DNA from: Niabella soli DSM 19437
Lineage (GTDB): Bacteria; Bacteroidota; Bacteroidia; Chitinophagales; Chitinophagaceae
Direction of reading: 5' to 3'
Assembly (NCBI RefSeq): GCF_000243115.2
Contig: NZ_CP007035.1
Coordinates: forward strand, 2,914,001 to 2,978,000
Length of the DNA: 64,000 nt
The notes under the pieces were generated by a model, which saw only the letters and a program-made list of their open reading frames with translations, was not told where the DNA came from and searched no databases. A program made the translations under genes and the position numbers. Positions 1 through 64,000 of the stretch are shown piece by piece. Every line of letters begins with the position of its first letter. Positions within the stretch are counted from its first letter, which is position 1.

Positions 1-1656
1 GAAAATTCGCGCGCCCAATCATTGACCGCTCCGGGCCTGGAACCAGCACCGGACAAGGGGTTCAAACTTGCGACCGTTGAACTCAACAACGGTGGCGCCT
101 GGCAGCAGGCAGCTTATCAGGTACAGGACACACGTATGCAATTACGCTTAAAAAAAGCGCTGGATTCCGGAAAATCACTGAAACTTAAGATCCGTTTTTC
201 TTTCAAACTACTAAAATCTTCCGCCGCCGACCGGGCCGGGATCCTGCAAACAAAAAACGGGAAAATCTTTGAGTTTGGCTACTGGTTTCCCCGCCTGTGC
301 GTGTATGACGATCTCAACGGCTGGAATACGTTGCCTTATATTGGCGGAGGTGAATTTTATTTTGAGTATGGCAATATCGATTATAAAATAACGGTTCCTG
401 CAGGGATGCTGGCTGTTGGCTCCGGGCAGTTGCTGAATGGAAAGGAATTATTGAGCGATAAAGTATTGACCCATCTTTCAAAAGCCCACGCTTCGGATAA
501 AACAGTGGTCATTTATTCGCAGGAGGATATAAAAAAGCAATCTCCCACAAAAAAAATATCCGGAACCGTGACCTGGCATTTTGCCATGAACAACACGCGC
601 GACGTGGCTTTCGCACTTTCAAAAGCCTTTATCTGGGATGGGGCAAAAATAGATCTCCCTTCAGGAAAAACAGCTTTCGCGCAATCCGTTTACCCGGAAG
701 AAAGCGTTCAGGGTAAGAGCGAATGGAATCATGCCACTGAATATGTAAAAGCTTCGGTGGAGGACTTCTCAAAGAAATGGTTTGAATATCCCTATCCGGA
801 AGCGACGAATGTTGCGGGGCCTATTGGCGGCATGGAATTTCCTGCACTGGCCTTTGATTATTACCGGGAAGGTGGCAAAGGCCTGTGGGCGCTGGTCTCC
901 CACGAGATCGGGCACACCTGGTACCCGATGATCGTAGGTTCAGACGAGCGGCGTTACCCATTTATGGACGAAGGATTTAATACTTTTATTGATATTTATG
1001 CCCAGGAAGATTTTAATAAAGGCCAGTTTGCGCCCAAGCGCGATGGGGAATATGCGCCCAAAGGAGGCAACCCTGCTGATGAAATTATCCCGGTGATCAA
1101 AGCAACAAAGAACGGACCCACCCTGCTATCGCCGCCCGATGGCATGGATTATAAATATGTGCACCCGCTGGCCTATTTTAAAACGGCCTTTGGTTTGGTA
1201 TTGCTGCGCGATATCATCCTCGGGAAAGACCGGTTTGATTATGCTTTTCGCAGCTACACCAAAAACTGGGCTTTCAAGCATCCTTCGCCCGTTGATTTTT
1301 TCAGAACGATGGACAATGCCGCGGGGGAAGATCTGAGCTGGTTCTGGCGGGAATGGTTTTACAATAACTGGGAACTGGACCAGGCCATTACCGATGTAAA
1401 ATATGTAGACGGCGATCCTGCAAAAGGCGCGCTGATCACTATTGAGAACAAAGAACAAATGGTTATGCCGGTACCCCTTGCTGTTGCAGAGCGTAACGGG
1501 CATACGCAGCATATCCGGGTGCCGGTGGAAGTATGGCAATTGGGCGCTAAGCATACCATCAAAGTCAATACTACATCGCGCCTGGCTTCCGTAGTAATCG
1601 ATCCAAAAAATCAATTGCCGGATAGTAACCGGGAAAACAATAAATGGAAACCCTGA
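1..1656 (+). CDS. M1 family metallopeptidase (gluzincin aminopeptidase), 5' end missing
   Basis: Zinc aminopeptidase of family M1. The reading frame is open from base 1, so the N-terminus, including any signal peptide, lies outside the window; a TTG at 22 is unlikely to be the true start. Counting from that TTG, the zinc motif HEIGH is at about 294-298, and the third ligand Glu follows 18 residues later at about 317 in MDEGF. This is the HEXXH-X18-E spacing of M1. The substrate-binding motif appears as GGMEF at about 269-273. The C-terminal part resembles the helical and beta domains of Bacteroidota periplasmic M1 enzymes. It converges on the pigment cluster with only 4 bp between the stop codons. 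The family is certain; the substrate is unknown. Confidence 0.9.
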   Translation, partial: ENSRAQSLTAPGLEPAPDKGFKLATVELNNGGAWQQAAYQVQDTRMQLRLKKALDSGKSLKLKIRFSFKLLKSSAADRAGILQTKNGKIFEFGYWFPRLCVYDDLNGWNTLPYIGGGEFYFEYGNIDYKITVPAGMLAVGSGQLLNGKELLSDKVLTHLSKAHASDKTVVIYSQEDIKKQSPTKKISGTVTWHFAMNNTRDVAFALSKAFIWDGAKIDLPSGKTAFAQSVYPEESVQGKSEWNHATEYVKASVEDFSKKWFEYPYPEATNVAGPIGGMEFPALAFDYYREGGKGLWALVSHEIGHTWYPMIVGSDERRYPFMDEGFNTFIDIYAQEDFNKGQFAPKRDGEYAPKGGNPADEIIPVIKATKNGPTLLSPPDGMDYKYVHPLAYFKTAFGLVLLRDIILGKDRFDYAFRSYTKNWAFKHPSPVDFFRTMDNAAGEDLSWFWREWFYNNWELDQAITDVKYVDGDPAKGALITIENKEQMVMPVPLAVAERNGHTQHIRVPVEVWQLGAKHTIKVNTTSRLASVVIDPKNQLPDSNRENNKWKP

Positions 1657-1660
1657 TCAT

Positions 1661-2209
1661 TTAAAAAATGAAAGGGATCAGGCGCCAGGTATGTTTCCCG
1701 TAATCAATATACTGTTGTCCAAAATGTTTCACCAGCAGCCGTTCTTCAATCCGGATGCGGTTATAAAAAGCCAGCCTCACGGCAATCAATACTACAAGCA
1801 ACGCGATCTGGTTATTGAGGGAAATGCCAAATCCTGCAAAAGACAATAAGGAAGCTGCGTAGGCGGGATGACGGATATATTTATAACAGCCGTCAGTTTT
1901 TAGTACATGCTCCTGCCTTATCGTAACATTCGTTGTGAAAAATTTCCCCAGGGAAGCTATGATAAAAAAGCGCAATAAAATCCCGAGGATCAACAGCCCC
2001 AAACCCATATATACAGCGCTTTTAGTTCCTGAAATAGGAGCTGCAACATTTAATGAGATATATACTGCTGCCGTAGTAGCGGCAATAATAACAATCCAGA
2101 TAATGGCCAGGGAATGTTTATCCTCTCCTTGCCGGTCGGCAGAACGGGCGCGAAAGGCCCTGCTGATAATTATTTCTGAAAGGAGCCAAAACAGGTAAAT
2201 GAACTGCAT
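1661..2209 (-). CDS. Isoprenylcysteine carboxyl methyltransferase-like membrane methyltransferase
   Basis: 182-residue integral membrane protein with about four or five hydrophobic segments. It has the ICMT/PEMT-type SAM-binding signature in its second half: a YIRHPAY block at about 116-122, followed by a hydrophobic helix and an ERLL...FG..Y segment near the C-terminus. Proteins of this family methylate small or lipid-linked substrates at the membrane. It is the last gene of the minus-strand pigment operon, starting 3 bp after the dehydratase-like gene ends, so it may methylate a membrane-associated pigment precursor. That role is inferred from position only. The ATG at 2209 is the only reasonable start. 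Confidence 0.8.
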   Translation of the reverse strand: MQFIYLFWLLSEIIISRAFRARSADRQGEDKHSLAIIWIVIIAATTAAVYISLNVAAPISGTKSAVYMGLGLLILGILLRFFIIASLGKFFTTNVTIRQEHVLKTDGCYKYIRHPAYAASLLSFAGFGISLNNQIALLVVLIAVRLAFYNRIRIEERLLVKHFGQQYIDYGKHTWRLIPFIF

Positions 2210-2212
2210 GAC

Positions 2213-2584
2213 TTAACAGGTAATCGCTAGCTGCGCATTTATTTTAAAAAAGGTTGCTGTGTCGTTTTTGAGCGTCCCGTTAATGGTTATTGTTGCAGCG
2301 TCGGGTTGCTGATAGTTAATTGCTACAATTAACGAAGGAGTTTGCACGGGATCTACCATTGAAAGAAACTTGCATTGCGCCGCATCATTCAGGAATAATT
2401 TTTTCCCGGTTGCTTTTTCTGTCAGCTCTTTTATGATTTGCAGCATACATACGCCTGGTAATACAGGCTGTCCAGGAAAATGCCCTTCAAATATTTTATG
2501 GGCGGCGTTTAATTCTATTGTTCCGCTTATAGCTCCCGCCTGGTCTTCAAAGCTGCTAATGGTATATAAATTGTTATTCAGCAT
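2213..2584 (-). CDS. FabZ/ApeI-like hotdog dehydratase, catalytic Glu replaced by Gln
   Basis: 123-residue single hotdog domain related to 3-hydroxyacyl-ACP dehydratases. The FabZ central-helix motif is clear: HFPGQPVLPGV at residues 35-45 with the catalytic His at 35. In FabZ the catalytic Glu lies 14 residues after this His (PGVLILE); here that position is Gln49 (PGVCMLQ), so the dyad is incomplete. In aryl polyene synthesis an ApeI-type protein of this form is known to pair with ApeP. A possible partner, which has the Glu but no His, is encoded at 12295-12711. The start overlaps the upstream lipoprotein gene by 11 bp, showing translational coupling. Likely role: dehydration of 3-hydroxyacyl-ACP during polyene extension, as one half of a heterodimer. 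Confidence 0.8.
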   Translation of the reverse strand: MLNNNLYTISSFEDQAGAISGTIELNAAHKIFEGHFPGQPVLPGVCMLQIIKELTEKATGKKLFLNDAAQCKFLSMVDPVQTPSLIVAINYQQPDAATITINGTLKNDTATFFKINAQLAITC

Positions 2585-3203
2585 TATCTGTAATCATTTT
2601 CAGATCAATGGTAAAGTTAAAATTTTTATGGCGGATGTTTACAAACTCAGGCATACCGTCCATTAATGGGCCGCGTGTGGCTTCCAGCACTTTCTTCTTT
2701 GCATCGCCCCGTTCCATCCTCAGCAACTGTGCACACTTCGCATCCGTTATATAGTAATAAATGTCGGAGCCATCACGAAAAGCGTAATAATATTCATTAT
2801 TCTTTGTATAGACCTTTGCGGTAGCGGCGTTCAGGTGGTTCATCAAAACAAGCTCAAAATCCTTTTTAAGCGTTTTCTTTACCGCATCCCTATCCATTTT
2901 AGGGATAATTGAATGAACGGTAAATACTCCATTCTTTGCAAATTCAAAATCGAAAAAAGAGAATCCCACTTCATTGGTAAAAACGATGCGCGTGGAGCTA
3001 TCCGGCATTTGTTTGATCAGCAGGATACCGCTTAAATGATTGCCCACCACATCAACCGATGTTTGATACAATGCCCGTTTAACAATTGGCTTGAATTTGT
3101 CGATGCAATGATCCGTTCCTTTCGCGCTTTTCAGGTTTTTATAAGCAACCGGTGCGCAACTGTTCAGCAACGCCAGCGCACTAATTAATAACAAAAAGCG
3201 CAT
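2574..3203 (-). CDS. Lipoprotein of the pigment cluster, function unknown
   Basis: 209-residue predicted lipoprotein. The N-terminus is a short hydrophobic signal ending in a lipobox (LLNSC, Cys16), so it should be lipid-anchored in the periplasm or outer membrane. The mature part is a soluble alpha/beta sequence with no motif I recognise. It overlaps the LolA-like gene by 23 bp at its start and the dehydratase-like gene by 11 bp at its end, so it belongs to the same operon. A lipoprotein translated next to its own LolA-like carrier suggests a dedicated envelope component for pigment delivery, but that is inference. Confidence 0.75.
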   Translation of the reverse strand: MRFLLLISALALLNSCAPVAYKNLKSAKGTDHCIDKFKPIVKRALYQTSVDVVGNHLSGILLIKQMPDSSTRIVFTNEVGFSFFDFEFAKNGVFTVHSIIPKMDRDAVKKTLKKDFELVLMNHLNAATAKVYTKNNEYYYAFRDGSDIYYYITDAKCAQLLRMERGDAKKKVLEATRGPLMDGMPEFVNIRHKNFNFTIDLKMITDNAE

Positions 3204-3807
3204 CGGGTAAAGTGGTATTTAATTTTTGACCGGAATAACGGATAGTCGTATTGTCCCCTCTGGTGTCGATCATCTGCACCTCGCTCACCACAAAGCTTCC
3301 TTTTGCCATGGTTACTTTTACCTGTCTAAAAAGCGCTTTCATCTCTTTGGTAACCGGTGTCATAGCAGCCAGATAGCTGCTATTGTTCTCTAGTAATTGT
3401 ACAGAAAAATCAGGATTATCAAAAACCGTCCCTTTAATACAATCCATCATCAACTGATTGATCTGTTGAAATAGTTTGCTGGAACCGGCAGACATTTTAT
3501 TTGTTTTTTGTCCGTCCTTAATACTTACTTTATTTCCGTTCAGCACCATCAGATATTGATAAGGAGTTGTGTACTCCATGCGAACCCGGTTATCCCGTTT
3601 AAAATAAAACTTTCCTTTTGAGGTTAGTTTTTCGGAAAGCATACTCAGGCTTTTCACCTGTGTAAAATCTGCTGCAATGCTGTTTATTTTTTGGGAAGCC
3701 ACCGCAAATTGCCGTTTAATACTTGCCGCATCGCCAACGGGTTTGTATTGTGCAAAACCGGCCAACGAGAGGTCCGCAAATAATACCAATAGAAATAGTT
3801 TACGCAT
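3181..3807 (-). CDS. LolA-like outer membrane lipoprotein carrier
   Basis: About 208 residues from the ATG at 3807. A longer frame reaches 3867, but its first 20 residues lie inside the upstream deacetylase gene and lack signal character, whereas MRKLFLLVLFADLSLAGFAQ is a good signal peptide. The mature part has the LolA layout: an early 'INSIAADFTQVKSL' stretch, then RMEYTTPYQYLMVLNGNKV, the typical second strand pair of the half-barrel. LolA homologues carry lipidated proteins or lipids through the periplasm, and they are a standard part of aryl polyene and flexirubin clusters. The start overlaps the deacetylase stop by 8 bp. Confidence 0.82.
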   Translation of the reverse strand: MRKLFLLVLFADLSLAGFAQYKPVGDAASIKRQFAVASQKINSIAADFTQVKSLSMLSEKLTSKGKFYFKRDNRVRMEYTTPYQYLMVLNGNKVSIKDGQKTNKMSAGSSKLFQQINQLMMDCIKGTVFDNPDFSVQLLENNSSYLAAMTPVTKEMKALFRQVKVTMAKGSFVVSEVQMIDTRGDNTTIRYSGQKLNTTLPDALFVIN

Positions 3808-4573
3808 AGGGTTGCAAATGTACCAATTTATCCAGGGGTACCACGGTATAACCCTGCTCTTTAACATATTCTAAAAACCTGGGTAATATAAAAACCGTAG
3901 TATGTATGGTATCATGAAATAAAAAAATAGCACCGGGCTGTAACCCGTCTTTGGCTTTTTGCAGCAATTTGGATTCATCTTTTGTCACCGTGTCCATGGT
4001 GCGCACCTTCCAGCCAATCACTTTGTAATCCAGCGCCCGTGCCGCTTTGCTAACATTCGGATTAGTAACGCCATAGGGCGGCCGGAACCACTTCATATTT
4101 TTACCGGTTAACCGATAAACCAACTTCTGTAGTTGTTGCAGCTCTGCTGTCATCCGTTTGGAGGAATGCATATCGAACCAAAAATCATGGTAATAAGAGT
4201 GACTGCCAACAAGATGCCCGTCTGCAATAATTTGTTTAAACAGGCTTTCATGTGCTGCCACCCGGTAGCCGATGCAGAAGAAAGTAGCAGGCACTTCGTA
4301 TTTTTTTAAAATGGCCAATACTTCAGGAGTATGTTTTTCAATAGGTCCATCATCAAAACTGATCGCGATCTGTTTTTCTGTGGTTGTGCCCTGGCATACT
4401 GCTGGTATAAAAAACTGGGAGCCTACATAAAAACTTCCGTAAAACAACACCAGGGTATAAACCGCTATCAGCATAAAATAGCCCGACCAGTGCCAGCCCT
4501 GCTGTAGCTGCAAATAGGCAAATGCAGCCAGTAAAATCATAAAAACAAGGGTCGTATTTCGGAAGTTCAGCAT
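3800..4573 (-). CDS. NodB-domain polysaccharide deacetylase family protein
   Basis: 257 residues. Two N-terminal membrane segments (about 5-25 and 32-50) are followed by a periplasmic NodB domain. Motif 1 is SFDDGP at 72-77 (catalytic Asp and metal Asp), motif 2 is HSYYH with metal His at 125 and 129, and motif 3 is RPPYG at about 165. A family 4 carbohydrate-esterase fold is therefore intact. It lies inside the pigment operon with overlaps on both sides (8 bp with lolA, 7 bp with the chain-length-factor-like gene). Some aryl polyene and flexirubin loci contain such a gene; the substrate is not known and need not be a polysaccharide. Confidence 0.85.
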   Translation of the reverse strand: MLNFRNTTLVFMILLAAFAYLQLQQGWHWSGYFMLIAVYTLVLFYGSFYVGSQFFIPAVCQGTTTEKQIAISFDDGPIEKHTPEVLAILKKYEVPATFFCIGYRVAAHESLFKQIIADGHLVGSHSYYHDFWFDMHSSKRMTAELQQLQKLVYRLTGKNMKWFRPPYGVTNPNVSKAARALDYKVIGWKVRTMDTVTKDESKLLQKAKDGLQPGAIFLFHDTIHTTVFILPRFLEYVKEQGYTVVPLDKLVHLQPYA

Positions 4574-5595
4574 ACCGACAATAAATAAAGCGAAGGATAA
4601 TTTAGCTTATAATTATTGTAAATTAAAATTTTTCTTGGCGCAACCATCGCTGTATTTTCAGGTACTTTTCCTGTACTTATAATATTCGATGCCAGCCACA
4701 GTGCAAACGCCGATGAAGTCGGATATTCACCACAATATTGTTTATAGGTGATTGCTGGTTTGTTTTCAAACAGCAACCGGTTTATATGGTTGTAATGCCG
4801 GCTATACCGGTTATCGCCATTGTCGCCCGTAATAACCAGGTCGATATCATTCACCGATATGCCCTGACCGGCCATAAACGATTCAATGAGATCTGTTATT
4901 TCCCCGGTGGGTTTATAAAATGTTTGCATGGCATCCAGCTTTGCCATTGCATTTACCGGTTTATTTTTATCCAGCAGGAAAAAAGCAGCGCCTTCTCCGG
5001 CTATGGTTCCCCGGGTGCCGCTACCAATAAGCATTTCGGAGGCGCCGTCTGTTTTATACAGATCAAACCGCCGCAATATTGCGTGGCTGTGCTCAATAAT
5101 TTCGTCCACCCCACCTATCAATACTTTTTCCGCATCGCCTTCATTGATCAGGCTTACAGCATCCAGCAATGCCGCTTCAAAAGAATTGCCCCGGTGCACA
5201 TAGGTATTGTTATAATTGTGGCATTTCAGTTGCAGTGCTATCTGTGCCCCTACGGTATTATGTGTGGATTGAATAAATGCCGTAGGCGATAACAATTCTT
5301 CCTTAAACTCCACCATGCGCGTCAGGAACTGATCCGTATCTGCCAGGCAGCCATAAGCCGTTCCCGTCACGATCGCATCAGGATTTTTTTCCTGTGCAGC
5401 CTGTAAACATTCCATAGCCGCCGACGCTCCCATTTTTATAATACGGCTCATGCGGCGGATCAGTTTTGGGTCGATGTATTTGGTATAATCCGGCTCTTTA
5501 CAGGCGAACCGTTCTCCTGTATATCGTTCAGGGTTTGCCAGCAATGCGTCAAAAGACACCTGCGGGGAAACGGCATATGTGGAATGAATATACAA
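4567..5595 (-). CDS. Ketosynthase-like chain length factor, no active-site Cys
   Basis: 342-residue thiolase-fold protein related to beta-ketoacyl-ACP synthases. It has both halves of the fold, but the nucleophile position is lost: where active KSs read TACSS, this protein reads HRGNSFEA at about 134-141. The HGTGT and KxxxGH motifs are also missing. That is the pattern of a chain length factor, which pairs with an active KS to set polyene length. The adjacent gene at 5619 encodes a KS with all three catalytic residues, 23 bp upstream. The start is a TTG at 5595; an in-frame stop lies just upstream and there is no ATG in the right region, while the start MYIHSTYAVSPQ fits this protein class. 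Confidence 0.82.
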   Translation of the reverse strand: MYIHSTYAVSPQVSFDALLANPERYTGERFACKEPDYTKYIDPKLIRRMSRIIKMGASAAMECLQAAQEKNPDAIVTGTAYGCLADTDQFLTRMVEFKEELLSPTAFIQSTHNTVGAQIALQLKCHNYNNTYVHRGNSFEAALLDAVSLINEGDAEKVLIGGVDEIIEHSHAILRRFDLYKTDGASEMLIGSGTRGTIAGEGAAFFLLDKNKPVNAMAKLDAMQTFYKPTGEITDLIESFMAGQGISVNDIDLVITGDNGDNRYSRHYNHINRLLFENKPAITYKQYCGEYPTSSAFALWLASNIISTGKVPENTAMVAPRKILIYNNYKLNYPSLYLLSVC

Positions 5596-5618
5596 AATGC
5601 AGAATTAAGATTTAAAAT

Positions 5619-6818
5619 CTAGAATATTGTTCGGGAAAAAATAAGCGCACTGCAATTACCGCCAAATCCAAAGGAGTTGGACAGCACATGATCGATCTTT
5701 TTCTGTTCAAGTACCGTAGTAACTGTAAACGGCAATTCTTTAATGGGCGTTTGCAACCGCAGATTGGGGAACACCAATCCTTCCCGGATGGCCAGCAGGG
5801 CGTAAACCGCCTCAATGGCTCCACTTGCTCCCAAAGTATGCCCTGTAAAGGATTTGGTGGAGCTCATAGCCGGGTACCGCCCCTGGAACAGTTGCGCAAT
5901 AGCTGCTCCCTCTGAGCTATCATTATTATTGGTGCCCGTACCGTGCAGGTTTATATAATCAATATCCGACGGCTGAAGTTTCGCTTTTTTTAGGGCGCCC
6001 TCCATTGCCAATAAGTTGCCCTTCCCTTCGGGTGATGAGGCTGTTTGGTGATGCGCATCGTTTGCATTTGCCCAGCCGGTTATTTGAGCAACCGGTTGCT
6101 CCTTCAGCGTTGCCGCCACTTTGGGCGACACCAAAACCAGGTAGGCCGCCCCCTCACCTAAATTTAACCCGCGCCGGTTCTCATCAAAGGGCTGACAATA
6201 TTCCTGATCCAGTATCATCAAAGTATTAAACCCATTTAAAGTAAAGCGGGTCAGCGCATCGGTACCGCCTGCAATGACCACATCCAATTGCCCCTGGCGG
6301 ATCATTCGCGCTCCCAGGAAGATACTATTGGCCGATGAAGAACAGGCGGTGCTAATGGTAGTTACAAAATCTTTTACTCCGAGTACATCTGCAACAATTT
6401 CTGTAACGGCTCCGCATTCATGGTTTACCACCATCTGCAGATCGCCTTCACCTGCATTCTGTAAAAATTCAGGAAAAAAATCTTCGGTTTTATCCATTCC
6501 CCCCACAGAGTTGGCAGAAATAAACCCTGTGCGCCATTGAGAAAGATCGATCCCTGAACTGAGGATCGCTTCTTTCGCAGCAACCGCGCTTAATAATGCG
6601 GTACGGCTGATCTGCGCAGGCAGGGCCGCGAGCGCCGCCAGCTCCTCGTTGGATAAGGGTACTTCTGCAACCGGCAAGGCATCTTTATGAACGGATTGTA
6701 ACCGCTGCATCGGACGTATACCTGCCTTCCCGGCCTTCAAAGACTCCAGGTTCTCCGCCACGTTATTTCCAATGGCTGAAATAATACCTGTACCTGCTAT
6801 ATAAACCGAATGACTCAT
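5619..6818 (-). CDS. Beta-ketoacyl-ACP synthase (KS, FabF-like), catalytically complete
   Basis: 399 residues, full-length condensing enzyme. Catalytic Cys159 lies in STACSSSA, His292 in HGTGT, and His327 in SFTGHTLGA, so the Cys-His-His triad is present. It catalyses decarboxylative condensation of malonyl-ACP with the growing acyl chain. It sits between the ACP gene (31 bp upstream) and the Cys-less partner (23 bp downstream), which suggests a KS-CLF pair like ApeO-ApeC of aryl polyene synthesis. ATG at 6818 gives the usual KS N-terminus (VYIAGTGIISAIG). Confidence 0.9.
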   Translation of the reverse strand: MSHSVYIAGTGIISAIGNNVAENLESLKAGKAGIRPMQRLQSVHKDALPVAEVPLSNEELAALAALPAQISRTALLSAVAAKEAILSSGIDLSQWRTGFISANSVGGMDKTEDFFPEFLQNAGEGDLQMVVNHECGAVTEIVADVLGVKDFVTTISTACSSSANSIFLGARMIRQGQLDVVIAGGTDALTRFTLNGFNTLMILDQEYCQPFDENRRGLNLGEGAAYLVLVSPKVAATLKEQPVAQITGWANANDAHHQTASSPEGKGNLLAMEGALKKAKLQPSDIDYINLHGTGTNNNDSSEGAAIAQLFQGRYPAMSSTKSFTGHTLGASGAIEAVYALLAIREGLVFPNLRLQTPIKELPFTVTTVLEQKKIDHVLSNSFGFGGNCSALIFSRTIF

Positions 6819-6849
6819 TATCTAAATTTGACTATTCATCATTGCCTAT

Positions 6850-7122
6850 TCACTTTTCACTTTCCTGATGTTCCAGGATATAATCAGCCATCGTGCTTAC
6901 CGAACGGAACACATCCTGTCCCTCTTCCGCACTCTTTAATTTGATATTATACTCCTGCTGCAGCAAAACGATCAACTCCAGCGCATCAATCGAATCTAAT
7001 CCCAAACCTTCCACAAACAGCGGATCATGATCACCGATATCTTCCGGTTTTTTATCCTCCAGTCTCAATTGTTTAATGATCTGTTCTTTCAGGTGTTGTA
7101 TTAACTCTTGCTTATTTTCCAT
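6850..7122 (-). CDS. Acyl carrier protein
   Basis: 90-residue acidic four-helix ACP. The phosphopantetheine attachment site is GLDSIDALE, with Ser44 as the modified residue. The helix II face that meets partner enzymes (DALELIVLLQQEY) is well conserved. It should carry the growing polyene or its starter in the pigment pathway. The start overlaps the upstream half-KS gene by 11 bp, so the two are probably translated together. A second ACP is encoded at 14579-14830, so loading and extension may use different carriers. Confidence 0.93.
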   Translation of the reverse strand: MENKQELIQHLKEQIIKQLRLEDKKPEDIGDHDPLFVEGLGLDSIDALELIVLLQQEYNIKLKSAEEGQDVFRSVSTMADYILEHQESEK

Positions 7123-7741
7123 AATCTTTTTTATAAATTCGATCCAGGTTTTCAGGGGTAAAGGTACTGCTTCGCTCCGGTGCTTCCTGCTCTACAAGGA
7201 ACAGACAGCCATCCAGCCGGTCGTCCAAAACATCCGCCCAGCCGCAAATGCAGGCTTTCAACAGGTTGCGGTCCATAAGATCCGAAACGTACCAGTGAAG
7301 CCATTCCGCATCAAACGCATCGGATACAAAGAACGCATTTTCGCCTTTGAATTTATAGCGAATGCACAGTTCGCCGATCACGATATTCGGCAACGTATAA
7401 ACAAACAACGCCGGGCTTGGATATTCCTTTGAGGCTTCCCAGTATTGCGCATCGGCCTCAATGCTGCCATTGCGATTGCTGAATACCAGGCCAGTTTCTT
7501 CAGGCTTATAAAGCGTTGCAGCAAAGCTACTTTTCAATAACACATCCGTCGCAACCAGGCCCATTTTACTCAACGCATCCATCTTGTAAAACCGGGGATA
7601 GTCTACACCCAGATGCTCGTAGGCCCCCTTTAAAAAGGTTACGGATTTCTCCTGCGACCTGAAAACAACAGTATTGTCTTTTACAATAATTCCATTGCGC
7701 ACGATAGCTGTTGCTGTAATATAGTATCCTGTTTCGCTCAC
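7112..7741 (-). CDS. Half-length ketosynthase-like protein (N-terminal KS domain), no active Cys
   Basis: 209 residues, about half the length of a KS. The segment NIVIGELCIRYKFKGENAFF, then a helix and 'KACICGWADVL', matches the KS core around the active site (normally 'A..IA..FGLKGPN', the Cys loop, and 'AGGADAL'), but the Cys loop reads VSDAFDAEW. It therefore cannot condense. The length resembles the short KS-like N-terminal domain family to which ApeC-type chain length factors belong. The start is a GTG at 7741, 6 bp after the halogenase-like gene. It could be a second CLF or a scaffold. The family call is moderate; the role is inferred. Confidence 0.68.
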   Translation of the reverse strand: MSETGYYITATAIVRNGIIVKDNTVVFRSQEKSVTFLKGAYEHLGVDYPRFYKMDALSKMGLVATDVLLKSSFAATLYKPEETGLVFSNRNGSIEADAQYWEASKEYPSPALFVYTLPNIVIGELCIRYKFKGENAFFVSDAFDAEWLHWYVSDLMDRNLLKACICGWADVLDDRLDGCLFLVEQEAPERSSTFTPENLDRIYKKDYGK

Positions 7742-7747
7742 ACCCCG

Positions 7748-9019
7748 TTATCCCTTTTCTTTAAACCCGTTATTAATATATTCAATACTATCGCGCAATT
7801 TGATAGTCTTTGCCAGTTTTTTTAAAGCGGTATCATGCTCCCTTACATACGTATTATCCGTATCCCATACATACCCTGCCAAAACGGAGCAGATCATTTT
7901 CTTAATATCCGGATTTTGATCTTTGGCAAAAAAGATCGTATGCAAAGTAGTATCATACCATCCCATCACATAACTCCTGAAGGTATTAACGCCCTGCATC
8001 ATGACTTCGGTATATTCCTTTTCCCAATCCACTTTTTCGCCTTGAAGCTGCCGTACCACCAGTTTACCCGCGATCTGACTGGAAACAGTGGCCAGTGTTA
8101 CACCCGATGAAAATACCGGATCAAGGAACTCCGTTACATTTCCTGTAAGCACAAACCCGTTCCCGAAAAATTTCTCTGTGGTGGCCGACCAGGATTGCAG
8201 TACGCGGGGCTCCCATAAATATTCAATGCCCTTCATGCGTTCGGCAATATAGGGTTCGTCGGCTATTAAGCTGCGCATGATCTCTTCCGGCGATCCTGAA
8301 TATTTTTCAAAGAAAGCGGGATCCCCTACAAACCCAACGGACGTAATGCCGGTGGCAAAAGGAATGATCCAAACCCAAATGTCTGGCTTGTGTACTACGA
8401 TAGTAATACGGTCCGGCTCATCATCCATTTGCCGGTTCACATCTTTTGTATGCACAAAAACAGCCTTACGCGGAGGCAGGTTAGAAGGTTTATCCAACCC
8501 GAACAAACGGGGAATCACCCGGCCATAACCGCTCCCATCAATAATAAATTTCGCCTCTATCTGTTTTTCATCGCCCTGTGCGTCTGTTATGGTGGTTACC
8601 GAAGAGCCATCGTCATTAAATTTAATTGCCGTTACTGTTGTCTCATAATCTATAGGCACTCCTTTCGCTTCCAGCCCGTCGGCCAGCGCCTTGTCAAAAT
8701 CCGCACGGGTTACCTGGTAGGCATGATCCCATCCATCCGTAAACTGATCGGAGAAAGAATAATCGCAGATCACCCCATCCCGGACAAACTTGGCACCGGT
8801 CTTTCGCTGAAAACTCTGTTCCAGCACGCTATCCAGCAATTCCGCCTCTTCCAGGGCTTCCATACAGCGGGGTAACAGGCTTTCCCCAATCACAAAACGG
8901 GGGAATTTCATTTTTTCCACCACGCGTACCTTGTAGCCCGCTTTGTTAACGATAGCTCCGGCTACGGTTCCGGCCGGGCCGGCGCCGATCACCAATACAT
9001 CTGTTTTTTCAGTTTGCAT
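7748..9019 (-). CDS. FAD-dependent halogenase/monooxygenase-like oxidoreductase
   Basis: 423 residues. The N-terminal Rossmann motif GAGPAG is at 12-17, followed by FPRFVIGESLLP (about 39-50), the block typical of flavin-dependent halogenases of the CmlS and tryptophan-halogenase superfamily. WVWIIP at 215-220 fits the WxWxIP motif used to separate halogenases from ordinary flavin monooxygenases. Some flexirubins carry chlorine on the aromatic ring, so ring halogenation is a reasonable role. A hydroxylase with a halogenase-like fold cannot be excluded from sequence. A reduced-flavin supply would come from elsewhere, as no flavin reductase is seen nearby. Confidence 0.82.
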   Translation of the reverse strand: MQTEKTDVLVIGAGPAGTVAGAIVNKAGYKVRVVEKMKFPRFVIGESLLPRCMEALEEAELLDSVLEQSFQRKTGAKFVRDGVICDYSFSDQFTDGWDHAYQVTRADFDKALADGLEAKGVPIDYETTVTAIKFNDDGSSVTTITDAQGDEKQIEAKFIIDGSGYGRVIPRLFGLDKPSNLPPRKAVFVHTKDVNRQMDDEPDRITIVVHKPDIWVWIIPFATGITSVGFVGDPAFFEKYSGSPEEIMRSLIADEPYIAERMKGIEYLWEPRVLQSWSATTEKFFGNGFVLTGNVTEFLDPVFSSGVTLATVSSQIAGKLVVRQLQGEKVDWEKEYTEVMMQGVNTFRSYVMGWYDTTLHTIFFAKDQNPDIKKMICSVLAGYVWDTDNTYVREHDTALKKLAKTIKLRDSIEYINNGFKEKG

Positions 9020-9035
9020 ACAGTTTTATTTTACG

Positions 9036-9560
9036 TTACAAGTCCTCGCTTGTTTTAAACCCAATCCTTACTCTTTGTTTTTGCGCTGTTTCTATTTTGT
9101 CTTTTTTCAATAAATAATTCAATGCCTCATAAATATCCTTGAATTGTTTATTGTATTTGCGTTCTATTCTCTTCAACTTTTCCGTCAGGTCTTTATGCTC
9201 AAAAGCGAATTTTTTTAATGCAACAAAAGCCTCAACAATTGCTATATTTACTTTGATGGCCTTCTCGCTTTTTAAAACACCGGCAAGCATTGTTACTCCG
9301 TGCTCTGTAAACGCAAAAGGTGTGACCTTTGTGTTCCTTTTATTTTGACCTGATGCGGTCGCAAATTGCGACCGCATCTTCTCCCACTCCGCCACGGTCA
9401 GCCGGAACATAAAAGATGCAGGAAATCTTTCGATATTGCGTTTGACAGCTTCATTCAGTCTTTTTGTTTCCACTTCATATAATATAGCCAGATCAAAATC
9501 CAACATTATCTTTTGTTTCCGGACTTCGTAGATTTTATTTTGTATATCCTGTAATTCCAT
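9036..9560 (-). CDS. ORF6N domain protein inserted in the pigment operon
   Basis: 174 residues. The N-terminal two-thirds is an ORF6N domain, with the typical flow 'IYEVRKQKIMLDFDLAILYEVETKRLNEAVKRN' (broken here by position: about 10-42), then FPASFMFRLT and FAFTEHGVTMLAGVLKS (about 102-118). The C-terminus is a charged helical tail. ORF6N proteins occur in phages and widely as orphan genes in Bacteroidota and are thought to bind DNA; their role is poorly known. It has the same orientation as its neighbours and fits tightly (16 bp and 23 bp gaps), but it has no place in pigment chemistry and is more AT-rich, so it looks like an insertion. A palindrome precedes its start. Confidence 0.88.
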   Translation of the reverse strand: MELQDIQNKIYEVRKQKIMLDFDLAILYEVETKRLNEAVKRNIERFPASFMFRLTVAEWEKMRSQFATASGQNKRNTKVTPFAFTEHGVTMLAGVLKSEKAIKVNIAIVEAFVALKKFAFEHKDLTEKLKRIERKYNKQFKDIYEALNYLLKKDKIETAQKQRVRIGFKTSEDL

Positions 9561-9561
9561 A

Positions 9562-9579
9562 GTAGCAACATTGTGCTAC
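9562..9579. promoter_or_regulatory. Palindrome directly upstream of the ORF6N gene
   Basis: GTAGCA-ACATTG-TGCTAC, perfect 6-bp arms around a 6-bp centre, placed 1 bp upstream of the ATG at 9560. It occupies most of the 23-bp gap to the methyltransferase stop. The position suits an operator or a translation-start hairpin; autoregulation by the ORF6N protein is only a guess. Confidence 0.4.
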
Positions 9580-9583
9580 AAAT

Positions 9584-10666
9584 TTAGCTTTTCTTTTTAC
9601 ATTTCAGCAGCGTGTGGCTTAGCCCGATCCCGCTGATCTCTTCCACGATCTCAAAGCCCGCTTTTGCTATACACTTCTTAAATACACGCGAATCATACAT
9701 CTGACTGTTGCCATTGGCGATTGCCGTAAAATAGATGGATAGTTGCTGAATGCAGAATGCAGAGGTTTCAAAGCGCTGATTATCCCAAAAGGCTTCCAGG
9801 ATATAAACAGATCCGTCCGCATTCAATGCCTGGCCGCAGCGTTGCAGGATCGAAACAATTTCATCCTCCGAAAAACAATCCAGGAACTGGCTCATCCACA
9901 CACCGTCATATCCGGTTGGAAAAACGACCGAAGCCTCCAGCACATTTGCGGGGTAAAAATCTACCCGGTCGCTCAATCCTAACTTTTCAATGTTTTCCTT
10001 TGCCATATCCGCCTGGCCCGGCAAATCCATAATTGTAATGTGGACGTCTCTATCAAATGCTGTGGATGCCAATGCCCATTTGCCGGTATTGCCGCCTATT
10101 TCCAGTAAGCGTTTTATATGATTCTCGGGTTTATAAATATGTTTCAGTACCAGGGGGAATGCGATATCTGAAAAGAAATGATCATATTCAAACCAGCTTT
10201 TCTGCTGGCGCGGATTCAACTGCGATAATCCCTCATATACGGTATTCCAATTACCCAATTCTTTCAAGCCTTCCGGCTTGCCGGTGTTTACAGATTCCTC
10301 CAAATGAAACATGCCTTTATAGCAGATATCCTGCACAAAACTCATGTTCACATTGGTGAGCGGGTCATGGAGAATAAAGTATCCTGTTTTGGTCAGCACA
10401 AACTTCTCGTCATCTGTGTATTTCACCAATTGCATACCCAGCGCGGCTTCCAGCAATACCCTTGCCCCATATTCCGGCACACCCGTTTTTTCACAAATAG
10501 CTGTTAAAACAATGCCTTCTTTATGAGCAGCGTCAATCACGCTTAAAATATTTTTATCCCTAAGGACGCGTGCCACCTGGAAAACAATAGGACCATGCGC
10601 AATAACCTGTGCCATATGTTTTGCCTGCATGGCCGAAAGGTGTTCTTTTTTGTAAAAGTCGATCAT
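9584..10666 (-). CDS. SAM-dependent methyltransferase, O-methyltransferase type
   Basis: 360 residues. The N-terminal half is a helical dimerisation/winged-helix-like region (about 10-100), as in plant-type O-methyltransferases and antibiotic-tailoring enzymes. The C-terminal half is a Rossmann-like domain with SAM motif I LLEIGGNTGKW at about 187-197 and the acidic ribose ligand Asp214 in TIMDLPG. Such enzymes methylate hydroxyl groups on aromatic or polyketide substrates, so methylation of the pigment's aryl head is plausible. It lies 29 bp downstream of a ketosynthase gene, inside the operon. Confidence 0.83.
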   Translation of the reverse strand: MIDFYKKEHLSAMQAKHMAQVIAHGPIVFQVARVLRDKNILSVIDAAHKEGIVLTAICEKTGVPEYGARVLLEAALGMQLVKYTDDEKFVLTKTGYFILHDPLTNVNMSFVQDICYKGMFHLEESVNTGKPEGLKELGNWNTVYEGLSQLNPRQQKSWFEYDHFFSDIAFPLVLKHIYKPENHIKRLLEIGGNTGKWALASTAFDRDVHITIMDLPGQADMAKENIEKLGLSDRVDFYPANVLEASVVFPTGYDGVWMSQFLDCFSEDEIVSILQRCGQALNADGSVYILEAFWDNQRFETSAFCIQQLSIYFTAIANGNSQMYDSRVFKKCIAKAGFEIVEEISGIGLSHTLLKCKKKS

Positions 10667-10695
10667 TAAAAAATTTATGGTTTTTTGTTATTCGT

Positions 10696-11841
10696 TTATT
10701 GTTGACGGTCTTTAATTTTTTCAATTATAATCGCCGCATTGCAGCCACCAAATCCTGAAGTTGTTTTCAGGCATGCACGAATCGGCTTCCTGATGAGCTC
10801 CCGGCAAACATTCAACGGCATTACCGTTCCGGGCTCTTCATACCCTTTAGTAGGGATGATCGTATTGTTTCCCAGCGATTCGATACTGATCACTGCTTCC
10901 AGTAATCCGGCAGCGCCCAGTGTATGTCCATAATATCCCTTGAGGCTATTCACCGGCACCTCCTGTAGCTGCGCCAGGTTAATGGCCCGGCTTTCCATAT
11001 CATCATTATACAAAGTTGCGGTGCCGTGTGCGGAGATAAAATCAATTGCGGCAGCAGGACTCCCGGCTTCTTTTAGGGCGCGGTCGATCGCCATAAATAA
11101 TTCTTCACCTGTTCTTGATGGACCTGAAATATGATTGGCATCATTACTTACCCCGCCGCCGCTGATCATTATCGGTTCCGCGGATGCCGGCACTTCAGTA
11201 GAAAGTACCAGCGTTGCAGCCCCTTCTCCAAGATTGATGCCTTTTCGCTGGGCATCAAAAGGCCGGCACAATTCATCACTTACGGCGTGAAAGGATTGGA
11301 AGCCCGAAAGAATAAAACGGGAGATCACATCAGCCCCGGCCACCACAACCGTTTTAAATTTGCCCGCGTCCAGTAAGCGCTTTGCTGTAATAATTGCCAG
11401 CGTACCGGAAATGCAGGCATGGGAAACAATAACCGGTTTATTTTGAAACCCAAAATGCCGGGCCAGTTTTTGCGCCGATGCGGTTAACCCTATTTCCTGT
11501 TTCAGTACTTCAGTAACCGGCTGATGCTCCAACAGGCTGATGTTTCCCTTGGTAGAAGAAAGGACCAATGCAGTATCAGCAGCTTTTGTATCGATTCCCG
11601 CCAGTTTTACGGCATCTTCAATGGATGCAGCCAAAATGTTTTCAAAACGTGTAAAGGGTGCCTGCTGTTTTTTGAAAAAGAGGTCCTCAAATAATGCCGC
11701 ACAAAACGGAACCTCACTTTGCTGCGGATCCTGATGTACCTTAACGCCTGTTACATTTTTACAAAGGGCATCAAAATTTTCCTTAGCCGTTGTTCCAAGG
11801 GGAGAGAAAATATTTTGCGATAGAACGTACACTTTCTTCAT
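10696..11841 (-). CDS. Beta-ketoacyl-ACP synthase, second active KS of the cluster
   Basis: 381 residues. Cys143 lies in SHACISGT, His272 in AHGTAT and His306 in YYGHTLGA, giving a complete catalytic triad in a slightly divergent KS. Compared with the KS at 5619 the loop before the Cys is shorter and the HGT motif is less canonical, so it may act on another chain length or on the starter unit, like ApeR in aryl polyene clusters. The start codon overlaps the stop of the thioesterase gene in an ATGA of 4 bp. Confidence 0.88.
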   Translation of the reverse strand: MKKVYVLSQNIFSPLGTTAKENFDALCKNVTGVKVHQDPQQSEVPFCAALFEDLFFKKQQAPFTRFENILAASIEDAVKLAGIDTKAADTALVLSSTKGNISLLEHQPVTEVLKQEIGLTASAQKLARHFGFQNKPVIVSHACISGTLAIITAKRLLDAGKFKTVVVAGADVISRFILSGFQSFHAVSDELCRPFDAQRKGINLGEGAATLVLSTEVPASAEPIMISGGGVSNDANHISGPSRTGEELFMAIDRALKEAGSPAAAIDFISAHGTATLYNDDMESRAINLAQLQEVPVNSLKGYYGHTLGAAGLLEAVISIESLGNNTIIPTKGYEEPGTVMPLNVCRELIRKPIRACLKTTSGFGGCNAAIIIEKIKDRQQ

Positions 11842-12263
11842 GCGCCGGTAAGGTGCTTTTTCTTCCAGTCTTCAAAAAAAGGCGGGTTATTTAATAATAA
11901 GGTCTGGCTGTCTTTTTCAAGAAAGACCTGCGTGGTGGTACCGGTAGCCACCAGTTTTTTTGTTGTTCCGTGATACAGCTTGTAATTAAAAATGATCTTT
12001 GCTGCTTCACAGGGCAGATAAATTGTTTCTACCAGCACGGTATCTCCAAATCGCAACGATTGCTTATAGTTACATTCCGCATGCACAATGGGAACGACCA
12101 CTCCCGCTGCAAAAAAATCAAGATAGCCTAACCCATATTCCTTTCCAAAAGCCTCACGACCATCTTCAAAATAGCGAATATAATGGCCATGCCATACAAT
12201 ACCCAGTGGGTCCGCCTCGTTAAAGCGAATCAAAACCTCGACCGTATTTTTTAACTCCTTCAT
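11838..12263 (-). CDS. Acyl-CoA/ACP thioesterase of the 4-hydroxybenzoyl-CoA thioesterase (4HBT) hotdog family
   Basis: 141-residue single hotdog domain. The 4HBT active-site segment is visible near the N-terminus: RFNEADPLGIVWHGHYIRYF, with the catalytic Asp18 followed by GIVWHG. Enzymes of this kind hydrolyse acyl-CoA or acyl-ACP thioesters. In this cluster it could release misprimed intermediates or hydrolyse the starter thioester, a job given to ApeK-like enzymes in aryl polyene loci. The stop overlaps the next KS start by 4 bp. Confidence 0.85.
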   Translation of the reverse strand: MKELKNTVEVLIRFNEADPLGIVWHGHYIRYFEDGREAFGKEYGLGYLDFFAAGVVVPIVHAECNYKQSLRFGDTVLVETIYLPCEAAKIIFNYKLYHGTTKKLVATGTTTQVFLEKDSQTLLLNNPPFFEDWKKKHLTGA

Positions 12264-12294
12264 TATCTATTTCCCCCCGTGAATGTAATTTGTG

Positions 12295-12711
12295 TTATCC
12301 GGCAGTAAAAATGCGCATTTCGCAGGAGGCGATTACCGCCTCCTGTATAGAGATGGTTCCTTCAACGATCGTTGCATTAAAGATCTGGTTTTTGACCGTA
12401 ATGGTGGTTGTTAACAACTCCCCTGCTTTTGGCAAGCGGGCTATTTTTAATTGTTGTACCGCGCCGATAAAACCCACCGGAACCGGTTTATTTTCCTGCC
12501 GGCAAATATAGCCCATGTGTGCCGCCGCTGTTTGTGCAATATTTTCCACCAAACCGGGTTCCGTAAACAGCCCTTCTGCTACCAGGATATTGCCTTCCGG
12601 TACCAGGAACTGTGTAGTGGCGCTGGTAGCGTCACACTGTTCCAGCGTTTGCACCATTACGAAGGGAGCTCTTTGCGGGAGGTATGGTAAAATATCACTA
12701 GCTATACTCAT
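12295..12711 (-). CDS. ApeP-like hotdog dehydratase, catalytic Glu kept, His missing
   Basis: 138 residues from the ATG at 12711; an in-frame ATG at 12744 adds 11 residues without homology character. The fold is FabA/FabZ-like: LPQRAPFVMVQTL at the start, then the central helix EPGLVENIAQTAA, where Glu56 matches the FabZ catalytic Glu (E-x-x-A-Q). Upstream of it, where FabZ has GHFPG, this protein has no His at all between residues 26 and 64. It is thus the complement of the protein at 2213-2584, which has His35 but Gln in place of Glu. FabZ active sites form across the dimer interface, so the two may make one working heterodimeric dehydratase. Confidence 0.78.
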   Translation of the reverse strand: MSIASDILPYLPQRAPFVMVQTLEQCDATSATTQFLVPEGNILVAEGLFTEPGLVENIAQTAAAHMGYICRQENKPVPVGFIGAVQQLKIARLPKAGELLTTTITVKNQIFNATIVEGTISIQEAVIASCEMRIFTAG

Positions 12712-12811
12712 AGTCAATAACCGGCCGGCATTTCGCAAGGCCAACGCGCTAAAATTACAGAAACTTTGGTTTGCTGCGCGAAAGGCTGCGCAACATTTTA
12801 CTACGGAATTG

Positions 12812-13705
12812 CTAATTTTTGCCGCCTTTACTCCAAAATGGGTAATAATTATACCATTGATCAGGATAAGTCTGTACTTTCTGCTCCGTTTGCATCACAA
12901 AATCAGCCAGGATATACTCGGGCGCTCCTTTTTCCCCGCGGTCGCTGTACACGATACCGGGCGTTGCAAAAAAATGATAATGCGCCGTTGTTTCTTTCAT
13001 TGCAAAAACAAAGGATACCGGCACTTGCAGCTTTGCGGCAATAATAAATGGCCCGGCGGGGAACCGTGCCGGTTCTCCCAAAAAAGGGGCGTTCAATGTT
13101 TTATTGCCCGGCAAAAACCTATCAGCATGCATGCAGACCAGCTCATTATTATTTAACGCCTCCATTATGGCGTATATGTGTGCAATAGCATCTTTTATAA
13201 CAATAATATTCGCATTACGCTCACCCGTTACGCTATTGAGGTATTCTTTTATCTGTTGTTGCTCCCCATCGTACATAACGATATTAATACGGGTATTCAA
13301 TCGCTTTAATAAATGCCCGGCTATTTCCCAATTGCCAATATGGGCACTCAGCAATAGCCCCCCTTTGCCGGAGGCCACCATTTGGTGCAGATGCGCTTCC
13401 CCGTCAAAATCAAACGTGAAGTTATTTTTAATACCGCTCATCAGCACAATTCGGTCTATTAAAGCTTGCCCAAACCAGTAATAATTACGATAGCGCGCCC
13501 GGGTGGCCTTAAACCCTGACAAATGCAGCCGCTCCCTGAGATAATAATTTATTGCCCCGTTCGATTGGCGGCTGAACAAAAAATAATACCCCGCCACGAA
13601 ACGCAACAAGAAATAAGCAGGCGCCGTGCCGCCCCATTTCAGTAAAGCAATAAAGATGCGGTAACCGGTTGTATTGGCTTTTGAACGTCCGTCCCAGCTT
13701 GACAT
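12812..13705 (-). CDS. LpxL/HtrB-like lysophospholipid acyltransferase
   Basis: 297 residues. An N-terminal membrane-proximal hydrophobic region (about 15-45) precedes the catalytic block SAHIGNWEIAG at 120-130, matching the HX4E motif of LpxL-type acyltransferases (His122, Glu127). A CMHADR stretch later supports the family. In lipid A synthesis such enzymes transfer an acyl chain from ACP. In aryl polyene and flexirubin clusters a homologue is thought to esterify the finished polyene onto a lipid or resorcinol. It is the first gene of the long operon that runs down to 1661, and a good -7 box lies 27 bp upstream of its start. Confidence 0.88.
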   Translation of the reverse strand: MSSWDGRSKANTTGYRIFIALLKWGGTAPAYFLLRFVAGYYFLFSRQSNGAINYYLRERLHLSGFKATRARYRNYYWFGQALIDRIVLMSGIKNNFTFDFDGEAHLHQMVASGKGGLLLSAHIGNWEIAGHLLKRLNTRINIVMYDGEQQQIKEYLNSVTGERNANIIVIKDAIAHIYAIMEALNNNELVCMHADRFLPGNKTLNAPFLGEPARFPAGPFIIAAKLQVPVSFVFAMKETTAHYHFFATPGIVYSDRGEKGAPEYILADFVMQTEQKVQTYPDQWYNYYPFWSKGGKN

Positions 13706-13731
13706 TTTTTACATGCATTGTTTTAAACATC

Positions 13732-13739
13732 CAAATATA
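13732..13739 (-). promoter_or_regulatory. Bacteroidota -7 box for the main pigment operon
   Basis: Minus-strand TATATTTG, an exact match to TAnnTTTG, 26 nt before the acyltransferase ATG. No convincing -33 TTTG at 19-21 nt spacing was found, so this is a partial promoter match. Confidence 0.4.
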
Positions 13740-13748
13740 GTAAGCCGA

Positions 13749-14264
13749 TCACAATGCACCCCTGTTTTTTCTTTTCTTAAACCGAAGAAAAGTGATAATC
13801 AGAAGATAAAAAAGACCAATAGCAAGACTGGAAACAAAACAGCCATCATAAGGAACCTTATTGTAGAAGATAGTGTATATGCCATCATTGCAAACAGTGC
13901 AGCCTGCTGGCAATAAAGAACTTTGTGCCCAGGAAATCAGAACGGTACTGGCAATAAACAGAAGAAGAATGATTATGAGGTGTAGAAGCCAATCTCTTTT
14001 GAAATAATTTCGCAACAACCAAAAAGCCACCGGAACAAAAATAGAAAATCCATATACTACCTTTAACATAGGAAATAAGTGGAACGGCTTCCCGGCAAAT
14101 TTGAGATGGCTTCCATTAAATCGTTTCATAAGGCGGGTGACCCACTGCCAATACAGCTGATCAATAAAAGTACTGCTCCAGGCAGCAACAAGAATGAGCA
14201 AAACAAAAACAGCAGTTGTTAGTATTCGATTGCTTGTGTTTGGCAAACCAGAATTTGTTCCCAT
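13749..14264 (-). CDS. Uncharacterised membrane protein
   Basis: 171 residues with about four transmembrane segments (roughly 14-31, 69-84, 90-112, 143-160) and a basic C-terminal tail (RFKKRKNRG). I recognise no family. Between segments 3 and 4 a CTVC pair is followed by DGIY. It separates the acyltransferase from the ACP/KS pair of the pigment cluster and its flanks are AT-rich, so it may not belong to the pathway. The uniform membrane-protein composition and clear start argue that it is a real gene. Confidence 0.6.
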   Translation of the reverse strand: MGTNSGLPNTSNRILTTAVFVLLILVAAWSSTFIDQLYWQWVTRLMKRFNGSHLKFAGKPFHLFPMLKVVYGFSIFVPVAFWLLRNYFKRDWLLHLIIILLLFIASTVLISWAQSSLLPAGCTVCNDGIYTIFYNKVPYDGCFVSSLAIGLFYLLIITFLRFKKRKNRGAL

Positions 14265-14282
14265 ATTATTCTTTGAACCGGA

Positions 14283-14444
14283 CTATTGAACCAAACGCAC
14301 TTTTGCTTTAGTCAAAGACCATTGTTCAATCAAACTAAAGGCTAACGCTTTTCCATCTTTTAATGATAATTTACGAATCGTTCCCGGAGCACGATTTCCC
14401 ATCCTCACATCTTTTATTTTCTTTGATTGATAATTGGCACGCAT
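14283..14444 (-). CDS. Possible 53-residue small basic protein
   Basis: A short frame from ATG (14442-14444) to TAG, with an in-frame TGA 6 bp upstream of the start. The product is rich in Lys and Arg near the N-terminus, and the second half (KDGKALAFSLIEQWSLTKAK) looks protein-like, with regular hydrophobic spacing. The stop lies 18 bp before the membrane-protein start at 14264, as expected for a co-transcribed pair. No family is recognised. It could also be the C-terminal remnant of a longer gene. Confidence 0.35.
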   Translation of the reverse strand: MRANYQSKKIKDVRMGNRAPGTIRKLSLKDGKALAFSLIEQWSLTKAKVRLVQ

Positions 14445-14578
14445 TGTTCAAGCAATATTTTATACTATCGTTCAAAATAAGGAATCACAAAACGGAAAAC
14501 AAACTGCCGACCCCCTGCACAGGCGCACAAGCGAGCGTGGCAACGAAGCTGAGATTTAGACCAAAGCCGGCTCCATAA

Positions 14579-14830
14579 TTAGGCCGCTTCTTTTTTCTGG
14601 ATCTGCTCCCGGATATAGTTATAGAAATCGTTAAAGGTGACCAATGGCAGAAAGTCGCCGGGCTGCACTTTAAAATGAAAGTTGCTTTCCAGGGCAACTA
14701 CCAGGTCAATATAATCAAGACTATCAAGGTCCAATACTTCCTTAAGATGCGCCTCCGGTTGAATCAATTCAGCATCCGCCTCAAATTCCTCAATCAGAAA
14801 GTCGTTTGTTGTTTTTACTATTTTTTCCAT
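14579..14830 (-). CDS. Acyl carrier protein, second of the cluster
   Basis: 83 residues from the ATG at 14830. A longer frame (14854) would begin inside the KS gene. The attachment site is LDLDSLDYIDL with Ser37. The helix II sequence is acidic (DLVVALESNF), as usual for ACP-partner recognition. It starts 8 bp downstream of the KS stop, so the two form a pair. Different from the ACP at 6850 in the sequence around the Ser, which supports separate tasks. Confidence 0.92.
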   Translation of the reverse strand: MEKIVKTTNDFLIEEFEADAELIQPEAHLKEVLDLDSLDYIDLVVALESNFHFKVQPGDFLPLVTFNDFYNYIREQIQKKEAA

Positions 14831-14838
14831 GCTTAGCA

Positions 14839-16065
14839 TTAGTGCTGCTTCCACTTTTTAACGATTAGGGTGGAGTTGGTACCTCCAAACCCAAAAGAAT
14901 TCGACAAAAATACGTCTATATTTTTATTAGCAGTCTTTTTCACAATATTTAGGGAGGCGGAATCGGCATCGGGATGCTCAAAATTGATATTGGGGGCTAT
15001 GAAACTATGTTCCATCATAATACTGGAATACACGATCTCACTGGCGCCGGCCATCCAGCATTCATGTCCGGTCATTGATTTTGTGGAACTTACGGGCGTA
15101 TGACAGCCAGCAAATACTTCATTTATCGCCTTTGCCTCACTGGCGTCCCCCGCAGGCGTGCTCGTGGCGTGTGCATTGATATAGTCGATTACGCCGGGTT
15201 CGAGTGCCGCATCCTGCAGTGCCATCCGTAAAGATTTGGCTGGCCCGGCTACGGTCGGGTTCGAAATATGCTCCCCGTTGGAAGAAAACCCATAACCGAT
15301 AATTTCGCCGATAATTGTAGCCCCGCGTTTTTGTGCCGATTCCAGGCTCTCCAGGATCACGGTGGCCGCTCCGCCGCTGGGAATCAGCCCATCCCGGTCC
15401 TTATCAAAGGGGCGGGAGGCCTTTTCGGGTATCTCTTCCCGGACTGAAAAGGCTCCTAATGCATCAAAAGTACCCATAGACAGGTGATTGATCTCCTGCG
15501 CGCCTCCGGCTACGATACATTGCTGCAGCCCCATCTTTATTAAAATATAAGCAAGCCCGATGGCGTGGGAACCGCTGGCACAGGCCGCGCTTACCGTAAG
15601 ATTGATCCCTTTCAGCTTAAAAATAGTGGCCAGGTTCATAGTTACCGTAGAATTCAGGGTTTGAAACACGGCCGCTGACCCCACCAGCTGGGTGTCCTTT
15701 TTTTCCCGGATCAGATCAGTGGATTCGATGACCGCTTTTGCAGAACTGTCGTTCCCGTAAAGAATACCCGGCTCCATTTTCACCAGGTCGGCTTCTGTTA
15801 AACCGGCTTCTTTTAACGCTTCCACTGTTGCCATGTAAGCATATTCGCCTTCCTCCGGCAACATGATGCGGGAGCGCCGATCCAACAGCCCTTTTAAAGA
15901 GGGCCGCTCCACAAAACCCGTCAGGGCCGAACGGTACCCGAATGCCTTGCGTACCGGGTCAAAGATGATCCCCGATTTCCCGTTATACAACGAATCCTTT
16001 ACTTCCCGCAGGTTTTTACCCAGGCAGGAGTAGATGCCGCGCCCTGTTATCACTACTCGGTTCAT
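14839..16065 (-). CDS. Beta-ketoacyl-ACP synthase, third active KS
   Basis: 408 residues, full-length FabB/FabF-type condensing enzyme. Cys162 lies in SAACASGSHA, His299 in NAHATST and His334 in MTGHECWMAG. All catalytic residues are present, and the GFGGTNS C-terminal loop is intact. Of the three active KSs in the cluster, this one is closest to ordinary type II fatty acid enzymes. It starts a two-gene unit with the ACP at 14579. The ATG at 16065 has a -7 box only 5 nt upstream, so its mRNA may be nearly leaderless. Confidence 0.9.
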   Translation of the reverse strand: MNRVVITGRGIYSCLGKNLREVKDSLYNGKSGIIFDPVRKAFGYRSALTGFVERPSLKGLLDRRSRIMLPEEGEYAYMATVEALKEAGLTEADLVKMEPGILYGNDSSAKAVIESTDLIREKKDTQLVGSAAVFQTLNSTVTMNLATIFKLKGINLTVSAACASGSHAIGLAYILIKMGLQQCIVAGGAQEINHLSMGTFDALGAFSVREEIPEKASRPFDKDRDGLIPSGGAATVILESLESAQKRGATIIGEIIGYGFSSNGEHISNPTVAGPAKSLRMALQDAALEPGVIDYINAHATSTPAGDASEAKAINEVFAGCHTPVSSTKSMTGHECWMAGASEIVYSSIMMEHSFIAPNINFEHPDADSASLNIVKKTANKNIDVFLSNSFGFGGTNSTLIVKKWKQH

Positions 16066-16070
16066 TGTTG

Positions 16071-16078
16071 CAAACGTA
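16071..16078 (-). promoter_or_regulatory. -7 box for the KS/ACP unit
   Basis: Minus-strand TACGTTTG, exact TAnnTTTG, ending 5 nt before the ATG at 16065. A transcription start at the usual distance would fall at or next to the start codon. Confidence 0.4.
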
Positions 16079-16151
16079 CAGGAAATTTTTCGTTCATAAA
16101 TTACGCCATTTTCCCTGCCGGTGGTTTATCTTGGTCAGCAAATCAAGGGAT

Positions 16152-17117
16152 ATGGAACCCATAAAAATAGCTACCGCTCAGTTTGAAAACCGTAGCAATG
16201 ACAAAAAATATAATCTGGAAAAGATCAGGCAGCTTTCTGCCATTGCAGCAGCGGATGGCGCACAGGCAATAGCCTTTCACGAATGCAGCGTCACCGGTTA
16301 TACTTTCGCACGCCACCTGACAGAGGAGCAACTGCTGGAAATTGCAGAACCTATACCCAACGGACCTTCTGTAGGGAAACTGCAGGAGATCGCTGCAATA
16401 AACAACATCACCGTGCTGGCGGGTCTATTTGAAAAAGATGCTTCCAACAACCTCTTCAAAGCCTATGTATGCGTGGATAAAAACGGCCTGGTGGCTAAAT
16501 ACCGCAAACTGCACCCCTTTATCAATCCTTTTCTGAAACCGGGCAATGAGTACGTGGTATTTGACCTGCAGGGCTGGAAATGTGGTATACTCATCTGCTA
16601 TGACAATAATGTTGTTGAAAATGTACGTGCCACCGCGCTGCTGGGCGCTGATATTATATTTATGCCGCATGTAACAATGTGCACGCCGAGCCCGCGCCCG
16701 GGTGCGGGCTTCGTGGATCCGGCGCTCTGGGAACGCCGCGCAACTGACCCCACCCCATTGCGACTGGAATTTGACGGCATGAAAGGCCGCTCCTGGTTGA
16801 TGAAATGGCTGCCTGCACGTGCCTATGATAATGCTATCTACGCAGTTTTTGCTAACCCTATTGGCATGGATGATGATCAGTTGAAGAATGGATGCTCCAT
16901 GATTATAGACCCCTTCGGCGATGTGATTGCAGAGTGTCGTAAGCTGGATGAAGAAGTAGTAACGGCAACGCTCACACCGGAAAAACTGCATACGGCCGGT
17001 GGTTACCGGTATCGCCAGGCAAGAAGGCCCGCATTATACAAGGACATTATCGGTGCAGCGCATCAAAGCGAGCAGAAAGTAGTGTGGTTACAACAACAAT
17101 CCGGGGCTGTTCAATAA
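16152..17117 (+). CDS. Nitrilase-superfamily carbon-nitrogen hydrolase
   Basis: 321 residues from the ATG at 16152, which follows an AAGGGA stretch; the longer frame from 16065 adds 29 residues without homology. Catalytic triad: Glu44 (FHECSVTGY), Lys119 (KYRKLHPF) and Cys149 (GILICYDN). Nitrilase-family enzymes hydrolyse nitriles, amides or carbamoyl groups; the sequence around the Cys is amidase-like. The substrate cannot be told. It is transcribed away from the pigment cluster, with 86 bp between the start codons, so it need not be linked to it. Confidence 0.88.
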   Translation: MEPIKIATAQFENRSNDKKYNLEKIRQLSAIAAADGAQAIAFHECSVTGYTFARHLTEEQLLEIAEPIPNGPSVGKLQEIAAINNITVLAGLFEKDASNNLFKAYVCVDKNGLVAKYRKLHPFINPFLKPGNEYVVFDLQGWKCGILICYDNNVVENVRATALLGADIIFMPHVTMCTPSPRPGAGFVDPALWERRATDPTPLRLEFDGMKGRSWLMKWLPARAYDNAIYAVFANPIGMDDDQLKNGCSMIIDPFGDVIAECRKLDEEVVTATLTPEKLHTAGGYRYRQARRPALYKDIIGAAHQSEQKVVWLQQQSGAVQ

Positions 17118-17140
17118 AAAAAATAATGACCCATGAAAAA

Positions 17141-17161
17141 GGCCGTCCTTTACAGACGGCC
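17141..17161 (-). terminator. Rho-independent terminator between convergent genes
   Basis: GGCCGTC-CTTTACA-GACGGCC, perfect 7-bp stem. On the minus strand the hairpin is followed by TTTTTC, so it best serves the DUF2911 gene; it may also stop the nitrilase transcript. Confidence 0.75.
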
Positions 17162-17186
17162 CTGATTAATTTCTTTTAACCCATTC

Positions 17187-17702
17187 TTATTTTACGGTAA
17201 AGCCCGCTTCATGATCACCCCATGAAAGCGATACCCTTCCGTCGTTACTGATGGTATAGGTCAGCTTTTCTGCAAACTGCGCGGGCTTTGTGCTTTTTAC
17301 CGTTACCCGCAGTGCGTCATCCGCCTCAGTGTACTCGGTGCCCCACTGATCCCATTTTTTATTAAAGATAAAAGTCCAGTCTCCACCAGTGGTTAGTACA
17401 TGCAAGCCATATTTGCCTGCTGCAAGCTGTTTACCATTAATGGTAGCATCTTTACTGATCTCAAATAAGGTGGTTTTATTAGCCCCGGCGCGCCAAACCT
17501 TTCCATCCATTGGTTCTACATTTTTACCAATGGTACGTCCCTTTACCGAGGGCTGGCTATAATCGATCTTAACCGTCGCGCCTGATTTAATTGTTTTTGA
17601 AACAGTAGCTGGCGGACTTGCCGGTTTTTTCTGCATGTCATTTTGGGCGGCAGCGCCGATCACCAAGGAAATACCCGCAAGAAAGAAGAATATTTTTTTC
17701 AT
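17187..17702 (-). CDS. DUF2911 domain secreted protein
   Basis: 171 residues. A signal peptide (about 1-19, ending AAQ) precedes one DUF2911 domain covering the rest. Typical blocks are DYSQPSVKGRTIG, KVWRAGANKTTLFE and AAGKYGLHVLTTGGDWTFIF. DUF2911 proteins are common in the Bacteroidota periplasm and have no proven function; the fold looks like a beta-sandwich. No operon partner is visible: it is flanked by a terminator and a divergent gene. Confidence 0.9.
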   Translation of the reverse strand: MKKIFFFLAGISLVIGAAAQNDMQKKPASPPATVSKTIKSGATVKIDYSQPSVKGRTIGKNVEPMDGKVWRAGANKTTLFEISKDATINGKQLAAGKYGLHVLTTGGDWTFIFNKKWDQWGTEYTEADDALRVTVKSTKPAQFAEKLTYTISNDGRVSLSWGDHEAGFTVK

Positions 17703-17834
17703 TTAAGTATGTTTTAAAAAATGGCGCAAATTGTTTGCCAAGTCATCTAATATAAGAATGTTTTTTTACATTTGACCCTTACAATTGCGATAAATTTTTA
17801 ATGACCATTTTACCAATCGAACTAACCCCAAAAC

Positions 17835-18727
17835 ATGAAATTATCAATATCCCTGCTGCTGACACTATTCATTTTTATATCGGCAAACGCGCAAACAAGA
17901 AAATATAGTTACTATTTTGACAACAAATTAAAGCCCGTAGATCAAAAAAAGCTTCGATATACGGAAGGGGGTTCAGACAGGACTCGATTATGTGGGTCGA
18001 TTTCTTTTACATAAAAGATAATAAAAAACTGTTTTCAGCTTCTTTTTCAGACACTGCTTTGAACGTATTGCAGGGAAGAAGTATTGAGTATAATCCGAGC
18101 GGCCACGCAAGTGCATTGAAAAATTACAAGGCAAATGTGCTGGACGGACTTATGGAAAAATGGGATAGCCTGGGGCAACTTACAGATTCTGTAATTTATA
18201 AGGACGGCGTTGTTGCATTAAAAAAACGCTTTTTCTATGCCCGCAAATCCCTCATTAATGAGGTTACAACGGATAGCATCAACAATACATTACTCGATAT
18301 CAGCTATGACAGCACCGGCAAAAAGAGCCGTGAAATTTATTTTTCGGGCGATAAGGGTATCGAAAAGATTTATTTGCCTGATGGCACTGAAAAAACAGGT
18401 GATAGCTTGTACTCCCGGGAGGAACGGGCCGCTTCTTTTCCCGGTCGCGGCAATGCCTTTGGAGCATACTTAACACAAACCCTTGACCCCAAAGTCCCCT
18501 ATCAAAACGGAGCACCCGCCGGAAGCTACCGGGTTATCGTTCAATTTATAATAGACAAAGATGGATACATTTCTAACATCAGGGCTTTAACCCAAATGGG
18601 GTATGGAATGGAAGATGAGGTAATAAGGCTCATTAAAAACTCGGGCAGGTGGGTTCCCGCGATGCAATACGGACGCCCTGTAAAAGCTTATCGAAAACAG
18701 CCGGTTACGTTTCTTGTTCAAAGATAG
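17835..18727 (+). pseudogene. Secreted TonB C-terminal domain (energy transducer-like) protein, frameshifted
   Basis: The start at 17835 encodes a good signal peptide (MKLSISLLLTLFIFISANAQ) and about 39 further residues, then stops in its own frame. The remainder, with a TonB-C domain at the C-terminus (GSYRVIVQFIIDKDGYISNI and then DEVIRLIKNSGRWVPA), is read in the frame that starts before 17990. The two halves join well if one base is added in the G5 run at 17967-17971: LRYTEGG then FRQDSIMWVDFF, which matches the family pattern. So either the gene is broken or the homopolymer was miscalled. Similar Bacteroidota proteins are periplasmic, with unknown roles beside TonB systems. Confidence 0.75.
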
Positions 18728-18866
18728 AAGTACAACCACCAGCATTCAGCGCCCGCCGGCTTTTTAAAATGATTTTAACGGTTATAAAAGGATCCTGTTT
18801 TAAACCTTTTTAAGGTAAAAGCTTCCATAGAATAGGTACGTTTTATTAACTATTAAAACATTTACT

Positions 18867-19049
18867 ATGAAAACTTTTAAACTGTTTTTTATTGGTTTGA
18901 TTGCAATGCTGTTTATAACCGCATTAAATTCCTGCACTGTACGAGCTTACTCTTATGGCCCGCGCCGCCAGGTTTGGGTGCCTGGTCACTGGACAACCGG
19001 GTATTATGGCGGCAGCCATTGGGTACGCGGACATTATGAATACAGGTAA
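18867..19049 (+). CDS. Small YXWGXW-type lipoprotein
   Basis: 60 residues. A hydrophobic signal ends in the lipobox LNSC (Cys23), then a short aromatic, Gly/Arg-rich mature part with VWVPGHW and HWVRGHYEYR, the repeated W-x-P-G-H-W pattern of YXWGXW proteins. Such small lipoproteins are usually exported to the cell envelope and their function is not known. It is a single-gene unit with its own upstream region. Confidence 0.8.
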   Translation: MKTFKLFFIGLIAMLFITALNSCTVRAYSYGPRRQVWVPGHWTTGYYGGSHWVRGHYEYR

Positions 19050-19101
19050 CTATTATTCGCTGTTGAACCCTGCCCCATCCGTACCGGCACGGGCGGGCGG
19101 G

Positions 19102-19157
19102 CATTAAGAAGTTAAGGGCATTTAAAAGACCTCTCAATGCTTCTTAACTCCTTAATG
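19102..19157. terminator. Inverted repeat between convergent genes
   Basis: CATTAAGAAGTTAAG (19102-19116) pairs with CTTAACTCCTTAATG (19143-19157), 14 of 15 positions. It fills the gap between the YXWGXW gene and the M3 peptidase. Bidirectional terminator or a palindromic repeat element. Confidence 0.5.
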
Positions 19158-19160
19158 GTT

Positions 19161-20882
19161 TTACTTCAGTTTATCCAGTTCCCCTTTTACAAACTCCATT
19201 AATCCTTTGATATGGTTGGGTGAAAGATCGAATTGTAATCCGGCCGCTTCAAACAGTTGCGGCAGGGTCCTGGTTCCGCCCAGGCTTAAAGCATTGATAT
19301 AATTAGTTAAAGCCTGTTCCTTGTTTTTCTTAAACTGTTGCCAAAGACCGATGGCGCCCAGTTGCGCGATCCCGTATTCGATATAATAAAAAGGCACTTC
19401 GTACAAATGAAGTTGGCGTTGCCAGTTAAAATTACGGTAGTCCTCCAGCCCGGTTGTATCAAGGGTTGCAGGGGTGAATTCTTCCAGGATCGTTCTCCAC
19501 ATTACACGTCTTTCTTCGGTGCTATGATTGGGATTTTCATAGATCCAGTGCTGGAATTTATCGATAGTCGCGATCCAGGGGAATATCGTCAGCACCCGCT
19601 CCAGTTGTTGTTCATGTGCCCGTTTTAATTCTTCCGGCGTTTTAAAGAATTCGGTCCAGTAATCCATGCTGAACAATTCCATGCTCATGCTGGCCACTTC
19701 CGCTATTTCCGTCGGGTATTCCTTAAAAGCCGCCAGTTGCAATGGATGCGCCAGGAAGGAATGGATCGCGTGGCCGCCTTCGTGCACCATGGTGGTTACA
19801 TCATCCATAGTGCCTGCAGCATTCATAAAAATAAACGGGGCGCCCGTTTCCGCCAGCGGGCAGTTATAGCCGCCCGGAGCCTTTCCCTTACGGCTTTCCA
19901 GATCCAGCCGCCCCATGGCATTCATGGTTTTCAGGCAATCCCCAAAAAAAGGTTTCAGGTCGGTAAAACAATGGATCGCTTTCTCAATTAAATCGCTTCC
20001 GGTTGTAAAGGGGCGCAGCGGTTCAATACCCGCAGGCTCGGCATCTATATCCCAGGGACGCAGGGCGTCTAAACCCAGCTTTGCTTTTTTTTGCTGGTAG
20101 ATTTCATCCACCAGCGGCAATACATGTTGTTTTACGGCTTCATGAAACTGGAAACAGTTTTCCTTTGTATAATCAAACCGGCCCAGTTCTGCAAAACGAT
20201 AATCGCGGTAATTGTCGTACCCTGCATTTAGGGCCACCTGATGCCGCTTTTTTAACAGGGAGCTGAATAATTCATCCAGCGCCGTTTTATCTTCTAACCG
20301 GCGGTCGCCGATCTTTCTATACACGTCTTCCCTTTGTTTCCTGTCAGGATTCTCTAAAAATTTTGCTGCCTGCTGCAGGGTAAATTCCTGCCCGTTTACG
20401 GTTACCATCATTTTGCCGGCAATCATTCCGAACTGCTGGGCTTCCACCGCTAATTCAGATTGCAGGGGGATATTTGCCTCGCGAAACAGGTCGATATTCT
20501 TTTTTACATTACGCAAATAAGTAAAAAATTCTGGAGCCGTAAGCTCTTTTGAAAACCGGCTATCGATCAACTTTCTATTCAACTGATCGGCATAGGGCTG
20601 CATTTGGGGCTGAATCTCCGTCATGAAAAAAGTAAACGATTCCGCCAGTGCGACGTCAGTAGTGTCCCGGGTCATATTGATCTGGCGCCAGCAGGCATCT
20701 TCACTCACCACAGCTTCCAGTTCGCTGATATCCTGCAGCCAGCCATCCAGATCGGCTTTAGCTGTAAGCGGGCGATCTGCCAGCTCCTTAAAATAAGGCT
20801 CAAGTGTGGCCCAATCGGTTACTTTAAAATCTTTTGCCAGGAACCGGCGTTCCCGCGGCTGAATATTTGCATTTAAATCCAT
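19161..20882 (-). CDS. M3 family oligoendopeptidase
   Basis: 573 residues from the ATG at 20882 (an ATG 21 bp further up is the alternative). The zinc motif VHEGGHAIH gives HEXXH at about 367-371, and the third Glu ligand lies in the EIAEVASMSMELF segment about 25 residues later. The architecture is that of oligoendopeptidase F / M3: a long helical N-terminal region that closes the active-site cleft and no signal peptide, so it should be cytoplasmic and degrade short peptides. A single-gene unit. Confidence 0.93.
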   Translation of the reverse strand: MDLNANIQPRERRFLAKDFKVTDWATLEPYFKELADRPLTAKADLDGWLQDISELEAVVSEDACWRQINMTRDTTDVALAESFTFFMTEIQPQMQPYADQLNRKLIDSRFSKELTAPEFFTYLRNVKKNIDLFREANIPLQSELAVEAQQFGMIAGKMMVTVNGQEFTLQQAAKFLENPDRKQREDVYRKIGDRRLEDKTALDELFSSLLKKRHQVALNAGYDNYRDYRFAELGRFDYTKENCFQFHEAVKQHVLPLVDEIYQQKKAKLGLDALRPWDIDAEPAGIEPLRPFTTGSDLIEKAIHCFTDLKPFFGDCLKTMNAMGRLDLESRKGKAPGGYNCPLAETGAPFIFMNAAGTMDDVTTMVHEGGHAIHSFLAHPLQLAAFKEYPTEIAEVASMSMELFSMDYWTEFFKTPEELKRAHEQQLERVLTIFPWIATIDKFQHWIYENPNHSTEERRVMWRTILEEFTPATLDTTGLEDYRNFNWQRQLHLYEVPFYYIEYGIAQLGAIGLWQQFKKNKEQALTNYINALSLGGTRTLPQLFEAAGLQFDLSPNHIKGLMEFVKGELDKLK

Positions 20883-20957
20883 AGTAGAAATATAACTATG
20901 CAAAACCAGGTCCCAATGTAACTTAGTTTTACAATTTAAAAAACTTCAATAAAAACA

Positions 20958-20983
20958 ACGCGCCCCGGCAGAGCGGAGCGCGT
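20958..20983 (-). terminator. Terminator of the DUF5606 gene
   Basis: ACGCGCCCCG / CGGAGCGCGT stem with one mismatch, followed on the minus strand by TTGTTTTTATTG. It lies 20 bp after the DUF5606 stop codon. Confidence 0.7.
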
Positions 20984-21002
20984 AACTATTTTAAAGTATT
21001 TT

Positions 21003-21572
21003 TTATTTTTTAGCGGCTCCGTCCTCAGCTGATTTTTTCGCAGCGGTTTTTTTGGCCGCCGTTTTTTTTGCAGGCGTTTTTTCTTCTACTGCCGCTGTTT
21101 TTGCTTCTTTTGTTTTAGCAGCCGCCTTTTTCTTTGGTTCTGCTTCAACCACTTCTTCTTTTACCTCTGCTGCTTCTTCGGCTTCAGGCGCTGTAAGTTT
21201 AATATCCACCCCCGCTTTCTGTAAAATGTCAAACCATTTTACCATTTTTTTCATATCTGAGGCATACACCCTTTCAAAATCCATATCAGGATATACTTCC
21301 TGAAAATAGGTTTTGATCGCTTTATCATTTTTTACATCAGGAAGCGCTGTGCTGCTGGCCTTCATGGCGTTAAAAACATCCACAAGGTTCACATTATCCC
21401 GTACCGTGTAAATTTCTATACTCTCCAGATGTGAGAACTGGTGAATACGGGAAGAGGCAAACTTGGTTGTCTGATCGTTTAACGAACGCACGATCGCGCC
21501 GTCGTTCTTGCTGCTGATCAGCTCATACAAGCCGGGTAATCCACTAACTGCTACTAACTTATTATACTCCAT
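21003..21572 (-). CDS. DUF5606 domain protein with Lys/Ala-rich tail
   Basis: 189 residues from the ATG at 21572. The N-terminal part (about 1-115) matches the Bacteroidota DUF5606 family: LVAVSGLPGLYELISSKNDG, then SSRIHQFSHLESIEIYT. The C-terminal third is a low-complexity acidic stretch followed by a Lys/Ala tail (KKTAAKKTAAKK), as in histone-like or nucleic-acid-binding tails. The domain is thought to bind something in the cytoplasm; no function is established. Terminated by its own hairpin. Confidence 0.85.
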   Translation of the reverse strand: MEYNKLVAVSGLPGLYELISSKNDGAIVRSLNDQTTKFASSRIHQFSHLESIEIYTVRDNVNLVDVFNAMKASSTALPDVKNDKAIKTYFQEVYPDMDFERVYASDMKKMVKWFDILQKAGVDIKLTAPEAEEAAEVKEEVVEAEPKKKAAAKTKEAKTAAVEEKTPAKKTAAKKTAAKKSAEDGAAKK

Positions 21573-21758
21573 GGTCAATTTTTAAGTCCTGCAAAATAAA
21601 CGACATTTTTTTAAACTCAGACTAAAAGACGGGTTTTATACACAAATTGGCCTGTTTAATGCGTATTTGTTAAAAAAACAGGCATTATCATTTCAATTTT
21701 GCACAATAACAAAAGTAAAGGACGAAAGTTTACTGTTTTTTAAACGTCCAATGCCCTT

Positions 21759-24602
21759 ATGTACCTATTAACGAAAATTATGCGGCATTTTGGAATTTTA
21801 TTTGTGTTGATGATAACAGGCTTTGTAACCAACGCTCAATCTGTAAGAGGAACTTTAATGGACCCGGTGGAAGGCACTACGGTTGGCGGCGCTACCGTTC
21901 AATTGAAAAATGCCGGGGATTCAAGTGTAAAAGCAACCACGGTTTCCGATAAAGAGGGGAAGTTCTTATTTAGCAATCTTTCTATGGGTAGCTATATCTT
22001 AAAAGCCACTTCTGTGGGGTTTGAGAACCTGGAGCAAAATGTGGCGCTTAAGGACAGCATGCCGGATGTTGACCTGGGTGATGTTTATATTCCCAAGAAA
22101 ACCACTACGCTGGCGGGTGTTGTAGTGGTTGCTTCGGCGCCTCCGGTAGTTCAAAAGGGAGATACCACCCAGTTTAGCGCCAACCAGTACAAAACCAACC
22201 CGGACGCCACAGTGGAAGACCTGATTAAAAAAATGCCGGGGATAACAGTAGACAAGAATGGTAATGTGACCGGTCATGGCGAGTCGGTAAAAAAAGTGAC
22301 CGTGGATGGAAAAGACTTCTTTGGCAATGATGCTACCATGGCCATCCGGAATCTTCCGGCCGATGTGGTTGATAAAATCCAGTTATATGACCGCATGAGC
22401 GACCAGGCCCAGTTAACCGGCTTTGACGACGGAAACTCGGTTAAAGCAATAAATATTGTAACCAGAGGCAGCGGCATGCGTGAAGCCCAGTTTGGTAAAA
22501 TCTTTGGCGGCCTGGGTACGAATAATACCTATAACGCCGGTGGTAATATCAATATCTTCAATGGCGACCGGCGGATCTCCGTTGTGGGCAACTTCAATAA
22601 TATCAATGCCAAAAACTTCAGCGACCAGGACCTGTTGGGCGTATTGGGTGGCGGTGGAGGACGCGGGGGACGCGGCGGCGGTAGCGGCCAGCCTTCCGGC
22701 ATTAATAAGGTAAATATGTTTGGCATTAACTATAGCGACAAATGGGGAAAGAAGATCAATGTCAGCGCCAGCTATGTATTTAATAACGCCAATAACCTTA
22801 CTACTTCCAACAGCGTGAAACAAACGCCGCTTGGTACGGACTCTACCCAGTTCACCTATGATAACAGCACCTCATCGTCCAATAACAATAATCACCGGTT
22901 TAATATGCGGCTGGAATACCAGATCGATTCCAGTAACAGTATTTTTATTATTCCGTCAATTGGAATTCAGAATTACAATGGAACCAGTCATGATCTTACA
23001 CAATCTATAGATAACAAAGGCGATTCCATAAACTATCAGTTAGCCAATGGTAGTTATCACCGGGATGGTTATAATATCGGGAACAATTTAATGTACCGCC
23101 ACTCTTTTGGCAAAAGGGGCCGGACCCTTTCCGCTTCTTTTCAAACAACCTATACCGAAAATGAAGGCAATAGTTACAATCAGCAATATACCATCGACTA
23201 TAAAAAGAATTCTATTACGGACGCAAATCGTTATATAAATAATCCGACCAAAGGGTCCAATATCAGCGGCCGCCTTTCCTATACAGAACCCATCGGTCAA
23301 AAAGGAATGCTTGAATTTGAATATACCACCGGCGTGCAAAAGAACCAGGCTGATAAAAAAACCTACGATTACGACGGAACGGATTATACGCTTTTTAATC
23401 CTGGATTATCCAATACCTTTAAAAACCAGGTCCTTACCAATAACGGGGGCGTTAATTACCGGTTGGGCCGGGGCCGCGATAACCAGTTTTTTGTGGGCGT
23501 AAATGTTCAGAATTCAAGATTGATCAGCGACCGCGTGTATCCCGTTCCGGGCTCAGTTGGCCAGTCTTTCACCTCCTTTCTGCCCAACCTGCGCTGGATG
23601 AAAAAGATCGGGTTATACAGCAATATCCGCGTGTTCTACCGCGCCAGCACTGATTTCCCGTCCATCAGCCAATTGCAGGATATTGTGGACAGTACCAATA
23701 AATTGTACATTTCTGCAGGTAATCCCAATCTGAAACAATCGTATACCAATTTTGGAGCCTTACGCTACACTTATACCAATACCAAAACCAGCAAAAGCTT
23801 TATTGCCAACATCATGTTCAGGACCGCTAATGATTATATTGTTAATGCTACTACCCTTAAAGAAGGTATTACCTATACCAAACCGATCAACTTAAACGGG
23901 TACAAAAGCCTCAACTCGTTCTTTATTTATTCTATGCCACTTAAATTCATAAAAACGAACCTGAACCTGACCGGTGGTTATAGCTATGCCACCACCCCCG
24001 GCTCTTTTAATGATAATATTGGCAATACTACTACCAACAATTACAGCGGGGGTATTACGCTTAGCAGTAATATAAGTGAGTATGTTGACTTCAATTTATC
24101 CTACAATACCAATTACTATAATTCCAGCAGCAATCTGAATAGCAGGGGATCTGCTTCCAGAACCAATTATATCAACCAGGCGCCGGGCGTACAATTGAAC
24201 CTGTTGTCCAAAAACGGGTGGTTTATCCAGAACGATCTTACTTCACAGATCTACAGCGGGTTATCACAAGGCTACGATACGCATTTCTGGCTTTGGAACG
24301 CGGCTGTTGGTAAAAAATTCCTTAAAAACAGGGCAGCGGAGTTGCGGTTATCGGCCTTTGACATCTTGAAACAAAATCAAAGTATTACCCGAACCATCGG
24401 AACGGCTGATAATTCTATTACAGACGCCAACACCCGCGTGTTACAACAATATTTTATGCTTACATTTACGTATAAGCTGAAAAATATAGGTAAAGGCAAA
24501 GCGTCTTCTTCTGATGGTGAATTCCGTCACCGGGAATGGCGCGACGGGCCACGCGGTGGTGGCGGTGGCTTCGGAAGAGGCGGCGGCGGGCCAATGTTTT
24601 AG
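21759..24602 (+). CDS. Outer-membrane beta-barrel receptor, TonB-dependent type with carboxypeptidase-like N-domain
   Basis: 947 residues (or 940 from the ATG at 21780, which gives the cleaner signal peptide MRHFGILFVLMITG). After the signal come a carboxypeptidase-like regulatory domain (about 28-115; VRGTLMD, GGATVQLK), a plug domain (about 135-240; IKKMPGITVDKNG and KVTVDGKDFFGND), and an outer-membrane barrel of the OMP_b-brl_3 kind. The C-terminus is unusual: a Gly/Arg-rich tail (RGGGGPMF) instead of a terminal aromatic strand. It may import or bind a ligand in the outer membrane. The sigma factor gene follows 191 bp downstream. Confidence 0.85.
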   Translation: MYLLTKIMRHFGILFVLMITGFVTNAQSVRGTLMDPVEGTTVGGATVQLKNAGDSSVKATTVSDKEGKFLFSNLSMGSYILKATSVGFENLEQNVALKDSMPDVDLGDVYIPKKTTTLAGVVVVASAPPVVQKGDTTQFSANQYKTNPDATVEDLIKKMPGITVDKNGNVTGHGESVKKVTVDGKDFFGNDATMAIRNLPADVVDKIQLYDRMSDQAQLTGFDDGNSVKAINIVTRGSGMREAQFGKIFGGLGTNNTYNAGGNINIFNGDRRISVVGNFNNINAKNFSDQDLLGVLGGGGGRGGRGGGSGQPSGINKVNMFGINYSDKWGKKINVSASYVFNNANNLTTSNSVKQTPLGTDSTQFTYDNSTSSSNNNNHRFNMRLEYQIDSSNSIFIIPSIGIQNYNGTSHDLTQSIDNKGDSINYQLANGSYHRDGYNIGNNLMYRHSFGKRGRTLSASFQTTYTENEGNSYNQQYTIDYKKNSITDANRYINNPTKGSNISGRLSYTEPIGQKGMLEFEYTTGVQKNQADKKTYDYDGTDYTLFNPGLSNTFKNQVLTNNGGVNYRLGRGRDNQFFVGVNVQNSRLISDRVYPVPGSVGQSFTSFLPNLRWMKKIGLYSNIRVFYRASTDFPSISQLQDIVDSTNKLYISAGNPNLKQSYTNFGALRYTYTNTKTSKSFIANIMFRTANDYIVNATTLKEGITYTKPINLNGYKSLNSFFIYSMPLKFIKTNLNLTGGYSYATTPGSFNDNIGNTTTNNYSGGITLSSNISEYVDFNLSYNTNYYNSSSNLNSRGSASRTNYINQAPGVQLNLLSKNGWFIQNDLTSQIYSGLSQGYDTHFWLWNAAVGKKFLKNRAAELRLSAFDILKQNQSITRTIGTADNSITDANTRVLQQYFMLTFTYKLKNIGKGKASSSDGEFRHREWRDGPRGGGGGFGRGGGGPMF

Positions 24603-24793
24603 GGAAGATAAAACATTCTTTGCCTGATCGCCTCCGGGCACGAACATGCAAAGGCTGATCTGCAGACAATTTTTGAAATGCAGCGATAGCATCGCGGCGG
24701 GCCCAGTGTTAAAATGTTTTTGACGCAGCATAGCAATGGTGTTCCTTCTCCGCTTTTTTTAGTAATATCGTGCCGGAATAACTGTTATTTACA

Positions 24794-25402
24794 TTGCTCA
24801 GTGAAGAAAAACTGGTACAGGAACTCAAAGAAGGCAGCGAAACGGCGTTCAAACACGTTGTTGACAGCTACCAGAACATGGTATACAATACCTGCCTGTC
24901 CATTGTAAGGAGCGAAGAAGACGCCGAAGACATTGCCCAGGATGTGTTTGTGCAGGTGTACCAGTCCATCGGGGCTTTTAAGGGAGAATCCAAACTTTCC
25001 ACCTGGATCTACCGGATTGCAACCACCAAGTCCCTGGATTTTGAGCGAAAAAAAAAGCGAAAAAAACGGTTCGGGTTTGTCCGCAGCATTTTTGGAGACG
25101 ATAGCGAAATTGTCATCAACCCGCCGGATTTTCAACACCCCGGCGTGGTATACGATAAAAAGGAAAATGCATCCATTTTGTTTCAGGCAATCGATCAACT
25201 TCCTGAAAATCAAAAAGTTGCATTTTTATTAAATAAAGTAGAGGGGTTAAGTTACCAGGAAGTAAGCGCCGTGCTTCAAACATCGGTTTCTTCAATCGAA
25301 TCATTATTGCACCGGGCAAAAAACAATCTCCGGAAAATATTGGAAAAGGGATATAACTATAGCCCCGAAAAGAAAACAGAAAAAAAAACGTCAAATGATT
25401 GA
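24794..25402 (+). CDS. ECF-type RNA polymerase sigma factor
   Basis: 202 residues. Sigma region 2 is visible at about 20-90 (EEDAEDIAQDVFVQVYQSI, then STWIYRIATTKSLD) and region 4 at about 135-185 (LPENQKVAFLLNKVEGLSY, then SSIESLLHRAKNNLRK). A basic KKKRKKRF patch sits in the linker. The start is a TTG at 24794, in frame with a stop 15 bp upstream; no ATG is usable. It begins an operon with a membrane anti-sigma-like protein and a Spy/CpxP-like periplasmic protein, which suggests envelope-stress or metal response. Confidence 0.93.
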   Translation: MLSEEKLVQELKEGSETAFKHVVDSYQNMVYNTCLSIVRSEEDAEDIAQDVFVQVYQSIGAFKGESKLSTWIYRIATTKSLDFERKKKRKKRFGFVRSIFGDDSEIVINPPDFQHPGVVYDKKENASILFQAIDQLPENQKVAFLLNKVEGLSYQEVSAVLQTSVSSIESLLHRAKNNLRKILEKGYNYSPEKKTEKKTSND

Positions 25403-25460
25403 GTAGTCCTAAATTTTTTAAAATAACTTGTGATCCAATTATTCTAAAATGTGTTTACAC

Positions 25461-25787
25461 ATGGATAATAACAATAACATAGAAGACATATTAAACAGCT
25501 TCGATGGCATTCAAAAGGCTGAGGCTCGCCCTTTTATGTATACAAGAGTCATGGCCCGGCTGAACAATGAAGAGGCCAATTTCTGGACAAAAGCAGGTGC
25601 TTTTATTGCCAGGCCCCTGGTGATCGCCTGCTGCTTTATCACTATTATTGGCACCAATTTATTTTTCATGATTCATTCGGATACCAAACAGGAAGAAACA
25701 ATAATAAGCGCCAATTCTACTGCCGAGATCCTGCAGAACGAGAACTCTATTTTGGCATCCTACACCAGTTACGATTTAAACAGATAA
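25461..25787 (+). CDS. Small single-pass membrane protein, candidate anti-sigma factor
   Basis: 108 residues from the ATG at 25461. An acidic N-terminal cytoplasmic part (DNNNNIEDILNSFDGIQKAE) precedes one transmembrane segment (about 50-74) and a short periplasmic tail. No zinc-binding anti-sigma motif is seen. Its place directly after an ECF sigma gene and before a periplasmic sensor-like gene is the argument for an anti-sigma role. Not recognised as a named family. Confidence 0.65.
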   Translation: MDNNNNIEDILNSFDGIQKAEARPFMYTRVMARLNNEEANFWTKAGAFIARPLVIACCFITIIGTNLFFMIHSDTKQEETIISANSTAEILQNENSILASYTSYDLNR

Positions 25788-25793
25788 AAAGAA

Positions 25794-26279
25794 ATGAACA
25801 GTACCTCGCGAAGCAAATCCTTAATATTTGTAATTATTATCCTGTTAATTACCAATATCGCTTTACTGGTGTACACTTTCGTTTTTTTAAAACGGGGGCC
25901 GCAGGATCATAAAAAAGATGGGTTTACCAGCGCCCTGCGAAAGGAAGTTGGTTTTTCCGACGATCAGATAAAACAATTTAATGTACTAAAGGAAAAAAGC
26001 TGGGCCGCTGCCAAAGCAGATATGGAACATATCCGCAGAATAAAACAGGCGCTTTTTGATCTTACCAAAGAAACTTCCGTATCGGATAGTGCCGTTATCC
26101 TCCTGGCAGACTCTATTGCCAAGCTTCAGAAAGGAGTAGAGATCAACACATTCAGGCATTTTAAAGAAACCAGACAGATCTGCACACCAGAGCAAATGCC
26201 TAAATATGATTCCCTGATGAAAAAAATCATCAGACAGGGTCGCCCCGGCCGCCCGGTGGGCGGGCCTCCGCCTAAATAA
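25794..26279 (+). CDS. Spy/CpxP-like periplasmic protein (heavy-metal-sensor type)
   Basis: 161 residues. An N-terminal membrane anchor (about 10-33) is followed by a helical periplasmic domain: LRKEVGFSDDQIKQFNVL is the first LTxxQ-like helix, and ICTPEQMPKYDSLMKKI is the second. This is the layout of Spy/CpxP and bacterial 'periplasmic heavy metal sensor' proteins. The C-terminus is a Gly/Pro/Arg tail. It starts 6 bp after the anti-sigma-like gene, so it is in the sigma operon. Confidence 0.75.
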   Translation: MNSTSRSKSLIFVIIILLITNIALLVYTFVFLKRGPQDHKKDGFTSALRKEVGFSDDQIKQFNVLKEKSWAAAKADMEHIRRIKQALFDLTKETSVSDSAVILLADSIAKLQKGVEINTFRHFKETRQICTPEQMPKYDSLMKKIIRQGRPGRPVGGPPPK

Positions 26280-26323
26280 TAGGGTCTCTTGCAACCTATG
26301 TGCAGGTAGAAAGCCTCTATGGG

Positions 26324-26350
26324 TTGACAACTCCGGGTTTTTAATATAAT
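26324..26350 (+). promoter_or_regulatory. TTGACA / TATAAT promoter-like pair
   Basis: TTGACA at 26324-26329 and TATAAT at 26345-26350 with a 15-bp spacer, 8 bp before the ATG of the next gene. Both hexamers match the E. coli consensus exactly, which is unlike the TAnnTTTG boxes seen elsewhere in this window. The spacer is shorter than the ideal 17 bp. Confidence 0.3.
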
Positions 26351-26358
26351 TTAGTAAC

Positions 26359-26745
26359 ATGAGAGCAAGATTGAGATTAATCCTGGTTATAGGACTTTTT
26401 CTATGTGTTTCACAACCAGCACTGGCGCAAAAGGAATCCGTTAGCGATAAGGTATCGGCTACCTTAGAAAAATTTGATGAGGCCATTAAACCGGAAAAGA
26501 CGAAAAGAAGTAGCCTGGAAAGTATTTTTACGGATTTTTATGGCGCCCAGGAAAAGTTGCGCAATAATATCCAGGGCCCTTCTTCCCCGCTGGCCCAGGG
26601 GCTGCAGCACCAGGACTACCAGAGCGTCCGTAAGCAAAACGAAAATCTTTTTACCGACCGGGATAACCGTCTGAAGAAGATATTGAGCGATGATGAATTT
26701 AAGAAATGGAAAAACTCCATTGAACCATCACTACGGAAGAAATAA
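26359..26745 (+). CDS. Small secreted helical protein, Spy-like
   Basis: 128 residues. Signal peptide about 1-24 (ending ALAQ). The mature part is a charged helical protein with two LTxxQ-like turns: 'SSLESIFTDFYGAQEKLR' and ILSDDEFKKWKNSIEPSL. The second resembles the end of CpxP/Spy proteins (x-L-x-x-E-Q/E-F-x-x-W). It lies 80 bp after the sigma operon, on the same strand, and may be a second chaperone or stress-sensing product of that locus. Confidence 0.65.
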   Translation: MRARLRLILVIGLFLCVSQPALAQKESVSDKVSATLEKFDEAIKPEKTKRSSLESIFTDFYGAQEKLRNNIQGPSSPLAQGLQHQDYQSVRKQNENLFTDRDNRLKKILSDDEFKKWKNSIEPSLRKK

Positions 26746-26759
26746 TTCTTTTTGATGTT

Positions 26760-26826
26760 GGTTTCTGGTTGCTGGATACTAGATGAACAAGCATCGAGAA
26801 CCCAGCATCCAGCATCGAACATCCGG
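26760..26826. repeat. Short intergenic inverted repeat
   Basis: GGTTGCTGGAT... and CCCAGCATCCAGCATCGA form an imperfect palindrome between convergent genes. The 'GCATCCAGCATC' pattern looks like a dispersed intergenic repeat; a terminator role is possible. Confidence 0.35.
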
Positions 26827-26828
26827 TA

Positions 26829-27998
26829 TCATTCCACCGTAAATAAATACAACATATCCGTTTTCGGCATTTTCGGATGTTCCTGAACAATGGCCAGTTG
26901 TTGCCCGCTATCGGACCAGGTGAGGGAGTATATTTCTTTTTTGGGGAGAGGCACCTGGGTCCGTGAAAAATCACGTAAACGCAATACATAACAGGAAGCG
27001 CTGCTATCCAGGTAAGCCATATAACTGCCATCGGGGCTTAGCCAGGCTTTTGTAAAGTCAAAATTGATGGGCTTTTTTGACAGGGTTTTTCCCTTTTCAA
27101 AATATACAATATAGCTGGTGTCATCAGTCATCAAATGGTTATCATCCAAATACACCAGTTTTCTCTCCGGCAATACCGCAAATTTGAAATCCAGGTTGGT
27201 AAACCGCCTGATCCCAAAATCCTGTACCGTATCCTTTTCATGCAATAACAGGTGTTCATATTCGCTTGCCAACCCCGATGTTGAGTCCTGCGGACTGTAG
27301 ACCACGTAAGCATAATTATTTCCGGTCCCATAAATATTACCTACCAGGTCATAAAGCCTGTGCCGGATCCTCGCACTCCGGAGCAGCTCGGTTTTTTTTG
27401 TGAGCAGGTGCAGCCGGTGCAGTGCAATAGCGCCGGCATACGGACCGTTTACGGCGTCTCCGGTTTTATAAAGGATGGTGGCAGAATCAGTAAACACCGG
27501 GTCCAGTAAAAAACCTCTCGCCGGCGGAGCCGCTACCGTTTGTATTTTTTTATCTTTTAGTGAAAATACCTTGATCTCGTTTCCAATTAACGTTGCCGCT
27601 GTGATCTTTTTACCGGTAACAGGCTGTAGTTGATGCGCGTATGCCACCCGGCCTCCTCCCGGCGCCAGATGGGGCGACCATCCGTAGTCGATCAACGTTA
27701 AATGTTTGCTTGACAGTTTTATCAGGCTTATAACCGGGTCGCCAATGCGAAGTGAATCTTTTTTGCCGGGCAACAAGTTTTCCGTGGTTCCGTCCTCCCT
27801 AAACCGGTTTTTCAACGCAGCCGAATCATTAGGATTAATCCGTTTTACAAAAACGATCTGATCGCCTTTGGCGCTGATTTCCACTGTTTGAATAATATGG
27901 TTGTTTTGAGACCAACTGAATTGTTGTTGCAGCCGGGGCGCCTGAGCGTTGGCGAACAGCGAACAGACCAGAAAAAAAACAAAAACAACTGATTTCAT
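26829..27998 (-). CDS. Secreted TolB-like beta-propeller protein
   Basis: 389 residues. Signal peptide about 1-18 (ending ANAQ). The mature part has weak PD40/WD40-like blades: VISLIKLSSKHLTLIDYG, then LSPDGSYMAYLDSS and LTWSDSGQQLAIVQ. That pattern is typical of the TolB/periplasmic propeller superfamily. No catalytic domain follows, so it is a binding or scaffold protein rather than a peptidase. A single-gene unit, convergent with the Spy-like gene. Confidence 0.7.
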   Translation of the reverse strand: MKSVVFVFFLVCSLFANAQAPRLQQQFSWSQNNHIIQTVEISAKGDQIVFVKRINPNDSAALKNRFREDGTTENLLPGKKDSLRIGDPVISLIKLSSKHLTLIDYGWSPHLAPGGGRVAYAHQLQPVTGKKITAATLIGNEIKVFSLKDKKIQTVAAPPARGFLLDPVFTDSATILYKTGDAVNGPYAGAIALHRLHLLTKKTELLRSARIRHRLYDLVGNIYGTGNNYAYVVYSPQDSTSGLASEYEHLLLHEKDTVQDFGIRRFTNLDFKFAVLPERKLVYLDDNHLMTDDTSYIVYFEKGKTLSKKPINFDFTKAWLSPDGSYMAYLDSSASCYVLRLRDFSRTQVPLPKKEIYSLTWSDSGQQLAIVQEHPKMPKTDMLYLFTVE

Positions 27999-28096
27999 TA
28001 CCTCAAAAAAAGTTTAGCCGCAAGCAGATCATATACAACTCTTAATATCGCTTTTAGCTGTCTTTTTATTGTGTATACTGCACTGTTTTTTAAGTT

Positions 28097-28900
28097 TTAC
28101 GAAAAATTATGTTTTAGCTGTAGCAAACTGTCAACGGCCCTTAATACTCCGTTATAGTTATTATCCGCTTCTGTTATAAAAGAAGCCGCTGCAATAATTC
28201 CCGGATGGGCATTTTTCATTGCAAAACTATATTTGGCAACCCCCATCATTTCCAGGTCGTTTAAATAGTCGCCCAAAACCATGGTTTCGGCATAGCCCAC
28301 ACCCAGCCGTTGCTGCAGGAGCTGCACCGCCGCCCCTTTATTGGCGTCAAAAGCCGTAAAATCCAGCCAACGTTCGCCGGCTACGGCTACTTTATAGTCC
28401 TTCTCATATTTCCTGAAGTGCGGATAGCTGTTTGTTTCTGCATTTTGTAAATCGCAAAGAGACACTTTCAGGATCGGTTCGGCAACCTTTGTAAGGTCTT
28501 CCACGATCTGGTAAGATTGATAATATTGCAGGGCCTGGCTCAACAATGCGTCATTATGGTTTTCCATATAGGCTTTGTCCATCCCGCAAAGTACCGGGTA
28601 TACATCGGTAAGGCCCCGGGATGCGATAGTAAGCGTTTTAACTATTTGGGAATCAAGCGTTTTAACCAACAATGCTTCTTCACCATAAGTAACATAACTG
28701 CCATTATCCGACAGGAAATAGGTATGGGCGCTTATCGGCTTAAATAAATTAACGAGATTGTGATGCGGCCGGCCGCTTGCAATGCAAAACACAACGTCCC
28801 TTTCCCGCAATACTTTTTCTATTTTCCAAAAATCCGCAGGTAGTTCTTTTTTATCATTGAGTAAGGAACCATCCAGGTCTGTAACAATCAATTTTACCAT
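28097..28900 (-). CDS. Cof-type HAD-IIB phosphatase
   Basis: 267 residues from the ATG at 28900. HAD motif I is DLDGSLLN, starting near residue 7. Motif II is SGRPHHN (about 45), motif III uses Lys in the 'AANKGAAV' region (about 197), and motif IV is GDYLNDLEMM (about 220). The C2B cap lies between motifs II and III. Cof-type enzymes dephosphorylate sugar phosphates or cofactors such as pyridoxal phosphate; the substrate cannot be told. A single-gene unit in the cytoplasm. Confidence 0.9.
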   Translation of the reverse strand: MVKLIVTDLDGSLLNDKKELPADFWKIEKVLRERDVVFCIASGRPHHNLVNLFKPISAHTYFLSDNGSYVTYGEEALLVKTLDSQIVKTLTIASRGLTDVYPVLCGMDKAYMENHNDALLSQALQYYQSYQIVEDLTKVAEPILKVSLCDLQNAETNSYPHFRKYEKDYKVAVAGERWLDFTAFDANKGAAVQLLQQRLGVGYAETMVLGDYLNDLEMMGVAKYSFAMKNAHPGIIAAASFITEADNNYNGVLRAVDSLLQLKHNFS

Positions 28901-28961
28901 AACGCCGATAAATTTAGACAAAATCAGGCAATGTGATCAAATGGGAATGGAATTGAACCAT

Positions 28962-29045
28962 TCCGCAGGGCGGGATGCCCATATTTACGCGGCGTCCTAC
29001 GGAGCCGATGCGACACATCATAATGACGCTATAAACACAGGGCTC
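28962..29045 (-). repeat. Dispersed intergenic repeat, copy 1 (inverted relative to 61029)
   Basis: On the minus strand it reads TGTTTATAG, then CATTATGAT, then CGCATCGGCTC, then CCGCGTAAA. The same order of blocks appears on the plus strand at 61029-61095. Palindromic GC arms (GGGCTCCTTTGGAGCC) lie just beyond. It fills most of the gap between the HAD and M13 genes. Confidence 0.6.
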
Positions 29046-29179
29046 CTTTGGAGCCATAGTACACTCCCCCTGAATGTAACATTAGGTGAACTTATCATAC
29101 GCCTATGCGAAAAGGCGGTAAGACGATGGTCCTCAACCAGCATCTTACCGCCTCCCGGTTCTATTCCACTTAAAGCCTG

Positions 29180-31213
29180 CTACCAGATCCGGATGCGGTC
29201 CTCCGGTTTCTTATATAATTTTTCGCCGGGTTGCACATCAAAGGCCTTGTACCAGGCGTCCATATTCACAATTGGCCCTATTGTCCGGTACCCGCCGGGA
29301 GCATGCGGGTCTGTTAAAATCAGTTGTGCTGCGGATTCGGGCAGGATGTTACCACGCCACACCTGTGCCCAGGACAGGAAGAACCGCTGATCGGGTGTAA
29401 ATCCGTCTATTTTTTCATTCGACTGCCCTTCTTTGGTCATTTTAAAGGCTTCATACGCTACATTCAGTCCGCCCAGATCACCAATGTTTTCTCCTAAAGT
29501 TAATTTCCCATTTACATGAATCGTATCCAGCACGGTGTATCCATCAAATTGTGCGGCCAAGGCAGCGGCTTTGGCATCGAATTTTTTTCTGTCGGCATCG
29601 GTCCACCAGTTCCGGAGCGTTCCGTCCGCATCATATTTGCTGCCGTTATCGTCAAAGCCGTGCGACATTTCATGCCCGATAACCGCCCCTATGCCTCCGT
29701 AGTTTACGGCGTCATCTGCATCCGGATCAAAGAACGGAAACTGCAAAATACCGGCGGGAAAAACAATTTCATTGAGTGTGGCATTATAATAGGCATTCAC
29801 GGTAGGTGGCGTCATCCCCCAGCGGGTACGGTCAACAGGCTTTCCCAGCTTATTGATCATAAAATTATAATCCCACGCGTCAACATTCCTGATGTTATGA
29901 AAAAAGGTATTCCGGTTAATAACCAGGCCATCATAATTCTCCCATTTATCGGGGTAAGCAATCTTCGGATGGAAAGCCGCCAGTTTTGCCAATGCTTTTT
30001 GTTTGGTTCCTTCGGACATCCAGTCCAGGCTTTTTATCCTGACGGCGAATGCTTTCCTCAGGTTCGCCACCAGTTCCTCCATACGGGCTTTTGCCGCCGG
30101 CTTGAAATATTCTTTTACATAAAGCTGGCCCAACAGTTCTCCGATACTGTTATCCGTTAAAGAAGACATCCGCTGCCAGCGGGGCGTTTGTATTTTTTGG
30201 CCTGAAAGCGCCTGGCTGAATGCAAAATTTGCCTTTACAAAAGAAGAACTGAGCTTTGAAGCCGCATTCTTCAATATGCTCCATTTTAAATATACCTTCC
30301 AGTCGTTTAGCGGGGTGGAGCGTAATAATTGTGCTGCGGTAACAAAAAAGGCGGGGTTATTCACCAGCACACTGTCTTGCCCTTTTACGTTCAGCTCCGC
30401 TAAAGTTGTTTTCCAGTCTAATCCCGGTGTGGTTTTAGAAAGGTCATCAACGAAAAACTTGTTATAGGTTTTGTACGCATCCCGCATTTCCACCCGGCTT
30501 AATTGTGCTTGTGCCAATTGTTTTTCCATTGCAAAAATCGTAGCTGCATTTGCAGCAGCGGTGGTTTCGCCGGTACCGGTTAAGCTAAAAAGCGTGGTAA
30601 TATATTTTGCATAGGCGGCTCTTATCTCTACAGAACGTTTGTCATCTTTTAAATAATTATCGCGGTCGGGCAAAGAAGTACCGCCCTGGCTTAACTGCGG
30701 GATCATTACTTCCACATTCTTTTTGTCCTGGCCCACATAAAACCCGTAAAGCGCGGAAGCAATACCACTCCTGCGCAAATAGTTCATTGTTTTCAGCACA
30801 TCGTCAATTGACCGGATGCCATCAATAGCGGCAAGGTCTGCCTTTATGGGTGTGTATCCGAGTTTTTCAATGGTGGCACTGTCCATAGCTGCCGCATAAA
30901 AATCCCCTACGCGTTTTTCAACCGATCCGGCAGGTGCATTTTTATCGGCGCTTGCTTTTTCCAGGATCGATTTTACGGCGTTAATATTAAAATCGCGCAA
31001 TACGTTAAAGCTTCCCCAGCGGGTTTCTTTTGCCGGTACGGGATTATTTTTAACCCAGGTACCGCTGGCGTATTCATAAAAATCGTTGCCAGGTTTTACC
31101 GAGCGGTCCATATTGGCAGGGTCGATAAATTTTTGTTTTTGCTGCGCAAGGGTGGTCGCACAGGAAAACATAAGACAAGCCCCCAAAATGCTTGTTTTTG
31201 ATATTTTAATCAT
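29180..31213 (-). CDS. M13 family metallopeptidase (neprilysin-like)
   Basis: 677 residues. A hydrophobic signal (about 7-24) precedes the mature enzyme. The zinc motif VIGHEMSHGFDD has His514, Glu515 and His518; the third ligand is Glu in GENIGDLGG about 60 residues later. The substrate strand VNAYYNATLNEIVFPAGILQ (about 472-491) matches the NAY motif of M13. Expected to be a secreted or periplasmic oligopeptidase. It shares no operon; a long gene-poor stretch lies upstream of its start. Confidence 0.93.
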   Translation of the reverse strand: MIKISKTSILGACLMFSCATTLAQQKQKFIDPANMDRSVKPGNDFYEYASGTWVKNNPVPAKETRWGSFNVLRDFNINAVKSILEKASADKNAPAGSVEKRVGDFYAAAMDSATIEKLGYTPIKADLAAIDGIRSIDDVLKTMNYLRRSGIASALYGFYVGQDKKNVEVMIPQLSQGGTSLPDRDNYLKDDKRSVEIRAAYAKYITTLFSLTGTGETTAAANAATIFAMEKQLAQAQLSRVEMRDAYKTYNKFFVDDLSKTTPGLDWKTTLAELNVKGQDSVLVNNPAFFVTAAQLLRSTPLNDWKVYLKWSILKNAASKLSSSFVKANFAFSQALSGQKIQTPRWQRMSSLTDNSIGELLGQLYVKEYFKPAAKARMEELVANLRKAFAVRIKSLDWMSEGTKQKALAKLAAFHPKIAYPDKWENYDGLVINRNTFFHNIRNVDAWDYNFMINKLGKPVDRTRWGMTPPTVNAYYNATLNEIVFPAGILQFPFFDPDADDAVNYGGIGAVIGHEMSHGFDDNGSKYDADGTLRNWWTDADRKKFDAKAAALAAQFDGYTVLDTIHVNGKLTLGENIGDLGGLNVAYEAFKMTKEGQSNEKIDGFTPDQRFFLSWAQVWRGNILPESAAQLILTDPHAPGGYRTIGPIVNMDAWYKAFDVQPGEKLYKKPEDRIRIW

Positions 31214-31945
31214 ATAACTACTGAATTTGGGCGTGAAAATAAAAAAAATTCAACAGCATTTGCATACCTGTTTAATTTTTTCAAGAGATCGCCGGGCGAT
31301 GCCGGCCTAAAATGCATCATTACAGTGGACAGGGTGCGGTTCCCTGTTGATAACCCCCTTACAAATGTGTATTAGAGTGTATAACCCGAAAATAATGTGC
31401 ATTACCCTGTTCACAACAACTGCATAAGAACTGGCCGGGAAATTTGGAAAAGGGCATTTTCGGTTAGTATCTTCAAAGAGCAATTGATGAAAGCAATTAT
31501 GTTCTGAAAAGATTGTAGTAGCATTTTCAAAAAAAGCATCGGCACGCTCTTTGGCAATAAAAGGATTTCAATCAAAAAATGGCACAAGGTTATGCTGTAA
31601 AAAGCGCAACCGGGTGACTGGATTGAAATGCTGTCAGAAGCAGTTGTCTCCTGCTTATTCTGGAAAGGAAAGACAGTGCACCGAAGGATAATTTGCAAAA
31701 GTGTAGCGATACACCGAAGCGCTTAGCCAGAGATGTTGCCAGTCGCCTGAAATGGTAAGCAAAAAACAGCGGAAGCCTTGCCTGTGGCTGTGTATTTTGC
31801 GGCGTAAATGTGTTGTTCTTGTTGAGAACGATGCCTTGCTGTGAAATTGAAGCGGCGACAAAGCAGAAGCTATTAAAAAGCATCGGGTTAGTAAGTGACA
31901 GACCGGGAAACCGGGATGGAAACAAAAACGCGATGCTTTTTTATG
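31214..31945. other. Gene-poor stretch, about 730 bp
   Basis: No convincing gene. Three overlapping minus-strand frames (31411-31975) share the same bases in different phases and look like composition artefacts. A 6-bp hairpin (ACAGGG/CCCTGT, 31329-31347) is the only structure I see near the M13 start. The block around 31680-31830 is evenly mixed in composition and could be a dispersed non-coding element or a decayed gene. Confidence 0.5.
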
Positions 31946-31983
31946 TAAGACCTGTAAGGTTTTGGAAAACCTCACAGGTCTTA
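31946..31983. repeat. Palindromic repeat overlapping the glucosidase stop codon
   Basis: TAAGACCTGTAAGGTTTT and AAAACCTCACAGGTCTTA form a near-perfect 18-bp inverted repeat with a 2-bp loop (one mismatch). Its last three bases are the TAA stop of the minus-strand glucosidase. A second copy lies at 43011-43050. Confidence 0.75.
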
Positions 31984-34599
31984 CTCTTTATCAACCAGCT
32001 CGCTGATCATTTCAGCAACCAGGGCCGACCAGCCTGTTTGATGGCTGGCTCCCAGGCCGCGGCCGGAATCGCCATTATAATATTCGTAAAACAGGATCAG
32101 GTCCTCGTTTTCGGGAAGATTAAAAAACCAATTATATTCCCCATAAACAGGTCGTTCTCCGGCAGGGGTCTTTTGAAAAAGACTGATGACCCTTTTTGAT
32201 AGTTCCTTTGAAATAGCAAAAAGATTCATTTTATTACCTGATCCGGTGGGATATTCCATTGTGAACGCATCATGATAAAAATTCCCCAACCTTCTTATTG
32301 ATTGAATAATTATAAAATTTATCGGGATCCAGACCGGGCCGCGCCAGTTGGAGTTGCCGCCGAACATATCGGACGTAGAATCTCCGGGGTCATAGCGTAT
32401 GGAATGCACGTCCCCGTTGATCGTAACCGAATAGGGGTTGGCTTCATGATATTTCGACAAGGCCCTGATCCCGCCGGGAGACAAAAACTCTGTTTCGTCC
32501 AAAAGCCTTCTGAGCAATGCCTCCAGCCGATCGCTTTGCACTAGTGACATCAGCATTTCTTCTCCGTTACCTTTTTCTTCATTGGGCCAGAACAGGTCAT
32601 TCTTTAACCTGTAGTTCTTGAACCATTCGAACCGTTTTTTAAAATCGGGCAGTTTTTCAAATACATTCTTGCTGATCACACTTACGGCATAGATAGAAGT
32701 AAGTCCCACGATGGAACGGATCTTTAAGGGTGCCGGCGACGCATCTCTGATGCAAAGCACATCGTAAAAAAACTGGTCTTCATCATTCCACAGCACATGC
32801 TCATTCAGCGCCTCTGCAATCAGCACAAAATGTTCAAAAAACTTGGTCACCATATCTTCAAAAGCAGGATCCTGTACGGCAATTTCGAGCGCAATATCCA
32901 TCATATTCAACGCATAGATCCCCATCCAACTGGTACCATCGGCTTGTTCCAACTGCATCTCCCCTTTGTCGTGATAACTGCGGTTAAATACGCCGATATT
33001 ATCCAGCCCCAGAAAGCCACCTTCGAAAATATTATCGCCCTTCAGGTCCTTACGATTGATCCACCAGGTAAAGTTGATCGTAAGTTTATTGAATACTTTT
33101 TTTAGAAAGTCGATGTCGCCCACCCCGGTCCGCTTCTTTTCAACCTGGTAAATTTCCAGCGCCGCCCATGCCTGCACCGGTGGGTTCACGTCATTAAAAT
33201 TCCATTCATAAGAAGGAAGCTGGCCATCGGGCTTCATAAACCATTCGCGCATTAACAGCAACAATTGGTTCTTGGCAAAAACGGGGTCCACCACGGCCAT
33301 GGATATGCATTGGAACGACTGATCCCAGGCGGCATACCAGGGATACTCCCATTTATCCGGCATCGAAATGATATCCTGGTTCTTTAAATGCGTCCAGTTG
33401 CTGTTTCTGCCATATAACCGGGAAGGGGTAATGGGCGTAATGCCGTCCGATTTTGTGAGCCAGCGTTCCACATCATAATGGTAGTATTGCTTGCTCCACA
33501 ACAAACCTGCCAGTGCCTGGCGCTGCACTTTTGCCAGGTGCCGGTCGGCCCCCCTGGGAAAAATGGTTTCATAATAAGCATCAGCTTCGCGCTTCCGCCT
33601 ATCGAACAGTGACATAAAGGTATCATCAAACGGGGCATCCATTTCCTCATTGGCCAGCCGGCAATAAATGGAGATGGTTTCCCCGGCACCCACCATCCGC
33701 TCAAACACAGGTGCAAAGCGCGTTCCATGTTTTCTTTCTCTTAGCGCTGCTGTATTTTTCCCTTCAATAATAGCGTCATGAAATGCATCCTTCACAAAAA
33801 TGCTTTCATTGGGCGTACCGAATAATTTCTCAAAATTGGTTTCATTATCGGTAAACAACCGGTCATCGGCGTTCTGAAAATAAAAATAATAATCGCCCAA
33901 CCGGTTGTGTTGCGCCCGAACCGTTTGATCGTTTAGATAAGCTATATCCGGAACCGATGTGTTGGAACCATTTGCCCACCGGTTATAAAACCATAACAAT
34001 GGCAATACGGTGACGGGTGCCGGTTGATTGTACAAATTAGTTATGTTGATGCGGATGGCAAGATCCGTGCTCGTTTCCTTGGCATAGGTCACCTGTACAT
34101 CAAAGTATTGTTTGTTATTGAAGACACCTGTGTCCAGTATTTCATATTCCACTTCATCTTTCCCTCTTTTGCGGTTTTCTTCTTTGAGCTGCTCATAGGG
34201 AAATGCCTGCTGCGGATACTTATACAGGTATTCCATATAATAATGTGTAGGCAGGTTATCAAGGTAGAAATATAATTCCTTTACATCTTCTCCATGATTG
34301 CCCTGGTGATTGCCCAGTCCGAACAAGCGCTCTTTCAGTATTTTATCCTGTCCGTTCCACAAAGCAACGGCAAAACATAAATTCTGAAAGTAGTCTGAAA
34401 TACCCGCCAACCCGTCTTCCCCCCATAAATAAGCCCTGCTGTTAGCATGATCAAAAGGGAAATAATTCCAGGTATCGCCATGCTGACTATAATCTTCCCG
34501 TACCGTAGCCCATTGCCGCTCGCTCAAATAAGGGCCCCACTGCTCCAGGGGAATTGATTTTTTTGCATTTGCCGCCAGCCGTTTATGTTCTTCTGTCAT
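31981..34599 (-). CDS. GH63-like glucosidase (MGH1-type glycoside hydrolase)
   Basis: 872 residues, no signal peptide, so probably cytoplasmic. The N-terminal third is a beta-sandwich domain (LSERQWATVREDY, then FDHANSRAYLWGEDG). The C-terminal two-thirds is an (alpha/alpha)6 barrel of the MGH1/GH63 type: WDQSFQCISMAV, DGQLPSYEWNFNDVNPPV, and 'WRGPVWIPINFII' near the end. Relatives hydrolyse alpha-glucosidic bonds, for example in mannosylglycerate or glycogen-like substrates. The substrate is not fixed by sequence. Its stop codon is supplied by a palindromic repeat. Confidence 0.85.
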   Translation of the reverse strand: MTEEHKRLAANAKKSIPLEQWGPYLSERQWATVREDYSQHGDTWNYFPFDHANSRAYLWGEDGLAGISDYFQNLCFAVALWNGQDKILKERLFGLGNHQGNHGEDVKELYFYLDNLPTHYYMEYLYKYPQQAFPYEQLKEENRKRGKDEVEYEILDTGVFNNKQYFDVQVTYAKETSTDLAIRINITNLYNQPAPVTVLPLLWFYNRWANGSNTSVPDIAYLNDQTVRAQHNRLGDYYFYFQNADDRLFTDNETNFEKLFGTPNESIFVKDAFHDAIIEGKNTAALRERKHGTRFAPVFERMVGAGETISIYCRLANEEMDAPFDDTFMSLFDRRKREADAYYETIFPRGADRHLAKVQRQALAGLLWSKQYYHYDVERWLTKSDGITPITPSRLYGRNSNWTHLKNQDIISMPDKWEYPWYAAWDQSFQCISMAVVDPVFAKNQLLLLMREWFMKPDGQLPSYEWNFNDVNPPVQAWAALEIYQVEKKRTGVGDIDFLKKVFNKLTINFTWWINRKDLKGDNIFEGGFLGLDNIGVFNRSYHDKGEMQLEQADGTSWMGIYALNMMDIALEIAVQDPAFEDMVTKFFEHFVLIAEALNEHVLWNDEDQFFYDVLCIRDASPAPLKIRSIVGLTSIYAVSVISKNVFEKLPDFKKRFEWFKNYRLKNDLFWPNEEKGNGEEMLMSLVQSDRLEALLRRLLDETEFLSPGGIRALSKYHEANPYSVTINGDVHSIRYDPGDSTSDMFGGNSNWRGPVWIPINFIIIQSIRRLGNFYHDAFTMEYPTGSGNKMNLFAISKELSKRVISLFQKTPAGERPVYGEYNWFFNLPENEDLILFYEYYNGDSGRGLGASHQTGWSALVAEMISELVDKE

Positions 34600-34649
34600 T
34601 AGTAACTTTTCATTAAATAAAAAACCTCCCGGTCAAAAACGGAGAGGTG

Positions 34650-34657
34650 CAAAATTA
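34650..34657 (-). promoter_or_regulatory. -7 box for the glucosidase gene
   Basis: Minus-strand TAATTTTG, exact TAnnTTTG, 50 bp upstream of the ATG. The leader between them can fold into a hairpin (ACCTC... GAGGT, 34625-34648). Confidence 0.4.
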
Positions 34658-34832
34658 TCTTTTTAAAATTAAATGATTTGGCCGATACTTTATTGAATTT
34701 ATAGTATTTGTTTTCTCACACCTGCCCGACTGCTTCATTCGGGGATTTCCTGTATTTATAAAGATTAAAAAAAAGCAAGGGAGTTTCTCGCGGCGCTGCA
34801 GTGGAGCAGCGGACGCTGCGGAATGTTTGAAT

Positions 34833-35010
34833 AAATCTGTGAGCAATAGAATAGTCGCTATTCATTTTTTCTCTCACGGATTTCCCAGATTTACACAGAT
34901 TTAAAAAACTTCTTTGATAATCCGCGTAATCTGTGAGCAACACAACGATTGCTATTCTCCAGTTCAATTCCTTTTTCTCACGGATTCCGCGGACTTACGC
35001 AGATTTAAAA
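34833..35010. repeat. Two tandem copies of an intergenic repeat unit
   Basis: AATCTGTGAGCAA...GCTATTC...CTCACGGATT...CAGATTTAAAA occurs at about 34834-34906 and again at 34927-35010, with the ends (34868-34906 and 34973-35010) most alike. The CTCACGGATT/AATCTGTGAG parts are partly complementary. It fills much of the 446-bp gap between the glucosidase and amidase genes; no gene is seen there. Confidence 0.6.
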
Positions 35011-35045
35011 CCCTTCCATGAAATTTTGTAGCGGTGCCCTTTCTC

Positions 35046-36113
35046 TTACATGTAGTTCAGGTACACGTTGTACAGGATCTTTTTATCATAATCCGAAAGT
35101 ACCGGCGTTGTATCAGTTTGAACAAAATGCAGTTTGAAAGATTTAATAGCTGTTGCCGGGTTGCTGACATCATAACCAATCACCCGCAGCGCCAGCAGTG
35201 CATTAAAATCTGCGGGAGGCTGCTGCAGGTTGGTAGAATCATACCAATAGCCAAAACCCGCATCCGCCAGGCGCTTCCACGGAAAGTATTTACTGGGATC
35301 ATCCTTCCGGCCCGGGGCAATATCTGCGTGGCCAATAAAGTTTGCTTGTGGGATACCAAATTTATTCTTAAGATACCCCAGCAGTTTCAGCAGGGATTCC
35401 ACTTGCGGCTCGGAAAAAGGTTCTTCCCCGTTGTTATCAATTTCAATTCCGATGCTACAGGAATTCATATCGGTTATAGCGCCCCAGCGGCTTTTACCAG
35501 CATGCCAGGCACGCATATATTCGTTCAACATCTGGTAGGTAAGCCCGTCCCGTCCCACAACAAAATGAGCGCTGACACCCGTACGCGTAATGGAGAACGT
35601 AAACAAAGTTTGTTCGGCGCTTGTTTGCGCGGTATGATGCAGGATTACGAAATTGGGTTTGCGGGCATCAAAGTTTACGGTTGTATACCATTGCGCATTA
35701 ACCGCAGGATTTTGCGGATTGGGCACTACCGCCATCTGTTTAAAAAGGCTCTCCGTAGATCTATAGTAGGATGCTTTTGCGGAAGTACGCTGAATACTGT
35801 CTGTAATGTATTTATAATAGGAAGGAGATTTATAGGACGCATTGGCTAACGCCGTATCTCCGCTGCCAGCAGCCGGCTCTTCCCTGCGTTCTACCGTTGT
35901 ATTTATTTTCTTGCGTTCTTCTTCCTGTTGCCGTTTTGTTATTTGATTCGGTTTGGTAAAAACGGTTTGGCTGGGATGTTTCCCTGATCTGTTATCGACG
36001 GAACCAGGGGCTCCGGGAGATAACACGTTCCGCCGGGCAGGTTGTGAGGTGCCGCAGGAATACAAGACAGCCATCAACAACGCCATTCTGAATAGTGCTT
36101 TGCTGCTAAACAT
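35046..36113 (-). CDS. N-acetylmuramoyl-L-alanine amidase lipoprotein
   Basis: 355 residues. Signal with lipobox (VLYSCG, Cys20), so it should be lipid-anchored in the envelope. After a linker rich in Lys/Arg/Thr, an Ami_2/AmpD-like amidase domain starts at about 190: FVILHHTAQ has the first zinc His, then GRDGLTYQ, and FIGHADIAPGRKDDPS has the second His and nearby Lys. It cuts the amide bond between muramic acid and the stem peptide in cell-wall turnover. A single-gene unit. Confidence 0.88.
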   Translation of the reverse strand: MFSSKALFRMALLMAVLYSCGTSQPARRNVLSPGAPGSVDNRSGKHPSQTVFTKPNQITKRQQEEERKKINTTVERREEPAAGSGDTALANASYKSPSYYKYITDSIQRTSAKASYYRSTESLFKQMAVVPNPQNPAVNAQWYTTVNFDARKPNFVILHHTAQTSAEQTLFTFSITRTGVSAHFVVGRDGLTYQMLNEYMRAWHAGKSRWGAITDMNSCSIGIEIDNNGEEPFSEPQVESLLKLLGYLKNKFGIPQANFIGHADIAPGRKDDPSKYFPWKRLADAGFGYWYDSTNLQQPPADFNALLALRVIGYDVSNPATAIKSFKLHFVQTDTTPVLSDYDKKILYNVYLNYM

Positions 36114-36275
36114 TTCTAATCTTTTCGTTCTATTAATCGATTAATTATTGCCGTTTCCTTTTGTGAAAGTAACGAAATTCATCGTAAAACGCCGCATCCC
36201 CGTTAAAATTGTATGCCGTGAAATTTCTTTTATGATTTCGTTAATGCCTTATTACCTTTAAATAAAAAATCTTTT

Positions 36276-37694
36276 ATGGCAGCAAGATTTGGAATGATCG
36301 GTCTGGGAACCATGGGCAGAAACCTGGTATTAAACGTTGCTGATCATGGTTTTGAAGTATGTGGCTATGACCGCGATGCAAAACAAAGGCAGATAATGGA
36401 AGACGCCGGGAAGGGGAAACCCGTTAGTACCGCGGCGTCCTCGGCGGAATTGATTGCAAAACTGCAAACACCGAGGATCATTATGTTACTGGTGCCGGCA
36501 GGTAAAATTGTAGACGCCGTGATTAATGAACTGGTACCCCAATTGCAAAAAGGCGATATACTGATCGATGGCGGTAACTCCCATTTTATTGATACCGAAA
36601 GAAGATACTTGGCCCTTCAGGACTCCGGTATTCATTTTATTGGTATGGGTGTTTCCGGTGGCGAGGATGGTGCGCGTTTTGGTCCCAGCATGATGCCCGG
36701 CGGTAATATAGAAAGTTATAACCTGGTAAAGGATATCCTGGAAGCGATTGCGGCAAAGGCAGAAGGTGAGCCCTGTGTGGCCTATATGGGTCACTCAGCA
36801 GCAGGTCACTATGTAAAGATGGTGCATAATGGTATTGAATACGCCATCATGCAGTTGATCAGCGAAGTGTATGGTTTGCTTAAAAACGAGGGCGTAACCA
36901 ATGAGCAGTTTGTTGAGCTGTTCGCAGACTGGGATAAAGGCCCGTTGCAGTCCTTCCTTATCGAAATCACTTCGGTGATCTTCAAAAAGAAAGACCCGGA
37001 AACCGGCAATGATCTCGTTGATATGATCCTTGATAAAGCGGAGCAGTTGGGAACGGGCTTGTGGACCTCCCAAAGCGCCCTGGAGCTGAATGTGCCGCTG
37101 TCTACGATCGATGTTTCGGTTTCCATGCGCTATCTTTCTTCGTTGAAAGAGGCGCGTGTAGCCTATTCAAAACAATATAATCATCAGAATAAAAAAACCG
37201 GCGTTGCTATCGAAGCATTGAAGATCGCTTGCAGGGATGCGTTGGTCTTTGCCTTTATGATTGCGTATGGCCAGGGGCTGGAGTTGTTGAAGAAAGCCTC
37301 TGAAACTTACAAATACGAAACCGATATTAAAACGGTGGTGAAGATCTGGCGGGGAGGCTGTATCATCCGCTCTGCATTATTAAATGACCTGTTCACTGCC
37401 TACGAAAAGCGACCCGATCTTTCAAATATTATAGGCTCGCCACAATTTGTAGAAGCATTAAAAAGTAAGCGTTCCGCCGTAGTACAGTTCCTGAAAACCG
37501 CTATGGACGCTGGTATGCCGGCCCCGGCCTTTGCCTCTACGCTAAATTATTTTGATGCGTATACCCTTGCGCAATTGCCGGCCAACCTGATACAGGCGCA
37601 GCGCGATCTGTTTGGAGCGCACACCTATCACCGTATCGACAAGGAAGGGATCTTTCATACCGATTGGGACTATAAACCTTCTGATGTGGAATAA
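36276..37694 (+). CDS. gnd: 6-phosphogluconate dehydrogenase, decarboxylating
   Basis: 472 residues, cytoplasmic. The N-terminal Rossmann motif is GLGTMGRNL (about 8-16) and binds NADP+ or NAD+. GVSGGEDGARFGPSMMPGG (about 127-145) is the 6PGD signature, and the catalytic Lys and His lie in YVKMVHNGIEYA (about 184). It oxidises 6-phosphogluconate to ribulose-5-phosphate with CO2 release. First gene of the oxidative pentose-phosphate set, followed by zwf and pgl on the same strand. The 208-bp gap to zwf contains palindromic sequences, so it may be a separate transcript. Confidence 0.97.
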   Translation: MAARFGMIGLGTMGRNLVLNVADHGFEVCGYDRDAKQRQIMEDAGKGKPVSTAASSAELIAKLQTPRIIMLLVPAGKIVDAVINELVPQLQKGDILIDGGNSHFIDTERRYLALQDSGIHFIGMGVSGGEDGARFGPSMMPGGNIESYNLVKDILEAIAAKAEGEPCVAYMGHSAAGHYVKMVHNGIEYAIMQLISEVYGLLKNEGVTNEQFVELFADWDKGPLQSFLIEITSVIFKKKDPETGNDLVDMILDKAEQLGTGLWTSQSALELNVPLSTIDVSVSMRYLSSLKEARVAYSKQYNHQNKKTGVAIEALKIACRDALVFAFMIAYGQGLELLKKASETYKYETDIKTVVKIWRGGCIIRSALLNDLFTAYEKRPDLSNIIGSPQFVEALKSKRSAVVQFLKTAMDAGMPAPAFASTLNYFDAYTLAQLPANLIQAQRDLFGAHTYHRIDKEGIFHTDWDYKPSDVE

Positions 37695-37724
37695 TGCCGA
37701 AGTTGTTTAAACTATTACCACGTA

Positions 37725-37843
37725 GGCACATAGGATATGATAGATTACAGAAAATATAAAAACACAGCAGCCATGTCTCCCCGCCATGGCGGGGAGAAGA
37801 CTATGCAGCCTTGAATGCTATGAATTCTATGCATCTATGTGCC
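37725..37843. repeat. Palindromic element between gnd and zwf
   Basis: GGCACATAG (37725-37733) pairs with CTATGTGCC (37835-37843), perfect 9 bp. Between them lies a perfect 22-bp palindrome, TCTCCCC-GCCATGGC-GGGGAGA (37776-37797). No T-run follows either, so a simple terminator is unlikely; a repeat element or mRNA-processing hairpin is possible. Confidence 0.5.
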
Positions 37844-37902
37844 CGCCCGGAGGGTTGGACGGGGTTTGAAAATAAGTTTATCATTAATAAATTTTAAACC
37901 GG

Positions 37903-39441
37903 ATGGATTTCAAAAAAACGCCCGCTAATATTATCATTTTTGGCGGTTCGGGGGACCTGGCCTGGCGCAAGCTGATCCCCGCCTTTTATAATCTTTTCAT
38001 TTATGGTTATATGCCGCAGCAATTTGTTATTTATGCGGTGGATTACCAGGAGCTGCCCGAAGCCGCTTTTTATAAACATATGCTAGAGGGCATTAATAAT
38101 TTTTCAAGAAGTGGAAAAGCCGACCCTGCACAATGGAAGCAGTTCATAAAAAAACTGCATTTTGTGCCGGGCGATTTTACCAAAGCCGATATATACACGC
38201 AGCTCAAAACTATTTTAGCTCAAAATGACAAAGATTGGGGATTACGGGCTACCCGGTTATTTTATTATTCTGTGGCGCCCCGGTTTATCGAGACCATTTC
38301 CACTTCCCTTTCCAAATTCAAACTGGCGCCCCAGGCTAATAGGGACCGCATCATTGTAGAAAAGCCTTTTGGCTCGGACCTGGCTTCAGCAAAGGCTTTG
38401 AACAAATTACTTGAAAATAATTTTAAGGAAAAACAGATCTGCCGTATCGATCACTACCTGGGTAAGGAAGTGGTGCAGAACCTGCTGGCCTTTCGTTTTG
38501 CCAATTATATTTTTGAACCGCTGTGGAATTATCACTTTATTGAGAACATACAGATAACAGTAGCTGAGGAGGTAAGTGTGGGTGCCCGCGGTAGTTATTA
38601 CGATAAAGCCGGTGCGCTGCGCGATATGATCCAGAATCATTTGTTGCAACTGCTTTCGGTAGTGGCCATGGAGAGCCCCATCGGGTTAAGTGCGGAAGAT
38701 ATCCGCAACGAGAAGGTAAAGGTGCTTAAAAGCGTACGTCCTTTTACGGCCAAAAGAGTTGAATCGGATGTCGTACGCGGACAATATACCGCCGGGGAAA
38801 TAAATGGCCAGCCGCAGCGGGGATACCTGGAAGAAGATAATATCGCCAAAAACTCCGCCACTGAGACCTATGTGGCGGCCCGGTTCTTTATCGACAATCC
38901 CCGCTGGAAGGGTGTTCCTTTTTATTTACAAACGGGCAAATGCCTGGACAAACAATCCTCCCTCATTGTGGTTAACTTTAAAGATTCGCCCCATAAAATT
39001 TTTAAAGACGATGTAACATCCAACCAACTGCTCATCAGCATTCAGCCGGAGCAGGAAATTTTATTACTGTTTGAAGGAAAAGTGCCCGGCCCTTACATGA
39101 AATTAAAGCCGGTGGAAATGGATTTTACCTATAAAGAATCTTTTGCTGAACAACCGCCGGAAGCATACGAAACTCTTTTATTAGACGCTTTGGAAGGCGA
39201 TGCCGCGCAGTTCATGCGTGCGGACCAGGTCGAAACCGCCTGGGCTATTGTAATGCCTATTTTGAATCAATGGGCAAAAGATGGAAAAAAAGGTTTGGAG
39301 AAATATAAGTCCGGAAGCTGTGGCCCCAAAAAGGCAGCACTATTGATAAAAAAAGACGGTTTTAATTGGGTGGAGCTTCCCGCACCCGGTGCACAGGACC
39401 GCACCCCTTGTACAGAACGGAGAAAAAATATAAAATCATGA
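37903..39441 (+). CDS. zwf: Glucose-6-phosphate 1-dehydrogenase
   Basis: 512 residues, cytoplasmic. NADP-binding motif [11 protein letters not shown] at about 14-24 (the usual GASGDLAKRK pattern). RIDHYLGKE at about 180-188 carries the catalytic His. It oxidises glucose-6-phosphate to 6-phosphoglucono-lactone. The stop codon overlaps the pgl start by 4 bp (ATGA), so the two are translationally coupled. Confidence 0.97.
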
Positions 39442-40160
39442 GTACCCCCGTAAAATTGATTTGGAAAGATAAAGAAGCATTAAGCCTGGCAGCAGCTTAT
39501 TATTTTGTAGATGCCTGTGCAAAAAGTATCGCCACTAACGATCGCTTTACCGTGGCTTTTTCTGGTGGCAGCACGCCCAAACGCTTGTTTGAGCTATTGG
39601 CTCTGCCGGAATTCAGCAGCAATATCGACTGGAAAAAAGTATTTATTTTTTGGAGCGACGAGCGCTTTGTGCCCCATACCAACGATGAAAGCAATTATAA
39701 AACCAGTAAAATAGCGTTACTCGACCACGTAAAAATTCCGAAGAAAAATATTTTTGTCACACCCACTAAAGGAGAACCTGCGGCATGCGCAGCGGAATAT
39801 GAAGCCAGTGTAAAAGCCGTGCTGGGTAAGAGTGCTTCATTTGATCTGACACTTTTAGGCATGGGCGATGATGGCCATACCGCGTCCTTATTCCCCGGTA
39901 CCACTATTTTGAGCGAACAAAAAAGGCTGGTGAAAGAAGTTTGGGTAGAAAGTAAACAAACCTGGCGGATCAGTTTTACCTACCCGCTTATCAATAAGAG
40001 CAAACAGGTGATGCTTCTTGTAGGTGATGCCAATAAATACCCTGTGCTTAAAAAGATATTTGCCAAAAACGCGAAGTACTTGTTTCCGGTACAGGGGGTA
40101 AATCCTGCAAAAGGACAAACGATCTGGATGCTGGATGAAGCGGCGGTTACGGGGCAGTAA
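39438..40160 (+). CDS. pgl: 6-phosphogluconolactonase
   Basis: 240 residues from the ATG at 39438, which forms an ATGA overlap with the zwf stop; a longer frame from 39366 lies inside zwf. The N-terminal [14 protein letters not shown] (about 36-49) is the sugar-phosphate motif. FWSDERFVP and [14 protein letters not shown] (about 72 and 145) are the lactonase signatures. It hydrolyses 6-phosphogluconolactone, linking zwf to gnd. Confidence 0.95.
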
Positions 40161-40190
40161 TATTATTAAAAGTGAAGGTGCAACTACAAC

Positions 40191-40385
40191 GCGTCATCTC
40201 AAGGAGCGCTCGTCCAGGTAATTCTTCAACAAGAATGCGTCATCCCGACGAGGAAGGCTTTGCCTGACGAGGAGAGATCTTATGCTTAAAAATCTACTGT
40301 AACTTACTTTACTGCTACGAGCACGAGATCCCTCTCTCCGCTGCGCTCCATTCGGGATGACGGTACTGTAGAGAGATTGCTCTTA
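40191..40385. repeat. Long imperfect palindromic repeat, copy A
   Basis: Begins GCGTCATCTC and ends near GAGAGATTGCTCTTA. Inside, CGTCATCCCGA (about 40252) pairs with TCGGGATGACG (about 40352), and GAGAGATCT with AGATCCCTCTC. Copy B is at 41109-41310 in the same orientation, with strong similarity throughout. No gene lies in the 401-bp gap. Confidence 0.75.
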
Positions 40386-40561
40386 CTTGCATACAATCGT
40401 ATAAAACACAATGATTAATAACGTTGTGCACACGGCGTTACACCTCTGTACGCTTTGCGGTTATATATACTACACAAAAGTCCAACTTTGCTTAAAGTAT
40501 TCCGGCTGTATAAACGTCTTTCTAAGAACAATACTTCTTTTTTTACTTAAGCTGATCCGCC

Positions 40562-41038
40562 ATGAAAAAAATAATTCTTTATTTATCCGTTATTACCGCT
40601 TCCGGCCTGCTGATGGTTACTGTTTATAATTCAATGATAGATGCCCGTGTCTGGAGCGCCGATATACCCAGGTCTGTTGAAGCGGCAAGGATTTATTATA
40701 GTCATATTGACCCCCGAACTTTTTTCCAATTTATTGCACCCCTAAACCAGTTGCTGGTGCTTTTATTGATTATACTATTCTGGAAAGACCAGCGGTTGCG
40801 TCTTTATTTTTCCCTTTCCTTCTTTCTTTATGCGCTTATCTTTTTGCTGACTTTATATTATTTCGTTCCGCGCGATGTGCTTATTTTCTCCTTAACAAGC
40901 AAGGCAACTGCAGCAGAAATGAAGGAGGCTCTTATGCAATGGCAGGTTGTGAACCCAGTAAGATCATTGTTGGGCTTGGCAGGAATATTTTTTACCTGCC
41001 GGGGTATACATCATTATTATGTTCATAAAAGAGCATAA
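40562..41038 (+). CDS. Uncharacterised four-helix membrane protein
   Basis: 158 residues with about four transmembrane segments (roughly 4-22, 58-78, 85-106, 134-150). A loop between the first two segments has DIPRSVEAARIYYSHIDPRTF, which is a conserved-looking periplasmic or cytoplasmic turn. The overall pattern resembles small DUF1772-type membrane proteins, but this is weak. It lies between two direct copies of a long palindromic repeat, an unusual setting for a single gene. Confidence 0.65.
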   Translation: MKKIILYLSVITASGLLMVTVYNSMIDARVWSADIPRSVEAARIYYSHIDPRTFFQFIAPLNQLLVLLLIILFWKDQRLRLYFSLSFFLYALIFLLTLYYFVPRDVLIFSLTSKATAAEMKEALMQWQVVNPVRSLLGLAGIFFTCRGIHHYYVHKRA

Positions 41039-41108
41039 TATTCTACCAGCTCATTTGGCAAACGGATCAGGCGACGGTAGCTTGTTTCCCGGTTACTATA
41101 TTTTAAGG

Positions 41109-41310
41109 CGTCATCCCGACAAGGAAGGCTTTGCCCAGGTAATTCTGCAATAAGAACGCGTCATCTCAAACGAGGAGGGCCCCGCCCGACGAGGAGAGAT
41201 CTCGTGCTCAAAAAACGTATTGCAACTTGTTTCACTGCTACTAGCACGAGATCCCTCTCTCCGCTGCGCTTCGTTCGAGACGACGGTGCTATGGAAATAA
41301 GATTGCTTCC
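41109..41310. repeat. Long imperfect palindromic repeat, copy B
   Basis: GCGTCATCCCGAC... to GATTGCTTCC. The strongest match to copy A is the run GCACGAGATCCCTCTCTCCG plus flanks. Both copies have the same orientation and flank the gene at 40562. No other gene lies in the 330-bp gap. Confidence 0.75.
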
Positions 41311-41368
41311 ATATTCCCTTTGATCAATAACAAAAATTCATGTACATCATCTGCGGGCGCCCTGAATC

Positions 41369-41719
41369 CTAAAACCCAAACCAGGAGCCCTTTTCAATCC
41401 CCACATACCAACCATCTTCCCGTTCTTCCACCGGGTAGGTTTTCAGCGGGTAGCCTTCACCTGTTGTATTTTTACCCGTTTCCAAATTGAATTTATAACG
41501 GTGTAGCGCACAAACAATATCCCCCTGCACGTTCACATAGCCGTTCACCAATGGGTGAGCGGCATGAGGACATTTGGCAGTGCAGGCAAAGAGCCGGTCC
41601 TTTACCCGGGCGATACACAGATGCTTCCCTGCCACTTTTATTTCCGCCAGGTTTTCGGCATTAAAGTTCAGTTCATTAGGGTGCAGGGCAATGAGGTGCC
41701 ATTCCCGTTGTTTGTTCAT
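41369..41719 (-). CDS. Rieske [2Fe-2S] domain protein
   Basis: 116 residues, small soluble Rieske ferredoxin. Cluster ligands are Cys50 and His52 (AKCPHAAHP) and Cys70 and His73 (VCALHRYKF), the CxH...CxxH pattern. It probably passes electrons to an oxygenase or a nitrite-reductase-like enzyme; no such partner lies next to it. A free-standing gene. Confidence 0.93.
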   Translation of the reverse strand: MNKQREWHLIALHPNELNFNAENLAEIKVAGKHLCIARVKDRLFACTAKCPHAAHPLVNGYVNVQGDIVCALHRYKFNLETGKNTTGEGYPLKTYPVEEREDGWYVGIEKGSWFGF

Positions 41720-41742
41720 AGTGCTAAAGTTAAAGCGAAACA

Positions 41743-41790
41743 GAACAGACCTGTGAGGTTTTTATACGGCGCAGCGCAACCCTCGCAGAT
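41743..41790. repeat. Degenerate copy of the GACCTGT palindrome
   Basis: GACCTGTGAGGTTTTT with a weak partner AACCCTCGCAG downstream, in the gap between the Rieske gene and hflX. It resembles the repeats at 31946 and 43011, but the second arm is decayed. Confidence 0.4.
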
Positions 41791-41803
41791 TTTTTACTAT
41801 TCA

Positions 41804-42991
41804 CTAATAAAATAGCGTCTTATACGGATACCGCACCTGGTATAATTCCTTTACTTTATTTAAAATGGTAGACCGCAGGCCTTCTACATTTCTGCGTTCC
41901 GTTGCCGATACAAATACGGCATTGCCATCGGTTTCGTTGTTCCACCGGTCGTATAAATCCTGCAGAATTTCTTTTTTGGTATCGGCGCCCAGCCATTCAT
42001 CAAAAGTATTTTTTTCGTAGAGGTCCATTTTATTAAAAACAGTGATCACGAGTTTATCGCCGGCTTTCAACTCCTGTAAAGTTTTGTTTACCACCGCCAT
42101 CTGGTCCTCATATTGCGGATGTGAAATATCAATTACATGGATCAATATATCCGATTCCCTTACCTCGTCCAGCGTGCTTTTAAAGCTCTCAATCAGATGA
42201 TGCGGCAGCTTGCGGATGAACCCTACCGTATCGCTTAACAGAAAAGGCGTGTTCTCAAAAACCACTTTGCTGGTAGTAGTATCCAGGGTAGCGAATAATT
42301 TGTTTTCGGCAAATACCTCCCGTTTGCTCAGCAGGTTCATCAGCGTACTTTTGCCCACGTTGGTATACCCCACCAGGGCCACGCGTATAAATTCGCCACG
42401 GTTTTTTCGCTGGGTTGCAGACTGTTTGTCTATTTCCTTTAAACGGTTGCGCAGCAGTGAAATCTTTTCACGTACAATACGGCGGTCGGTTTCGATCTCC
42501 GTTTCACCCGGCCCCCGGGTACCAATACCACCTCCCAAACGTTCCAGGTGTTTCCACATCCCGCGTAAGCGTGGTAAAATATATTGGTATTGGGCCAGCT
42601 CCACTTGCGCTTTTGCTTCTGCGGTTTTTGCCCTTCGGGCGAAAATATCCAGGATCAAATCTGAGCGGTCGATGGTCTTGGTATTGATAACCTTTTCAAT
42701 ATTATTGAGCTGCGCCCCCGTAAGCTCATCATCAAAGATCACCAGGTTAATACCGTGCGAAATAATATATTGATTGATTTCTTCCAGTTTTCCCTTCCCT
42801 ACAAAGGTGCGGGTGTCCGGGTGCGCCAGTTTTTGAATAAACCTTTTTTTCGTTTCGGCGCCGGCCGTTTCCGCCAGAAACGCCAGTTCGTCCAGGTATT
42901 CATTCACCTGCTGCTCGGTTTGCTCTTTGGTAACCACCCCAACAATAACGGCGGTTTCCGTTCCCTGTATTACATTTTTTTTGTCTAGCAT
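41804..42991 (-). CDS. hflX: GTPase HflX
   Basis: 395 residues, cytoplasmic. The HflX N-domain ends with the signature GGGIGTRGPGETEIETDRR (about 153-171). The GTPase domain follows: G1 GYTNVGKS (208-215), G2/G3 around TLDTTTS and LLSDTVGFI, G4 NKMD near 320. HflX splits ribosomes and helps recovery from heat stress. Its start lies 7 nt from a -7 box, so the mRNA may be nearly leaderless. Confidence 0.96.
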   Translation of the reverse strand: MLDKKNVIQGTETAVIVGVVTKEQTEQQVNEYLDELAFLAETAGAETKKRFIQKLAHPDTRTFVGKGKLEEINQYIISHGINLVIFDDELTGAQLNNIEKVINTKTIDRSDLILDIFARRAKTAEAKAQVELAQYQYILPRLRGMWKHLERLGGGIGTRGPGETEIETDRRIVREKISLLRNRLKEIDKQSATQRKNRGEFIRVALVGYTNVGKSTLMNLLSKREVFAENKLFATLDTTTSKVVFENTPFLLSDTVGFIRKLPHHLIESFKSTLDEVRESDILIHVIDISHPQYEDQMAVVNKTLQELKAGDKLVITVFNKMDLYEKNTFDEWLGADTKKEILQDLYDRWNNETDGNAVFVSATERRNVEGLRSTILNKVKELYQVRYPYKTLFY

Positions 42992-42998
42992 TAGCCGG

Positions 42999-43006
42999 CA
43001 AAGTTA
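42999..43006 (-). promoter_or_regulatory. -7 box for hflX
   Basis: Minus-strand TAACTTTG, exact TAnnTTTG, 7 nt before the ATG at 42991. Confidence 0.4.
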
Positions 43007-43010
43007 GCGT

Positions 43011-43050
43011 AAAGACCTGTAAGGTTTTAGGAAACGTTACAGGTCTTTTA
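43011..43050. repeat. Palindromic repeat overlapping the alanine dehydrogenase stop codon
   Basis: AAAGACCTGTAAGGTTTT and AAACGTTACAGGTCTTT are complementary apart from a short centre. Its TTA end is the TAA stop of the minus-strand gene at 43048. Same family as 31946-31983. Confidence 0.7.
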
Positions 43051-44262
43051 TCTCTGGCTGGCAATCAGCAGGTTCAGATCCGTATATTTCAGATCAAACC
43101 GCTGACTCAAATAAAAATTGGTGAGGTGGCCGCGGAACAGGTAAATACCGTTCCGGAGATGTAGCTGGTGCCATACCAGCTTTTCAATGCCGCCTTCATC
43201 GCCCGCTTCAACCAGCAAGGGGGTTAATACATTGCTGATGGCCTGCGAGGCTGTGCGCGCAAAGCCGGAAGGAATATTGGGTACACAATAATGGATAACG
43301 CCATATTTCAAAAAGATCGGACTTTCATGAGAAGTCACCTCCGAGGTTTCAAAACAACCGCCGCGGTCAATGGTGGCATCAATGATCACGGATCCCTGGC
43401 GCATACCGCTGACCATTTCTTCCGTAACCACCAACGGGCTCCTTCCCGATTCATTGGCCAGGGCCCCCACCGCCACCTCGCAGGTCTTTAATTGTTTGGC
43501 CAGCAACTTGGGCTCCAGTACGGAGGTCCACAACCGGTGGCCGATCGCGTTTTCCAGTCGTTTTAACCGGGAAATATTGCTATCGAATAATTTTACAGAT
43601 GCCCCTAATGCCAGTGCAGCGCGGGCTGCATACTCTCCAACAATACCTGCACCGATGATGACCACTTTGGTGGGTGCAATACCGGTGATACCGCCCAACA
43701 ACACTCCTTTTCCGTAGTTCGCGGAACTCAGGTATTGCGCTGCGATAAGCATTACAGAACTTCCCGCAATTTCACTCATGCTGCGCACGATCGGGTAATT
43801 ATCGGTATCGTCTTTCAGGTTCTCAAAAGAAAGCGCGGTGATTTTTTTCAGCATCATGGCGTGCAGCACTTCCCTTCTCAAAACAGATAAATGCAAGGGT
43901 GAAATAATGATCTGTCCAAATTGGAGCAGCGACAGGTCTTCTTCAATCACCGGTGCGCTTTTTAAAAGAATGGGGGCCTTAAACACCTCTTCCCGGGAGT
44001 AAACGATTTTGGCCCCGGCCTCGCTGTATTCCGCATCTCGATAGTGGGCCGCATCTCCTGCATTGTGCTCCACCATTACGGAATGCCCGTTATTCACCAA
44101 AACAGCAACCGCATCGGGTGTAAGGGAAACCCGGTTTTCCTGGAAGGCGATTTCCTTGGGAATGCCGATAACCATACCGCCACCTTTTACGCGGATATCC
44201 AGTGTTTCTGCCTGGGTTTCATAACTGAAGGAGGTACTCACTATGGCCTTTATCTTACTCAT
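43048..44262 (-). CDS. ald: Alanine dehydrogenase
   Basis: 404 residues from the ATG at 44262; the longer frame to 44328 adds 22 residues without homology. The N-terminal catalytic half has the IGIPKEIAFQENRVSLTPD block, Lys in the ILLKSAP segment (about 112) and His in SPLHLS. The C-terminal half has the NAD-binding motif GAGIVGEYAARAALALGA (about 205-222). It interconverts alanine and pyruvate with NADH. The family is certain, although this group is longer than many bacterial Ald proteins. Confidence 0.9.
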   Translation of the reverse strand: MSKIKAIVSTSFSYETQAETLDIRVKGGGMVIGIPKEIAFQENRVSLTPDAVAVLVNNGHSVMVEHNAGDAAHYRDAEYSEAGAKIVYSREEVFKAPILLKSAPVIEEDLSLLQFGQIIISPLHLSVLRREVLHAMMLKKITALSFENLKDDTDNYPIVRSMSEIAGSSVMLIAAQYLSSANYGKGVLLGGITGIAPTKVVIIGAGIVGEYAARAALALGASVKLFDSNISRLKRLENAIGHRLWTSVLEPKLLAKQLKTCEVAVGALANESGRSPLVVTEEMVSGMRQGSVIIDATIDRGGCFETSEVTSHESPIFLKYGVIHYCVPNIPSGFARTASQAISNVLTPLLVEAGDEGGIEKLVWHQLHLRNGIYLFRGHLTNFYLSQRFDLKYTDLNLLIASQR

Positions 44263-44409
44263 AAAAGATTTATACAGAAAAACTCTAAATAACGATCCGA
44301 TTGAATGTTCAGCAACCCGGTTTTTCATTTATCGCCCCAGGCGATAGAATAAGGATTCGAGGCGAAGGACGCTTCGAATAGCTGTGACGCCCCGAATAGC
44401 TGCGGTTAG

Positions 44410-44417
44410 CAAAGTTA
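44410..44417 (-). promoter_or_regulatory. -7 box upstream of ald
   Basis: Minus-strand TAACTTTG, exact TAnnTTTG, about 150 nt upstream of the ald ATG, next to the tsaE stop codon. Confidence 0.3.
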
Positions 44418-44419
44418 AT

Positions 44420-44845
44420 TTATTTTGGGAGTATTTCTATTTTCCTGTTTTGGTCATCCACTACAGAAACGGACACAAACAAGGTTGCTTCCGGGAACAG
44501 GTCGGGTGCTTTTTCGGGCCATTCCACAAAACAATAATGTCCGCTGTACAAACAATCTTCCACACCGGCCCTCACCGCCTCTTCTTCATCCCGTAACCGG
44601 TACAGGTCCATGTGATAAACAGAGCCCGGCTTACCACTATCGGCAAACTTGTATTCATTAATAATAGAGAACGTGGGGCTGCTTACCATATCTTCCACTT
44701 CCAATATCTGGCACAAAGTGTAAATAAAGGTTGTTTTTCCTGCCCCCATCTCCCCGTAAAAGGCCACTACCTTTTTATCGCCCAGGTTTTCCAGCAGCCA
44801 GCTAGCGGCTTGTATGATATTGCTCAAAGAAAATACTTTTTCCAT
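44420..44845 (-). CDS. tsaE: tRNA threonylcarbamoyladenosine biosynthesis ATPase TsaE
   Basis: 141 residues from the ATG at 44845. The Walker A motif GEMGAGKTT lies at about 28-36. VSSPTFSIINEYKF and YHMDLYRLRDEEE (about 56 and 80) are TsaE signatures, and the CFVEWPEKA segment carries the Trp/Glu pair of the family. It works with TsaB, TsaC and TsaD to make the t6A modification of tRNA. The start is close to a -7 box (4 nt). Confidence 0.93.
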   Translation of the reverse strand: MEKVFSLSNIIQAASWLLENLGDKKVVAFYGEMGAGKTTFIYTLCQILEVEDMVSSPTFSIINEYKFADSGKPGSVYHMDLYRLRDEEEAVRAGVEDCLYSGHYCFVEWPEKAPDLFPEATLFVSVSVVDDQNRKIEILPK

Positions 44846-44849
44846 AAGG

Positions 44850-44857
44850 CAAAGATA
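44850..44857 (-). promoter_or_regulatory. -7 box for tsaE
   Basis: Minus-strand TATCTTTG, exact TAnnTTTG, 4 nt before the ATG at 44845. Confidence 0.4.
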
Positions 44858-44925
44858 ACTCAAGAGCGAATTAGTAGCGGGGAAGCCGGTACTACTTTTG
44901 AAACAACCCTTCAATAACTTCCAAT

Positions 44926-44957
44926 AAAAAGGTTGCCGGAAATTTCCGGCAACCTTT
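44926..44957 (-). terminator. Terminator of the first barrel gene
   Basis: AAAAAGGTTGCCGGAAATTTCCGGCAACCTTTT, a perfect long stem with a 4-base loop, followed on the minus strand by TTTTTATTGG. It ends the transcript from 47450. Confidence 0.85.
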
Positions 44958-44987
44958 TACCTGTTCACCAACAAAACTAAGATTTTA

Positions 44988-47450
44988 TTATTTAGGACCG
45001 CCCTGGCCGGGAGTGCTTCCCGAATCACCGGTACGGCCTTTTTCTTCATCCAGGCCGGTCTTACGTTGCCTTGCCGCTTTTATCTGCGCATTACCAAAAC
45101 GGTAGGTAAAGTTGAGTTTAAACTGGCGGCTTTCCCAGTTGGCATTTACATTTACCATTTGCCCGGCATAATTACTGCTTCCCCTGAAATGCATGGTCTT
45201 AAAGATATCACTTACAGAGGCCTTCAATGTGCCCTGTCCTTTTAATACTGTTTTCTGCAATCCGGCATCTACAAAGCCCATTGCCTTTCCTTTAAACGCA
45301 CCCTGCCATACAAAAGGAGAGATATATAAGGTGCTCAGTTCTGCCGTCCAGGTCTTGGCGAATTTCAGCGTACTCTGCGTAAAGAGGTTCATTGCAAATG
45401 CATCAGCATTGATCTCCCTGTTCGGCCCGTAATTGGCTTTAAACTTTGAATAGTTAGAGCTCAGGTTACTAAATAAGCTGTAAGACTTATAGCTGAAAGG
45501 ATAACTGATATTCAGGCTTACCACATCCTGTGATGCCAGGTTTTTTGTTGTCTGGAAGGATTTTGATTGATCGGTTACATCCACGATCTGCGCAAACAGG
45601 TCTTTCACGTGGCTGTAATTTAACGTAGTATTCAATTTATATTTATACGTATAGGTAATGCCAAAACTATTAGTGTACTGGGGCGTCAGGTTGGTATTCC
45701 CCTTTTGATAGGTATAATCGTTTAGCGCCATTACAAAAGGATTGAGGGCGCTATAGTTGGGCCGGTCAATGCGCCGGCTGTAGGTAAAGTTCCACTGCTT
45801 CATCGGGTTTTTGTTGATCGTGAGCGCCGCACTGGGGAACAGGTCGGTATAATTCCTGTTTAAACTGGAATCATAGGGAACATACTGATTACTGTTATTG
45901 TCCCACACCTCACCGGTTGAGCGTCCATGAGAATGCGTATTCTCTGCCCGTAGCCCTGCCTGTACCATAAACCCTTTGTACTGGCGGTTATAATTCACAT
46001 AGGCTGCATTCACATTCTCTTTATAATCGAATTTGTTGCTGTTGTCGCGATCGAACTGCGCGGGCGTAACATTGTTATTAAACCGCTGAAAATTATTATC
46101 CGTATTTACCCACCCCAGTTTAAAGCCATAGCCCAGCGTACCTTTTAAAAACCGTTGCTGGTAATCTGTTTTTATGGAATAAATATCGATGCCGGTAGGG
46201 GTATACATACTGTACAGATTCTTATCTATTATAGTGCCGCCGGTTCCCTGGTAATAGATGTTTGAAATATGCTGGTCTGTATTATTATCGTACCGGGCAT
46301 AATCCAGGTCCACATTCAGTTCGTGGCCGCTGGTATCGGCATAGCGGTAGTTACCATTCAGGCTGTAGTTATTTCTTTTACCATCAGCGGAAGTATTGGC
46401 ATACAGGGTACGGTCGGTAATGCCGGTTGATTTGGGCGTGATCGTCATAGGTCCTGTGCTGTAAAACCCATTACTGCTCAATACAGAATTAGCCACAATG
46501 CCGACGGTGCTTTTCTTATTGATATAATAATCGACCCCGGCTTTTATATTATGGCTATGCAATTTATTCTTCAGGTTCGTATGCTGATCAAAAATAGAAT
46601 CTGCAACATCGCGGTAAAGCTGCACGCTGTTGGCATTTAAACCCTGGCTGTAATTATAATTGCCAAAAATGTTGAATTTTTTTGTCCGGTGGTTTAGAGA
46701 GATCCCGCCATTGTATTTACTGTAGATCCCAATGTTATAGCCTCCTGTAACGGTACCATTCGTACCCAGTGTTTTATCTTTTTTGAGTTTGATGTTGATA
46801 ATGCCCGCATTACCGGATGCTTCATATTTTGCGGAAGGATTGGTGATCAGCTCAATACTTTCGATACTTGAAGATTGCAGCGAGCGCAGGTAGTTGCCCA
46901 GGTCGGATCCTTTTAAAGGACTGGGTTTACCATCTATATAAACCTCCACACCGCTCTTTCCCATCATGGAAATATTGTCATCCTTATCGACAATCACCCC
47001 GGGAGAGCGTCGCAGCAGATCTATACCGTCATTACCGGTAGCATTGATGGTGCCTTCCACATTCACTACCATTTTGTCGGCTTTTACCTCAACCAGTGGT
47101 TTTTTTGCCGTAACCACCACACCAGCTAATTGGGTGCTGGCTTTTTGTAAAATGATAGCATCCAGCTTTACAGCCGTTCCGTTATAATCGAATGCTTGTG
47201 AATAAGCGGGTGCATAGCCCACATTGGTGGCCATCACCAGGTATTTTCCGCTGGCAGTCGTTTCAAATGTATAGCTTCCGGATTTTGTCGCGTTTAATTT
47301 TACGATGGACGAATCTTTGGCTTTTAATAAAGAGACGGTTGCTTTATCGATTGATTTCCCGGTTTCATCCTTTACCGTTCCTGAGATCTGTTGCGCCTTT
47401 GTGGTGATCTGGCAGGCTAGCAGCAGTGCTAATGTAGCAAATAGTTTCAT
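44988..47450 (-). CDS. Outer-membrane beta-barrel family protein, paralogue 1
   Basis: 820 residues. Signal peptide about 1-19 (ending TKAQ), then a carboxypeptidase-like domain (about 20-105; ISGTVKDETGKSIDKATVSL), a plug-like domain (GVVVTAKKPLVEVKADKMV and DLLRRSPGVIVDKDDNISMMG without the space), and a 16-22-strand barrel with the OMP_b-brl_3 pattern. The tail is charged and Gly-rich (EKGRTGDSGSTPGQGGPK). Expected in the outer membrane as a receptor or channel. It is one of three tandem paralogues with similar domain order, each with its own -7 box. Confidence 0.88.
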   Translation of the reverse strand: MKLFATLALLLACQITTKAQQISGTVKDETGKSIDKATVSLLKAKDSSIVKLNATKSGSYTFETTASGKYLVMATNVGYAPAYSQAFDYNGTAVKLDAIILQKASTQLAGVVVTAKKPLVEVKADKMVVNVEGTINATGNDGIDLLRRSPGVIVDKDDNISMMGKSGVEVYIDGKPSPLKGSDLGNYLRSLQSSSIESIELITNPSAKYEASGNAGIINIKLKKDKTLGTNGTVTGGYNIGIYSKYNGGISLNHRTKKFNIFGNYNYSQGLNANSVQLYRDVADSIFDQHTNLKNKLHSHNIKAGVDYYINKKSTVGIVANSVLSSNGFYSTGPMTITPKSTGITDRTLYANTSADGKRNNYSLNGNYRYADTSGHELNVDLDYARYDNNTDQHISNIYYQGTGGTIIDKNLYSMYTPTGIDIYSIKTDYQQRFLKGTLGYGFKLGWVNTDNNFQRFNNNVTPAQFDRDNSNKFDYKENVNAAYVNYNRQYKGFMVQAGLRAENTHSHGRSTGEVWDNNSNQYVPYDSSLNRNYTDLFPSAALTINKNPMKQWNFTYSRRIDRPNYSALNPFVMALNDYTYQKGNTNLTPQYTNSFGITYTYKYKLNTTLNYSHVKDLFAQIVDVTDQSKSFQTTKNLASQDVVSLNISYPFSYKSYSLFSNLSSNYSKFKANYGPNREINADAFAMNLFTQSTLKFAKTWTAELSTLYISPFVWQGAFKGKAMGFVDAGLQKTVLKGQGTLKASVSDIFKTMHFRGSSNYAGQMVNVNANWESRQFKLNFTYRFGNAQIKAARQRKTGLDEEKGRTGDSGSTPGQGGPK

Positions 47451-47481
47451 AATTTTTTTTGTTGGTTTGTGTTTTATCCGG

Positions 47482-47489
47482 CAAATCTA
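47482..47489 (-). promoter_or_regulatory. -7 box for barrel paralogue 1
   Basis: Minus-strand TAGATTTG, exact TAnnTTTG, 31 nt before the ATG at 47450. Confidence 0.4.
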
Positions 47490-47594
47490 TTACCCTTTTA
47501 GCAGTATATAGAAACGGATTCCGATAAACGGTAACTAAGCTCCGATAAATGGTTGTTTTTTCCGGGTGAACAGATCCGGATATTGTTTCCGGGG

Positions 47595-50027
47595 TTAGTT
47601 TCCCCCACTCTTTACCCGGTTTTGCTCATCCCCGGCACCGCCGCGGCGGTTGCGGACGGGGGCAATATTATTTTTACCGAATTTATAGGTAAAGGACACA
47701 TTAAACTGGCGGCTGTCCCTGGTATTTTTAAGGTCTGTATCCACAATCGCGTATCGTGCGTAACCGCTGAACACCTGGGTTTTAAAAATATCACGAACGC
47801 CAACTTTTACCGTTCCTTTTTCTTTCATCACTTTATAGGATAGTGCGGCATTTAATGCGCCCATGCTGTTGGATACCATCAGCCCTTCTGTGGCCTTGCT
47901 GCGGTACCAGCCGCTCAGTTCAAAGGCCCATAATTTGGCAAAAGTCATGGTGGAGGTTCCATTACCGGTAAACGAAGTGATCTGTATCCTTACCGGGTAA
48001 TTTTTTCGCCCGTCATTGTACAAGCCCTCAAAGTCATTATTATACAAATTGGTATACAGGTTCAGGTTCCACCATTTGGTTACAGGAAAATTGGCCGTAA
48101 CAGCAATGCCCAGTTGCCGCATCTTGCTAAAGTTTTCATTGGTCTGAAAGGTCTTATCCCCTTCCTGCTTCAATAACTGAGTAATAATATCATTGGTAAC
48201 TGTATAGTTCAGGGTGGTGGTCAGAAATTTCTTAAACGTATGGCTTAACTCAATGTTATTGGTAAACTGGGGTTTCAAATAGGGATTCCCCTTGCCAAAT
48301 GTCAGCGAATCCAGAAAATACACAAAGGGGTTCAGGTTATCATAGTCCGGGCGCGTGATCCGCCGGTTGTAGCTTATATTGAACTGGTTTTTATCATTCG
48401 CGTTAAAACCTATTGCTACTGTGGGAAACAGGTTGGTATAATTGCGTGTAAAAACCGAATCGCCGGTGATCAGATCCCCTTTCGAGCTGGTGTTCTCCAC
48501 CCGCAATCCACCCGTCAGTTCCCATTTTTTTGCTGATTTTGAAATCGTGGCATAGGCCGCGTTGATGTTTTCCTTGTAAATAAAATGATTGCTCCGGGCC
48601 AGGTCCGGGTACCAGCCGGTGCTGGTATCGCGCTGATATTCCACGCGGTTATTGGTATTTACAAAACTTGTTTTGATGCCAGCTTCCAGCTTTGTTGTTT
48701 TATTAAAGGGATGCACATAGTCCGTTTTAAAGCTGTAAATATTAATTTCAGAAGGCTGATGTCCCAACAGGTTCACGATGTTCCCGTTTTGAACATCCTG
48801 AGCGTCCAATGCCTTTGTTTGCAGGGTTGCCAGCCCTTTGTTATTGTAATAAGCCTGGTCCAGGTCTATAGATAATTCTTTACCGGTCGAATCAAAACTG
48901 TGCTTGTAATTCAGGTTGGTGGTTACATTATTAAAGTTGCCCGTATTTTTTCCTATGGATAAAAGTTTGTAGTTGATCGCTCCATCGGGGTAGCGAATAT
49001 TGGACGGGCTGTTCTGCTCTTCATTCCACTGTCCGAACCCACCGTTCACCACGAAGCCCGCCACATCTTTTTTAGTGAAATTATAATCCATCCCCAGTTT
49101 CAGGTTATTATAATTGCCAAAATTGCGCCGGTCCGAAGCCTGATCGGATGTGCCGGTGACCGTGCTGATTGCAGGATCAATGAATTTCCGGTTCAGGTAA
49201 AGCACGCCTTTGTTGTCCCAATGACCGCCTTCGTAACCGCCAAAAATATTCAGCTTATCGTTTCGGTAGTTGATATTCAGCCCTGCATTATAGCGCGGAT
49301 AAAAGCCCTGGTCGTAACCAACGTTAGCCGTGCCGTTCATGCCTTTTATGGTGCCCTTTTTTGTTTTGATGTTGATGACCCCTGAATTACCCGCGGCATC
49401 ATATTTGGCGGGCGGCGCTGTCATGATCTCGATCTGATCCAACTGGCTGCTCTGCATACTCTTTAAAAAATTGGTCAGTTGCTGACCGCTCATATAGGTC
49501 GGCTTTCCGTCAACGAGAATGGTAACGCCTGCTTTCCCCTTCAGACTTACATTTCCGTCATTATCTACGGAAATGCCGGGCGATTTCTCCAGCAGCTCCA
49601 ACACATTTAACCCTGCGTTGCTTGGTGACGCATCCACATTTACCACCGTTTTGCCGGCTTTCACTTCAAAGGGAGGTCTTTTGGCTATGACCACCACACC
49701 TTTCATTTGAGTAGTTGTTTTTTCAAGAACGAGGGTGTCGATTGTAATAGCTGATTGATCCAGTTTTATAACTGATGAATACACAGGTGTATGCCCAACA
49801 CTGGAAGCCAGAATAAGGTAGCTGCCTGCTTTTATCTTATCAAAACGAAACAATCCGTTTTTATCAGTAGCCGTTGTGGTGATGGTGGCAGAATCCCTTG
49901 CCTGTAACAAAGAAACGGAAGCTTTTTCCAAGGGGGTATGATCGACGCCCGCGACCGCCCCTGAAATACGTTGCGCATGCGCCGTTGTTTGCATCGCAAT
50001 CAAAAGAAATAGTGCTGGTACTCTCAT
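47595..50027 (-). CDS. Outer-membrane beta-barrel family protein, paralogue 2
   Basis: 810 residues from the ATG at 50027, which gives the signal peptide MRVPALFLLIAMQTTAHAQ; the frame extends 28 residues further without signal character. Domain order as in paralogue 1: carboxypeptidase-like (RISGAVAGVDHTPLEKASVSL), plug (VVVIAKRPPFEVKAGKTVV, then LEKSPGISVDNDGNVSLKG without the space), and barrel. The plug motif 'INIKTKKG' and the tail RRGGAGDEQNRVKSGGN are nearly the same as in paralogue 3, so 2 and 3 are the closest pair and may stem from a recent duplication. Confidence 0.88.
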   Translation of the reverse strand: MRVPALFLLIAMQTTAHAQRISGAVAGVDHTPLEKASVSLLQARDSATITTTATDKNGLFRFDKIKAGSYLILASSVGHTPVYSSVIKLDQSAITIDTLVLEKTTTQMKGVVVIAKRPPFEVKAGKTVVNVDASPSNAGLNVLELLEKSPGISVDNDGNVSLKGKAGVTILVDGKPTYMSGQQLTNFLKSMQSSQLDQIEIMTAPPAKYDAAGNSGVINIKTKKGTIKGMNGTANVGYDQGFYPRYNAGLNINYRNDKLNIFGGYEGGHWDNKGVLYLNRKFIDPAISTVTGTSDQASDRRNFGNYNNLKLGMDYNFTKKDVAGFVVNGGFGQWNEEQNSPSNIRYPDGAINYKLLSIGKNTGNFNNVTTNLNYKHSFDSTGKELSIDLDQAYYNNKGLATLQTKALDAQDVQNGNIVNLLGHQPSEINIYSFKTDYVHPFNKTTKLEAGIKTSFVNTNNRVEYQRDTSTGWYPDLARSNHFIYKENINAAYATISKSAKKWELTGGLRVENTSSKGDLITGDSVFTRNYTNLFPTVAIGFNANDKNQFNISYNRRITRPDYDNLNPFVYFLDSLTFGKGNPYLKPQFTNNIELSHTFKKFLTTTLNYTVTNDIITQLLKQEGDKTFQTNENFSKMRQLGIAVTANFPVTKWWNLNLYTNLYNNDFEGLYNDGRKNYPVRIQITSFTGNGTSTMTFAKLWAFELSGWYRSKATEGLMVSNSMGALNAALSYKVMKEKGTVKVGVRDIFKTQVFSGYARYAIVDTDLKNTRDSRQFNVSFTYKFGKNNIAPVRNRRGGAGDEQNRVKSGGN

Positions 50028-50056
50028 AAATTTAATTAGCCTTTTTATTAGCGGGG

Positions 50057-50064
50057 CAAAATTA
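50057..50064 (-). promoter_or_regulatory. -7 box for barrel paralogue 2
   Basis: Minus-strand TAATTTTG, exact TAnnTTTG, 29 nt before the ATG at 50027. Confidence 0.4.
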
Positions 50065-50158
50065 GGCCGGTAAGGAATGCGGCTGTCATTTATCCTGTTA
50101 ATACTGTTCATGAGCTCTTGTTTTTTTGTTCAATGGTCTTATTGAGCGATAAAAGGAA

Positions 50159-52597
50159 TTAATTACCCCCGCTTTTTACCCGGCTTTGCTCATCGCCCGC
50201 GCCGCCGGTTCTGCGCCGCGCCGGGGCAATATTGTTTTTCCCGAATTTATAGGTGAATGAAATATTGAATTGGCGGGCATCTCTTCTTCTGTCATTCCTC
50301 ACATCGATGTCCACATCCGCATAGCGGGAATAACCACTGAAGTTCTGTGTGCGGAAAAGATCCCGTACCCCTATTTTAATCGTTCCGTTTTTGTTAAGGA
50401 TCTGCTTGGCCAGGTCAATATTCATAGCGCCCATTTGGCGGCCGATCATCAACCCTTCCGAGGCGCTGGTAGTATACCATCCGCTGAGCTCAGTGGTCCA
50501 GGTTTTGGCAAAGGTAAAGCTGCTGCTCAGGTTGCCGGAAAAACCGCTTACATTCAGCTTCACGGGAATATTTTGCGTGCCGCTATTGTATAGCCCGTCG
50601 TAGAGGTTATTAAACACATTGGTGTACACATTCAGATTCCACCATTTTTTTATTTGCTTATTGGCTGAAACGGAAAGCCCCCATTGCCTCCGCCTGGCAA
50701 AGTTTTCCTGTGTTTGGAAGGTGGTTTTCTTATCGGTGTTCTGCTTCAGTATTTGGGTGATAATATTATTGGTTTGAGTGTAATTAACGGTAGTAGTTAA
50801 GAAATGATTGAACGTATGGCTCATTTCAATATTATTGGAAAATTCGGGCTGTAAATAAGGATTCCCCTGGCCATAGGTGAGTGAATCCAAAAAGAAGATA
50901 AACGGGTTCAGGTCTTCATAATCGGGTCGGCGGATCCGGCGGCTATAACTCATGCTCAACTGGTTCTTGTCATTTACATTATACACCACCCCTGCATTGG
51001 GAAACAGATTCGTATAGTTTCTTTTAAAGCTGGAATCATTTTGCATTTGTTTTCCCTCTGCGTTGGTATTCTCCAGCCGTAAACCCGCGGTAAGCTCCCA
51101 TTTTTTTATGGTTGCCGTTAAGATCGTATAGGCTGCATTAATATTTTCTTTATAAATAAAATGATTCGTCCGCTGGTTGTCCATATACCATCCGGTACTG
51201 GTATCGCGCAAATAGTTAACGTTATTATCAGTATTTACAAAGCTGCTTTTCACCCCTGCTTCCAGTTTCATGGTTTTACTGAACGGATGTACATAATCTA
51301 TTTTGCCACTGTATATTTTTATGAGGGAAGGGGTATTGCCGTTTAACAGAACGGTATTACCCCGTTGCGTATGGTCTGGGTTAAACACTCTTGTTGACAG
51401 GGTATTATTGCCCTTGCTTTCATAATATCCCTGGTCAAGATCCATAGAAAGTTCTTTCCCCAACGAATCAAAGCTGTGCTTATAATTCAGATTAGTGGTT
51501 ATATTTTTTGATTTATTGGAGTTAAAAGCCTCTGATGCCAGTATCGTATTGATCGTTTTATCTACGTCTCTCAGGTTCGACGTACTGGTCAGCCAGTTTT
51601 TCCAGGGGTTACTATTTCCGCTTACGACGATGCCCACTACGTCTTTTTTTGAAAAGAAATAATCCATTCCCAGTTTCGCATTGTGCCAGTTGCTTCTATT
51701 ATGCCGTGGGCTCACCTGGTCTGACGAGCCGGTAAGGGCACCGTTTTTATAAAAATTGCGATTAATGCTTAAAGAGCCCATTCCTTCCCAGGCCCCCCCA
51801 TTATAACTGCCAAATACGTTCACCTTATTATAGCGGTAGTTCAGGTTAAAACCTCCATTATATTTCGGATAAAAGCCCTGGCCATAGTTAAGGTTTACAT
51901 TTCCGTTCAGCCCGCGCACGGTTCCTTTTTTGGTTTTTATGTTGATCACCCCTCCGTTGCCTGCCGCATCATATTTTGCAGGTGGGTTCGTCATGATCTC
52001 GATCTGATCCAATCCGCTGGCCTGTATACTTTTTAAAAAGGCCGCAAGATTGGTTCCGCTGAGATAAGTGGGTTTCCCATCGATCAATATCAGCACACCG
52101 CCCTTTCCTTTCAAACTTATATTATCATCATTATCTACAGACACTCCTGGGGATTTTGCCAGGATCTCCAGCACATTTAACCCCGCGTTGGAAGGAGAGG
52201 CTTCTACATTCACTACCGTTTTGCCGGCTTTTACTTCCACGGGCGGCCGTTTTGCGGTAACCACTACCCCGGCAAGCTGCGTGCCGGCATTCTGCAATAT
52301 GATTGGCGGCACTGCCATGGCCTCTCCTGAAAACGTAATAGTATCTGAATATTTTTTTGCATACCCTACCGTCGATGCCAAAAGCAAATAGTGGCCCTGC
52401 GGTACTTTGTTAAACAGAAAACCGCCGTCCTTACCAGTAGCTTTCATTATTATTACAGAAGAGTCTGCTGCTTTTAAAAGCGCTATGGATGCTTTTTCCA
52501 AGGGCTTATGCTCTGTGTCTGTTACTTTGCCGGACAGATGCTGCGCATGTGCTATAACGCTCCATAAACTAAATCCCAGCAGAATTATTTTTCTCAT
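50159..52597 (-). CDS. Outer-membrane beta-barrel family protein, paralogue 3
   Basis: 812 residues. Signal peptide about 1-18 (ending AHAQ). Carboxypeptidase-like domain (LSGKVTDTEHKPLEKASIAL), then plug (GVVVTAKRPPVEVKAGKTVV and LAKSPGVSVDNDDNISLKG without the space), then barrel. The DNA matches paralogue 2 well over the plug and the last third (for instance the DPNP-free C-terminal KFGKNNIAPARRR block). First of the three in transcription order. The ligand is unknown; no SusD-like partner or TonB-linked enzyme gene lies beside the array. Confidence 0.88.
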   Translation of the reverse strand: MRKIILLGFSLWSVIAHAQHLSGKVTDTEHKPLEKASIALLKAADSSVIIMKATGKDGGFLFNKVPQGHYLLLASTVGYAKKYSDTITFSGEAMAVPPIILQNAGTQLAGVVVTAKRPPVEVKAGKTVVNVEASPSNAGLNVLEILAKSPGVSVDNDDNISLKGKGGVLILIDGKPTYLSGTNLAAFLKSIQASGLDQIEIMTNPPAKYDAAGNGGVINIKTKKGTVRGLNGNVNLNYGQGFYPKYNGGFNLNYRYNKVNVFGSYNGGAWEGMGSLSINRNFYKNGALTGSSDQVSPRHNRSNWHNAKLGMDYFFSKKDVVGIVVSGNSNPWKNWLTSTSNLRDVDKTINTILASEAFNSNKSKNITTNLNYKHSFDSLGKELSMDLDQGYYESKGNNTLSTRVFNPDHTQRGNTVLLNGNTPSLIKIYSGKIDYVHPFSKTMKLEAGVKSSFVNTDNNVNYLRDTSTGWYMDNQRTNHFIYKENINAAYTILTATIKKWELTAGLRLENTNAEGKQMQNDSSFKRNYTNLFPNAGVVYNVNDKNQLSMSYSRRIRRPDYEDLNPFIFFLDSLTYGQGNPYLQPEFSNNIEMSHTFNHFLTTTVNYTQTNNIITQILKQNTDKKTTFQTQENFARRRQWGLSVSANKQIKKWWNLNVYTNVFNNLYDGLYNSGTQNIPVKLNVSGFSGNLSSSFTFAKTWTTELSGWYTTSASEGLMIGRQMGAMNIDLAKQILNKNGTIKIGVRDLFRTQNFSGYSRYADVDIDVRNDRRRDARQFNISFTYKFGKNNIAPARRRTGGAGDEQSRVKSGGN

Positions 52598-52616
52598 TAT
52601 GTTATTGTTATGGCAA

Positions 52617-52624
52617 CAAAACTA
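52617..52624 (-). promoter_or_regulatory. -7 box for barrel paralogue 3
   Basis: Minus-strand TAGTTTTG, exact TAnnTTTG, 19 nt before the ATG at 52597. Confidence 0.4.
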
Positions 52625-52832
52625 TTCTTATGCGCCGCCTTTGACCATCGATTTCCGGTAAATGGGGCAAAACATCCCCTAATTGGGATAAAACGCCATT
52701 TAAGTGGTCGGGGCCGTCAGGGTATATTCTAACTGCACTAAATCACAAAGTCGAAAAACCGGTAAAAATGTTACAACTGCGGGATCACTTTTGATAGAAT
52801 TTAACAGGAGGCAAAAATTATTGGGGTAACGC

Positions 52833-52862
52833 TTGAATTGTAAATTCCTTTGTGCATATTTG
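52833..52862 (+). promoter_or_regulatory. Promoter-like pair upstream of gcvH
   Basis: TTG at 52833-52835, 19 bp, then CATATTTG at 52855-52862, close to TTTG-N19-TAnnTTTG with one mismatch in the -7 box. The leader before the ATG would be about 12 nt. Confidence 0.35.
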
Positions 52863-52879
52863 TACCCTAAATTATTGTT

Positions 52880-53257
52880 ATGAGTTATCCTGAAACATTG
52901 CGTTATACTAAAGATCATGAATGGATTAGCCTGGAGGGCGATACAGCCACCATTGGCATTACGGATTTTGCGCAGCGGGAACTGGGCGATATTGTTTATG
53001 TGGAGGTGGAAACGATTGGCAAAACGCTGCAGGCCGGCGACGTTTTTGGTACAGTTGAAGCGGTAAAAACAGTTTCTGATCTTTTTTTACCGGTAGACGG
53101 TGTCATTACTGAGCTCAATGAAGCGCTGGGTAACGCGCCGGAGCTGGTAAATACAGACCCTTATGGAGAAGGCTGGATGATAAAAATGAAAGTTACCGAC
53201 CCCGCAACTGTTGAAACGCTGATGGATGCGGCCGGTTATGAAGCACTAGTGGATTAA
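52880..53257 (+). CDS. gcvH: Glycine cleavage system H protein
   Basis: 125 residues, cytoplasmic. Lipoyl attachment is Lys63 in GTVEAVKTVSDLFLPV. The remaining pattern (YTKDHEWISLEGD, TDFAQRELGDIVYVE, DPYGEGWMIKM) is full length for GcvH. It shuttles the methylamine group between the P, T and L proteins of glycine cleavage. No other gcv gene is next to it. A VanZ-like gene follows 33 bp downstream. Confidence 0.97.
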   Translation: MSYPETLRYTKDHEWISLEGDTATIGITDFAQRELGDIVYVEVETIGKTLQAGDVFGTVEAVKTVSDLFLPVDGVITELNEALGNAPELVNTDPYGEGWMIKMKVTDPATVETLMDAAGYEALVD

Positions 53258-53289
53258 TTTCGTTTATCAACAAAATATTATTTTTCTGA

Positions 53290-53718
53290 ATGAGCCATTT
53301 GCTGCCCTGCAGTAAATGGCTTTTTTTAACCCCAGCCAATATCGTGAAAAAGAAATTCATCTTAATAATCGCTTTAGTTTATTTTATCATCACCGTTATC
53401 CTGCTAACGCTTCCCGGAGCCGACTTTCCTCAGGAAAATTTTCTTACGAAGATCCATTTTGACAAATGGGTCCACATCGGAATGTTCGCCCTGCTCGTTT
53501 TTTTATGGGATGCCTGGCTGAGCGGGGGAAAAGAGGCGGCGCCTTTTAAAAAATTTATTACCGTCGGTATTGTAGCATTGATTTATGGAATTGTAATGGA
53601 GTTCGTACAAAGATACTGGGTTCCCGGGCGCTCTTTTGATGTAACGGATATGATTGCAGACGGAGTAGGTTGTGTGATCGGGCTGGCGGCCAGTAAGTAC
53701 CTGCTTAAAAAAAAATAG
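53290..53718 (+). CDS. VanZ-like family membrane protein
   Basis: 142 residues as an ATG start; a GTG at 53344 is an alternative that would begin right before the first membrane helix and may be the true start. Four short membrane segments hold the VanZ pattern: FDKWVHIGMFALLVFLWDAW, then GIVMEFVQRYWVPGRSFDVTDMIADGVGC. VanZ-like proteins of unknown function are common beside gcvH in Bacteroidota. Membrane location is clear; activity is not. Confidence 0.85.
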   Translation: MSHLLPCSKWLFLTPANIVKKKFILIIALVYFIITVILLTLPGADFPQENFLTKIHFDKWVHIGMFALLVFLWDAWLSGGKEAAPFKKFITVGIVALIYGIVMEFVQRYWVPGRSFDVTDMIADGVGCVIGLAASKYLLKKK

Positions 53719-53739
53719 ACCCCTGTGGAAACAGGGGTC
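53718..53739. terminator. Strong hairpin after the VanZ-like gene
   Basis: GACCCCTGT-GGAA-ACAGGGGTC, a perfect 9-bp stem overlapping the TAG stop by one base. The plus strand has no T-run after it; on the minus strand an A8 run gives U8. The downstream 350 bp hold no supported gene, only a 29-codon frame starting at 53760 (MRKLTIFFKS...), which I leave as unproven. Confidence 0.6.
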
Positions 53740-54108
53740 GCAACCAAAACTAACTGCTTATGAGAAAATTGACTATCTTTTTTAAATCTAAATATTCGTT
53801 ATACTATATAAACGCAAGATCCTTGCCAATATTATTCTTTAATTGTTAAAAGAATTTAAAAGAACCCTTAACTGCATTTTTTTATATAAAGAACTTCGGG
53901 TTATTAAATGCAGAAACTATGCCAAAATCTATTTCAGGAAAATCGTTTTTGCAAATCAGGTGCTTTTACCCGAATCAGAAACATCAAAAAGAGCGAACAT
54001 GGGAGCATAAAAAATGGGGAGGCATCGCTCGCAATAGATGATAAATTTCATTCCTGAAACTCAATCCATCCTTTTATATTTCTTATTCAATATTTCTTAT
54101 TCTTCATT

Positions 54109-54330
54109 TTAAGAACTCTTTCTTTCATTGATCCACCAGCGGATCCCCAAAAAGGCGATCAGGCCCAACGGAAGAAAAGCGAGGTAGAGGATGCCGGTAT
54201 TAAATCCGCGGGCGGGGCCATCGCCCAACTGCTGTGCCGTTTTGGTACAAATGGAACACTGGGCAAAGGATTGTGTTGCCCTAAAAAGACTTATCATCAA
54301 AATACCTGTTAACAGGACTATTCTTTTCAT
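54109..54330 (-). CDS. Small signal-anchored membrane protein with a CxxC motif
   Basis: 73 residues. N-terminal signal or anchor (about 1-23, ending SFAQ), then CSICTKTAQQLGDGPARGFN, giving a CxxC pair right after the signal, and a C-terminal transmembrane helix (about 45-65, ending in WWINERKSS). The CxxC could bind a metal or form a disulfide. The arrangement is conserved-looking, but I cannot name the family. A -7 box sits 4 nt before the start. The 336-bp gap up to the typA terminator holds no gene. Confidence 0.7.
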   Translation of the reverse strand: MKRIVLLTGILMISLFRATQSFAQCSICTKTAQQLGDGPARGFNTGILYLAFLPLGLIAFLGIRWWINERKSS

Positions 54331-54334
54331 GCTG

Positions 54335-54342
54335 CAAAGATA
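54335..54342 (-). promoter_or_regulatory. -7 box for the CxxC protein gene
   Basis: Minus-strand TATCTTTG, exact TAnnTTTG, 4 nt before the ATG at 54330. A TTG on the minus strand lies 22 bp further upstream (54365-54367). Confidence 0.4.
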
Positions 54343-54619
54343 CGCGGTTGTTACCCCTCTTAAACAATAAAGCTTTCGTAATTGTTGCGGTTTGTTATAC
54401 GAAATTCTGTAGCCGGATAGGCGGTGAGGCGGTAAATTGAAGAATTGAAAAAAATACCTTTCTATGCCTCCCGGCTATAGATTCAATTTCGGCCTTCATA
54501 GTTTCCCGCTAATCTCGCAGACTGCCGCAGAACAGGAACTGAACCCATTTGCACCTCATACTTTACGGGTCATTTTTACCGCGTAAGCTACGGGCCTTTA
54601 CGCTTACCGGCCAAAAAAA

Positions 54620-54643
54620 ACGCTTCCGGAGCTCCGGAAGCGT
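54620..54643 (-). terminator. Terminator of typA
   Basis: ACGCTTCCGG-AGCT-CCGGAAGCGT, a perfect 10-bp stem, followed on the minus strand by TTTTTTTTGG. It lies 24 bp after the typA stop codon. Confidence 0.9.
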
Positions 54644-54666
54644 ATAACTATTTATCTATAAATTAT

Positions 54667-56475
54667 TTATACAGATTCTGCCGCCATTTTTTTAGCGATC
54701 TTATTGCGCTCTATTTCATCCAGTACCACTTTACGCATCCGGATAAAGTTAGGCGTTACCTCGATGCACTCATCCTGCTGAATATACTCCATACATTCTT
54801 CCAATGTCATCAGGGTTTTGGGCGCAATACGGGTAGCATCATCACTACCGCTGGCCCGGTGGTTGGTCAGTTTCTTTTCTTCCGTTGCGTTCACCACCAG
54901 GTCGCCGGGTTTGATGTTCTCCGCCAGTACCTGTCCTGCATATACCTCTTCGCCCGGATCCACAAAGAAGGTACCCCGGTCCTGTAATTTATCAATAGAA
55001 TAACCGGTGGTTCTTCCCTGGTTTTTGGAGATCAACACCCCATTGTTCCTGCCAGGAATAACGCCTTTCCAGGGCTGATAGTCAGAAAAACGATGCGCCA
55101 TCACAGCCTCACCGGTTGTAGCGGTCAGCATTTGTGTACGCAACCCGATCAAACCGCGGGAAGGTATTTCAAACTCAAGGTGCTGCATTTCGCCCTTGGT
55201 TTCCATCACCAGCATTTCCCCTTTCCGGCGGGTTACCAGGTCAATTACTTTGCTGGCAAACTCTTCCGGTACATCCACCACCAGGGTTTCAAAAGGTTCG
55301 TATTTTTTCCCATCGATTTGTTTGGTAATTACCTGTGGCTGGCCAACGGTAAGCTCATATCCTTCCCGGCGCATGGTCTCGATCAATACGCCCAGGTGCA
55401 GGATACCACGCCCGTAAACGAGGAAGGCTTCCCCGCCCTCGCTTTCTTCCACGCGAAGCGCCAGGTTCTTTTCGGTTTCCTTCTCCAAACGGTCCCGCAG
55501 GTGACGGCTGGTAACAAACTTACCATCCTTACCATAAAACGGGGAATTATTGATACCGAACAGCATATTCATGGTGGGTTCATCCACGCTGATCCGGGGT
55601 AAAGCTTCAGGGTTTTCTGCATCAGCAATAGTATCACCGATGTTGAAATCTTCAATACCCACCACGGCACAAAGATCACCAGCCTGCACTTCGGTTACTT
55701 TTTTCTTACCCATCCCTTCAAATACATACAGTTCTTTTACACGGGTCTTTTTTACCCCGTCTGCCTGCATCAACGCGATCTGCTGGCCTTCTTTAATAAC
55801 CCCACGTCCAACTTTTCCCACGGCGATACGGCCCAGGAAGGAAGAGTAGTCTAAAGAAGTGATCTGCATTTGCAGCGGCCCTTCAGCCACTTTAGGCGCG
55901 GGTACATATTTTAAAATACCATCCAGCAGGGGATTGATATTATCAATAGGCGTTAAGGAGTCATTGAACCAGCCATTTTTTCCTGAACCATAAAAGGTGG
56001 GGAAATCCAACTGCTCTTCAGTGGCGTCCAGGTTAAAGAACAGGTCAAACACCGCGTCATGCACCTCATCGGGGCGGCAGTTCGGTTTGTCTACCTTATT
56101 AATAACAACGATTGGTTTCAAACCCAGCGCCAGTGCTTTTTGCAGCACAAAACGGGTTTGGGGCATGGGCCCTTCAAAAGCATCCACCAACAGGATCACC
56201 CCGTCGGCCATTTTCAGCACGCGCTCCACCTCGCCGCCAAAGTCGGCGTGACCCGGCGTGTCAATTACATTGATTTTGGTATCCTTGTAAGTAACCGCCG
56301 CATTCTTACTAAAAATAGTAATACCGCGTTCCCTTTCAAGGTCGTTATTATCCATTATCAACTCGCCGGTAGCCTGGTTTTCACGAAAAACCTGGGTAGC
56401 ATGGAGGATCTTATCCACCAAAGTGGTTTTACCATGGTCTACGTGGGCGATAATGGCGATGTTCCTTAAATTCAT
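54667..56475 (-). CDS. typA: Translational GTPase TypA/BipA
   Basis: 602 residues from the ATG at 56475; the frame extends 14 residues further into the leader. The GTPase domain shows AHVDHGKTTL (about 9-18), the switch I block ERERGITI, DTPGHADF and NKVD. After the EF-Tu-like domain 2 and the G/V domains, the TypA-specific C-terminal domain ends with a basic tail. It acts in ribosome assembly and stress adaptation. A -7 box about 126 nt upstream suggests a long leader. Confidence 0.97.
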   Translation of the reverse strand: MNLRNIAIIAHVDHGKTTLVDKILHATQVFRENQATGELIMDNNDLERERGITIFSKNAAVTYKDTKINVIDTPGHADFGGEVERVLKMADGVILLVDAFEGPMPQTRFVLQKALALGLKPIVVINKVDKPNCRPDEVHDAVFDLFFNLDATEEQLDFPTFYGSGKNGWFNDSLTPIDNINPLLDGILKYVPAPKVAEGPLQMQITSLDYSSFLGRIAVGKVGRGVIKEGQQIALMQADGVKKTRVKELYVFEGMGKKKVTEVQAGDLCAVVGIEDFNIGDTIADAENPEALPRISVDEPTMNMLFGINNSPFYGKDGKFVTSRHLRDRLEKETEKNLALRVEESEGGEAFLVYGRGILHLGVLIETMRREGYELTVGQPQVITKQIDGKKYEPFETLVVDVPEEFASKVIDLVTRRKGEMLVMETKGEMQHLEFEIPSRGLIGLRTQMLTATTGEAVMAHRFSDYQPWKGVIPGRNNGVLISKNQGRTTGYSIDKLQDRGTFFVDPGEEVYAGQVLAENIKPGDLVVNATEEKKLTNHRASGSDDATRIAPKTLMTLEECMEYIQQDECIEVTPNFIRMRKVVLDEIERNKIAKKMAAESV

Positions 56476-56600
56476 GTTGTTGAAAAATTTATAAGTTGAA
56501 AAGTTGACAGGAGTCACTGTGCGACGTATTGGCCAGGTATTGAGCCCTTTTCAATTTGTGAACACACCAACCTGTTAACTCTTTTTTTCAAAAGAAGGCG

Positions 56601-56608
56601 CAAAGGTA
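56601..56608 (-). promoter_or_regulatory. -7 box for typA
   Basis: Minus-strand TACCTTTG, exact TAnnTTTG, 125 nt before the ATG at 56475. The 5' leader is the longest seen in the window; no riboswitch fold is recognised in it. Confidence 0.35.
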
Positions 56609-56848
56609 CGATAATTATGCGGGGCAGCCTAAAATTTGCATTGGAGAGGGAAGAAATTTTGGTTAAGTTTAGTTGACAAGATCAGAACTTCCGTTCTCTA
56701 ACCCGAAATTTTCGCTATAATATGGAATAATAAACATCGGCCGGGACCAGAAGCAATGATTGTTCCTCCCACCAATCGATTGATTATTAACCGATAGCGT
56801 TCTTATTTACACCAATCAGTTTAAAGTGAGTTATCATTTTGCGGAAGA

Positions 56849-57142
56849 TTAATTCCCCGACCGGTTTTTTTCCTCCTGGTTACCTACTTTTCTCGAACTC
56901 ACGGAAATATTCTTATTACCAAAATTGTAGCTGACGGATACCCGCACTTGCCTGGTATCATAATACTGAGTAAAGGATTGGGGAATATCCTGGCTAACCG
57001 TTTTTATAGTGGAATAATTCTTTTTGAAAATGTCATCCGCGTTTAGCCCCAGTACCAGGCGCTTATCCAGCAGCAGGTATTTAAAACCAATATTCAGCGA
57101 CCAGCTAGCGGTATTTTTTTGTAGTTGTGGTTTTAATGTCAT
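56849..57142 (-). pseudogene. C-terminal remnant of an outer-membrane beta-barrel protein
   Basis: 97 residues matching only the last part of an OMP_b-brl_3 barrel: FKYLLLDKRLVLGLNADDIFKKN (about 20-42), then VRVSVSYNFGNKNISVSSRK near the end, much like the ends of the barrel paralogues at 44988-52597. An in-frame TGA lies 4 codons before the ATG and no upstream part is found, so this is a truncated copy and not a working protein by itself. It ends in a charged tail as the others do. Confidence 0.75.
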
Positions 57143-57309
57143 TTCCTTAAATTCTCACGAAGGCTCCTTTCTTAACTTCTTGCAGGGAACAGCGTACATT
57201 GTCAATAATATATCCCACAAGAAATTGATTGTGGTTCCAATAATCAACTGTTGCAAACAATACATAATATCGTCAAAATATTTAACTTGCCACTTACAAG
57301 CATTTGTTT

Positions 57310-58359
57310 ATGAACAGTACTATTATTGCGGGGATCGGAAGTTATGTTCCTGATAATGTGGTGACAAACACGGAACTGACCGAGTATATGAATACGAGTG
57401 ATGCCTGGATTCGCGAACGCACGGGGATTGAAGAACGGCGCTATGCAACGCGTTTTGAACAAACCACTGCTACCCTGGGTGCGGAAGCAGCAAAAATTGC
57501 CATTGAGCGCGCCGGTATTACAAAAGAGGATATCGATTTTGTCATTTTCGCAACGTTAAGCCCCGACTATTTTTTCCCGGGTTGCGGGGTGCTGGTGCAG
57601 CGGATACTGGAACTGAAAGATGTGGGCGCTCTGGACATAAGGAACCAATGCAGCGGTTTTATATATGGCCTCAGCGTTGCCGACCAGTTTATCAAAACCG
57701 GGATGTACAAAAACATCCTGCTCATCGGCGCGGAAGTGCACTCCTATGCGATGGATTTTTCTACAAGGGGGCGTAATGTATCTGTTATTTTTGGCGATGG
57801 CGCCGCAGCCGTGGTATTGCAGCCATCGCCGGACGCTGCGCGGGGCCTACTGAGCACCCACCTGCACAGCGACGGCGCCCACGCCGAAGCGCTGAGCATG
57901 CCTAACCCCGGCTTCCACAGCGGCGTGCACAACCCCGCGTGGCGGCCGCCGGTACCTCCCCAAAAATACGGGGGCGTCTTTATAACGCAGCAGCTTGTAG
58001 ATAAAGAGGACTTTTATCCCTACATGGATGGCCCGGCAGTTTTTAAAAAAGCAGTGGTCAAACTTCCCGAGGTAATTATGGAAGCATTGACCGCTAACCA
58101 TTATAAACCGGGAGACCTTAAACTGCTGATACCACACCAGGCCAACCTGCGCATTGCGCAAATGGTGCAGCAAGCACTGCAATTGAACGACGACCAGGTT
58201 TTTAACAATATTCAAAAATATGGCAACACTACTGCTGCTTCCATTCCCCTAGCTTTGTGTGAAGCCTGGGAAGGCGGGAAAGTGCAAAACGGCGATCTTA
58301 TTTGCCTGGCAGCCTTTGGCAGCGGGTTTACCTGGGGCAGCGCTTTATTAAAATGGTAA
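57310..58359 (+). CDS. fabH: 3-oxoacyl-ACP synthase III (FabH)
   Basis: 349 residues from the ATG at 57310. Catalytic Cys114 in DIRNQCSGFIYG, His in LIPHQANLRI (about 255) and Asn in KYGNTTAASIPLAL (about 285). FabH starts fatty acid synthesis by joining acetyl-CoA or a branched acyl-CoA to malonyl-ACP. It leads a three-gene operon with a diacylglycerol-kinase-like enzyme and rnhB (13-bp and 1-bp-overlap junctions). It is not linked to the pigment cluster, which lies 40 kb away. Confidence 0.94.
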   Translation: MNSTIIAGIGSYVPDNVVTNTELTEYMNTSDAWIRERTGIEERRYATRFEQTTATLGAEAAKIAIERAGITKEDIDFVIFATLSPDYFFPGCGVLVQRILELKDVGALDIRNQCSGFIYGLSVADQFIKTGMYKNILLIGAEVHSYAMDFSTRGRNVSVIFGDGAAAVVLQPSPDAARGLLSTHLHSDGAHAEALSMPNPGFHSGVHNPAWRPPVPPQKYGGVFITQQLVDKEDFYPYMDGPAVFKKAVVKLPEVIMEALTANHYKPGDLKLLIPHQANLRIAQMVQQALQLNDDQVFNNIQKYGNTTAASIPLALCEAWEGGKVQNGDLICLAAFGSGFTWGSALLKW

Positions 58360-58372
58360 GAGGACGCTACAA

Positions 58373-59275
58373 ATGAAAAGAAAAATTTGTTATATCATTA
58401 ACCCGGTATCCGGAACAAAATCAAAGGATGCAATAGCCAATACTGCTGCAAAAGAAACACTGAGGGCCGGTATTTTTTTTAAGTTCTTTCCTTCGGTAGC
58501 CAACGGCGATTACTCCTTTCTTTACAGCACGCTTGTTGATGAACGTTACACTGATGTGGTAATCATCGGGGGCGATGGTACGGTAAACCAGGTGATCGAC
58601 AGCCTTAAACACCTGCCGGTAAACTTTGGAATTATTCCATCCGGTTCGGGGAATGGGCTTGCTTTTGGGGCCGGGATTCCTAAAACGCCCAAAAAAGCGC
58701 TGGAGATCATCTTCAAAAATCATTCGGTGCTCATGGATGGTTTCCGGGTAAACGGAAAGTTCGCGTGTATGCTTTGCGGACTTGGGTTTGATGCAAAAGT
58801 GGCGCACGATTTTGCAAACGCTCCTCAACGAGGCCTGATGACCTACGTGAACCAGGTATTTAAAAACTTTTTTGGCGCCAGGCCTTATTCTTTTAAAATA
58901 AAACTTGCAGAAAAGCGTTTTGAGACCGAAGCTTATTTTATCAGTATCGCCAACAGTAACCAGTTTGGCAATCATTTTACCATTGCGCCCATGGCCAGTC
59001 TGAATGATGGATTGCTGGACGTGGTCATTGTAACGGAGCAATCAAAAATTGCCATGCTGTACAATACATTGATACAGGTGGGCGGCGGCAATAAGGTGCG
59101 CTCGATTGAAGAAATTAAGCACAAACGAGGCATCCTTTATTTCCAAACAGAAGCGATACGCATCAGCAACTGGAGTGAAGCGCCGATGCATATTGACGGA
59201 GAACCGGTGAACACTGAAAAAAAATTAAGTGTCGCCATCGAAAAAAGCTGTTTTAATCTTTTGGTAAACCGATAA
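58373..59275 (+). CDS. Diacylglycerol/lipid kinase family protein (YegS-like)
   Basis: 300 residues, cytoplasmic. The nucleotide-binding motif GGDGTVNQV lies at about 66-74 and IIPSGSGNGLAFG at about 83-95. The C-terminal half is the beta-sandwich that closes the kinase fold, with MHIDGEPV near the end. It phosphorylates a lipid, possibly diacylglycerol. Its stop overlaps the rnhB start by one base (TAATG). Confidence 0.9.
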   Translation: MKRKICYIINPVSGTKSKDAIANTAAKETLRAGIFFKFFPSVANGDYSFLYSTLVDERYTDVVIIGGDGTVNQVIDSLKHLPVNFGIIPSGSGNGLAFGAGIPKTPKKALEIIFKNHSVLMDGFRVNGKFACMLCGLGFDAKVAHDFANAPQRGLMTYVNQVFKNFFGARPYSFKIKLAEKRFETEAYFISIANSNQFGNHFTIAPMASLNDGLLDVVIVTEQSKIAMLYNTLIQVGGGNKVRSIEEIKHKRGILYFQTEAIRISNWSEAPMHIDGEPVNTEKKLSVAIEKSCFNLLVNR

Positions 59276-59904
59276 TGAAAAAAAAAGCTGTAACCCTGCC
59301 AGACCTGGAAGTGTCCTATCAGCAGGAATATCTTGAAGCTGGATGTGATGAAGCCGGCCGCGGCTGTTATGCGGGTCCGGTTTTCGCTGCTGCGGTTATT
59401 TTACCGATCGATTTTTATCATCCCCTGTTAAACGACAGTAAACTAATAGCACCACAGGTGCGGGTGGAGTTGCGAAAATATATTGAGGCCAATGCCCTTG
59501 CCTTTGCCGTAGCTCAGGTTGGAGTGGAAGAGATTGATACGATCAACATTTTAAAAGCCTCGCAAAAAGCCATGCATCTTGCCCTCGCTCAATTAGCGCC
59601 GGCTCCTGAATTTATTGCGGTGGACGGCAATTACTTTATACCGTATAAAAAATTAAGGCATGCCTGTATTGTTAAAGGAGATGGAAAATTAGCCAATATT
59701 GCCGCCGCCAGCATCCTTGCGAAAACCTACCGCGATGCGTACATGCAACGCATTCATGAAGAATTCCCTCAATATAACTGGGCAGCTAATAAGGGCTATG
59801 GTACCCTGGCGCACAGAAACGCTATTAAACATAGTGGCCTCTGCATTTATCATAGAAAAAGTTTTAACATTTTATCCGCTCAGTCCGAATTGTTTGAAGA
59901 TTAG
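59275..59904 (+). CDS. rnhB: Ribonuclease HII
   Basis: 209 residues. The catalytic motif GCDEAGRGCYAGPV (about 23-36) has the first two acidic residues (Asp and Glu), and LNDSKLI follows. AVDGNYFIPYKK and KGDGKLANIAAASILAKTYRD (about 121 and 138) carry the other metal-binding Asp residues. It cuts the RNA strand at RNA-DNA junctions. Last gene of the fabH operon. Confidence 0.96.
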   Translation: MKKKAVTLPDLEVSYQQEYLEAGCDEAGRGCYAGPVFAAAVILPIDFYHPLLNDSKLIAPQVRVELRKYIEANALAFAVAQVGVEEIDTINILKASQKAMHLALAQLAPAPEFIAVDGNYFIPYKKLRHACIVKGDGKLANIAAASILAKTYRDAYMQRIHEEFPQYNWAANKGYGTLAHRNAIKHSGLCIYHRKSFNILSAQSELFED

Positions 59905-59953
59905 TGGCATTGATTTTGGATATTTCATTTTTTAACACAAAAATCCGTAGCGC

Positions 59954-60198
59954 ATGAAAAAAGTGATTCTTTTGGTTATGGTCTTAATGACCTCGCTGTT
60001 TACTACGGCCTTCGCACAACCCCGGCCGCCCAGGCCGCCACATCCGCCCAGGCCACCGCATCATCATTACAAAAAAATAAACGGCATTATCATGCAGTAC
60101 ATTACCGGCACAAAAGGCCGCCGCGTCCGCCAAGACCACCGATGCCGCCGCATCACCCGCCGTTGCCGCCTCGTCCGCCGTTGCCGCCGCATCCGTAA
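59954..60198 (+). pseudogene. Small secreted His/Pro-rich protein, frameshifted in an A7 run
   Basis: The start gives a good signal peptide (MKKVILLVMVLMTSLFTTAFAQ), then PRPPRPPHPPRPPHHHYKK. After that the frame turns into a basic stretch rich in Arg that runs to a stop at 60200. If one A is added in the A7 run at 60071-60077, the next frame continues as KRHYHAVHYRHKRPPRPPRP and ends at 60198 with more PP/HP blocks, in keeping with the first half. So the intact protein would be about 81 residues, secreted, rich in His and Pro. The change is either a real frameshift or a base-calling error. Confidence 0.6.
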
Positions 60199-60218
60199 TT
60201 AAATACCAAATTACAGGT

Positions 60219-60268
60219 ATGTCTGAATAGTAATTTCATTCTTATATTTGAGAGCGCTATTCAGACAT
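60219..60268. promoter_or_regulatory. Inverted repeat enclosing a -7 box
   Basis: ATGTCTGAATAG (60219-60230) pairs perfectly with CTATTCAGACAT (60257-60268); the 26-bp centre holds TATATTTG (60243-60250), an exact TAnnTTTG box 46 nt before the next ATG. Either a regulated promoter or a terminator for the upstream gene with a TTTTTATT tail. Confidence 0.5.
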
Positions 60269-60296
60269 TTTTATTGTAAACAAATACCATCCATTT

Positions 60297-60770
60297 ATGA
60301 AAAAAACATTCCTGCTATTATTACTTTCAATTGTTTGGTGCACGGGAGCCGCCCTTGCGCAAAACACTCAAAAAGCCGACGATAAAAAACCGGAAGCAAA
60401 AAATACGGATACGAAAGACGCTGATAAAGCTGAAAATACGAATGACCGGCATGCAAAAGAAAAGGCCTTTTGGAAGAAAGTGGGCAATGATCAGAAAGAC
60501 TTCTGGAAAGGCGAGCATGAGCGGCATGTAAAAGGAGAAGGACCGGGCAAACCGCCACCGCCACCAAACCCGTTTAAAAAGAAAAAGAAACAGGATACGG
60601 AAACCGCTGCAACAACACCGGGATCCGAATCAAACAATGAGCAAAAAAGCGAGGTAAAAGAAGAACGCACCGGTCCCCGTAAACCTCCCCCACCGCCGAA
60701 CCCGTTTAAAAAGAAAAAGAAACAGGATACAGAAAAGGAAACCGGCAACGGTGACAAATACTCAAAATAA
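60297..60770 (+). CDS. Secreted Lys/Pro-rich low-complexity protein with an internal repeat
   Basis: 157 residues. Signal peptide about 1-22 (ending LAQ). The mature part is charged and low in complexity: acidic/basic stretches, then the unit PPPPPNPFKKKKKQDTE occurring twice (about 82-98 and 125-141). The DNA of the two units is identical over 32 bp (60567-60598 and 60698-60729). No domain is recognised. Such proteins may bind metal or cell-wall polymers, but nothing shows that here. Followed by a strong terminator. Confidence 0.65.
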   Translation: MKKTFLLLLLSIVWCTGAALAQNTQKADDKKPEAKNTDTKDADKAENTNDRHAKEKAFWKKVGNDQKDFWKGEHERHVKGEGPGKPPPPPNPFKKKKKQDTETAATTPGSESNNEQKSEVKEERTGPRKPPPPPNPFKKKKKQDTEKETGNGDKYSK

Positions 60771-60790
60771 AAAACTACTCTTTTTATTAA

Positions 60791-60820
60791 AAGCACCGGT
60801 GCGCAACCGGTGCTTTTTTT
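60791..60820 (+). terminator. Rho-independent terminator
   Basis: AAGCACCGGT-GCGC-AACCGGTGCTT stem followed by TTTTTT, 20 bp after the stop codon of the Lys/Pro-rich protein. Confidence 0.9.
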
Positions 60821-61028
60821 AGTTTGTATATACGTTCCATAAAACTATTTACGCAGGCTAAACAGGTCTCCCGCATCCCGATGGCAACCCTGTCGAGTGG
60901 ACATATCTTTGATTTTGAAAAGGGCTTATCGATTCGCGTTTTGTTTCTTTTTTTTCTTTACCTACTTTTCTCCCGATGAATCGCTTATGCATCAAAATAA
61001 GGAACACGATTCAGGCGCTTACAGCGCC

Positions 61029-61165
61029 GCGTGTTTATAGTATTCATGATCCTCTACGCAACGCATCGGCTCTCCCGCCTCAGCGGGACCGCGTAAACAC
61101 GAGGCTCCCATGGAGCCCCAATCTTATATGTTCAACCTACTATAAACCCGCTGCTCCTGACGGAG
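61029..61165 (+). repeat. Dispersed intergenic repeat, copy 2
   Basis: TGTTTATAG, CATGAT, GCATCGGCTC, CCGCGTAAA in order, then palindromes GGCTCCCATGGAGCC and GCTCCTGACGGAGC. It corresponds to the copy at 28962-29045, which is in the opposite orientation. It takes up most of the gene-free stretch before the sulfatase; no gene is seen there. Confidence 0.6.
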
Positions 61166-61356
61166 CAATTTGTATCGTCTCAAAAAAAGTTTACAATTAT
61201 TTAGATAATCCTGTTATGTATTTACGACAAGACAACTTCCTAACTTAATGACATGTCCCTTCAGGGATTGTGCGCTTATCTTGATGCATTTGACCAATGG
61301 CCCGGCGCAGATACCAAATCAGCGCATGCTTATCAAATTGGTGTTATCTTTAATAC

Positions 61357-62892
61357 ATGAAGTACTTCATCGCAATCTGTCTTTTGTTGCTGCAGCAATT
61401 AGCTGTTGCACAATCTGCCAAACAACCCAACATAGTAGTGATCATCTCCGACGATCATGCTTACCAGGCCATCAGCGCTTATGGCAGCCGGTTTATGCAA
61501 ACCCCGGGTATCGACCGCCTGGCGAAAGAAGGCGCACAGTTTACCAACGCTTATGTCACCAACTCGCTTTGCGGACCTAGTCGTGCCACTTTTTTATCCG
61601 GCAAATACAGTCATATTAACGGTTTTGAGGATAATGATCATTCTACTTTTGATTTTAACCAGGACATTTTTGTAAAGCGCCTGCAAACAGCGGGATACCA
61701 AACGGCCTGGATCGGGAAAATGCACCTGGGGGAAAATACACCGCAGGGATTCACCTATTACAATATATTACCAGGGCAGGGAGAGTATTATAATCCTGAT
61801 TTTATTTCCACCGGAGGTAAAAAAACCCGGCATGAAGGCTATGTAACCAATATTATCACACAGCTTTCCGAGGACTGGCTGGGCCAGAGAGATGCCTCCA
61901 AACCTTTTTGCCTGGTTGTGGGCCATAAAGCCACCCATCGTACCTGGATGCCGGACCTGCAGGACCTGGGCGCCTTTGACAAACAGACCTTTCCGTTACC
62001 GGCTACTTTTTATGACGATTATGCCACCCGCAAAGCGGCTAAAGTACAGGATATGACGGTAGCCCAAACCATGCAATTGGGTTATGATCTGAAAGTATTT
62101 CCTTCCAGGGAAGAAGAAAACAAAATGGGAGCTGTTAAACGAATGTCACCCGCGCAGCGAACCGCCTGGGACGCCTACTATGACCAGGTAAAAAAGGAGT
62201 TTGATGAAAAGAAATTAACCGGTAAGGCGCTTACTGAATGGAAATACCAGCGGTATATAAAAGACTACCTGTCTACAGCCAAATCCTTAGACCGGAACAT
62301 AGCGGAATTGCTGCACTATCTTGATACGCATGACCTGACCAAAAACACAATCGTAATTTATATGTCGGACCAGGGGTTTTTTATGGGCGAGCACGGATGG
62401 TTTGACAAGCGGTGGATGTATGAAGAATCCTTCAGAACGCCTATGGTGATGCGTTATCCCGGCGTTATTAAACCCGGCACCAAAATCAACGGTTATATAA
62501 TGAACCTGGATATAGCCCCAACACTGCTGCAGGCGGGAAATGCAGCGGTGCCGGATGCCATGCAGGGCATTTCTTTTCTGCCATTGTTAAAAGGAAAGGC
62601 CTATACCCCCAGAAAGGCTATGTATTATCATTATTATGAAAATACGGTACATCATGTTTCTCCGCAGTTTGGCATAAAGGCCGGACGTTATAAACTGATC
62701 CGCTATTACGAAAGGGTGAATGCCTGGGAATTATTCGACCTTGAAAAAGATCCGCAGGAATTAAAAAATGTATACGCTGATAAAAATTATGCTAAAGTAG
62801 TTACGAACTTAAAAAACCAACTGCTACAACTGATCGAACAGTATAAAGATAAAGAGGCAAAAAAACTATTCTTAACCCCCGTTGCCGATTAA
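61357..62892 (+). CDS. Type I sulfatase, secreted
   Basis: 511 residues. Signal peptide about 1-18 (ending AVAQ). The formylglycine motif is CGPSR, with Cys72 to be converted, in LCGPSRATFLSGKY. Metal-binding Asp-Asp lies in ISDDH (about 30-34), and YMSDQGFFMGEHGW (about 322-335) is the second metal segment. The C-terminal domain resembles N-acetylglucosamine-6-sulfatase and heparan sulfatase members. It would remove sulfate esters from glycans. The formylglycine-generating enzyme is not in the window. Its stop codon overlaps that of the convergent nadK gene by two bases. Confidence 0.92.
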   Translation: MKYFIAICLLLLQQLAVAQSAKQPNIVVIISDDHAYQAISAYGSRFMQTPGIDRLAKEGAQFTNAYVTNSLCGPSRATFLSGKYSHINGFEDNDHSTFDFNQDIFVKRLQTAGYQTAWIGKMHLGENTPQGFTYYNILPGQGEYYNPDFISTGGKKTRHEGYVTNIITQLSEDWLGQRDASKPFCLVVGHKATHRTWMPDLQDLGAFDKQTFPLPATFYDDYATRKAAKVQDMTVAQTMQLGYDLKVFPSREEENKMGAVKRMSPAQRTAWDAYYDQVKKEFDEKKLTGKALTEWKYQRYIKDYLSTAKSLDRNIAELLHYLDTHDLTKNTIVIYMSDQGFFMGEHGWFDKRWMYEESFRTPMVMRYPGVIKPGTKINGYIMNLDIAPTLLQAGNAAVPDAMQGISFLPLLKGKAYTPRKAMYYHYYENTVHHVSPQFGIKAGRYKLIRYYERVNAWELFDLEKDPQELKNVYADKNYAKVVTNLKNQLLQLIEQYKDKEAKKLFLTPVAD

Positions 62893-63776
62893 GCCGGTGT
62901 ATTTCTTCTATCGAGGCCCCAGATCAGTTTGGTCTGGAGTGTATGCAGAAAATTATTCTCGCTGAGGCGGATCAGCGCTATGGTAAACCGTTCTTTTCGC
63001 ACCGCCAGTGATACATTTTTGGTCACGATCTCTTTTCTCGAATCCAGCGCGCAGATAATATCATCCGAGCGGCTTTCTATTTCAAAAGAAATGATGCTGT
63101 TATCACTGATCACCAGGGAGCGCATATTCAGGTGGTGCGGCGCCACGGGTGTAATAACAAAATTGCCGGAGTCCGGGAAAACGATAGGGCCACCGCAGCT
63201 TAAGGAATAACCCGTAGAGCCCGTTGGGGTTGCCACCACCAGTCCATCGGCCCAGTACACATTTAAAAATTCTCCGTTGATAAAGGTATGTACTTTGATC
63301 ATAGACGCGGTGTCGCGCTTATGAATGGCAAATTCGTTTAAGCCAAAAGGTTTGTCGCCAAAAAGAGGAATATCGGCATCTAAATGCACCAGTGTTCGCT
63401 GTTCTGTTACATAGGTACGGGAGGCCAGCGCTTTTATGGCCAGTTTTAAATTATCTCTTCCGATGCTTGCCAAAAAGCCCAGGCGGCCGAAATTGATGCC
63501 CATTATGGCAATGGGTTTGTCAGAAACCAGCGCTACCGTGTCCAGCAAGGTACCGTCACCGCCAAGACTGATAATGCATTCCACATCTTTTGAAAGATCG
63601 GCCGTTTCCCGGAATACAGCGGTAGTTGCATCCAGTCCGATTGCTTCCTTTATTTCCTCAAAAAAAGGTTCAAAAACGATCAACTGAAGGTCATAATTTT
63701 TTACTTCGCTGAAAAACGTTTTTACATCCTCCAGCTTTAGCTGATCGATCCCGCGGCTATAAACGGCAATGGTCAT
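62889..63776 (-). CDS. nadK: NAD kinase
   Basis: 295 residues, cytoplasmic. The motif ISLGGDGTLLDTVAL (about 69-83) has the catalytic Asp in GGDG. NEFAIHKRDTAS, GSTGYSLSCGGPIV and DGLVVATPTG follow in the usual order. It makes NADP from NAD and ATP. It starts 2 bp after the stop of an outer-membrane protein gene on the same strand, so the two are probably one transcript. Confidence 0.96.
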   Translation of the reverse strand: MTIAVYSRGIDQLKLEDVKTFFSEVKNYDLQLIVFEPFFEEIKEAIGLDATTAVFRETADLSKDVECIISLGGDGTLLDTVALVSDKPIAIMGINFGRLGFLASIGRDNLKLAIKALASRTYVTEQRTLVHLDADIPLFGDKPFGLNEFAIHKRDTASMIKVHTFINGEFLNVYWADGLVVATPTGSTGYSLSCGGPIVFPDSGNFVITPVAPHHLNMRSLVISDNSIISFEIESRSDDIICALDSRKEIVTKNVSLAVRKERFTIALIRLSENNFLHTLQTKLIWGLDRRNTPA

Positions 63777-63778
63777 GG

Positions 63779-64000
63779 TTAAAAAATATCCTTCTTTTGT
63801 AAATATATGCCCTTTTCACCTAAATGATTAATGGACAGCTCTACCTTAAGCGTAAAATCATATCCCGTAAAAATATCAAACCCAACACCGCCGCCGATCA
63901 GGAACCGGTTGGAAAGGCGGTTTGCAGGACTTGGATTCGGATCATAGGCATACCCCGCATTTGTAAATACCTTTCCGTATATCTTTAAAGGGATTGGTAT
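63779..64000 (-). CDS. C-terminal end of an outer-membrane beta-barrel protein (surface antigen/BamA-like), partial
   Basis: 73 codons plus stop remain; the rest lies beyond the window. The peptide has alternating hydrophobic strands: KIYGKVFTNAGYAYDPN, RLSNRFLIGGGVGFDI, YDFTLKVELSINHLG, ending in LQKKDIF with a terminal Phe as barrel proteins usually do. The spacing and the 'NAGYAYD...N.RLSN..L...G.G.D' pattern match the end of bacterial surface antigen (D15) barrels. In Bacteroidota, nadK commonly sits near uppS and bamA, which supports the call. It would act in the outer membrane. Confidence 0.6.
   Translation of the reverse strand: MPIPLKIYGKVFTNAGYAYDPNPSPANRLSNRFLIGGGVGFDIFTGYDFTLKVELSINHLGEKGIYLQKKDIF

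What the first reader, a model, noticed from the sequence alone, without database searches (positions are those of the whole stretch)
2213..12711. Two hotdog dehydratases with complementary halves of one active site
The protein at 2213-2584 keeps the FabZ catalytic His (His35 in HFPGQP) but has Gln49 where FabZ has Glu, at the exact 14-residue spacing. The protein at 12295-12711 keeps the Glu (Glu56, E-x-x-A-Q helix) but has no His in the matching region. FabZ-type sites are built across the dimer interface with one residue from each chain, so a heterodimer could restore one full dyad. From memory, aryl polyene ApeI and ApeP form such a heterodimer; here the residue loss would force it.
Basis: partly seen in the sequence, partly recalled or inferred. 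Interest (0 to 1): 0.7.

Follow-up and report, generated by a model that had tools for sequence, protein, structure and literature searches.

The report
Probable split-site flexirubin pigment dehydratase
Two small proteins in a bacterial pigment gene cluster each keep only one of the two catalytic residues of a water-removing enzyme, and they are the relatives of a known two-part enzyme (ApeI:ApeP), so they very probably work only as a pair.

Summary
S (2213-2584, minus strand) has His35 and, 14 residues on, Gln49 where FabZ has Glu. F (12295-12711, minus strand) has Glu56 and lacks the FabZ catalytic His. Both lie in a flexirubin-type aryl-polyene cluster of a Niabella-like bacterium. In relatives, S keeps His in 77 of 77 rows (one paralogue dropped), with position +14 being Q 67, E 8, L 1, A 1; F keeps Glu in 102 of 102, with a gap in the FabZ His column. 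S and F occur together: 49 of 50 F-positive and 0 of 97 F-negative family genomes, and the same 33 of 345 Bacteroidota genomes. Profiles and a tree place S with ApeI and F with ApeP, whose heterocomplex is solved (PDB 6qsr) and described as having one active site. So this is the flexirubin version of ApeI:ApeP. New here: nine of nine sampled ApeI keep an Asp beside the His, whereas most Bacteroidota S have Gln, so neither chain has a complete dyad. Physical association and activity were not tested.

The parts
2213..2584 (-). S: ApeI-type hotdog subunit (123 aa), His35 kept, Gln49 in place of the acid; flxS-like by order (inference)
12295..12711 (-). F: ApeP-type hotdog subunit (138 aa), Glu56 kept, FabZ His absent; flxF-like by order (inference)
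11838..12263 (-). 4HBT-type thioesterase directly downstream of F (third hotdog-type protein; not part of the proposed dyad)
10696..11841 (-). beta-ketoacyl synthase of the cluster
9584..10666 (-). O-methyltransferase-type protein
7748..9019 (-). FAD-dependent halogenase/oxidoreductase-like protein
6850..7122 (-). acyl carrier protein
5619..6818 (-). beta-ketoacyl synthase
4567..5595 (-). ketosynthase-like protein matching N-terminal KS domain models only (chain-length-factor-like, inferred)
3800..4573 (-). polysaccharide deacetylase-like protein
3181..3867 (-). LolA-like carrier
2574..3203 (-). protein with no Pfam match at E 0.001, between LolA and S (its ORF overlaps both slightly)
12812..13705 (-). 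lipid A-type acyltransferase
14579..14854 (-). acyl carrier protein
14839..16065 (-). beta-ketoacyl synthase

Best explanation
S and F are the two subunits of one heterodimeric 3-hydroxyacyl-ACP dehydratase that forms a double bond in each cycle of polyene elongation in flexirubin synthesis. It is the Bacteroidota form of ApeI:ApeP. S supplies the catalytic His and F the catalytic Glu across the dimer interface, giving one active site per heterodimer; the second site (S Gln49 facing F, which has no His) is dead. Shown here: residues, conservation, orthology to ApeI and ApeP, co-occurrence, cluster context, predicted hotdog folds. Inferred: physical pairing, geometry, activity, substrate.
For: Residues. 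Orthology: S~ApeI E 1.5e-18 vs S~FabZ 1.4e-12; F~ApeP 2.1e-22 vs F~FabZ 3.9e-15; S and F, and ApeI and ApeP, do not match each other. Tree: S+ApeI 98/95, F+ApeP 100/96. Same split in ApeI (H and D, 9 of 9) and ApeP (E 9 of 9; no His in the FabZ His column in the alignment). The F model (pLDDT 94.8) matches 6qsr_B of 'The Dehydratase Heterocomplex ApeI:P' with the highest query-normalised TM-score of the 50 rows shown (0.91, 1.4 A; second by E-value). Co-occurrence: 49 of 50 and 0 of 97; the same 33 of 345. F and S are adjacent in G473, and in G476 overlap by ATGA if S starts at the ATG. The own genome's only other place found by the fabZ model is the LpxC-FabZ fusion. [quoted passage not shown]
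Against: No complex was modelled or measured. The 50 Foldseek rows shown for S are FabZ and FabA, without 6qsr_A. Pfam's ApeI-like model scores S at 15 bits, below its 28.5 cut-off, while the FabA-like model passes (32.4 against 23); no Pfam model hits F at E up to 1. Single-sequence scores separate ApeI from FabZ, and ApeP from FabZ, only slightly. In 8 of 77 S rows the acid is Glu, so those chains could make a full homodimeric dyad. One of nine ApeP (L268) has a loop His in the FabZ His column in one of two alignments (not). In 28 of 50 family regions fetched around F, S was not within the stretch; it lies farther off, on another contig or (G142) was not found. In 23 of 33 Bacteroidota genomes there are two F genes for one S, which a one-to-one model does not explain.
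Confidence: 0.87

Rival explanations
1. S and F each form homodimers with separate roles (for example S a weak dehydratase using His and water with Gln, F an isomerase or acyl-binding protein using Glu only).
For: FlxF and FlxS are both named as dehydratase in the proposed C. pinensis pathway, with no word of a complex in the passages read (PMC3992019). PDB entry 3esi has four chains of one ApeI-like sequence (E 1.8e-40 to E. coli ApeI); whether other chains are in the entry was not checked. S and F genes are 4.4-12.4 kb apart or farther in most genomes. F is duplicated in 23 of 33 genomes.
Against: Orthology to the ApeI:ApeP heterocomplex; S and F occur in the same genomes; adjacency in G473 and G476; neither window chain has a full dyad.
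Confidence: 0.07
2. S and F are relaxed, non-catalytic remnants and polyene dehydration is done by the housekeeping LpxC-FabZ.
For: The genome has one FabZ over the family cut-off.
Against: His in 77 of 77 S rows and Glu in 102 of 102 F rows is not decay. In E. coli, which has FabZ (control list), the passages read name the ape mutants that still make APE-related compounds (apeA, B, D, F, J, K, R) and apeI and apeP are not among them (PMC8253772); the figure that gives the apeI and apeP results was not seen.
Confidence: 0.03
3. A HadAB-like arrangement: both catalytic residues come from one subunit and the other only binds substrate.
For: HadAB is a heterodimeric hotdog dehydratase with a single site (PMC4491049, passages).
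Against: In HadAB the His-Asp dyad is all on HadB; here no single chain holds both (window S has no acid there, F has no His in the site). Possible only for the few S with E or D.
Confidence: 0.03

Closest known systems
ApeI:ApeP dehydratase of aryl-polyene clusters (PDB 6qsr, Xenorhabdus doucetiae)
   Same: Two hotdog subunits, His on one and Glu on the other, in an aryl-polyene cluster; orthologous by profiles and tree; F model matches 6qsr_B at TM 0.91.
   Different: ApeI keeps Asp at +14 in 9 of 9 sampled; window S and 67 of 77 S rows have Gln. S is below the Pfam ApeI-like cut-off and F is not hit by ApeP-like. Window F has a shorter loop before the Glu than E. coli ApeP.
FabZ homodimer
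   Same: Hotdog fold, same catalytic columns, His and Glu' from two chains (HpFabZ His58 and Glu72', PMC2692856, passages).
   Different: FabZ carries both residues in each chain (own LpxC-FabZ); S and F carry one each.
Mycobacterial HadAB
   Same: Heterodimeric hotdog dehydratase with a single active site (PMC4491049, passages).
   Different: Both catalytic residues sit on HadB; no split across subunits; hydratase-2 motif.
FlxF and FlxS of Chitinophaga pinensis
   Same: Named as dehydratase of a flexirubin cluster (PMC3992019, passages); probably the orthologues of F and S by gene order (inference, sequences not compared).
   Different: Not described as one two-part enzyme in the passages read.

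Membership tests
ApeI:ApeP-type heterodimeric dehydratase | Orthology of F with ApeP | tested here: met
   hhalign 2.1e-22 vs 3.9e-15 for FabZ, tree 100/96, TM 0.91 to 6qsr_B
ApeI:ApeP-type heterodimeric dehydratase | Orthology of S with ApeI | tested here: met
   hhalign 1.5e-18 vs 1.4e-12 for FabZ, tree 98/95
ApeI:ApeP-type heterodimeric dehydratase | S model closest in fold to ApeI (6qsr_A) | tested here: inconclusive
   6qsr_A not among the 50 rows shown; FabZ and FabA chains fill them
ApeI:ApeP-type heterodimeric dehydratase | Pfam ApeI-like and ApeP-like curated cut-offs | tested here: not met
   S 15 bits against 28.5; F no hit at E up to 1. This lowers membership in those two Pfam entries; the relation itself rests on the profile and tree tests
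ApeI:ApeP-type heterodimeric dehydratase | Catalytic His on one chain, Glu on the other, His lost from the Glu chain | tested here: met
ApeI:ApeP-type heterodimeric dehydratase | Asp at His+14 in the ApeI chain | tested here: not met
   Gln49 in the window; Q 67, E 8, L 1, A 1 of 77. A difference; whether the Asp is needed is not known from any call
ApeI:ApeP-type heterodimeric dehydratase | Located in an aryl-polyene gene cluster | tested here: met
   KS, ACP, LolA, acyltransferase, methyltransferase, thioesterase around; an ammonia-lyase 38 kb before the window
ApeI:ApeP-type heterodimeric dehydratase | Physical heterodimer with dehydratase activity | not testable with these tools
   no complex prediction or bench assay available
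FabZ | His and Glu in one chain, score above the NCBIfam cut-off | tested here: not met
   S 30.8 and F 29.9 bits against a cut-off of 113; one residue each
HadAB | Both catalytic residues on one subunit | tested here: not met
   split between S and F

The most novel reading that the evidence does not exclude
Flexirubin bacteria have turned the ApeI:ApeP enzyme into an obligate, fully complementary pair in which neither chain can be active alone, and in genomes with tandem F1 and F2 one His subunit (S) is shared by two different Glu subunits, making two dehydratases, for example for early and late chain lengths.
Probability: 0.25. Interest if true: 0.55.

Novelty: new variant of a known kind. 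Interest (0 to 1): 0.42.

Why it matters
It identifies the likely dehydratase of flexirubin synthesis as one two-part enzyme rather than two dehydratases, extends the ApeI:ApeP architecture across Bacteroidota beyond what the Pfam models catch, and gives a natural system in which catalytic complementation across a hotdog interface is complete and can be tested directly by mixing two proteins that should each be inactive.

Tried and rejected
Considered and rejected: that Gln49 or the missing His is a sequencing or annotation artefact (conserved in relatives); that another acid or His fills the site (in F the FabZ His column is a gap in 102 of 102; 10 of 102 F and 2 of 9 ApeP have a His within 3 alignment columns of it, the window's F not); that the thioesterase 11838-12263 supplies the missing half (4HBT/YbgC type).

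28 of 100 F rows have some His in the 24 residues before the Glu (one of these, L138, is a wrong motif hit). In 11 it stands 15 residues before the Glu, followed by L or V. I looked at these because 3 of the 6 same-family genomes whose S has Glu also have it. In the alignment it falls in the strand before the FabZ His; the overlap was only eyeballed, not tested.

Weak controls: the 12 FabZ rows were picked in the script by a pattern that requires the His and the acid, so their 12 of 12 is by construction; three sub-cut-off places (L277, L289, L290) fell out at that step. The nine ApeI and ApeP come from E. coli and 8 plasmid records out of the 25 (ApeI) and 26 (ApeP) records with a match.

The first combined tree script stopped on a grouping error of mine and its F line counted FabZ rows in; one search replaces it.
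Full report
WHAT IS THERE. The window is bases 2914001-2978000 of a 4,697,343-base single-contig genome. The nearest named relatives of F are two Niabella MAGs (82% and 75% identity), so the host is Niabella or close to it (records very near the window's genome may be left out of that search). On the minus strand from about 16 kb down to 2.2 kb runs an aryl-polyene cluster: ketosynthases, two ACPs, an acyltransferase, F, a thioesterase, a methyltransferase, a halogenase-like FAD protein, a polysaccharide deacetylase, a LolA-like carrier, a protein without a Pfam match, and S. This is compatible with the flx cluster of Chitinophaga pinensis as far as the passages of PMC3992019 tell it (ketosynthases, dehydratase FlxF and FlxS, and a deacetylase, acyltransferase and LolA within FlxP-FlxU). 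Calling the genes flxF-like and flxS-like is an inference from order; the C. pinensis sequences were not compared.

THE RESIDUES. S reads HFPGQPVLPGVCMLQ, His35 and Gln49, where the genome's own LpxC-FabZ reads HFPQNPVMPGVLQIE. F has Glu56 in VENIAQ. Aligned with 12 FabZ proteins, its Glu is in the FabZ Glu column and the FabZ His column is a gap. A fabZ-model search of the own genome gives only three places at E up to 1: LpxC-FabZ, S and F.

CONSERVATION. Among 78 distinct S rows from the family and phylum searches, one paralogue without the GHF motif (L116, from G062, which also has an ordinary S) was dropped. The other 77 have His in 77, and at +14 Q 67, E 8, L 1, A 1. Of the 80 named-contig loci, 24 hold S within the fetched flank: the script read Q 20, E 1 (L255) and D 1 (L262, Flammeovirga) from 22 of them (the second D in its counter is E. 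coli ApeI); the last two, L250 and L265, were read by eye as Q. F has Glu in 102 of 102 rows and a gap in the FabZ His column in 102 of 102; the pattern count gave 99 of 100 because it hit a wrong motif in L138, and the fragment L081 was left out. On a tree of 81 S and 9 ApeI rows His never changes, while acid/non-acid changes at least 8 times. So one half of the site is fixed in each chain and the other half is free to change or be lost.

CO-OCCURRENCE. In 147 genomes of the family, F is found in 50. Strong S matches (84.9 bits or more; the next match is 34.2, and matches below that lie almost all in LpxC-FabZ-sized frames) are in 49 of those 50 and in none of the other 97; the exception, G142, is 60% complete. 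In 345 Bacteroidota genomes of at least 90% completeness, F (91 bits or more; next 37.3) is in 33 and S (71 bits or more; next 38.7) in the same 33; five of these were also in the first set. S is on the same strand as F and 4.4-12.4 kb away in all 22 family regions in which both fell within the fetched stretch, of 50 regions with F; in the rest S is farther off or on another contig. In G473 the two genes are neighbours (15 bases between the ORFs); in G476 they overlap by ATGA if S starts at its ATG (the tool's first start is a TTG nine bases earlier).

ORTHOLOGY. Nine ApeI and nine ApeP sequences were taken from Pseudomonadota clusters: E. coli and 8 plasmid records of the 25 and 26 with a match. 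Profile comparison: S~ApeI E 1.5e-18, S~FabZ 1.4e-12; F~ApeP 2.1e-22, F~FabZ 3.9e-15; S and F do not match each other, nor do ApeI and ApeP. Single-sequence scores are less clear-cut: the S profile gives ApeI a median of 41.5 bits and FabZ 38.1, the F profile gives ApeP 45.7 and FabZ 41.0. In a 78-row tree, S+ApeI form one side of a branch at 98/95 and F+ApeP at 100/96; the program warned of few columns, long branches and an unsettled bootstrap. E. coli ApeI finds the S of Aureispira directly at 6e-5. ApeI has H and D in 9 of 9; ApeP has E in 9 of 9 and no His in the FabZ His column, though the alignment puts a loop His of L268 there. The 12 FabZ rows were chosen by a pattern that requires the dyad, so their 12 of 12 is no independent control.

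STRUCTURE. AlphaFold models: F pLDDT 94.8, S 93.9. The F model's best query-normalised TM-score among the 50 rows shown is to 6qsr_B, titled 'The Dehydratase Heterocomplex ApeI:P from Xenorhabdus doucetiae' (0.91, 1.4 A; second by E-value). The 50 rows shown for S are FabZ and FabA; 6qsr_A is not among them. By sequence, the ApeI proteins 3esi_A and 6qsr_A rank second and third for the S profile, and 6qsr_B eleventh for the F profile. No complex could be modelled.

HOW IT WORKS. In FabZ the site is His58 and Glu72', the prime marking the other chain (PMC2692856, passages). Applied to S:F, His35 of S and Glu56 of F form one site; S Gln49 and the missing His of F make the other site dead. [quoted passage not shown] The residue split, orthology and co-occurrence are shown here; the complex, its geometry and activity are inferred.

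WHAT IS KNOWN AND WHAT IS NEW. The architecture is known from ApeI:ApeP. What I did not find in the held library (0 papers with heterodimer, dehydratase and flexirubin; listing of 5 papers; listing of 3) is that flexirubin clusters carry orthologues of both subunits, that these co-occur almost without exception, and that the leftover acid of ApeI is replaced mostly by Gln, so that neither chain has a full dyad. Most subscription papers are not in that library. The conserved Gln (67 of 77) may have a structural role; this was not tested. Unexplained: two F genes per S in 23 of 33 Bacteroidota genomes, all 23 second copies with Glu, and S with Glu in six same-family genomes, where S is over 400 kb from F (two) or on another contig of a draft (four).

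VERDICT. It is a variant of a known enzyme, of moderate interest.

Noticed in passing
L126-L146, L148, L182, L184, L186, L187: F is tandem-duplicated in 23 of 33 F-positive Bacteroidota genomes; the second copies keep the Glu. In the three genomes put into the tree, the second copy branches deeper in the F group.
   Followed up: partly
L094, L097, L101, L102, L109, L113, L147, L180: S proteins with Glu instead of Gln at His+14 (8 of 77); in the six same-family cases S is far from F or on another contig.
   Followed up: partly
L116:289-669: Second S paralogue in G062 that lost the GHF motif but has Glu at the acid position: the mirror image of the usual S.
   Followed up: no
L043, L046, L052, L044, L064, L057, L069, L050, L055, L051, L048: F proteins with a His 15 residues before the Glu, where the window's F and many others have Asn.
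   Followed up: partly
window 9036-9560 (-): ORF6N-domain gene, with a weak phage Rha-type match, sitting inside the pigment cluster between the methyltransferase and the FAD protein.
   Followed up: no
own genome 2874586-2876007 and 2101749-2103104: Two aromatic ammonia-lyases outside the window; the first lies 38 kb before the window start and may belong to the same pigment pathway.
   Followed up: no
window 7112-7741 (-), 2574-3203 (-), 13749-14264 (-): Three proteins in the cluster region without a Pfam match at E 0.001.
   Followed up: no
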